Below the pieces are notes generated by a model. The model was not told where the DNA came from. It was given only the letters and a program-made list of their open reading frames with translations, and made no database searches. A stretch of DNA of 32,757 nucleotides from Bacteroidota bacterium (GTDB lineage Bacteria; Bacteroidota; Bacteroidia; AKYH767-A; JABDAW01), in the NCBI GenBank assembly GCA_013288905.1, contig JABDAW010000013.1:1-32757 (forward strand), in the 5' to 3' direction. Below, piece after piece: positions 1 through 32,757 of this stretch. How positions within the stretch are numbered: the stretch's first letter is position 1; the number at the start of each line of letters is the position of its first letter. The position numbers and the translations under genes were made by a program.

Positions 1-3000
1 TTCACAGTAATTACCAAATACAAAGTAACAGGCAATAATGTGACTACTTATGGATTCCAGGAAACAGATATTCATAATGTCATTTATTTAACCGGACAAT
101 CACAAACATTGAGCGAAGAACCTGATACTATTGAAGAGGCAAGTATTTTATCCGATCCATTAAGACCAAAAGAATTATATTGGTGTGTGGCAGCAGATGG
201 ATATTTTTATTTTTATGATATTCGGGTTCAAAATGCGAGTACCATAGATGATGCTGTTTCTCATGACCCTTGTGTAAAATTAATATCAGCAAATATTGTT
301 TCAGAGATTGGGGCAGGTAGCGGGGAGAGAGTTTTTCCTTACGAATATCGGGTTCCATCCTATCCAGATTCTATTCTCATCAGGGTACCTCATGGTTATA
401 AAAGAGACAATACCTATTCTGAATTAAGGTATCATTATTATCATTTCCCGGATACTTATCCTGATCCAAGTTTTGTTAGTTACCAGGAAATACCGGATAC
501 GCTGATATTTCATTATATCAATCAAGATAGCGATTCAGTTTTTTATTTTCTTCCTAAATATTATGATACCTTGAGATATGCTCCAAATGGTAATTATATT
601 CATTATACTGACAGTATCCCTATGGCGAATGAGCTTTTAGATTATTATGTATATATCTATATTTCACCTGCTTCATGTTCTATTGTCCCTGATACTATTT
701 ATTCATACAATAATGTCCTTGATACGTTTATTTTCGATCATGATACTACAATTTTACCAACATTCTTTTTTGGCAGCATGTTTCCTTTTATCAATGATTC
801 AGGAATTATCTTTAATGCACCGATAATTCATGGGCCATATATTGTTTTGACGGTTCCAAATAAAGAAATTGAATTTCAAAATACTTCTCCTTTGCCTTAT
901 ATCACGAGTGATGAAGTCTGCTGGAATTTTTATATAAATGACCCTTCTACTTTGATTCCTCTCGAATATTTGTGGGCTTATGTAGAACCCAATGCTCACT
1001 TTACCTTAGAAACAGCATATATTAATGCAACTCCATTATTTATTGATACAAATGGTATCATTCATCTGGCAAGCTATTTGGCTGCAAGTGGAACTGATTA
1101 TTTTAGAATTTGCTGCCACTATTCCTGTGGTGATGCTGATTCTACCTACAGTATGATGCTGAATTATGGATGGAATTGCAGTAATTACCCTGATTCTATT
1201 TCCTCTCCAAATATTTGTAATGATACAGCAATAATATTCTCTGCACGACAAGAAATAGCTACTTTTCAAACCTACTTCATTCAGCCAGATACTATAACAA
1301 ATTGTGATATTGTACCATTCCAATTAGTTGTAAAAGCACAGGAAGGTTTTTTATATGACTTTACATCAGAAGTAATTCTTCCCCCAGGTTTATCTTACTA
1401 TTCCGGCAGTGGTGTTTTAGTTTATTCTGACACTACTTTGTCTACAGTTGGACCACATATAAGCGGAGATACTTTGCGTTGGAATCTGGATAGTACAAAT
1501 TCGGTTTTGCATACTTCCGGTTTAGGACTTGGAGATAGTTTGATTTTATTATTTAATGTGCAGGCAAGCTGTGGATTTAATGGAAACAGTTCACTAAATG
1601 CTATTGTTACAGGAGTGCCGTTTTGTGGCCTTCTGTTTATTGATTCCACCCATACTTTACATGGATTTACTGTATTACCCTGTCCTATCCTCCTCACCTC
1701 CATTTCCGCCACCCCCATTCTCTGCTATGGAGAAACAAGCACCATCATAGCATCAGCTACAGGAGGAACCACACCCTATTCCTACTTATGGAATACCTCG
1801 CAAACCACTGATACTATCATAGGTTTGCCACTCTTCAACTATGTAGTTACAATGACTGATAGCGGAAGTTGTAATTCAGGCAGCGCAAGTGTTACTGTTA
1901 CACAACCTGCTGCGCCGCTTACCTGCACTCCCGACATTTCCCCGGACTGTATCCCTATCGGTGGACCACCTATTGGTAAAATTATTCTTACACCATCGGG
2001 CGGAACTCCTGGCTATACATATAGTTGGTCACCTGTTACAAGTATCTTGGATTCTATAGACAATCTATACATGGGATATTATTTTGCTACTATAACTGAT
2101 TCAAACGGATGTACATTAATATTAGATTCTATGTATGTACCAGGAGCTCCGCACGACAGCACTTGGGCTTCACATGATTCATGCAACCAGCCGATGCTTC
2201 ATAATGGTGCTGTGTATGTTTTAGTAACAGGTGGTTCTCCCTCCTATACTTATGTTTGGAGTACAACACCGCCACAAACAACATCTTCTGCAACTGGTTT
2301 GTCAGCAGGTGTTTATATTATTACAGTCACAGATTCTGCGGGTTGCATAGCGAAGTCTAAAGTTTATGTAGATAGCTTAATTCAGGAGTGCGATTCACCA
2401 TTAGTAACTTCTTATGACACTATTATTAATGGTGCTACCATTAATACTTTTGTTGCTTGGAGTTTCGGTAAAATTTTGATAACAGCCCCTATTATTATAG
2501 AGCCGGGGGGATCTTTATGGTTATATGGTGATACTTTATTAATGGGTCCTTCAGATATTATCATAGTTGAAAGGGGCGATTCTGTTCACAAAGGAGGTTT
2601 TCTATATCTATTAAACAGTACCATTACGAATTGGGGCAGTTGCATGTGGCCCGGCATAGATGTGCAAGGTTACGATAATCTCCCGCAAGATAGCATGCAA
2701 GGAGAATTTGCAATGGGTTATGTCAGTGGAGTTGAGAATGCTATAAATGCCGTCTATCTGGGCAATAGAGCTATTACTGATACCTCTGCACATCAATGGG
2801 CAGGCGGTATATTTCAAAGCAGTGTAGATGCATTCGGAGGAACTGTAAGTTATTTTAAAAACAATACAAGAGGAATCACGTACCCTTATCCTTATCCCCG
2901 CGATGCTTCCTATCCCTATACCAGTGTAGGTTATATGTATGCCAATAATTTTATTTCTGATCGAGATCTATACGACCCCTGCTACACCCGCCCTCTATGG

Positions 3001-4170
3001 TTTGTCAATATCAAAAATACGAATGACGTACGACTATTTCAAAACTCTTTTCAGATTTATAAAGACAGTTTGAATTTCGATGTACAGGATACTACTTTTG
3101 GAATTGTGGATACCAACTCCATCTTTAATAACCCACTTAATGATGGTATAATTTATAATGTTTTCCAAAATGTAAACAAGGCTATTGATATAACATACAC
3201 TATTCCTGAAACAACAGGAAATAATATATTCGGCGACACGATTCACTACAGTCAGGCGGGTATAAGAATCAAGGGTGGTGTTGGTAATATTATACGTGGA
3301 AATAGCATTACTGATAAACCCCTTTATACCTATTCGGGAAATAACTATGGAATCATTACAGATTCTTCTCAACAAATTTATGTTAGAGATAATATTATTG
3401 ATAGTCTTGAATATGGCATTACTGTAAATAATTCTTTCGGCACTTTTAATAGCAGGATATGGAATAACACAGTTAGCAACTGCAGAGGATATGGAATCGG
3501 AACAGGTGGCAATAACTCTAACGGTTCACAAACACAGGGGCTAACTGTGTATTGTAATGAATTAGACACTAATACTATTGGCTGGAGCGCGTATGATAGC
3601 CCTCCCTTTACTTTCATATTGCCAGCACAAGGGATATGTTCAGGTAGTGCAGCTACAGACTATCCGCCAGGGAATATATTTAATCATACAGGACCCAATA
3701 TGGATATTAATAATAATGGTTCTACCCTCATAGTTTATAATGTCGGTTTTAATAATTTCAGTTTTCTGCCGTATTCTCCTAATCCAACAGTAAATGTTAC
3801 TGTTGTTAATTGTGGTTCAGATACTGTACACGGTGGTAATGCCTGTGAAAATTTTAATTCAGAAGCAAAATATGCACAACAAATTAAGGATAGTTTATTT
3901 AATACTAATTCTTGGCTTGGTAATGCATATCCAAATCCATTCAATAATTTTACAGAGATTCCTTATTTTATTCCTTCGAATTGCACGAAAGCGGAGATTG
4001 ATATTTTCGATGCCTTAGGAAATAAATTAGGGGACTTTCCATTAACTGTAAAAGGCGTTCAGACTACATTAAAAATAAGTTCAGAAACTTATTCAGAAGG
4101 TTTTTACTTTTGCACAATGGTAGTTGACAATGGAATAATTGGCTGGAAGAAGCTGGTTATTATTAAATAA
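1..4170 (+). CDS. Large T9SS-secreted protein with SprB-like repeats and a beta-helix domain (5' end outside window)
   Basis: The frame is open from base 1 with no stop, so the true start and signal peptide lie outside the window; a GTG at 40 is only the first possible internal start. About 1389 residues are visible. Residues roughly 563-800 hold three SprB-type repeats, each with a GG-(T/S)-P-x-Y-(T/S)-Y-x-W core and ending near VTxTDSxGC. Residues about 820-1270 are rich in short N/D/G-turn strands (for example IIVERGDSVHKGGFLYL and IRIKGGVGNIIRGNSI), as in right-handed parallel beta-helix proteins. The last 85 or so residues are a type A T9SS sorting domain: YPNPFNNFTEIPYF, then EIDIFDALGNKLG, ending GWKKLVIIK. 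It is probably exported and anchored to or released from the cell surface; the ligand is unknown. Residues from about base 2398 to the stop are duplicated at 6499-8271. Confidence 0.9.
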   Translation, partial: FTVITKYKVTGNNVTTYGFQETDIHNVIYLTGQSQTLSEEPDTIEEASILSDPLRPKELYWCVAADGYFYFYDIRVQNASTIDDAVSHDPCVKLISANIVSEIGAGSGERVFPYEYRVPSYPDSILIRVPHGYKRDNTYSELRYHYYHFPDTYPDPSFVSYQEIPDTLIFHYINQDSDSVFYFLPKYYDTLRYAPNGNYIHYTDSIPMANELLDYYVYIYISPASCSIVPDTIYSYNNVLDTFIFDHDTTILPTFFFGSMFPFINDSGIIFNAPIIHGPYIVLTVPNKEIEFQNTSPLPYITSDEVCWNFYINDPSTLIPLEYLWAYVEPNAHFTLETAYINATPLFIDTNGIIHLASYLAASGTDYFRICCHYSCGDADSTYSMMLNYGWNCSNYPDSISSPNICNDTAIIFSARQEIATFQTYFIQPDTITNCDIVPFQLVVKAQEGFLYDFTSEVILPPGLSYYSGSGVLVYSDTTLSTVGPHISGDTLRWNLDSTNSVLHTSGLGLGDSLILLFNVQASCGFNGNSSLNAIVTGVPFCGLLFIDSTHTLHGFTVLPCPILLTSISATPILCYGETSTIIASATGGTTPYSYLWNTSQTTDTIIGLPLFNYVVTMTDSGSCNSGSASVTVTQPAAPLTCTPDISPDCIPIGGPPIGKIILTPSGGTPGYTYSWSPVTSILDSIDNLYMGYYFATITDSNGCTLILDSMYVPGAPHDSTWASHDSCNQPMLHNGAVYVLVTGGSPSYTYVWSTTPPQTTSSATGLSAGVYIITVTDSAGCIAKSKVYVDSLIQECDSPLVTSYDTIINGATINTFVAWSFGKILITAPIIIEPGGSLWLYGDTLLMGPSDIIIVERGDSVHKGGFLYLLNSTITNWGSCMWPGIDVQGYDNLPQDSMQGEFAMGYVSGVENAINAVYLGNRAITDTSAHQWAGGIFQSSVDAFGGTVSYFKNNTRGITYPYPYPRDASYPYTSVGYMYANNFISDRDLYDPCYTRPLWFVNIKNTNDVRLFQNSFQIYKDSLNFDVQDTTFGIVDTNSIFNNPLNDGIIYNVFQNVNKAIDITYTIPETTGNNIFGDTIHYSQAGIRIKGGVGNIIRGNSITDKPLYTYSGNNYGIITDSSQQIYVRDNIIDSLEYGITVNNSFGTFNSRIWNNTVSNCRGYGIGTGGNNSNGSQTQGLTVYCNELDTNTIGWSAYDSPPFTFILPAQGICSGSAATDYPPGNIFNHTGPNMDINNNGSTLIVYNVGFNNFSFLPYSPNPTVNVTVVNCGSDTVHGGNACENFNSEAKYAQQIKDSLFNTNSWLGNAYPNPFNNFTEIPYFIPSNCTKAEIDIFDALGNKLGDFPLTVKGVQTTLKISSETYSEGFYFCTMVVDNGIIGWKKLVIIK

Positions 4171-4174
4171 TTTG

Positions 4175-4182
4175 TAACTTTG
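4175..4182 (+). promoter_or_regulatory. Bacteroidetes -7 promoter element TAACTTTG
   Basis: Perfect match to TAnnTTTG, 21 bases before the ATG at 4204. No clear -33 TTTG is present. The same 33-base gap and element recur before the paralogue at 8305, so both copies kept their own promoter. Confidence 0.6.
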
Positions 4183-4203
4183 CAATTATAAAAGCATAAA
4201 GAA

Positions 4204-6048
4204 ATGAAAAAAGTATCACTAATATTATATGTTATCGGTCTGTTAGTTACAAACTGCTTTTCCCAAGGTTCTCCACAAAACTGGAATTGGTATTTTGGTG
4301 ACAGTGCAGCAATAAATTTTAGCTCTGGGTCTCCGGTTGCTGTTTCAGGAAGTAAAATACTTCAATTAGAAGGATGTGCAACGATTTCAGATACTTCAGG
4401 TAATTTATTATTCTATACGGATGGTATTAGTGTTTGGAATAAAAACAATATTGTTATGTCGCACGGTACTGGGCTTTATGGGCAATATTCGACTACACAA
4501 TCGGCTTTAATTGTTCCAAAGCCTGATAGTTCAGCTATATATTATATTTTCACTGCTGATGTTCAATCACATCCTCATGGGATAAATTATTCCGAAGTTG
4601 ATATGACACTAAATGGTGACTTAGGAGATATAACTGTCAAAAATGTTCAATTGGTTACTCCTGCTTGCGAAAAGCTGTGTGTTGTCAAACATTGCAACGG
4701 AATTGACTATTGGATGATTGCTCATGGATTTCTTGATAGTTCTTACTATTCTTATCAAGTTACATCTGCTGGTGTTTTAGCCCCTGTTATATCAAATATT
4801 GGACTTTATATTGATACAACTGATTATTCCATAAATACGACAGGTTATCTTAAGGCTTCGCCAAATGGAAGAAAAATTGCTGCTGCCATTGCTTTTGAAT
4901 ACCATGCTCTTGTCCAATTATTTGATTTTGATAATTCATCAGGAATTCTTTCCAATTGTATTTCGATTACAAATATGGGGGACGATGCTTACGGGATTTC
5001 ATTTTCCCCTGACAATACCAAACTTTATACTGGAAATACTATCTTATGTCAATATGACATTTCTTCAAATAACCAAACTGCAATAAGTGCATCTCAATAT
5101 GTGATTGATAGTACCTACTTCGGATGGGCTATGCAATTAGGTCCTGATAATAAACTATATTTGACCCAGGCTCAAACACATTATCTTGATGTCATTAATA
5201 ATCCTAATGTATCAGGTGCAGGATGCAATTATGTAATGGATGCTGTTGATTTGGGCACAGGTGTTTGTGAGGCAGGGCTTCCAAATTTCATTGATGCATA
5301 TAATCCATTGCCTCCAGCTCCTCCTGTAAGTGCGTTTAGAATAGATACTTTAAGCGGTTGCAAGCCGCTTACTATTCATCTTACAAATAACAGCATACGT
5401 GCTACTTCTTATCTTTGGATTTTTAGCGATGGAGGTACGGATACAGCGGTAAATCCTACACATGTTTATAATACTTCCGGTTTAGATTCTATTACTTTGA
5501 TTGCATATTATACTACCCCTTGTGGAGTGTTTTCTGATACTTCTATTCAGTCTTTTTATTTCAATGTTTTCGACCCTCCAACACAACCCGTAATTACTTT
5601 GAGTAACGATACCTTGTATTCAAGTTCCTTGATAGATAACCAGTGGTTTCTGAATGATACATTACTTTCAGGGGATACCAATTCTTATTATGTTCCTTCT
5701 ATCAATGGAAACTATACTGTTGAGGTTATGGATTCTAATGGGTGTACTTCTACTTCGACTATTTATCTTCTTAATACTGGTATTAATGAGATATTTTACC
5801 CTTCAAGTCATACTTTCATTTATCCTAATCCTAATGATGGTAGTTTTACATTAAATTCTGACCTTCCAAGTTCACTATTCCAAATAAAAGATGTGTTTGG
5901 CAGAGTAGTTTATTCTCTTAATGTTAAAGGAATACAAGCTATTGATGTTTCTACTTTGGCTAAGGGAATTTATTATTGGGAGGTAGTTTCTGTCCCGATT
6001 GAATCTGGAGGTATAAGTGGTATGGGAAAATTAGCAATTATGAAATAG
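4204..6048 (+). CDS. Secreted propeller-like and PKD-domain protein with T9SS sorting domain, copy 1
   Basis: 614 residues. Residues 1-20 are a signal peptide (MKKVSLILYVIGLLVTNCFS). Residues about 25-370 contain repeated blade-like motifs such as YLKASPNGRKIAAA, FDFDNSSGILSN and ISFSPDNTKLY, which suggests a WD40/lactonase-like beta-propeller. A PKD domain follows at about 375-460 (SGCKPLTIHLTNNS, YLWIFSDGGTDT). The C-terminal 75 residues are a T9SS sorting domain (FIYPNPNDGSF, KDVFGRVVYS, STLAKGIYYWEV, ending KLAIMK). It should cross the outer membrane by the type IX system; substrate or partner unknown. It lies 33 bases after the beta-helix gene and has its own promoter. The paralogue at 8305-10149 has exactly the same length. 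Confidence 0.88.
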   Translation: MKKVSLILYVIGLLVTNCFSQGSPQNWNWYFGDSAAINFSSGSPVAVSGSKILQLEGCATISDTSGNLLFYTDGISVWNKNNIVMSHGTGLYGQYSTTQSALIVPKPDSSAIYYIFTADVQSHPHGINYSEVDMTLNGDLGDITVKNVQLVTPACEKLCVVKHCNGIDYWMIAHGFLDSSYYSYQVTSAGVLAPVISNIGLYIDTTDYSINTTGYLKASPNGRKIAAAIAFEYHALVQLFDFDNSSGILSNCISITNMGDDAYGISFSPDNTKLYTGNTILCQYDISSNNQTAISASQYVIDSTYFGWAMQLGPDNKLYLTQAQTHYLDVINNPNVSGAGCNYVMDAVDLGTGVCEAGLPNFIDAYNPLPPAPPVSAFRIDTLSGCKPLTIHLTNNSIRATSYLWIFSDGGTDTAVNPTHVYNTSGLDSITLIAYYTTPCGVFSDTSIQSFYFNVFDPPTQPVITLSNDTLYSSSLIDNQWFLNDTLLSGDTNSYYVPSINGNYTVEVMDSNGCTSTSTIYLLNTGINEIFYPSSHTFIYPNPNDGSFTLNSDLPSSLFQIKDVFGRVVYSLNVKGIQAIDVSTLAKGIYYWEVVSVPIESGGISGMGKLAIMK

Positions 6049-6106
6049 GAATTTAAAATTTATTTGAGTCTTATATTCTCAATAGAAAATGAGTTTTGCC
6101 CTACTC

Positions 6107-6358
6107 TTCAAGTTCTAATCTCACATCTTCAAAGCCTTTGCGCATATCTTCAAAGGCTTCTCACGTATCTTCAAAGCCCTCGAAGATGTCTTCAAAGCCT
6201 TCACTCATGTCTTCAAAGCCTTTGAAGATGTCTTCGAAGCCTTCGCTCATGTCTTCAAAGCCCTTGATGATGTCTTCAAAGCCTTTGATGATGTCTTCAA
6301 AGCCTTTGCAGATGTCTTCAAAGCCTTTGATGATGTCTTCAAAGCCTTTGCAGATGTC
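6107..6358 (+). repeat. 21-bp minisatellite, 12 units, copy 1
   Basis: Twelve 21-bp units in strict register, each starting TTCAAAG; the last eight read TTCAAAGCC(T/C)TTGATGATG with variants. A degenerate thirteenth unit starts at 6359. Columns 1-3, 5, 6, 11, 18, 20 and 21 are invariant across units; most variation falls in columns 8-16. No variable spacers are present. Both strands stay mostly open because 21 is a multiple of three: the plus frame gives SSKPLMM heptads and the minus frame GFEDIIK heptads, but the minus frame here has no start codon and meets a stop near 6160. The 408-base gap between genes is made up of this array, a 58-base leader and the tail. Confidence 0.95.
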
Positions 6359-6498
6359 TGCAAAGGCATTTGTTAGATGGTTTTTTCCTTGTTTTAAGTG
6401 TAAAATCTCATTTAGAACCTTAAAGTAAAGGGAAACCGGCCTGTTAATAATGATTTTTGTTTGATGAAGGATTACAAATCCTTCATATCGCTTCGCCT
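6359..6498 (+). repeat. Conserved 140-bp tail of the minisatellite, copy 1
   Basis: By my count this differs at only 5 of 140 positions from 10460-10599. It ends with the inverted repeat ATGAAGGATT-aca-AATCCTTCAT (6464-6486) and then TATCGCTTCGCCT. There is no T-tract, so it does not look like a normal terminator. The palindrome plus CGCTTCG resembles REP-type intergenic elements of Bacteroidota; this is an inference from form only. Confidence 0.75.
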
Positions 6499-8271
6499 CC
6501 GCAGTCTTCTGGAGATACTCTGATTTTAGCTGATACCATTACCACAGATGTACAGTTCATAGGATACGATTATCCTGTTGTCATTGTAGCCGGAACCATT
6601 GTTATAGCCCCTGGTGGCTCTTTGCTAATCGGCGGAAGTTCTTCCAGTTATATCGTGGTGAAATTCGCTCCTGATGCAAAAATAATTATAGAGCGCGGCA
6701 ATGGCACATTGAGAGGAGGATTTCTTGAAATAAAATGTGCCCACCTTACAGGCTGGGGCGATTGTTCATGGGAAGGGATAGACATACACGGATATGATAC
6801 ATCCTTACAGAATACAAGCTACCTCTATCAAGGTGTTTGCAAGTATTCGCAATCCATCATTGAAAATGCCCGAAGTGCCTTTTACATGGGCAACAGAGAT
6901 GCTCCCGCTGATTCACAACATTTATGGACAGGTGGCATCGTTCAGGGTGATTATAATCTTGGAATATATTACACCTATTTTAATAATAACACCATGAGTT
7001 TTACTTTCCCTGCACCTTATCCGCATCCAAGTGCAAGTTATATAAGCCGAAGTGTTTTTATCTCTGATAAGAACTTGAACGATCCATGCTATACCCGTCC
7101 GTTATGGTTCATCAAAGTAGATTCAACAAATGGATTGAAGACAGATCTTAATACTTTTGGCATCTTTAATGATAGCACACATGTAGATTACAATATACAG
7201 GATAGCACTTATGGAATTCAATTGATAGGCTCACGCTCAACGACCATCACCAACAGTTATTTTGAAAATGTGAACAAAGGCATTGATGTTTCATTTGCAG
7301 GATACTCTGCGCTTAGTCCTAATAATGTATATATTTATGGTAATACAATCTATAACAGTCAAACAGCTATCAGAATAGCTGATGGGTATGCTGACACAGT
7401 TCGTAATAATTTTATTGCTTTTCCTCCGCGTTATGCCTATTCAGGAGATAATAATGGAATCATCACTGATTCCACCCAACAAATTTATATAAGAGATAAT
7501 ATTGTAGATAGCTTGCGGTATGGAATAACTGTTAATAACTGCGATAGTGTTTATAACAGCCGTATTTGGAATAACACTGTTAGCAATTGTAAAAATGGAA
7601 TTAACACAGGTGGCAAATGTGGAGATACACTCATAACAGGGCTTACGGTTTATTGTAACCAGTTAAATAATAATGGTACTGGTTGGAATGCTTATGATGA
7701 TATTAATAATTTTAGAATACCGCCACAAGGAAAATGTGTAGATACAGCGGCCGTGGACTTTCCTCCTGGTAATTCTTTCAGTGGAAATACCAGTTATGAT
7801 ATTAGTAATTCTTCTCTTGCTTATACGATAATTTATTATCTTGATCAACATGATTATTCTCTTGTTAATAATTTTTATCCTCAAACAGCTGGATTGATTT
7901 TTATTGATGATTGTCCTACTGTAGGAATGCCGACAGGAACTATGTATTGTGATACTTTAGAACCTGAAAAATATGCACAACAAATTAAAGATAGCTCAAA
8001 TAAAACTACTCCTTATCTTGGTAACATCTATCCCAATCCGTTTAGTTATTTTACAAATGTTCCTTATTTCCTGCCACTAAATTGTCAAGATGCAGAAATT
8101 GATATTTTTGATATCCTTGGGAATAAAATAGATGTTTATCCATTAAGCATAACGGGAATTAATTCTATTTTAAAGGTCAGTTCTGAAGATTATAGTGGAG
8201 GAGTTTATTTCTGTATTTTGAAAGTTGAGAATAGAATAGAAGGATGGAAAAAGATGGTTATTATAAAATAA
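6457..8271 (+). CDS. 5'-truncated duplicate of the beta-helix T9SS protein (possible pseudogene)
   Basis: 604 residues from a TTG at 6457; no ATG occurs in frame until about 6886. The first 14 codons are not protein-derived: they read through the palindromic tail of the minisatellite. From SPPQSSGDTL onward it aligns with the C-terminal part of the protein ending at 4170: the beta-helix segment (KIIIERGNGTLRGGFLEI, DPCYTRPLWF, NNGIITDSTQQIYIRDNI) and the T9SS sorting domain (YPNPFSYFTNVPYF, ending GWKKMVIIK). It lacks a signal peptide and the SprB-like repeats, so it should not be exported as written. The long open frame with no internal stop or frameshift is odd for dead sequence; it may be a recent truncation, a donor for recombination with its parent, or be translated from an unrecognised start. 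Confidence 0.7.
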   Translation: MFDEGLQILHIASPPQSSGDTLILADTITTDVQFIGYDYPVVIVAGTIVIAPGGSLLIGGSSSSYIVVKFAPDAKIIIERGNGTLRGGFLEIKCAHLTGWGDCSWEGIDIHGYDTSLQNTSYLYQGVCKYSQSIIENARSAFYMGNRDAPADSQHLWTGGIVQGDYNLGIYYTYFNNNTMSFTFPAPYPHPSASYISRSVFISDKNLNDPCYTRPLWFIKVDSTNGLKTDLNTFGIFNDSTHVDYNIQDSTYGIQLIGSRSTTITNSYFENVNKGIDVSFAGYSALSPNNVYIYGNTIYNSQTAIRIADGYADTVRNNFIAFPPRYAYSGDNNGIITDSTQQIYIRDNIVDSLRYGITVNNCDSVYNSRIWNNTVSNCKNGINTGGKCGDTLITGLTVYCNQLNNNGTGWNAYDDINNFRIPPQGKCVDTAAVDFPPGNSFSGNTSYDISNSSLAYTIIYYLDQHDYSLVNNFYPQTAGLIFIDDCPTVGMPTGTMYCDTLEPEKYAQQIKDSSNKTTPYLGNIYPNPFSYFTNVPYFLPLNCQDAEIDIFDILGNKIDVYPLSITGINSILKVSSEDYSGGVYFCILKVENRIEGWKKMVIIK

Positions 8272-8275
8272 TCCG

Positions 8276-8283
8276 TAATTTTG
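8276..8283 (+). promoter_or_regulatory. Bacteroidetes -7 promoter element TAATTTTG
   Basis: Perfect TAnnTTTG match, 21 bases before the ATG at 8305, at the same position as the element before the paralogue at 4204. No clear -33 element. Confidence 0.6.
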
Positions 8284-8304
8284 CAATTCTAAACGCATAT
8301 ATAA

Positions 8305-10149
8305 ATGAAAAGGATAATCTGGATTTTCACCGTTTACTGTTCACTATTCACTATTAGTTGCCTTGCACAACCTGCACCTCAAAACTGGAACTGGTATTTT
8401 GGTGATAGCGCGGCGATAAATTTTAGTTCAGGAACTCCAGTTGCAGTTTCAGGCAGTCAAATGAATATATTGGAGGGATGCGCCACAATTTCTGATGCAT
8501 CTGGGAACTTATTATTTTATACTAATGGAATAAAGGTATGGAATAAATACAATAGTGTTATGCCTAATGGAACTGGACTTTTTGGGAATGGAACTACAAC
8601 CCAATCTGCGTTAATTGTGCAGAAACCAGATAGCTCAAATATCTATTATATTTATACTGCGGATGCAGAAGGTTGGCCTAATGGAATAAATTATTCTGAA
8701 GTAGATATGACTCTTAATGGAGGATTAGGAGATGTTACTATCAAAAATATTCAATTGGTTGCTCCTTCATGCGAGAAACTTTGCGCCATCAAGCATTGTA
8801 ATGGTACAGATTATTGGGTAATTGCTCACGGCTATCAGGATAGTTTTTTTTATACTTATCAAATAACTCCCTCAGGTGTTTCAGTACCTGTAATATCAAA
8901 TATTGGATTTAATATTATAATTCCTGATAATACAATTGGTTACCTGAAAGCATCTCCAAATGGAAGAAAAATTGCTGCTGCAATTTCGCCACAATCTATT
9001 GTCCAACTTTTCGATTTCGATAATTCTTCAGGAATTCTTTCTAATTGTATTACAATTTCTACTTTTTATAGTGGGACTTATGGAGTATCTTTTTCTCCTG
9101 ACAATACTAAACTTTATGTTGTATGTAATACTACAGGACTTTTTCAATATGATATTTCTTCAAATGACTCTGCAACGATTAATGCCTCTCAATATCAGGT
9201 TGCAAATCAAATTACTAATTTTGGTGCTATCCAATTAGGTACTGATAATAAATTATATGTTAACAAACATAATTTACATTATCTGGATGTTGTAAATAAT
9301 CCAAATATATCTGGTGCAGGATGTAATTATGATTCAAATGCTGTTTATTTGGGTGCAGGTAGTTGTGAGGCCGGTCTTCCAAATTTTATAGATGCTTATA
9401 ATCCTTTGCCACCAGCACCTCCTGTAAGTGCTTTTGTTGTTGATACCTTGAGCGGCTGCAAGCCTCTTACTATTCATCTCACAAATAACAGCATTCGTGC
9501 TACTTCTTATCTTTGGATTTTTAGCGATGGAGGTACTGATACTGTGGTTAATCCAACTCATACATATTATCAATCTGGTTTAGATTCTATTACCTTGATA
9601 GCTTATTATACAACTCCTTGTGGGGTGTTTTCTGATACTTCCATTCAGAGTTTTTACTTCAATGTTTATGATCCACCACAGCCGCCAATTATTACTAAAA
9701 GCGGGGATACCTTGTATTCAAGTTTTTTGTTAGGTAATCAATGGTTTCTGAATGATACTTTACTTTTAGGAGATACAAATTCTTATTATGTTCCTTCCCA
9801 AAATGGTAACTATACAGTTGAGGTTACTGATTCAAATGGGTGTAGTTCTACTTCTACGGTTTATCATCTTAATACAGGTATTTCTCATATCCCGAATTAC
9901 TCGGGACTTTCAGCTTTTATTTATCCCAATCCAAATGATGGGAGCTTTACATTGCATTATAGCTTGCCTTCTTATGGGACTTTCTTTATAAAGGATGTAA
10001 CAGGGAGGGAGGTTTATTCTATTAATGTTTCAGGCACAGAAAGAACTCAATCTATTGATGTTTCTACTTTAGCAAAAGGGATTTATTATTGGGAGATAGT
10101 TTCTGCAAATGGAATTGAAGGAAAAGGGAAACTGGCAATTATTAAATAA
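8305..10149 (+). CDS. Secreted propeller-like and PKD-domain protein with T9SS sorting domain, copy 2
   Basis: 614 residues, paralogue of 4204-6048 with the same domain order: signal peptide (MKRIIWIFTVYCSLFTISCLA), propeller-like N-terminal domain (YLKASPNGRKIAAAIS, VSFSPDNTKLYVV), PKD domain at about 375-460 (SGCKPLTIHLTNNS) and T9SS sorting domain (FIYPNPNDGSF, KDVTGREVYS, ending GKLAIIK). The signal peptide is unusual: its hydrophobic core VYCSLFTI is encoded by three 7-bp repeats (TTTACTG TTCACTA TTCACTA at 8333-8353), the same repeat that forms an intergenic array at 16493-16569, and it does not resemble the signal peptide of copy 1. The function is unknown; it is probably a cell-surface or released protein. 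Confidence 0.88.
   Translation: MKRIIWIFTVYCSLFTISCLAQPAPQNWNWYFGDSAAINFSSGTPVAVSGSQMNILEGCATISDASGNLLFYTNGIKVWNKYNSVMPNGTGLFGNGTTTQSALIVQKPDSSNIYYIYTADAEGWPNGINYSEVDMTLNGGLGDVTIKNIQLVAPSCEKLCAIKHCNGTDYWVIAHGYQDSFFYTYQITPSGVSVPVISNIGFNIIIPDNTIGYLKASPNGRKIAAAISPQSIVQLFDFDNSSGILSNCITISTFYSGTYGVSFSPDNTKLYVVCNTTGLFQYDISSNDSATINASQYQVANQITNFGAIQLGTDNKLYVNKHNLHYLDVVNNPNISGAGCNYDSNAVYLGAGSCEAGLPNFIDAYNPLPPAPPVSAFVVDTLSGCKPLTIHLTNNSIRATSYLWIFSDGGTDTVVNPTHTYYQSGLDSITLIAYYTTPCGVFSDTSIQSFYFNVYDPPQPPIITKSGDTLYSSFLLGNQWFLNDTLLLGDTNSYYVPSQNGNYTVEVTDSNGCSSTSTVYHLNTGISHIPNYSGLSAFIYPNPNDGSFTLHYSLPSYGTFFIKDVTGREVYSINVSGTERTQSIDVSTLAKGIYYWEIVSANGIEGKGKLAIIK
8333..8353 (+). repeat. Three heptamer repeats (TTCACTA type) inside a signal-peptide sequence
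   Basis: TTTACTG, TTCACTA and TTCACTA lie head to tail, 21 bases in all, encoding the hydrophobic core of the signal peptide. Copy 1 of the gene has an unrelated sequence at the same place. Confidence 0.85.
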
Positions 10150-10207
10150 GAATTCAAAAGGTTTTAGGTCTTATAATTCCAAATGGATAATGAGTTTTGC
10201 TCTATTT

Positions 10208-10459
10208 TTCAAGTTCTAATCTCACATCTTCAAAGCCTTTGCGCATATCTTCAAAGGCTTCGCTCATATCTTCAAAGCCCTCGAAGATGTCTTCAAAGGC
10301 TTCGCTCATGTCTTCAAAAGGTTCGCTCATATCTTCAAAGCCCTCGAAGATGTCTTCAAAGGCTTCGCTCATGTCTTCAAAGCCCTTGATGATGTCTTCA
10401 AAGCCTTTGCAGATGTCTTCAAAGCCTTTGATGATGTCTTCAAAGCCTTTGCAGATGTC
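10208..10459 (+). repeat. 21-bp minisatellite, 12 units, copy 2
   Basis: Twelve units of 21 bp, the same number as copy 1. The first two and last few units match copy 1, but the interior uses a different order of unit types (more of the GGCTTCGCTCAT type), so the array has been reshuffled without changing length. On the minus strand a frame from GTG at 10510 to 10202 reads through the whole array as 102 residues of GFED(I/M)x(K/E) heptads with coiled-coil spacing (F at a, I/M at d). Columns 4, 10, 13 and 19 vary at third codon positions and are silent in that minus frame. Coding is possible but unproven. Confidence 0.95.
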
Positions 10460-10599
10460 TGCAAAAGCATTTGTTAGATGGTTTTTTCCTTGTTTTAAGT
10501 GTAAAATCACTTTTAGAACCTTAAAGTAAAGGGATACCTGCCTGTTAATAATGATTTTTGTTTGATGAAGGATTACAAATCCTTCATATCGCTTCGCCT
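10460..10599 (+). repeat. Conserved 140-bp tail of the minisatellite, copy 2
   Basis: Nearly identical to 6359-6498 (5 differences by my count). It contains the inverted repeat ATGAAGGATT-aca-AATCCTTCAT at 10565-10587 and ends at GCTTCGCCT, right before the aroC promoter region. With the array it fills the 484-base gap between the PKD gene and aroC. Confidence 0.75.
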
Positions 10600-10617
10600 A
10601 TTGCCCCTGAAAATTCT

Positions 10618-10625
10618 TTTCTTTG
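10618..10625 (+). promoter_or_regulatory. Probable aroC -7 element TTTCTTTG
   Basis: Matches TAnnTTTG except for the A, and ends 8 bases before the chosen aroC ATG. If used, transcription would begin at or next to the start codon, giving a leaderless message. Confidence 0.4.
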
Positions 10626-10633
10626 CACCCGAT

Positions 10634-11713
10634 ATGGCAGGAAACAGTTTCGGAGTTTTATTCAGGATTACCACTTTTGGGGAATCGCATGGCAAAATGA
10701 TAGGTGTCGTTATTGATGGCGTGCCTTCGGGGATGGCTGTTGATGAAGCCTTCATTCAAAAGGAATTAGACCGCCGCAAGCCCGGACAATCCGACATTAC
10801 TTCCCAAAGAAAAGAAGCGGACACTTTCGAGATTGTCACCGGTATTTTTGAACATAAAACCACGGGTGCGCCCTTGACCATCCTCATCTCCAATCAAAAC
10901 TACAAACCCTCGGATTATAACCATCTGAAATACACATTTCGCCCCTCTCATGCCGATTATACCTACTTTAAAAAGTACCCCCATCGTGATTATCGCGGAG
11001 GAGGAAGGGCTTCCGCAAGAGAGACTGCGGCTCGTGTCGCTGCGGGTGCCATTGCCAAGATGATTCTTATGCAGATGGACATCAAGATTATTGCTTATGT
11101 ATCCCAGGTTGGAGATATTGTTTTGAATACACCATATCAGGAACTTAACTTTAATGAAATTGAAGAAAACATAGTCCGTTGCCCTGATTCAATAATTGCT
11201 TGTTTAATGATATTAAGGATTAAGGAAGTGAAGAAAGAAGGTGATACCATAGGCGGTGTCGTTTCCTGCGTCATTCAAGGGGTTCCGGCAGGATGGGGCG
11301 AGCCTGTCTTCGATAAACTTCATGCTGATCTTGCCAAGGCAATGATGAATATCAATGCAGCCAAAGGTTTTGAATATGGCTCCGGCTTTGAGGGCGTGAA
11401 GATGAAGGGTTCCGAACACAATGACTTGTTTATTTCCAAAGACGATAAGATTAAAACTGCTACGAATAACTCTGGCGGTATTCAAGGCGGCATTTCTAAT
11501 GGGGAAGACATATATTTCCGCGTCGCATTCAAGCCTGTTGCCACCATTATGAAGCCTCAAATGAGTGTGAACGATAAGGGGGAGGCTGTGGAATTAAAAG
11601 GTAAGGGAAGGCACGACCCATGTGTGGTTCCGCGTGCTGTTCCCATAGTCGAAGCAATGGCTGCAATAGTTTTGGCAGATCATTATTTAAGGTATAAGGC
11701 AATAAAGGAATAA
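10634..11713 (+). CDS. aroC: Chorismate synthase
   Basis: 359 residues, normal for the family. The enzyme converts 5-enolpyruvylshikimate-3-phosphate to chorismate with reduced FMN, the last step of the shikimate pathway, in the cytoplasm. Family motifs are present: TFGESHG near the N-terminus, [22 protein letters not shown] at about 110-131, and [10 protein letters not shown] and [15 protein letters not shown] in the C-terminal half. The start is ATG 10634 (MAGNSFG); a longer frame from 10562 would add 24 residues translated from the palindromic repeat tail and is rejected because the same bases occur in front of an unrelated gene at 6460. A promoter-like element lies only 8 bases upstream. 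The end of the gene runs into a TAAGG-rich inverted repeat. Confidence 0.97.
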
Positions 11714-11935
11714 GGTATAAAGGTATAAGAAAATAAAGGAATAGAGGTATAATTACAAAGGTTTACTAATAAATATTCGCTATTATGAATTTAAGTACGA
11801 GAATCAAGATTCATCAAATTTTTAAGAACAATTTCGTTTCTTCAATTACATTATATTCATTTGTACCAATATACCTCTATACCTCTATACCTTTATACCC
11901 TATTTCCTTATACCCTATTCCTTTATTCCCCCTTA
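11686..11935. repeat. Imperfect inverted repeat built from 7-8 bp TATACCT units
   Basis: The left arm (11686-11752) is purine-rich (GGTATAAAGGTATA at 11714-11727) and the right arm (11869-11935) is its degenerate complement (TATACCTTTATACC at 11886-11899), with about 115 bases between. It covers the whole gap between aroC and the next gene and includes the last codons of aroC. A transcript could fold into a long hairpin. No T-tract follows. Confidence 0.7.
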
Positions 11936-11939
11936 ACCC

Positions 11940-12284
11940 ATGAGCAATAAGAACAAAAAGAATGACGGCATGGTTTATTCCACCAACCCCGACTTCAATT
12001 TTCAGAACCAAAACTCCAATTCCTTGAATACCTTACCTCCTTCCCAACAAGATTTAAGGATATGGTTAGAAACCAAACATCGCGGTGGCAAAGCAGTCAC
12101 GGTCATCAAAGGTTTCATTGGCAAAGAAGAAGATTTGAACACTCTCTCCAAGAAAATCAAAGCCTCCTGCGGCACCGGCGGCACAGCAAAAGACGGCGAG
12201 ATATTAATACAAGGAGACTTCCGCGACAGAATCGTAACCCTTTTAATTAAAGAAGGCTACAAGGCTAAGAAAGCAGGCGGTTAA
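11940..12284 (+). CDS. SUI1/eIF1-family translation factor (YciH-like)
   Basis: 114 residues. The C-terminal 75 or so residues match the SUI1/eIF1 fold: RGGKAVTVIKGF, then LSKKIKASCGTGGTAKDGEILIQGDFRDRI, the basic loop and G-rich turn typical of the family. The N-terminal 40 residues are polar and probably flexible. Bacterial members are thought to act on translation initiation at the ribosome; the precise role is not settled. The stop codon interlocks with that of the convergent minus-strand gene in TTAA at 12281-12284, with no terminator between them. Confidence 0.9.
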   Translation: MSNKNKKNDGMVYSTNPDFNFQNQNSNSLNTLPPSQQDLRIWLETKHRGGKAVTVIKGFIGKEEDLNTLSKKIKASCGTGGTAKDGEILIQGDFRDRIVTLLIKEGYKAKKAGG

Positions 12285-13717
12285 ATACTGGTTTTTGTAT
12301 CCTCCTTTTTGGAATGATACACATCCAATGAAACAAGGATAGCGAGGAAGCCCCAGAAGGGCACCGAGAGCTTGTCAGTATCAAGGAAATCATTCATGAT
12401 ACCATGCACAAAGTAGGTGATCAGCCCCAATAACAGCCCAAGAGTAAGTATCCTAATCTCCTTATCCTTCGCCCTAATGTAAAGCCTCGAACTTCGATAA
12501 ATAACCGCAATAACAATCAGGATAAATGACAAAGAGCCTATCAATCCAGAGTCTGCCAATGGCTGCAAATACTCACTGTGCGCATTACCTTTGTCGCCGG
12601 CATTGGTGCTTATAATTGTTTTCTCTCTGGAATGCTGGAAAGGTGCATATTTAAAGGAATAAGTACCCGGTCCCCATCCTAATATCGGCTTCACTTTAAA
12701 CATCCTTATGGCACAATTCCAACGATTAATCCGTTCAACATTAGATGCGTCTGTAGATATATTTGAAATGGATTCGACATGCTTGGAAATATCAGTGGAA
12801 GAGTCCTGATGGTTCTTCTCAAGACGCATCATTATCTTACTCTCAAAAACAAAGAATAGAATTATTGCCATACCCATACCGGTTAAAATGACAGACATCT
12901 TTATTCGGAATAAAAAGATAAAATAAACAACCAATGCCACAGAAATCCCTATCCATGCGGCTCTCGTATAAGAAAGAAATAGCGCTACAGCGAATAAACT
13001 TGTGATAAGAAAAGCGATGATTCGAGTAATGGCTGTATATTTCTTATCGAATATAAACCCGATAAAAACAGGGAGGAACAAACATATAACAGCAGCATAA
13101 GCCGTGTGGTCATTATAGAAAGGACTCATCACCCAGATAGCTGATTTCTCACTGAATTGGAACTGATGATGTCTGAAAATAGTGTAACCAATAATGAGAA
13201 CTAAAGAACTTACATAGAGCCAGATAAATTTCTTAATGTTCTTGTAATTCATAAATAGTTGCGTACCCAAAAAGTAGAAAGAAGTAACAAACCATAGGCG
13301 TGACAGAAAAGCTTTGAAGGATACAATCGGCATAGTGCTGCTGATGCAAGTGATAAACATCCATATCAGATTTATGATAAGGAAAATAGTTACAGGGTGA
13401 TAAAGAATCCTTTTGTCGAATGATCTTTCATAAATCAGTTTGGCAAAGAAAATTAGCATTAATCCAAACATAAGTGGCTCGACAGGAAGGCTCAATCCAA
13501 CATTGAATTCAGGGTTTCTAAGATTGATGGCAAGAGGAGTAAAAAACACTATAATCAGCATCAATATATCAATATGATATATGGCTAAGACGATGATTAA
13601 TAAAGCTCCGGGAATTAAAGGAAACCAGAAGAATTCATTCGCAATAAATACAACATTCAATATGATGAATAACGCACTGATTCCGTACAGCCAACGAAGT
13701 TTTAAGGTCTGAATCAT
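12281..13717 (-). CDS. O-antigen ligase/polymerase-like membrane protein
   Basis: 478 residues with about 12 hydrophobic helices and one large polar loop in the second half, the layout of the WaaL/Wzy (O-antigen ligase) family. The loop holds GWGPGTYSF near residue 350 and NAHSEYLQPLADSGLIG near 380; the motif with conserved histidine in HSEYLQ is typical of the family. Such proteins join or polymerise lipid-linked glycans at the periplasmic face of the inner membrane. It is the last of three minus-strand genes, 18 bases after a Wzz-like gene, so its product probably works with these chain-length proteins. No glycosyltransferase is nearby, so the polysaccharide cannot be named. Confidence 0.85.
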   Translation of the reverse strand: MIQTLKLRWLYGISALFIILNVVFIANEFFWFPLIPGALLIIVLAIYHIDILMLIIVFFTPLAINLRNPEFNVGLSLPVEPLMFGLMLIFFAKLIYERSFDKRILYHPVTIFLIINLIWMFITCISSTMPIVSFKAFLSRLWFVTSFYFLGTQLFMNYKNIKKFIWLYVSSLVLIIGYTIFRHHQFQFSEKSAIWVMSPFYNDHTAYAAVICLFLPVFIGFIFDKKYTAITRIIAFLITSLFAVALFLSYTRAAWIGISVALVVYFIFLFRIKMSVILTGMGMAIILFFVFESKIMMRLEKNHQDSSTDISKHVESISNISTDASNVERINRWNCAIRMFKVKPILGWGPGTYSFKYAPFQHSREKTIISTNAGDKGNAHSEYLQPLADSGLIGSLSFILIVIAVIYRSSRLYIRAKDKEIRILTLGLLLGLITYFVHGIMNDFLDTDKLSVPFWGFLAILVSLDVYHSKKEDTKTSI

Positions 13718-13735
13718 TCTTCTTTCAATGAGGAA

Positions 13736-14692
13736 TTACGAGTTAAGTGTCTTAGGACGGTCTAACAGACTTATGACCAAATAAGTTAATATCAAGGAGG
13801 ACAATGTTGAGATTAAAACTATCAACCACCGAATAGGATATGTTTTTTTATCGGCAGGATAAGGTTTCGTAATAATGTTGGAATAGGTCAGTATCTTTTC
13901 AACATCCTTGACAGCATTTTCATATTGATTTTTAATGTCATTATATGAACCCCTCACTCTCCATAAATGCTCATTGATAGCAACGAATTCACCGCCATAT
14001 TCTTCCAGGTTTTTAATCATTGCTCTTGCCTCCGACAATGCTTGTGAATTACCCGTCTTTGAAAGCATCTCATAATATTCTCTAGTCAATTCTTTTGATT
14101 GAAGATCATAGCTGATGATGCCATGATTGACTCTTAAGCCTTTCACAACTTCCTCCATCGAATCCATTTCCTGCTTCTTTTTATCCAGTTGACCTTTGAT
14201 AATTTTCACTAACTCTTCTGACTTTTCCCTTTGAAGGTTCTTTGCCTTCTTATTCATCAGATCAATAATCGTATCAACCATTAAAGAAGCCTGAAAAGGG
14301 TCTTTATCCAAAACACTTATCTCCACAGATTGGAATTCCTGCCTTGAAAAAGTAACATTGTCATTATAGGTATCTATCAAGTGGGACAACCAATATTTAT
14401 CCTTCGTGGAGTCAATTTCATAATCCTTCATCAGATTAAATTTATTAAACATATTTCTGGAAATATCATCCGATTGAAGCACTTGAATCATCTGCTCTGT
14501 GGGGCTTTCGCCTGCATAAGGAATAATATTGGAAGGATATAATATTGCAAAAGACTTATATTTTGGAATAATAAAAGATGGTCCTGAAAATATCGCTGAA
14601 ATAACTAATGCAATACCTCCGATAATGATAAAGTGAACCTTCCATTTATTAAGTATTTGCAATATATTCGACACGTTCATTTTTTGTTCCAT
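13736..14692 (-). CDS. Wzz-type polysaccharide chain-length determinant, second copy
   Basis: 318 residues. A transmembrane helix near residues 15-38 is followed by SGPSFIIPKYKSFAILYPS, a Wzz-type N-terminal motif; the middle is charged and helical (coiled coil about 160-270), and KKTYPIRWLIVLISTLSSLILTYLV forms the second membrane helix after a proline-containing approach. There is no tyrosine-kinase domain. The protein should sit in the inner membrane with a periplasmic coil and set glycan chain length. The upstream gene is a paralogue with the same flanking motifs; the 18-base gaps on both sides indicate one operon. Confidence 0.82.
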   Translation of the reverse strand: MEQKMNVSNILQILNKWKVHFIIIGGIALVISAIFSGPSFIIPKYKSFAILYPSNIIPYAGESPTEQMIQVLQSDDISRNMFNKFNLMKDYEIDSTKDKYWLSHLIDTYNDNVTFSRQEFQSVEISVLDKDPFQASLMVDTIIDLMNKKAKNLQREKSEELVKIIKGQLDKKKQEMDSMEEVVKGLRVNHGIISYDLQSKELTREYYEMLSKTGNSQALSEARAMIKNLEEYGGEFVAINEHLWRVRGSYNDIKNQYENAVKDVEKILTYSNIITKPYPADKKTYPIRWLIVLISTLSSLILTYLVISLLDRPKTLNS

Positions 14693-14710
14693 GAGTACAA
14701 TTTTGAAGAA

Positions 14711-15829
14711 TTAAGAACGCTTAAATTGAGCATAGCTTTCGATACCGATAAGCACCATTACACTAAGGAATAATGCTGAAAGGCTCGAAAATAAAACAAT
14801 CAACCATCGGATGGGATAAGATTTCTTCTCTGCTTTTATTGCCTTATTAACAACAAATTTATTAGACAAACTTTCATTAAGATCAACTTTAGCCTTTGAA
14901 TATTTCTCTCTCAAGTCTGCTAGAGCTTTCCGTTGCCAGCCCATCTCCTGCGCCATTGAAATATTAGCACCTCCATACTTTGCAAAGTTATCAAGAGATG
15001 CTTTCATTGATTTCATCTTTGCTTCAGCACCTTTTATTCGAGCCTTTGTTGCTATTACCAAGGTATCATCTTCCTTGCGATATTTCTCCAAAATAGGAAG
15101 ACTTGCAGTTTCATTCTCATATATCGAGGCGGCTTTGGTATATTCCTCGTTATACATTGCAGATTGAGATTCATAATCAAAAATCCCTTTCGAGCGAAGG
15201 AATTGCATAGTGTCTTCAATTTCCTGCATCCTTTTTAATTTATCATGATAAGCAGCCTCAATAATATTATATGCCTGCCAGGCACGTTCATGCTGAATCT
15301 TTGTTTTCATCGAATCTACCAAATCTGAAATGGTATTAGCCATATTGGCAGCCAGTTGAGGGTCCTCATCCATAACCTCTATCTTCACCGACATAAATTC
15401 TGTCCTGTCAAATGACACATTTGATTCAAATTCTTTCCTGACTTTTGTTTGAGGATAATCAGAATTCGGATCAATCCGATAATGATTCATCAGGTCAAAT
15501 TGGGTAATTACGCGGTCTCTGATTTCATCCGAATTTAGGATTTGCAACAATTGCTCGGCTTGTTCCTCCTTTCCGAATTTCAAAACATCCTGCTCCTCAT
15601 CTCCGGCTTCAAGCAATGCCTTTGAAATAGAATTGGTACTGGAAGGAAAAAGAATCACTGAAGATTTAAACTTAGGCTTAATAAATGCCGGACCGGAAAA
15701 AATTGTAGCTGCAATAGCTGCCACAGCTACAATTATCAGAAGATGCCACTTCCATTTAGTAATAAAAATAAAAAGGTTGGAGGCATCCATATAATTCGCT
15801 CTTCTTGGAATGTTTTGGTTTTCGTTCAT
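14711..15829 (-). CDS. Wzz-type polysaccharide chain-length determinant, first copy
   Basis: 372 residues from ATG at 15829 (MNENQNIPRRANYMD). A longer frame from 15910 exists but would start upstream of a perfect minus-strand promoter element at 15856-15863, so the shorter start is preferred. The layout is N-terminal helix, SGPAFIKPKFKSSVILFPSS, a long coiled-coil periplasmic region, and KKSYPIRWLIVLFSSLSALFLSVMV as the second helix. It is about 50 residues longer than its neighbour, mainly in the coil. First gene of the three-gene minus operon ending in the ligase-like protein. Confidence 0.82.
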   Translation of the reverse strand: MNENQNIPRRANYMDASNLFIFITKWKWHLLIIVAVAAIAATIFSGPAFIKPKFKSSVILFPSSTNSISKALLEAGDEEQDVLKFGKEEQAEQLLQILNSDEIRDRVITQFDLMNHYRIDPNSDYPQTKVRKEFESNVSFDRTEFMSVKIEVMDEDPQLAANMANTISDLVDSMKTKIQHERAWQAYNIIEAAYHDKLKRMQEIEDTMQFLRSKGIFDYESQSAMYNEEYTKAASIYENETASLPILEKYRKEDDTLVIATKARIKGAEAKMKSMKASLDNFAKYGGANISMAQEMGWQRKALADLREKYSKAKVDLNESLSNKFVVNKAIKAEKKSYPIRWLIVLFSSLSALFLSVMVLIGIESYAQFKRS

Positions 15830-15855
15830 CAATGTATATATTTTTTTAAGGAGGG

Positions 15856-15863
15856 CAAAAGTA
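15856..15863 (-). promoter_or_regulatory. Minus-strand -7 promoter element TACTTTTG
   Basis: Perfect TAnnTTTG match on the minus strand, 26 bases before the ATG at 15829. It drives the Wzz-Wzz-ligase operon and decides the start of the first gene. No -33 TTTG seen. Confidence 0.6.
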
Positions 15864-15916
15864 TGAAATACTTTAGAATATCCGGTTCTGGGTAATATTA
15901 TCCATAACATCCCTTT

Positions 15917-16050
15917 AACCCAAATTAAACAATAGCAAGTTTAAGTGAATACATAGAAAATAGCTCATAATTCAACAGGAGCAAAGGGTTTCACAGCTTA
16001 TTTTTTTTCCATTTTTTCTCCAATAATAATTCAAATGCTTAATTTGGGTT
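15917..16050. repeat. Inverted repeat AACCCAAATTAA in a divergent intergenic region
   Basis: AACCCAAATTAA at 15917-15928 is the exact reverse complement of TTAATTTGGGTT at 16039-16050. The arms lie between the minus-strand Wzz promoter and the 21-bp array. It could be a paired operator or an insertion footprint; neither is shown. Confidence 0.55.
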
Positions 16051-16161
16051 TAAGAGACCATTGTCGAAAGATGATGGTTCCCTTTTTTTATGAAATCAAA
16101 TTTGATAACAAAAAATCAATCAAAAGCTGGATAAAGTCCATAGTGTACCTTATTAAAACCA

Positions 16162-16413
16162 AATTGTCCATTATTACGATCAGAAGGGCTCTTGTTACTA
16201 TAGGAATGTCCATTCTTACGATCAGAAGTTCTATTCTTACGATTAGAAGGGCACTTGTTATGATAGGAAGGTCTGTTCTTATGATTAGAAGGACTCTTGT
16301 TACGCTTCGAATGTCCTTTCTTACACTTCGAATGTCCTTTCTTACGCTTAGAAAGTCTCTTGTTACGATAAGAAGGGCTTTTGTGGAGACCAGAAGAGCC
16401 TTTCTGGTGAGAA
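16162..16413 (+). repeat. 21-bp degenerate minisatellite, about 12 units
   Basis: Units begin GAA and follow a loose pattern GAAnGnCTnTTcTTACGaTt, in strict 21-bp register with no insertion or deletion over 252 bases, although no two neighbouring units are identical. It is unrelated in sequence to the arrays at 6107 and 10208 but has the same period and about the same number of units. It lies between the divergent Wzz operon and yicC. Open frames on both strands here follow from the period being a multiple of three and are not called as genes. Confidence 0.9.
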
Positions 16414-16456
16414 AAATGTCTCCGACGGTCCGATTTCAGGTGTAAATTCGCAGAAA

Positions 16457-16569
16457 CAGTGAACAGTGAATAGTGCAAAACCCGAGATACCGTTCACTAT
16501 TCACTATTCACTGTTCACTGTTCACTGTTCACTATTCACTATTCACTATTCACTATTCACTATTCACTA
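16457..16569 (+). repeat. TTCACTA heptamer array with an inverted copy (hairpin)
   Basis: Eleven head-to-tail 7-bp units (TTCACTA or TTCACTG) fill 16493-16569. Upstream, 16457-16475 is the exact reverse complement of 16502-16520, so a 19-bp stem with a 26-base loop can form. The array ends 8 bases before the yicC -7 element, so the -33 region of that promoter is made of repeat units. Confidence 0.9.
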
Positions 16570-16576
16570 TTATTCC

Positions 16577-16584
16577 TATCTTTG
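16577..16584 (+). promoter_or_regulatory. yicC operon -7 promoter element TATCTTTG
   Basis: Perfect TAnnTTTG match 23 bases before the yicC ATG. The bases where a -33 element should be lie in the TTCACTA array, and no TTTG is present there. Confidence 0.65.
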
Positions 16585-16607
16585 CCCCTTGATAAATAAA
16601 TAATAAT

Positions 16608-17477
16608 ATGCTAAAATCAATGACGGGGTATGGCAAGGCAGTTGCTGAATATAACGGTAAAACCTATACCATCGAAGTAAAATCTCTTAATTCTAAATTC
16701 TTAGACCTGTCTTTGAGGCTTCCAAATGGGCTGAAGGAACATGAGATAGAAGTTCGCACAGAAATCGGTAAATTGCTCGAACGAGGTAAGATTGATCTGT
16801 CCATTAATACTGATAATGGCTTTCATAAAAGCGTTGGAGTTAACAAGGATTTATTTAAAGCATATTATGAGGAATTGTCCGGTTTGAAGGATGAATTATG
16901 CTTTGAAGCAGGGGATATTTTAAGAACCATACTTACCATTCCTGATGTCTTGAGTTCACCGAAAAAAGAAATGAGTGAAGAGGAACTTAAATTCTTCAAA
17001 GCCGCTATTTATAAGGCTATTGATGACTGCAATAATTTTCGGATTCAGGAGGGAGAGCAGACTGCCAATGAGATTCGGTTGAGGGTTGATTCCATAAAAT
17101 CATTGCTGACAGATGTTGAAAAATTCGATGCGCCACGAATTGAGAATGTCAAAAATAAATTAAAGGGAAGCCTCCTGGATATTATCTCTAAAAACAATCT
17201 TGACAACAACCGTTTTGAGCAGGAGCTGATATTTTATATTGAAAGAATGGATATGACAGAAGAGAAAATTCGCCTTTCTTCTCACCTCAATTATTTTCTT
17301 GAAACGATGAATGATAGTATGTCTCCGGGTAAGAAATTAGGTTTTATCTCCCAGGAGATGGGGCGCGAAATAAACACCCTCGGCTCTAAGGCTAATGATG
17401 CCGATATTCAGAAAATAGTCGTTCAGATGAAAGATGAACTGGAGAAAATAAAAGAACAGTTGAGTAACGTTTTATAA
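16608..17477 (+). CDS. yicC: YicC/YloC family endoribonuclease
   Basis: 289 residues, the usual length. It begins MLKSMTGYGKA, the family hallmark, with the YicC N-terminal domain to about residue 155 and the C-terminal DUF1732 domain ending GREINTLGSKANDADIQKIV, then VQMKDELEKIKEQL. Family members are cytoplasmic endoribonucleases linked to RNA turnover. It leads a plus-strand operon with gmk 9 bases downstream and nadD after that, an order common in Bacteroidota. Confidence 0.93.
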   Translation: MLKSMTGYGKAVAEYNGKTYTIEVKSLNSKFLDLSLRLPNGLKEHEIEVRTEIGKLLERGKIDLSINTDNGFHKSVGVNKDLFKAYYEELSGLKDELCFEAGDILRTILTIPDVLSSPKKEMSEEELKFFKAAIYKAIDDCNNFRIQEGEQTANEIRLRVDSIKSLLTDVEKFDAPRIENVKNKLKGSLLDIISKNNLDNNRFEQELIFYIERMDMTEEKIRLSSHLNYFLETMNDSMSPGKKLGFISQEMGREINTLGSKANDADIQKIVVQMKDELEKIKEQLSNVL

Positions 17478-17486
17478 GGCATCATT

Positions 17487-18053
17487 TTGAATAATAAGAT
17501 CATACTTTTTTGTGGTCCATCCGGTTCTGGCAAGACTACTATTTCACAATATCTTTTAAAGAATAACAGCAATCTCTGCTTCTCTGTATCCGTTACCACC
17601 CGAGAGATGCGGGCTAATGAAAAGGATGGAGAGGATTATTATTTCATTACCAAGGAAGAATTCCAAAGGAAGATGGCTAATGATGAATTCATCGAATGGG
17701 AAGAAGTCTATTCAGGAATATTTTATGGGACATTGAAGGATGAAGTGCAGCGAATATGGGCTATGAACAAGCATGCGATTTTTGATGTGGATGTCATGGG
17801 CGGATTGAATATTAAGAAACAATTTGGAGATAAAGCGTTGTCGGTTTGCGTGATGCCTCCTTCGATTGAAATATTAAGAGAACGATTGATAGCAAGGCAG
17901 AGTGAAACCCCCGACAGTCTTGAAAAAAGGATTAATAAAGCGCTGACAGAAATGGGATATTCCAATCAATTTGAACGGATCATAATTAATGATGATCTTC
18001 AAGACAGTTGCCGTCTGGCACAAGGGATGTTAGATGAATTTCTTGAATCCTGA
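17487..18053 (+). CDS. gmk: Guanylate kinase
   Basis: 188 residues; phosphorylates GMP to GDP with ATP in the cytoplasm. The P-loop GPSGSGKTT is at residues 9-17. The GMP-binding segment follows (SVTTREMRANEKDGEDYYFI) and then FIEWEEVYSGIFYGT. The start is TTG at 17487: no ATG or GTG precedes the P-loop in frame, and the next ATG is beyond it. ATT at 17484 is the only nearby alternative. It sits 9 bases after yicC and 6 bases before nadD. Confidence 0.95.
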   Translation: MNNKIILFCGPSGSGKTTISQYLLKNNSNLCFSVSVTTREMRANEKDGEDYYFITKEEFQRKMANDEFIEWEEVYSGIFYGTLKDEVQRIWAMNKHAIFDVDVMGGLNIKKQFGDKALSVCVMPPSIEILRERLIARQSETPDSLEKRINKALTEMGYSNQFERIIINDDLQDSCRLAQGMLDEFLES

Positions 18054-18059
18054 TCGTTC

Positions 18060-18635
18060 ATGAAAATTGGTCTGTTCTTTGGTTCCTTTAACCCTGTTCA
18101 CAACGGACATTTGGTGATAGCCGGATACATGGCTGAATTCACTGATTTGGATCAGGTCTGGATGGTCGTTTCTCCACAAAATCCTTTAAAGATTAAGAAT
18201 AGTTTATTGAAGGACATACATCGTCTTGCGCTGGTAAATGAGGCTATTGGAGATTATCGAAAATTAAAATCTTCTAACATAGAATTCAAATTGCAAAAGC
18301 CATCTTATACCATTAATACCCTCCTTCATTTATCCGAAAAATATACCCAGCATGAATTTGTATTGATTATGGGCATGGATAATTTACAGACATTAGATAA
18401 ATGGAAAAACTACGAAGAGATTCTCAATAATTACGAGGTATATGTTTATCCACGTCAAAATTGTGAGGGTGAAAAATTCATCAATCACCTTAAAGTAAAA
18501 CTCATAGATGCCCCTGTGATGGAGCTTTCTGCCTCCTTTATTCGAAAGGCTATTAAGGACAAAAAAGATGTGAGATATATGCTCCCCGAATCAGTTTATA
18601 AATATATTATGGAGATGCACTTTTATGAGAAGTAA
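18060..18635 (+). CDS. nadD: Nicotinate-nucleotide adenylyltransferase
   Basis: 191 residues. It transfers AMP from ATP to nicotinate mononucleotide, the penultimate step of NAD synthesis. Motifs are GLFFGSFNPVHNGHL at the N-terminus (nucleotidyltransferase HxGH), MGMDNLQTLDKW in the middle, and SASFIRKAI near the C-terminus, which corresponds to the ISSTxIR motif. Last gene of the yicC-gmk-nadD operon. It ends 39 bases from the end of the convergent prenyltransferase gene; only a weak hairpin (AATAG-tgag-CTATT) lies between. Confidence 0.95.
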   Translation: MKIGLFFGSFNPVHNGHLVIAGYMAEFTDLDQVWMVVSPQNPLKIKNSLLKDIHRLALVNEAIGDYRKLKSSNIEFKLQKPSYTINTLLHLSEKYTQHEFVLIMGMDNLQTLDKWKNYEEILNNYEVYVYPRQNCEGEKFINHLKVKLIDAPVMELSASFIRKAIKDKKDVRYMLPESVYKYIMEMHFYEK

Positions 18636-18674
18636 TCCGCTCTAAATAGTGAGCTATTCAATACTTCGATATTC

Positions 18675-19547
18675 TTATTTGTGAATAAATAAATCCATTA
18701 TCACGAAGGTCGCAAAGAGAATGCTTGCCACGCCATTTGTGGTTGCAAAGGCAAGATTGACTTTCGATAAATCAGTCGGTTTTATCAAGGTATGCTGGTA
18801 GATGAGGAGGGAGATAAAGGCTGCGAATCCTATCCAGTAAATTATTCCGAAAGGTGCCGTCATTCCTGCATAGAATAAGAAAATGATGGTGAGGGAATGA
18901 AAGATTTTTGAAAGAATTAATGCCCTGCTTACGCCAAGCCAGGCAGGGATAGAGAATAGATTATTTGCTTTGTCGAAGAGTTCATCTTGGAGCGCATATA
19001 TAATATCAAATCCACTTACCCAGAATAATACCGCGAAGGAAAAATAAAGCGGCAGCCAATCAAATTTTCCGGTAACGGCAAGGTATGCTCCGATGGGTGC
19101 AAGGGATAATCCGATTCCAAGAATGACATGGCATAAGGCAGTGAATCTTTTCGTAAAACTATATCCTAATATCACTGCCAAAGCCACGGGAGACAAGTAA
19201 AGACAGATCGTATTGATAAAATAAGTTACGGTGATAAATAGCAATGAAGAAACAATGACAAAGAACAATGCTGCATGAGAAGAAATGATGCCGGCAGGAA
19301 TTTCTCTCAAGGCAGTACGTGGGTTTTTCTTATCAAATTCTTTATCAATATATCGGTTGAATGCCATGGCTGAACTTCGCGCAAATATCATACAGAAAAG
19401 TATCAGGATTAATTTATGAACATCAAGAATATTACCCGTAATTTTTACAGCAAGGAAGTAGCCAATCATAGCGAATGGCAAGGCAAAGACAGTATGACTG
19501 AATTTGATGAGGGAAAGATAATTGGTGATGGTTTTCAGGGCAGTCAT
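18675..19547 (-). CDS. UbiA-family prenyltransferase, probably menaquinone biosynthesis (MqnP-like)
   Basis: 290 residues with 8-9 membrane helices. The first aspartate motif NRYIDKEFDKKNPRT (about residues 64-78) and the second, YALQDELFDKANNLFSIP (about 184-201), bind prenyl diphosphate through Mg2+. DxxFDxxxxLxSIP is typical of the 4-hydroxybenzoate prenyltransferase-like branch that includes MqnP of the futalosine menaquinone pathway. As Bacteroidota normally use menaquinone, that role is more likely than ubiquinone synthesis, but no other men or mqn gene is in the window to confirm it. It starts 3 bases after the protease stop codon, so both are probably cotranscribed. Confidence 0.85.
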   Translation of the reverse strand: MTALKTITNYLSLIKFSHTVFALPFAMIGYFLAVKITGNILDVHKLILILFCMIFARSSAMAFNRYIDKEFDKKNPRTALREIPAGIISSHAALFFVIVSSLLFITVTYFINTICLYLSPVALAVILGYSFTKRFTALCHVILGIGLSLAPIGAYLAVTGKFDWLPLYFSFAVLFWVSGFDIIYALQDELFDKANNLFSIPAWLGVSRALILSKIFHSLTIIFLFYAGMTAPFGIIYWIGFAAFISLLIYQHTLIKPTDLSKVNLAFATTNGVASILFATFVIMDLFIHK

Positions 19548-19550
19548 AGA

Positions 19551-21770
19551 TTAAAGAACCATCATTTTCTTTGTTGAAATAGTTCTTCCTTCGACCTTTA
19601 AAGAATAGAAATAGATGCCGCTTGCTAATTGAGATTTATTGAAGGGAATAGTCCCTGAATTATTGTCCAGAGGGATTGTAATAATCATATTCCCAAGCAG
19701 GTCATTGATGGTTATTTCTGCTTTAGAATTCAAAAGATTATTCGGAAGACTATAGCTGATGGATGTCTGATCAGAGAAGGGATTCGGGTAATTGGACAAG
19801 TAGGAATTCGATGGATTTTGTTTAGGAATTCCGGCATCAAAACTATAAGGATTTGTGCAATGCAGGGCAAGACATGCATCAGCTTTCCCATATCCCCAAC
19901 GATTATTTGGAACGGGTCCCCATATAGACGGATCGCCATAGCTGCGGGTATTATAGATAATACAATTTCGAACCTGATCCGACGAATCGAAAGTATTCAC
20001 CTCAAGAAAAAGAGCCGCAATACCAGCAACAGAAGGGCTTGCCATAGATGTGCCACTGGCAAATATATCACAACCACTGGCTGATACTTTTTCGCATCCA
20101 GACGCTGTCAATTTAAATGCAGCCAGGTCGCCAAGTGCTCCAGGAGAAAACATCCATAAACCTGGAGATGTAACATCGGGCTTAATTCTATTATCACGAG
20201 TCGGACCGCAACTGGATTGTCCCCATATCTGTCCTACAATAGGACCTGTCCTCACAACATGCAAATTCGAATTGGTATCAATGCACCAAACCTCCGCAGA
20301 ATCTCGGTTTGCATAGGCTCCGACAGTTATAACATGTTTGGAACATTGGAAACTGCTGCATATATTTTGATTGGTATCCGGATATTGATAATAAGCCATT
20401 GGAGCATAAGTAGAGCTATTTGGAAGACTATTGTTTTGTTGAAAATCCCAACTATAAGCATCAAATTTACCAGCACCAGTTGTCATCAATCTAAACAAAT
20501 GATTCGTATCAGTTCCGTTTGTTACAGGATTAATTTGAATTTGGATTCCGATTACATTACCTTGCACAATCTTTGCTGACATAATATTTGCAATTGTTTG
20601 CCCGCTATTGTTTAATAAAACATCACTATAAATTGTATTAGCTAAATGATAAAAGGTATCTGTTCTAAAAGGAATATGTCCATCAAAAGAATAATAATTG
20701 GTATTAATATTCACAGAGTCTGCTCCAATAGAGAACTTGATATTATTGAATTGTGAAGTGTCACCCCACATTTCGACATACATTGTCGGGTCAGTTAACC
20801 AAGTAAAAGTAGTGTCAGAAGTAACAGTAGTGGATACATGGAAATTCGATCCCCCTTCATTCCCGACAGCACAAACGAAAGACTGCCCTACATTAGCGGT
20901 TACCAAATTATCAATCAATTGAGCTACCAGATCTGTCCCATCATGAGAACCAAAATAATCGCCAAGGCTGACATTGATAACACACGGCTCGCCTAATGAT
21001 GCTGCCTTTTCATAAATCCATGCAGTGCCATCAGAAATGGTATTATCGGTAGTATTATTTCCATCATATTTAACAATTACCAAATCTGCTTTTGGTGCCA
21101 CGCCATGATGCAAACTACCATCGCAAAGCCCGTCTCCGGCAGCTATTCCGGCATCAATGGTGCCATGACTGTTGTAATCGTAATAGTCTGTGCAAAGACC
21201 CGCATCAATCTGAGCAGCATTCCATTCACGACCATAATCATAAGGTTGAGGACGGTTTGCCGTGCTGGGATCAGTTTGATCCCAAAAAAACTTTATTCTT
21301 GTACTGCTATCTTCATTTTGGAAATCCTGATGACGAAAGTCAATTCCTTCATCAATTATCCCTACTACCACGCCCTTTCCAAAAAGATTATATCCCAAAC
21401 AACTGCTGTCTTCAAGAGAAATAACATTGGTGCGATCTGCCAGAATCATTTTATCATTCAAAGGTTGATAATGAGAATTTGCTATTTCAATTTGCTTTAT
21501 CAATGGGTTTTGGATCAGCTTGGAAACATACTTCAATTTCATCTTTATCGAAGCTATATTCCCGGAAGAAAACCTGAATACACCGCCATTATCGGCAGTA
21601 ATTTTTTTAATGGTTGCAATGTCTCCTTTTGCCAAAACAGTTACTGTTTTTTCGGGATCGGAATAAATTTGCAACCTGTTTTTATTCGAAGGAACGGTCT
21701 TTTGATTCACCTGACCGAATGTAGTAAGACTGACGAGAATTAGGATGGCGAAGATGGTATAATTTTTCAT
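19551..21770 (-). CDS. Secreted subtilisin-family (S8) serine protease with T9SS sorting domain
   Basis: 739 residues from ATG at 21770; a GTG two codons upstream is a less likely start. Signal peptide MKNYTIFAILILVSLTTFG, then a propeptide-like region to about residue 110. The catalytic triad is visible: Asp in VGIIDEGIDFRH (about 140), His in YNSHGTIDAGIAAGDG (about 202), Ser in ASGTSMASPSVAGIAALF (about 573). The very long insert between His and Ser (about 370 residues) resembles that of large S8 peptidases. The C-terminus is a T9SS sorting domain (YPNPFSDQTSISYSLP, ITINDLLGNMI, ASGIYFYSL, ending KKMMVL). It is probably a surface-bound or released protease. Why it shares an operon with a prenyltransferase is unclear. 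Confidence 0.92.
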   Translation of the reverse strand: MKNYTIFAILILVSLTTFGQVNQKTVPSNKNRLQIYSDPEKTVTVLAKGDIATIKKITADNGGVFRFSSGNIASIKMKLKYVSKLIQNPLIKQIEIANSHYQPLNDKMILADRTNVISLEDSSCLGYNLFGKGVVVGIIDEGIDFRHQDFQNEDSSTRIKFFWDQTDPSTANRPQPYDYGREWNAAQIDAGLCTDYYDYNSHGTIDAGIAAGDGLCDGSLHHGVAPKADLVIVKYDGNNTTDNTISDGTAWIYEKAASLGEPCVINVSLGDYFGSHDGTDLVAQLIDNLVTANVGQSFVCAVGNEGGSNFHVSTTVTSDTTFTWLTDPTMYVEMWGDTSQFNNIKFSIGADSVNINTNYYSFDGHIPFRTDTFYHLANTIYSDVLLNNSGQTIANIMSAKIVQGNVIGIQIQINPVTNGTDTNHLFRLMTTGAGKFDAYSWDFQQNNSLPNSSTYAPMAYYQYPDTNQNICSSFQCSKHVITVGAYANRDSAEVWCIDTNSNLHVVRTGPIVGQIWGQSSCGPTRDNRIKPDVTSPGLWMFSPGALGDLAAFKLTASGCEKVSASGCDIFASGTSMASPSVAGIAALFLEVNTFDSSDQVRNCIIYNTRSYGDPSIWGPVPNNRWGYGKADACLALHCTNPYSFDAGIPKQNPSNSYLSNYPNPFSDQTSISYSLPNNLLNSKAEITINDLLGNMIITIPLDNNSGTIPFNKSQLASGIYFYSLKVEGRTISTKKMMVL

Positions 21771-21800
21771 AAGCACTATTCTTTATGTTTTTATTGGTTA

Positions 21801-21833
21801 CAAAATTAGGGAAAATTATGGAGATGAAACAAA
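21801..21833 (-). promoter_or_regulatory. Promoter TTTG-N21-TAATTTTG for the protease gene
   Basis: On the minus strand, TTTG (21830-21833) lies 21 bases from a perfect -7 TAATTTTG (21801-21808), which is 30 bases before the ATG at 21770. Confidence 0.65.
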
Positions 21834-21947
21834 TTAAAGTCTTAATAATTCAATAATTGCCAAATTCCCATACCCCGATTTTAGAGTTAAAATAATCCAT
21901 TTATACCTTGAATGACTTTTTTAGTAAATTTGTCATACGCCAAACGT

Positions 21948-22234
21948 AAGGTAGTTTCCCTTTGCTATGTAATGCTCTCGCTGGTGCTTAAGGTAGTTTC
22001 CCTTTGCTATGGATTGCTCTCGCCGATGCTTAAGGTAGTTTCCCTTTGCTATGGATTGCTCACGCCGGTGCTTATGGAAGTTTCCCTTTGCTATGGATTG
22101 CTCACGCCGATGCTTATGGAAGTTTCCCTTTGCTATGGATTGCTCACGCCGATGCTTATGGAAGTTTCCCTTTGCTATGGATTGCTCTCGCAGGTGCTTA
22201 TGGAAGTTTCCCTTTGCTATGGATTGCTCACGCC
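21948..22234 (+). repeat. 42-bp tandem array, six full units and one partial
   Basis: Units start at 21948, 21990, 22032, 22074, 22116, 22158 and 22200, each holding GTTTCCCTTTGCTATGGAT followed by TGCTC(A/T)CGCC. The first three units begin AAGGTAG and the later ones ATGGAAG, so the array grew in blocks. There are no spacers, so it is not CRISPR. Together with its flanks it fills the 545 bases between the protease and the MgtC-like gene. Open frames on both strands follow from the period of 42. Confidence 0.95.
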
Positions 22235-22252
22235 ATAGCAAAGTGAAACTAT
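22206..22252 (+). repeat. Hairpin closing the 42-bp array
   Basis: GTTTCCCTTTGCTATGG in the last unit (22206-22222) pairs with CCATAGCAAAGTGAAAC just after it (22233-22249): 17 bases with one mismatch and a 10-base loop. The array thus ends in an inverted copy of its own unit. Confidence 0.75.
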
Positions 22253-22315
22253 CTTGGCATTCTCAATGGGGATTTTAGTTTTAACGGTGAAAAAAAGAGG
22301 GATTCTCACTTTGAT

Positions 22316-23599
22316 TTAGTTTAGTAATCGAATCACAATGATCACAGCAAAGCCCGCAATGAAAAGAATTCCCCAACCGGTCAATAATAATTTGCGAATA
22401 GATTTATCAGATAGGGAATAACTATAGATTCCTTTTAGAATATTATTCCCCACTGTAGCTTGAATTGCGGCGAAGGCGATGATGGCATTCACCACTTCAT
22501 ATTTCCCTTGTAAAAGATTCATCAGGAAGGGGTCAATATCGGTAAGACCGGCAATATAGGACAAGATATTCAGACCACCATTACCAAATTTTTCTATGGT
22601 AAAATGGGTGATTAAAGTGAAGGCGACATAGAGAACCGCAAAGATGAGAGCCACCTTAAACTCCAGAGGGTTTCGGTCGTCCTTAATAGTAGTTGAAGCA
22701 ATCGGAGCATCCTGTTTTCTTCTGTTATAAATAATGAAACCGGTAGCAATTGTTATTAAAAACAAGGCTATAAAATACGGCAGTATTATGCCCGCAATTG
22801 CTGTATTAAATATCACCATTAAAATAAAAATCCTCACATACATCATGGACGTGGCAAGGATTATCGAAGCTGCATATTCATGAGGAGTTGAAGTCTTTTC
22901 ATTGCTTTTCCTGGCAATAATAATCGTGGTGGCGGTGCTGCTGTATAAGCCTCCTAAAAAGCCTGTAATCATGATGCCGGAATTTGGAAAGACAAATTTA
23001 TTAAGCAAATAACTGAAGTAGGACATTGCCGAAATAATGACCACCGCGAGCCATACCTGGTAAGGAGTTATTTGGATGAATGTGAAGATTTGTTCGTTAG
23101 GCACCATCGGTAAAATGATGCCTGCAATGACAATGAATTTGCCGAGCGTAAGGAATTCATTATTGTCGAATTTTCTCGTGACTTCGGTGAAGGTCTCCTT
23201 TAATTCTGCAAGAAATAAAACCGTTACGACGATGATCAGCACCAGCCATTTCGGTTGGGTGAAGACTAACGGCGCGAGGCAATAGGTTATGAGAGCGATG
23301 AGGACGGCGGTGACTCCGAACTTGCGCTGGATTTGCATTTTCTGGAAATAATAGATGCAGAGTAATGCAGAAATGATTACAAATCCTCCAAGATAAAAAT
23401 AATGATTTTCCGATTCAAGAACCCAAAGGATGTATCCAAGGATACCGATAAAAGTGAATGTTCTGTCAGTTCCGAATAAGACTTCGGTTTCCAATTGAAT
23501 GTTACGACGACGTTGTTCCAAGCCTAATAAAAGGGAGAACAGGGTCACCAAAACGAAGTTGATAAAACTTACAGGGATATTTTCGAGGCTTTGAATCAT
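22316..23599 (-). CDS. MgtC/SapB and DUF4010 family membrane protein
   Basis: 427 residues with about 12 hydrophobic helices. The N-terminal part carries LLGLEQRRR (residues 24-32) and FTFIGILGYI, matching the MgtC/SapB N-terminal region; the rest matches the DUF4010 arrangement, with GFLGGLYSSTATTIIIARKS near residue 215 and a conserved C-terminal AIIAFAAIQATVGNNILKG. The transported or sensed substrate is not established; MgtC relatives are linked to Mg2+ limitation. A perfect minus-strand -7 element ends only 5 bases before the ATG, so the message may be leaderless. A terminator for the gene upstream on this strand lies at 23638-23668, so it is probably transcribed alone. Confidence 0.87.
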   Translation of the reverse strand: MIQSLENIPVSFINFVLVTLFSLLLGLEQRRRNIQLETEVLFGTDRTFTFIGILGYILWVLESENHYFYLGGFVIISALLCIYYFQKMQIQRKFGVTAVLIALITYCLAPLVFTQPKWLVLIIVVTVLFLAELKETFTEVTRKFDNNEFLTLGKFIVIAGIILPMVPNEQIFTFIQITPYQVWLAVVIISAMSYFSYLLNKFVFPNSGIMITGFLGGLYSSTATTIIIARKSNEKTSTPHEYAASIILATSMMYVRIFILMVIFNTAIAGIILPYFIALFLITIATGFIIYNRRKQDAPIASTTIKDDRNPLEFKVALIFAVLYVAFTLITHFTIEKFGNGGLNILSYIAGLTDIDPFLMNLLQGKYEVVNAIIAFAAIQATVGNNILKGIYSYSLSDKSIRKLLLTGWGILFIAGFAVIIVIRLLN

Positions 23600-23603
23600 T
23601 GGG

Positions 23604-23611
23604 CAAAATTA
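23604..23611 (-). promoter_or_regulatory. Minus-strand -7 promoter element TAATTTTG
   Basis: Perfect TAnnTTTG match, with the start codon of the DUF4010 gene 4 bases after it. Transcription should start at or within a few bases of the ATG. Confidence 0.55.
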
Positions 23612-23632
23612 CATAAAAGTCTTGAACAATAA

Positions 23633-23668
23633 TTAAAAAAGCCTTCTGATTATTCATCAGAAGGCTTT
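23633..23668 (-). terminator. Rho-independent terminator after the TlpA-like gene
   Basis: On the minus strand AAAGCCTTCTGAT pairs with ATCAGAAGGCTTT around a 5-base loop, followed by a T run. It starts 25 bases after the stop codon at 23693. Confidence 0.9.
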
Positions 23669-23692
23669 CTTAATTTAATTTACAATTCCTGC

Positions 23693-25192
23693 TTACTCCT
23701 TTTCGGGAGCATAAATATCTTCCTTATCTTTCGATTTTACTTTAAGGAAATCAAGGTCATTATAATTAATTTCTTTTCCATCCTCATGCAGCTTACGCTT
23801 CATAAAGTCAGCCAATGTTTCTGGGTCAAGACGTTTGGCAATAATCTTTTTGTTTTCATCAAGAACATAGATTTGTGGGGTGGTAACGATGTCCCATTCA
23901 TGACGGAAATTATTGTGAAGATTAATATCAGCAACATTGATCCAATTCAAGCCTTTTTCACGAATGAATTTCTTCCATTTTTCTTCTTCAACAGCAGAGT
24001 TCGCAGCAAAAATTTCGATACCAAAAGGTTTAGCTACCTGGTACCATTTTATCAATTTAGGAATTGCTTTTTGGCAGTGACCACAATCAGGATCCCAGAA
24101 TACCAAGACAGTATATTTTGCTTTTATATCATATAAAGATTTCCATTGACCAGCAGTATCCTGAAGGATAATATATTGAGCCTGTTTGCCTATCTCAAGA
24201 GGTTTTAATGTCCTGGCACGTTCTTGAATTTTATATAATTGAGTTGAATCCACCCAAGTGGCTTGGTCTTTGGTATAATATGTTTCAGCCATGTGAACGA
24301 AAACCGCATCCATACCCATTATATTCGAGGTCTCATAAGTATTGGTAATCCACCATACAACATATTTAAACATTTCATTATTAGCCTTTGCTTTCTCAAC
24401 AAGCATATCAGCTTCCTTGTCAACAGAATCAGGCATTTGGAGCACTAAATCTTTCATATATTGAGAAAGTTTTGAATGGAAGACAGGGGTACGCAACAAA
24501 CGCTCATCACTGAAATCCACCTTGTCAAAGAAGTGAGCTTTGTAATAATGATATGCAAATGTAGAATCTTTCCTTCCATTAGGTAAGATAGGAATTTCGG
24601 GAACCTTAGGTTCTTCAGAAAGATTAAATACCTTTGTTAGCAATGCATCAGGGTTTTGTTTTGCAAAATTCTTCTTGTAATTCTCAACTAATGAATCTAC
24701 CTTTAAGACCTTGGCTCGGTAAAATTCCGATGAGTCCTTATTTGTAGATTTAAAAGTGTTCATCTTTCCCTTTAATGCTTCCACTTCATGACCCTTGGCG
24801 GTAATAAAATTAAGGTAATCATAAAACAATTTGTTGTCATTAGAACCTTTAATCTTCATGTTTTTTACCATGTCTATGGTATCTGTTTCCATAGAGAAAT
24901 TTTGATCATGGTCAATCAAAACCTCGAAGTACTTCCTGCTGGGCAACACAAATAAATAAATGCCTCCAGGAAGTTTTTCCTTTCCTTCAAATACATACCT
25001 GCCCATGGCGTCAGACTTTGCTGAATCATGGATGTACTGTTTGTCACCGAAATAATTAGCAAGATAACACATGCTATCTTTAATTCCGGTTACCTTAATT
25101 TTAAGGCTGTAAGCCGGCTCGGTACCGGCAAATGATGCAATAGTCATTGCACAAAAAACGATTAAAAATGCTTTAAATCTAAGATTTCTCAT
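23693..25192 (-). CDS. Exported TlpA-like thioredoxin with DUF4369/DUF5106 regions
   Basis: 499 residues. Signal peptide MRNLRFKAFLIVFCAMTIASFA. Residues about 28-125 resemble DUF4369 (LKIKVTGIKDSMCYLANYFGDKQYI, DAMGRYVFEGKEKLPGGIYLFV); about 130-330 is a helical region like DUF5106; about 345-480 is a thioredoxin fold with FWDPDCGHCQKAIPKLIKWY, giving the redox pair CGHC near residues 367-370, and TTPQIYVLDENKKIIAKRL with the cis-proline. It likely reduces or rearranges disulfides in the periplasm. The charged tail after residue 480 is not part of the thioredoxin fold. It has its own promoter and terminator and diverges from rpoD. Confidence 0.88.
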   Translation of the reverse strand: MRNLRFKAFLIVFCAMTIASFAGTEPAYSLKIKVTGIKDSMCYLANYFGDKQYIHDSAKSDAMGRYVFEGKEKLPGGIYLFVLPSRKYFEVLIDHDQNFSMETDTIDMVKNMKIKGSNDNKLFYDYLNFITAKGHEVEALKGKMNTFKSTNKDSSEFYRAKVLKVDSLVENYKKNFAKQNPDALLTKVFNLSEEPKVPEIPILPNGRKDSTFAYHYYKAHFFDKVDFSDERLLRTPVFHSKLSQYMKDLVLQMPDSVDKEADMLVEKAKANNEMFKYVVWWITNTYETSNIMGMDAVFVHMAETYYTKDQATWVDSTQLYKIQERARTLKPLEIGKQAQYIILQDTAGQWKSLYDIKAKYTVLVFWDPDCGHCQKAIPKLIKWYQVAKPFGIEIFAANSAVEEEKWKKFIREKGLNWINVADINLHNNFRHEWDIVTTPQIYVLDENKKIIAKRLDPETLADFMKRKLHEDGKEINYNDLDFLKVKSKDKEDIYAPEKE

Positions 25193-25235
25193 AATTCAAT
25201 ATTTATATTTTTACTTTATTTTAAAATCGGGGCGG

Positions 25236-25243
25236 CAAAGCTA
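25236..25243 (-). promoter_or_regulatory. Minus-strand -7 promoter element TAGCTTTG
   Basis: Perfect TAnnTTTG match on the minus strand, 43 bases before the ATG at 25192; drives the TlpA-like gene. Confidence 0.6.
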
Positions 25244-25361
25244 ACAAATTCCGGCGCAAATTTCATAATTATACGATGAATAATAGATGAAAAATATAAA
25301 CTGCGAACATTCATGTTATGCTTGCGTTAAGAAATAATTAACCACAAGTTTAAAATAAAAC

Positions 25362-25392
25362 TTTGCCAATTCAAAAAATTTATCTATCTTTG
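25362..25392 (+). promoter_or_regulatory. rpoD promoter TTTG-N19-TATCTTTG
   Basis: TTTG at 25362-25365 and a perfect -7 TATCTTTG at 25385-25392 with a 19-base spacer, the best complete Bacteroidetes promoter in the window. It leaves a leader of about 65 bases. The primary sigma factor probably transcribes its own gene from it. Confidence 0.75.
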
Positions 25393-25464
25393 CACCGCGA
25401 AAACGGATTTTAATCCATCGAATCGGAGGAATTATACTAACCTAAAAAAGATTTAAACTAATAT

Positions 25465-26328
25465 ATGAGACAGTTAAAGATAACAAAATCAATTACAAAC
25501 AGGGAGAGTGCTTCCCTTGAGAAATACTTACAAGAAATTGGTAAGGAAGGTTTCGTAACAGCAGAAGAGGAAGCAATTTTAGCGAAAAAGATTCGTGAAG
25601 GAGACCAGGCAGCGTTAGATAAGCTCACAAGAGCTAATTTACGATTTGTTGTTTCTGTTGCTAAGCAATATCAAAATCAGGGGTTAAGTCTTCCTGATTT
25701 GATTAATGAAGGTAATCTGGGGTTGATTAAAGCAGGTAAAAGATTTGACGAAACAAGAGGTTTTAAATTTATCTCTTATGCCGTATGGTGGATTCGTCAA
25801 TCAATTATTTCTGCTGTTGCAGATCAGTCAAGAATCATTCGCTTACCATTGAATCAGGTTGGTTCTATGAGTAAAATCAGAAAGGCTTCTTCAAGATTGG
25901 AACAAGAATTTGAGCGTGAGCCAACTATTGATGAATTGTCTGAAATTCTTGAAATGACACCAGATAAAGTTTCTGATGCTATGAGAGTTTCCAGTCGTCA
26001 CATTTCTGTAGATGCTCCATTCGTTCAGGGTGAAGATCATAGTTTGTTAGATGTTTTGGAAAATGCTGATGCTCCTTTAGCAGATAATTATTTGATGAAT
26101 GAATCCTTACATCAGGAAATTTGTCGTTCTCTTTCTACCTTAACTGAAAGAGAAAGTGATGTCATTAAATTATTCTATGGTATTGGAATGGCACATGGCT
26201 TGACACTTGAAGAAATTGCTGCTAAATATGATTTGACTCGTGAAAGAGTTCGTCAGATTAAGGAGAAAGCTTTGAGAAGGTTGCGTCATACTTCAAGAAG
26301 TAAATTGTTAAAACCTTATTTAGGATAA
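25465..26328 (+). CDS. rpoD: Primary sigma factor of RNA polymerase (Bacteroidetes RpoD/SigA type)
   Basis: 287 residues, the usual short length of the Bacteroidota housekeeping sigma factor, which lacks region 1.1. Region 1.2 is at the N-terminus ([20 protein letters not shown]), region 2 has [36 protein letters not shown] and [15 protein letters not shown], region 3 follows ([14 protein letters not shown]), and region 4 has the helix-turn-helix [29 protein letters not shown]. It directs polymerase to TAnnTTTG / TTTG promoters, the type seen throughout this window. Single gene with its own promoter and a strong terminator. Confidence 0.97.
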
Positions 26329-26343
26329 GATATTAAGGTCTTA

Positions 26344-26388
26344 GAAAAAGGAATCCCCTTTCGTTAATTCGGAAGGGGATTTTTATTT
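26344..26388. terminator. Bidirectional terminator between rpoD and the convergent membrane gene
   Basis: AATCCCCTT (26352-26360) pairs with AAGGGGATT (26373-26381), with TTTTATTTT after it on the plus strand and CTTTTTC on the minus strand, so it can serve both converging genes. Confidence 0.88.
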
Positions 26389-26409
26389 TATTAACCGAGA
26401 AAGCCTTAG

Positions 26410-27123
26410 CTATTTCGCAGGAGATTGCATGATGATTTCTTCGGAATGATCTTTATGAAAGAGTTTTGAAACTTCTTCATCGGAAAAGTAAAAGATATTG
26501 AGTGAGGTATTAAAAATAATTAAGGTTGTTAAGGTGACATTCCTGAACCAGGCTTTGAGATATAGCAATGGCAACGTTATTATCACTGTTAGCAGAAGAC
26601 TTAATTCTATTAATAGCCCTCCGACTTTAATGCCAAAAGCCGCAGCAATTATCACTAAGACAATGATTACAAGATAGGAGGCAGAGGCAACCATCAAAAT
26701 CAACGCTTCGAGGCGCGACTTGCTGTCTGTCCCTGAATGTATCAGCCGGAGGTAATGATTAAAACATACATAAGCAAAAAATAATCCGCTGAATCGAAAC
26801 ATCCAAATTCCTGATGCCAGGGGTGCTGTGGCAAGTCCTGATATTCGCAAAAATAAAATTATTACTCCTATTAAAGCCAGTATAAAGGTGCCATAACATA
26901 ACTTCGATAGAAGTTTTCGGTGGGGATTAGGGTTATTAGTTTTGCTGTATTCCAAGGCAAAAAGTATGAACAGATAACTGGTGGATACAATCGAAAAGCC
27001 AAGGAAATATCCCGTGCCGGGGAAATTGAATATCTTCCCGATGATTCCAATAATAAGCAACACCAGACTGGTAATGGTAATATTTTTTACCCGTAGGATT
27101 TTATCTTTGTGTAGTATCGCCAT
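26410..27123 (-). CDS. Unknown seven-helix membrane protein
   Basis: 237 residues with about seven hydrophobic helices (LVLLIIGIIGKIFNFPG near the N-terminus; YLVIIVLVIIAAAFGI and LLLTVIITLPLLYL later) and a short charged C-terminus. I do not recognise the family. The GKIFNFPGTGYFLG turn after the first helix resembles the hydrophobic hairpin seen in some Bacteroidota membrane proteins such as GldL, but this alone does not support a gliding role. It is transcribed alone from a minus-strand promoter at 27175-27182 and converges on rpoD. Confidence 0.8.
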   Translation of the reverse strand: MAILHKDKILRVKNITITSLVLLIIGIIGKIFNFPGTGYFLGFSIVSTSYLFILFALEYSKTNNPNPHRKLLSKLCYGTFILALIGVIILFLRISGLATAPLASGIWMFRFSGLFFAYVCFNHYLRLIHSGTDSKSRLEALILMVASASYLVIIVLVIIAAAFGIKVGGLLIELSLLLTVIITLPLLYLKAWFRNVTLTTLIIFNTSLNIFYFSDEEVSKLFHKDHSEEIIMQSPAK

Positions 27124-27174
27124 GTTATTATTTATTAAATTATTTTCTATTCAGCATTTATGTTTGTTGCGGTG

Positions 27175-27182
27175 CAAAAGTA
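27175..27182 (-). promoter_or_regulatory. Minus-strand -7 promoter element TACTTTTG
   Basis: Perfect TAnnTTTG match on the minus strand, 51 bases before the ATG at 27123, for the unknown membrane protein. No -33 TTTG seen. Confidence 0.55.
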
Positions 27183-27449
27183 AAAAATATTAGTTGAAGT
27201 GAATCTTTGGAGTTATAGTTCATAAACTTTCATTTTTAATCTCGGTCTGAATCGTCAGAAGAAATTAGTGTAAATATTTTATTGATTCTATATTGGATAC
27301 CTAGTCCATCGAATTCCTGGCTACTTTCAGAAACTGGAATCAGTTTAGCATAGTTTTAGAAATTCTGTGTAAGGATTGGTTTGAATGGAAAATTTACCAT
27401 TTGAAAAGTTTTAAAATCGAGAAAGATTAAAGAAAATACCTAAAAATCG

Positions 27450-27731
27450 TCGCGATACCTTTCAATAGTAACACGTTACCTTTTGGAAGTATTGCCACGA
27501 TCCTGAGTTTCGTTCGAATGAAACACAAGTCTGATGCCAATGAACTGCAAGTTCAGACGATGATTTTGAAATTCCTTGCCTTGGAAACCAGTTTCGTTCG
27601 AACGAAACCAAAAGGTGACGCGTCACAATTCAAATGTAACGCGTTACTATTGAAACAATTCTTATGTTTTTAAAAAATTATTCGAACGAAAACTATTTTC
27701 ATTGGAATGAAACCAACTTTCGTTGGAACAG
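27450..27731. repeat. Array of palindromes on an exact 21-bp lattice
   Basis: Nine palindromes have centres an exact multiple of 21 apart: TCGCGA (centre 27452.5), GTAACACGTTAC (27473.5), GTTTCGTTCGAATGAAAC (27515.5), GTTTCGTTCGAACGAAAC (27599.5), GTGACGCGTCAC (27620.5), GTAACGCGTTAC (27641.5), TTCGAA (27683.5), TTTCATTGGAATGAAA (27704.5) and CGTTGGAAC (27725.5). Lattice positions 27494.5, 27536.5, 27557.5, 27578.5 and 27662.5 hold weak or no palindromes. One further inverted repeat, TGAACT-gca-AGTTCA at 27541-27555, is off the lattice. This lies in an 849-base gap with no gene; 27183-27449 otherwise shows only an AT-rich palindrome (ATGG-aaaattta-CCAT, 27385-27400). Confidence 0.85.
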
Positions 27732-27841
27732 AATTAGGGTTTAGGGGATGGTATTCTTAAGCTCCATTCTTATTCCTTATTGAATTAATCATCCTTTTAC
27801 GATACTATTTCTCTCTAGGGGAGATGCCAATTTCCCTTAGT

Positions 27842-27861
27842 AATCTCCCAAATGGGAGATT
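27842..27861. repeat. Palindrome AATCTCCCA-aa-TGGGAGATT
   Basis: Nine-base arms around two bases, 39 bases before the -33 element of the next gene. It could be an operator for a dimeric regulator; there is no T-tract, so a terminator is unlikely. Confidence 0.6.
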
Positions 27862-27899
27862 GAAAACCACATTTCTTTCCTCAAATAATACAGGAACTA

Positions 27900-27929
27900 T
27901 TTGGATATTTCAAAGATTTTTTACATTTG
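27900..27929 (+). promoter_or_regulatory. Promoter TTTG-N18-TACATTTG
   Basis: TTTG at 27900-27903 and a perfect -7 TACATTTG at 27922-27929, 43 bases before the ATG at 27973. Confidence 0.7.
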
Positions 27930-27972
27930 CTGCTCAAATAAAATCAATTATTAACAAATAAAAAAATTGAAA

Positions 27973-29025
27973 ATGAAAAAAATTCTATTAACAATCGTCA
28001 TCACCCTCTCTCTGTATTCTGAAATGTCGGCGCAACAATATTATCCCATGCTGGATAGTGTGAACCGGTGGACTTACAGCGTTTGGAACTGTTTTGCTCG
28101 TCCTCACCCCATGAAATCTTATTCCCCATGCAGCTATCCTCTGCATGACATGTTCTGTATCCCCGAAATTTATACTGGTCAGGATACTGTTATTGATTCC
28201 ATTACTTATAAAACGGTGATAGTTGGCGATTCCACAAACCCCTGCCTTTATGGTTTCATCAGGGAAGATACTGCGGCTAAGAAGGTTTATTTCAGGGATG
28301 TTTTGAGCAATCCCGAATTCGTTTTATATAATTTTTCGATGCAGGTTGGTGACACCATTCCCATTAATTTTTATGTTAATGGATATTTCCCAAGCGGGAG
28401 ATATAGGCTGGATTCTATCGGGTCTATTAACATTTTAGCAGGTAGTCGCCGTGTGTTTTACCTGCATTGCGATACCTGCCAGAATCCACGCCAGCTTACC
28501 TGGGTGGAGAGTGTCGGTTTCCTTGGCGATGCTATATATCCTTATTCTCAAAACATGATGGGCTGTTTATATTTTTGTCAGGAATTAGATCAAGGATTTT
28601 ATCAACAAATGAATTGCTTTGAACATGTCGGCAAAGTTTATTTTGACAGTTGTCTGCATCAGCATATTTCTGAGCAATTAATCATGAATCCCTTCTGCAC
28701 TTATTATGTTGACAGTTGTCATTATTGCAATACCTGTGGTGGTGGAATTCCTGAAATTTCATCGGTGTCTTCCTTTGAAATTTCGCCCAATCCCTCTAAT
28801 GGAAAAATTAATATCGCTATGACAATTTCTCAAACCGATGATTTTGAAATTTACATTATTGATATTACAGGGAAGCAGGTTTTGAATAAATTTTCTTTTG
28901 GAAGATTAGCTAAAGGAATCACAAATCGAAATTTGGACATCTCAAATCTTAACCAAGGTTTTTATATTCTTGAATGCAGGGGTACCAATGGTTCATTATT
29001 CAGGAAACTGATTATCCAAAAATAA
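27973..29025 (+). CDS. Small secreted T9SS cargo protein of unknown function
   Basis: 350 residues from ATG at 27973; the TTG two codons upstream is a less likely start. Signal peptide MKKILLTIVITLSLYSEMSA. The middle (about 25-250) is cysteine-rich for a secreted protein, with several paired cysteines (LHCDTCQ, CLYFCQE, CHYCNTCGGG) that may form disulfides. It resembles the lipoprotein-like or unknown N-terminal parts common in Bacteroidota T9SS cargo; I recognise no enzyme motif. The C-terminal 75 residues are a T9SS sorting domain (FEISPNPSNGKINI, IYIIDITGKQVL, LNQGFYILEC, ending RKLIIQK). A single gene with its own promoter, downstream of the palindrome array. Confidence 0.86.
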   Translation: MKKILLTIVITLSLYSEMSAQQYYPMLDSVNRWTYSVWNCFARPHPMKSYSPCSYPLHDMFCIPEIYTGQDTVIDSITYKTVIVGDSTNPCLYGFIREDTAAKKVYFRDVLSNPEFVLYNFSMQVGDTIPINFYVNGYFPSGRYRLDSIGSINILAGSRRVFYLHCDTCQNPRQLTWVESVGFLGDAIYPYSQNMMGCLYFCQELDQGFYQQMNCFEHVGKVYFDSCLHQHISEQLIMNPFCTYYVDSCHYCNTCGGGIPEISSVSSFEISPNPSNGKINIAMTISQTDDFEIYIIDITGKQVLNKFSFGRLAKGITNRNLDISNLNQGFYILECRGTNGSLFRKLIIQK

Positions 29026-29030
29026 TCGTG

Positions 29031-29097
29031 GAGTTATGAGAATGAGTCATGAATTATGAGTTGCAGCATTCAATTTATTATTCATAACCCATAACTC
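29031..29097. repeat. Small hairpin of TATGAGT heptamer-like units
   Basis: GAGTTATG at 29031-29038 is the reverse complement of CATAACTC near 29090-29097. The left half repeats ATGA at 6-7 base steps and the right half repeats CATAACC/CATAACT at 7, so this is a short degenerate relative in form of the heptamer array at 16457-16569. Confidence 0.5.
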
Positions 29098-29115
29098 AAA
29101 AATGATATTTATCAT

Positions 29116-29146
29116 TTTGGCATCACCCAAATAATCCGTATTTTTG
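29116..29146 (+). promoter_or_regulatory. korAB promoter TTTG-N19-TATTTTTG
   Basis: TTTG at 29116-29119 and a perfect -7 TATTTTTG at 29139-29146 with a 19-base spacer, 23 bases before the korA ATG. Confidence 0.72.
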
Positions 29147-29169
29147 CAGCCGTAAATAAAAATTTAAAG

Positions 29170-31068
29170 ATGACAAAGACAAATGAAGTTTTAGATTCCG
29201 TAACCATACGATTCGCAGGAGACTCCGGTGATGGTATGCAATTAACAGGAACGCAGTTCACCGATACTGCTGCTATTTTTGGTAATGACTTAAGTACGTT
29301 TCCCGATTTTCCTGCCGAAATTCGTGCTCCAATAGGTACATTGGCGGGGGTTTCCGGCTTTCAGATACATTTCGGAAGTGTTGAAATAAATACACCCGGC
29401 GACTTTTGCGATGTATTGGTAGTGATGAATGCAGCAGCTTTGAAGGCAAATTTGAGGGAGTTGAGAGATGGTGGAATAATTATCGCAAATACCGATGGTT
29501 TCGATCCTAAGAATCTTCGCCTGGCGAATATCGCTCCTGACCAGAATCCTTTGGAGAATGGCAGCTTGAGCAAATACCAGGTCTTCACGATGGATGTTAC
29601 TAAGATTACCCGTGCCGCTTTGTCGAATGACAGTGGCTTGGGCACCAAGGAGATTGACCGTTCAAAGAATATGTTTGTTCTTGGGTTTATCTATTGGATG
29701 TTTAATCGTTCTTTGGATCATTCTGTAAAATTTTTGACAGAAAAATTCGGAAAGAAACCAGATATTCTTGATGCTAATATTAAGCTTCTAAAGGCTGGCT
29801 ATAACTATGGTGAAACGGTGGAAACATTTACCACTCGATTCAAGGTAGAACCTGCTAAAATGGCTTCCGGAACCTATAGAAATATCATGGGGAATCAGGC
29901 AACGGCAATAGGTTTGATAGCAGCTTCGGAAAAGAGTGGATTGCCGATATTCTATGGGTCTTATCCTATCACTCCGGCTTCCGATATTCTTCATGAATTA
30001 TCAAAGTATAAGAACTTTGGTGTAAGGACTTATCAAGCGGAAGATGAAATAGCTGCTGTATGTTCTATCATAGGTGCATCTTTCGGCGGACAGCTTGGTG
30101 TTACAGCTTCTTCCGGTCCTGGAATTGCTTTGAAAACAGAGGCGATGGGATTAGGTTTTATGTTGGAATTACCAATGGTTGTTATTGATGTACAAAGAGG
30201 TGGTCCTTCTACAGGCTTGCCTACCAAGACCGAGCAGTCAGACCTTCTTCAAGTTTATTATGGGAGGAATGGAGAGGCACCACTTCCGGTTATTGCTGCC
30301 TGTTCTCCTGCCGATTGTTTTGATGTTGCATTTCAGTCCTGCAAAATTGCACTTGAGCACATGACTCCTGTGGTAATGCTTTCTGATGGTTTCATTGCAA
30401 ATGGTGCCGAGCCTTGGATGTTTCCGAAGGCTACAGATTTAGATGAAATAAAACCTCCTTTTATAAAAGAATTTAATGCCGAAGGAAAATTTCTTCCATA
30501 CAAGCGTGATGAGAAATTGTCGCGTCCATGGGCAGTTCCTGGGGTTAAGGATTTGGAACATCGAATTGGTGGAATTGAAAAGCAACATGAGACAGGAAAT
30601 ATTTCTTATGATCCCGAGAATCATGAATTCATGGTTAAACTTCGTGCTGAGAAAGTTGAAAGAATCGCTGATTATATTCCTGAACAAAAAATTGATAGCG
30701 GAAATGCCAAAGGCAAAATGTTGATAGTAGGATGGGGTTCTACTTATGGCGCTATCAAATCAGCATGTGCAAAAGCAAGATCTGAAGGTTATGATGTATC
30801 TCATGCCCACATTAGATATTTGCGTCCATTCCCAAAGAATCTTGGAGAAATATTAAACAACTTTGAGATGGTTCTGATGCCTGAAATGAACAATGGTCAA
30901 TTGGTAAGAATAATTCGTGATAAATATTTCATTCCTGCTATTCCATTAAATAAAATCATGGGATTGCCATTTACTTCAGTAGAGATTTATGATAGAATCA
31001 AAGAACTTCTTAAAGATGAAAAGAAGGCAAATAAATTGGAGTTTGCAAGTAATGGTTCAGGGAAATAA
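29170..31068 (+). CDS. korA: 2-oxoacid:ferredoxin oxidoreductase, fused gamma-alpha subunit
   Basis: 632 residues. The N-terminal 190 or so residues are the gamma domain (RFAGDSGDGMQLTGTQF, FPAEIRAPIGTLAGVSGFQ); the alpha subunit follows from about 235, with GNQATAIGLIAASEKSGLPI, YGSYPITPASDILHEL and VIDVQRGGPSTGLPTKTEQSDL. This fused layout is typical of two-subunit 2-oxoglutarate:ferredoxin oxidoreductases. With KorB it makes succinyl-CoA and CO2 from 2-oxoglutarate, reducing ferredoxin, or runs in reverse. The preferred oxoacid cannot be proven from sequence alone; a 2-oxoacid enzyme is certain. It lies 28 bases before korB and shares its promoter. Confidence 0.92.
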   Translation: MTKTNEVLDSVTIRFAGDSGDGMQLTGTQFTDTAAIFGNDLSTFPDFPAEIRAPIGTLAGVSGFQIHFGSVEINTPGDFCDVLVVMNAAALKANLRELRDGGIIIANTDGFDPKNLRLANIAPDQNPLENGSLSKYQVFTMDVTKITRAALSNDSGLGTKEIDRSKNMFVLGFIYWMFNRSLDHSVKFLTEKFGKKPDILDANIKLLKAGYNYGETVETFTTRFKVEPAKMASGTYRNIMGNQATAIGLIAASEKSGLPIFYGSYPITPASDILHELSKYKNFGVRTYQAEDEIAAVCSIIGASFGGQLGVTASSGPGIALKTEAMGLGFMLELPMVVIDVQRGGPSTGLPTKTEQSDLLQVYYGRNGEAPLPVIAACSPADCFDVAFQSCKIALEHMTPVVMLSDGFIANGAEPWMFPKATDLDEIKPPFIKEFNAEGKFLPYKRDEKLSRPWAVPGVKDLEHRIGGIEKQHETGNISYDPENHEFMVKLRAEKVERIADYIPEQKIDSGNAKGKMLIVGWGSTYGAIKSACAKARSEGYDVSHAHIRYLRPFPKNLGEILNNFEMVLMPEMNNGQLVRIIRDKYFIPAIPLNKIMGLPFTSVEIYDRIKELLKDEKKANKLEFASNGSGK

Positions 31069-31096
31069 AAATTAGATAAATATAAGTTATAAAAAA

Positions 31097-32146
31097 ATGG
31101 ATTCAACAACACAAATAGCGTCAAACGGGCATGATCCTAAAATGACAGCAAAAGAATTAGTAACAGATCAGGAAGTTAGATGGTGCCCTGGTTGTGGCGA
31201 TTATTCAATCCTCAAACAAGTGCAAACTGTTATTCCTGAGTTGGGAATTAAAAGAGAAAATATCGTCTTCATTTCCGGCATAGGATGTTCCTCACGTTTT
31301 CCTTATTATATGGAGACTTATGGAATGCATTCTATTCATGGAAGAGCTACAGCAATTGCCAGTGGTTTGAAGGCTTCTCGTCCTGAGTTGAGTGTTTGGA
31401 TTGTAACAGGAGATGGTGATTCCTTATCTATTGGAGGCAATCATTTCATTCACATTCTAAGAAGAAATTTCGATGTGAATATTCTATTATTCAATAATGA
31501 AATTTATGGCTTGACAAAGGGACAATATTCCCCTACATCTCCCCAAGGGCAGGTTACAAAATCTACTCCGCTTGGTTCGGTGGATCATCCGTTTAATCCT
31601 TTGGCATTGAGCCTTGGTGCTGATGCCACATTCATTGCGAGAACGATGGACAGAGATCCAAAGCATTTGCAGGAAACTTTGCGCAGAGCGAATAGCCATA
31701 AAGGGACATCAATGGTTGAGATTTACCAGAACTGTAATGTATTTAATGATGGGGCTTTTTTCATCTATACTGATAAGGAAACCAAGAAATTGGAAACCCT
31801 TTTTCTTGAAACCGGCAAGCCTTTAATTTATGGTGAAAATAATGATAAGGGCATTAAATTAGATGGTTTTACACCAACTATAGTTTCTCTTGCTGACGGT
31901 GCTTCCACCAATGATTTGTGGATTCATGATGAACGCGATCATGTGAAAGCAAGTATAGTGACTCGGTTCTTTGATAATGTACATAAAGAAAATCATTTAC
32001 CACGTCCTTTTGGAATATTTTATCAGGAAGACAGATATTGTTATGAGGATGCAATGAATGAACAAATTGCTAATGTAATTTCAAAGAAAGGCGAAGGTAA
32101 TTTGGATGAATTGATTGCAGGCAAAGAAGTTTGGGTGATTAATTGA
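31097..32146 (+). CDS. korB: 2-oxoacid:ferredoxin oxidoreductase, beta subunit
   Basis: 349 residues. It binds thiamine diphosphate: [17 protein letters not shown] near the N-terminus (cluster-associated CxxC), [24 protein letters not shown], and the ThDP motif [16 protein letters not shown] ending in [17 protein letters not shown]. Together with KorA it forms the active oxidoreductase in the cytoplasm. No separate ferredoxin-like delta subunit gene is present, as usual for the two-subunit form. A strong hairpin terminator closes the operon 26 bases downstream. Confidence 0.93.
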
Positions 32147-32172
32147 TAGTAATCAAATACCGTTAAAATTAA

Positions 32173-32219
32173 AATGAGAAAGCCCTCGAATTAATAATCG
32201 AGGGCTTTCTCATTTTTAC
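32173..32219 (+). terminator. Strong Rho-independent terminator after korB
   Basis: AATGAGAAAGCCCTCGA pairs perfectly with its complement at 32198-32214 around an 8-base loop (17-bp stem), followed by a short T run. Confidence 0.9.
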
Positions 32220-32246
32220 CAGAAAAATATGCCATTTTCAATTGTA

Positions 32247-32456
32247 ATCCTGATAAATGGGAAAACAAGCTTGCCGTGCCGATTTTAGATTCATGAAAAG
32301 TATGCGGCAAGCTTGTTTTACTACTTTCAGATATCTATAAATGGCAAAACAAGTTTGTTTTGTTACTTTCAGATATCTACAAATGACAAAACAAGCTTGT
32401 TTTGTTACTTGTGGAATTCAAAATAGAATGCGACAAGTTTTTGATCTTTTTATCCC
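32247..32456. repeat. 42-bp degenerate array with a palindromic core, five units
   Basis: AAGCTT or AAGTTT occurs at 32267, 32309, 32351, 32393 and 32435, exactly 42 bases apart each time. Around it the units share only part of their sequence (AAATGR about 9 bases upstream); cores range from the perfect palindrome CAAAACAAGCTTGTTTTG to a half-decayed ACAAGTTTTTG. The first two cores are exact complements of each other over 15 bases (32262-32276 and 32305-32319). No gene lies in this 611-base end region. Confidence 0.88.
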
Positions 32457-32511
32457 GAATATAATAGAGCTCTTTCATATTTAATCCCTATTTGTCATAT
32501 AAAAAGCCCGG

Positions 32512-32582
32512 AGGGACTACCTTTCCCATTAAGTTAGGATTAATTACCAAAAGATCGTCCCTATGAGACTTTATTCTTTTGG
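32512..32582. repeat. Two interlocked short inverted repeats
   Basis: AGGGAC (32512) pairs with GTCCCT (32557), and CCAAAAGA (32547) pairs with TCTTTTGG (32575). The arms overlap, so only one hairpin can form at a time. It may be a dispersed intergenic repeat of the genome. Confidence 0.45.
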
Positions 32583-32642
32583 CTTTTCTGGGAATTTTGT
32601 GGGTAAATGATTATAACGGGATATTAACAAAGATTCAAAGGA

Positions 32643-32732
32643 ATAAAATTTAACCACAGAGTACACAGATTAACACAGATTTTGGATGCCAAGAATCTGT
32701 GTTAATCTGTGTACTCTGTGGTTAAATTTTAT
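32643..32732. repeat. 39-bp perfect inverted repeat
   Basis: Left arm 32643-32681 and right arm 32694-32732 are exact reverse complements, with a 12-base gap that itself can pair as TTGG-atg-CCAA. The arms contain AACCACAGAG and two ACACAGATT motifs. It could be a MITE- or REP-like dispersed element; no open frame or target-site duplication is visible. Confidence 0.9.
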
Positions 32733-32757
32733 CATATTAAATTCATGTAGATAAAGC

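Follow-up and report, generated by a model that had tools for sequence, protein, structure and literature searches.

The array at positions 27450-27731 of the window, the 32,757-nt stretch of contig JABDAW010000013.1 analysed here, reads as an aged and worn representative of a class of dispersed noncoding repeats found between genes across a genus, elements whose cores would expand, undergo conversion, and flip orientation while staying in register on a lattice of 21 bp, or two helical turns. We put the probability of this reading at about one half. The host is an uncultured freshwater bacterial genus with such arrays scattered between its genes, and the 21-bp lattice extends across the genome and genus rather than being peculiar to this array.

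As the original prediction stated, nine palindromes lie at 27450-27731 with their centers all on one 21-bp lattice and without an indel in the window copy (Table 1). Six of the dyads have at least 6 of 9 arm pairs and count as strong, the other three being weak, and the lattice points 27494.5, 27536.5, 27557.5, 27578.5, and 27662.5 carry no palindrome in this copy. The weak dyad at 27452.5 corresponds to the unit AAAGTGTGTCGCGACACAGTT, with 9 of 10 pairs, in the homologous array on contig C166 of a congener, G001. Over the lattice the mean palindrome score, calculated with 9-bp arms, is 5.42; dinucleotide shuffles average 3.24 ± 0.21, not one of the 300 reached the array's score, and the highest score that the shuffles gave at any period from 15 to 31 was 4.67. 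In the array, 21 bp outscores all other periods in this range, and none comes close. The units hardly align, as had been noted; TRF finds only 2.1 copies, and the array is thus a lattice of dyads, not a clean tandem repeat. It contains no open frame, is predicted to fold strongly (z = −7.6 as RNA and −6.7 as DNA), and matches no Rfam family, so that membership of such a family was rejected.

Table 1. Lattice arrays of the window and the dyads of the array at 27450-27731
Feature	Position	Strand	Sequence or remark
Degenerate 21-bp palindromic lattice array	27450..27731	.	Family homology extends from ~27442 to 27746
Weak dyad, center 27452.5	27450..27455 (core)	.	TCGCGA
Dyad, center 27473.5	27468..27479	.	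GTAACACGTTAC
Dyad, center 27515.5	27507..27524	.	GTTTCGTTCGAATGAAAC
Perfect dyad, center 27599.5	27591..27608	.	GTTTCGTTCGAACGAAAC
Dyad, center 27620.5	27615..27626	.	GTGACGCGTCAC
Dyad, center 27641.5	27636..27647	.	GTAACGCGTTAC; homologues with TGTCGCGACA or GTCTGTCGCGACAGAC
Weak dyad, center 27683.5	27681..27686 (core)	.	TTCGAA
Dyad, center 27704.5	27697..27712	.	TTTCATTGGAATGAAA
Weak dyad, center 27725.5	27718..27733	.	TTTCGTTGGAACAGAA
Whole-array higher-order quasi-palindrome	27460..27655	.	Center is lattice point 27557.5; 63% self-complementary over 197 nt
21-bp lattice array of the class	6101..6371	.	Unit about TCTTCAAAGCCTTTGCAGATG
Sister of the 6101 array	10203..10500	.	Block ~95% identical; upstream genes 75% identical
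21/63-bp lattice array	16138..16415	.	Between divergent wzz-like gene and yicC
42-bp lattice array	21948..22236	.	Upstream of S8 protease gene; inverted repeats at ends
42-bp lattice array	32272..32441	.	Alternating forward/inverted 21-bp units; downstream of korB

Including the window copy, the homologous arrays number ten and occupy nine nonorthologous intergenic sites across three species: the genome of the window itself (G000; assembly of 2.6 Mb, 59% complete) and the congeners G001 and G002. BLAST located three copies in G000, on C121 (79% over 269 bp, gap-free), C88 (74%), and C142 (partial), as well as four in G001 and two in G002; a genome of the same family, G003, has no copy. All ten share the order of about fifteen units and the 21-bp register, apart from a few 1-bp slips, and keep register and symmetry at roughly 50-70% identity. 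The flanking genes differ except for the orthologous pair of G000 C142 and G002 C54, whose common neighbor gene has 71% protein identity, and divergent genes flank five of the eight copies for which both neighbors are known. The family consensus is RGTTTYGTTSSAACRAAACY, and the palindrome is extended in copy-specific ways, such as AAAGTCTGTCGCGACAGACTT in G002 C35. At the family ends, only a short TTGYCTTGAAGT / ACTTCAAG match is seen, in some members.

The homologues show that the arms of the palindromes change together, as had been claimed from the window copy. In nine distinct family members and fourteen units, 49% of the symmetric cells are complementary at the lattice center; the half-lattice point, where symmetry is expected for tandem palindromes, gives 39%, and the remaining offsets 20-33%. 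Compensated differences per sequence pair reach 0.058 against a permutation mean of 0.033 ± 0.0045, 5.7 s.d. above the null. The innermost pairs are symmetric too (0.57, 0.54, and 0.62 against expected values of 0.37, 0.34, and 0.44), at positions where a hairpin loop is free to vary, and a hairpin would thus not constrain them. Covarying symmetry through the dyad center fits both dimer binding and copying. Selection for dyads would account for the arms no better and no worse than template switching between the arms of quasi-palindromes combined with whole-unit exchange. Across the class, palindrome content is higher in the unit consensuses than in shuffles (p < 0.05 for 22 of 63; Fisher p = 1e-12), with clearly palindromic units in about a third of the arrays and the remainder without them; 42-bp palindrome p-values for 21-bp arrays were left out because their null ignores the 21-bp period. 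Compensated double changes within class arrays number 132 against 63 expected, an excess that comes partly from heterogeneity.

Freedom from indels, the other regularity remarked on at the outset, holds for the window copy but not for its homologues with their 1-bp slips. Indel depletion at first seemed strong evidence of selection and was rejected against orthologous flanks: with the same aligner, the gap rate per mismatch is 0.010 in the family and 0.008 in the orthologous gene flanks, so the scarcity of indels is not evidence of selection (a looser global alignment gave only extra spurious gaps). At the orthologous site, the array has diverged as far as its flank (63% and 62.5%).

The search for other 21-bp lattices found them throughout the genome and genus. 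In sampled DNA of G000, G001, and G002, 88 of 108 TRF clusters have a period of 21, 42, or 63, with mostly unrelated sequences; off this rule are three clusters at 22 and one at 43. This is a less biased figure than the 439 of 441 unit steps that are exactly 21, which come from arrays preselected for lags of 21, 42, or 63. When 456 kb of the window's own genome was scanned without a preset period, 31 of 39 noncoding periodic regions fell at 21, 42, or 63 bp. Density in the three genomes is about one array per 8 kb (30 in 140 kb of G002), and the arrays probably number hundreds per genome; most are about 150-300 bp long. They are intergenic, in divergent, convergent, and codirectional gaps at near-background proportions; none was found inside a long gene, and promoter enrichment of arrays in general is not clear. 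Different arrays have no common motif, the commonest 5-mer occurring in 9 of 32 units of G000 and 8 of 48 of G002, and a single recognition motif was accordingly rejected. Class arrays also show no 10.5-bp A/T sub-period, and curvature or nucleosome-like A/T phasing was rejected on this ground. The arrays are noncoding. Two-copy 21-bp duplications outside arrays number only five, at least one of them within a degenerate lattice element, which gives little support to abundant duplications of this kind as the sign of a mutational ruler.

Beyond the genus the distribution thins out. No 21-bp array was found in G003 and nearly none overall in ten further genomes of the order and class, most of which have none. 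In a set of 80 named Bacteroidota loci, 21- or 42-bp arrays occur outside the genus at only three. Two of those three genomes, G061 and G062, hold more arrays, with palindromic 42-bp units, and the phenomenon is therefore patchy rather than unique to the genus. In other Bacteroidota MAGs, the 42-bp palindromic array L106:17353-17948 switches orientation internally and that at L101:6304-6633 has a perfect GCTTAAAGAGTTCTTTAAGC dyad; given these two, the phenomenon may have more than one origin.

Several observations bear on how the arrays arise and change. The sister arrays at 6101 and 10203 are nearly identical beside genes that are only 75% identical (Table 1), showing that blocks are copied independently of genes. 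Units occur in both orientations and turn over in register. Inverted-repeat flanks exceed the 99th percentile in 16 of 94 arrays, where about 1 is expected, and in G002 arrays with different units have 100-bp ends in common: a repeat of about 100 bp (ACCAAGCCCCTACCATCCCTCGCGCAGCAG...CCTGACAGGCAATCGCCCCTTCGCGATTTCCTGTCAGG) flanks different cores at L052:3440-3900, L057:10350-10560, and L183:6170-6320, and its inner half is itself palindromic. One orthologous gap shows gain or loss of an entire array, measuring 129 bp in G001 and, where the array is present in G002, 381 bp. Filled and empty sites were compared and no target-site duplication was seen, these sites being too diverged to read one. 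The G002 site matching the array at 32272..32441 holds an unrelated 21-bp array, and arrays without evident relation in sequence occupy five orthologous gene ends in both species. This co-occurrence (Fisher p = 0.055; 0.024 when only gaps of 150 bp or more are counted) hints at positional selection and is suggestive only.

Transposases of the Y1_Tnp family are linked to REPs. A search for such Y1 (REP-type) enzymes found copies in G000, G001, and G002 that are all either partial or broken, so that, unlike REP/BIME systems, the genus has no intact Y1_Tnp partner. Reverse transcriptases are absent from G002, with one in G001. Both enzymes were rejected as drivers, and no autonomous partner was found in these two families.

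Taken together, these observations suggest a model in which array blocks would be copied between intergenic sites by gene conversion or by transposition via a putative enzyme, while units would be amplified, replaced, or flipped in 21-bp steps. Arm symmetry would come mainly from template switching between quasi-palindrome arms and from exchange of whole palindromic units, both arms being rewritten together; passages of three papers present template switching as an established route to compensated arms (PMC7202029, PMC8604942, PMC8794818). The 21-bp step would be set by a sequence-indifferent ruler, in the form of a DNA-protein geometry of two turns at work in either copying or binding. In favor of copying are the recently copied blocks, the in-register turnover, the units in both orientations, and the inverted-repeat ends. 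Against it, copying by itself does not account for the 21-bp step in arrays of unrelated sequence, a step that calls for an explanation independent of sequence. Also against it, no active mobilizing enzyme was found in the families searched and no target-site duplications were seen, the array pairs at five orthologous gene ends hint at positional selection, and the divergent genes around five of eight classifiable family copies would suit a regulatory role.

The original prediction offered dimeric-protein sites or a copying process, and both still fit the covariation. In the first of these, a two-fold symmetric protein would bind a dyad every two turns on one face of the DNA and polymerize or bridge, as a nucleoid organizer or a promoter-region regulator, with selection keeping spacing and symmetry as sequence drifts. 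We consider this explanation quite possible, if rather doubtful. Symmetry persists through the dyad center, where a hairpin loop could vary; covariation exceeds all slid controls; the step equals two B-DNA turns; the consensus RGTTTYGTTSSAACRAAACY and the GTAACGCGTTAC class resemble dimer half-sites; five of the eight classifiable family copies have divergent genes on either side, and arrays recur at some common orthologous sites. A polymerizing nucleoid protein has also been proposed by Subirana and Messeguer (PMC8161180). However, only about a third of the arrays are clearly palindromic in unit, different arrays have neither a common motif nor a 10.5-bp A/T sub-period, arrays in general are not clearly promoter-enriched, and the orthologous array is no better kept than its flanks and not depleted in gaps. 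A sequence-specific operator is disfavored in particular, as the same 21-bp step recurs in about 90 arrays of mostly unrelated sequence.

The support for in-register copying is thus equal to or better than that for phased protein sites: such a variety of unrelated arrays is beyond what one protein could read, and ordinary gene flanks show indels no more often. We place in-register copying slightly ahead because transfer of copies from site to site, turnover of units, and inverted ends are direct observations. A broader proposal, possible but unlikely in our estimate, is that of a genus-wide system indifferent to sequence, in which hundreds of 21-bp dyad arrays between genes would be built and maintained by a symmetric protein or by copying machinery with a two-turn ruler. 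If true, geometry and symmetry would be inherited rather than sequence, a bacterial counterpart of satellite chromatin.

The remaining explanations fare worse. An RNA-level element, transcribed and folded into hairpins as a small RNA, mRNA stabilizer, or terminator, is improbable. The predicted folding is strong and a small-RNA role has been discussed for the class (PMC8161180), but such folding is expected of any palindromic array, the innermost pairs are kept where a hairpin loop would not constrain them, Rfam gives no match, and gaps of all three orientations are occupied at about background proportions. Still less probable is a remnant of protein-coding heptad repeats (21 bp being seven codons), even though periods are nearly all multiples of 3 and the arrays have slightly more open frames of the six than column-shuffled versions (2.1 versus 1.5, p = 0.0003), in which respect nothing else suggests coding. 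Variability has no 3-base pattern (Fisher p = 0.97), 9 of 57 arrays as well as 27450-27731 lack any open frame, periods of 22 and 43 exist, and the units are palindromic; this explanation is largely refuted. Chance palindromes in AT-rich DNA, favored only by the short length of each palindrome, are refuted by the 0 of 300 shuffles that reach the score and by the ten homologues in register, and their probability is negligible.

Where the class is concerned, the view that the array resembles nothing known was wrong. Constant-size bacterial tandem repeats with variable sequence have been described (20-23 nt in many groups, with a further class of 52 nt), and two helical turns were noted as the repeat size and nucleoid proteins or small RNAs proposed (PMC8161180 and earlier work cited there). 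Like these repeats, the genus arrays have a constant period in the 20-23-nt range, span two DNA turns, are noncoding, include many arrays of unrelated sequence per genome and several families of one size, and are patchy taxonomically; the class is a known one, and its main features are present here. Most class arrays have the at least four recognizable repeats used as a criterion in that work, whereas the array at 27450-27731, at 2.1 TRF copies, appears to join the class by its lattice and homology, not its copy number. Differences are the 21/42/63-bp periods, the Bacteroidota host, and the density of about one array per 8 kb. Most tandem repeats of Bacillus species contain a short characteristic sequence, though not as a strict criterion (PMC8161180), whereas the genus arrays have no such motif. 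The text of PMC8161180 does not contain "palindrom," "hairpin," or "transpos," whereas the genus arrays have palindromic covarying units and inverted-repeat ends, nor does it mention a degenerate family like the ten copies here with their fixed order of units. The dyad symmetry, the inverted ends, and the dispersal appear new; among open-licence papers we found nothing direct on Bacteroidota intergenic repeats, and an earlier description elsewhere is possible.

Other known systems share fewer features. Passages of PMC3733652 describe REPs as repeats of 20-40 bp, mostly in two tagged super-families, GTAG and CGTC. Like REP/BIME, the genus arrays have many copies of intergenic palindromic units in alternating orientations; unlike the REPs of those passages, their unit sequence varies between arrays, their spacing is strictly 21 bp, and no tag is common to them. 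MITE-like elements are likewise short, intergenic, and dispersed, with the inverted-repeat ends seen in a subset of the arrays, but here the core is a 21-bp lattice whose content differs between copies with the same ends, the sites compared were too diverged to show a target-site duplication, and no autonomous partner was found in the enzyme families searched. The satellites of Leptospira interrogans (repeats of 37, 46, and 69 nt; PMC6749651) are also noncoding tandem-repeat families transposed through a bacterial genome, without a 21-bp lattice or described palindromic arms. Unlike an operator array or parS-like site, the array has a family consensus but no conservation in excess of its flanks and no motif common to the class.

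Constant-size, variable-sequence repeats have been a puzzle since their description, with nucleoid binding and small RNA put forward as hypotheses. The genus is an extreme case, with about one array per 8 kb and 21 bp nearly without exception, and it adds three clues: arms that covary through the dyad center, inverted ends on different cores, and a degenerate ten-copy family in register. Together these make the choice between a copying ruler and a binding ruler testable.

Repeats of other kinds were also observed. Two 22-bp arrays of G000, L037:8168-8332 and L044:16415-16579, have one unit in common (CTTGCTAAGGCAAG... and its inverse) and form a small dispersed family outside the 21-bp rule. 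Between aroC and a SUI1-like gene, about 227 bp of 8/15/16-bp repeats (TATACCTC type; 11689-11930) have mutually inverse sides; the two genes are 6 bp apart in G002, and the region thus looks like an inserted repeat of another kind. The 65- and 66-bp periodic regions in the scan of the own genome are a CRISPR array (L047:10315-11143, G000 C19), with a 36-nt repeat, GTTGTGGTTTGATTTCAAAGATTGATAAACGATATT, and a 65-66-bp period with spacers. Eleven copies of the 7-bp TTCACTA lie just upstream of yicC (16608), at 16493-16571, and L030:3578-3951 is a 53-copy GAATAGT array; such length-variable heptamer tracts could act as switches.
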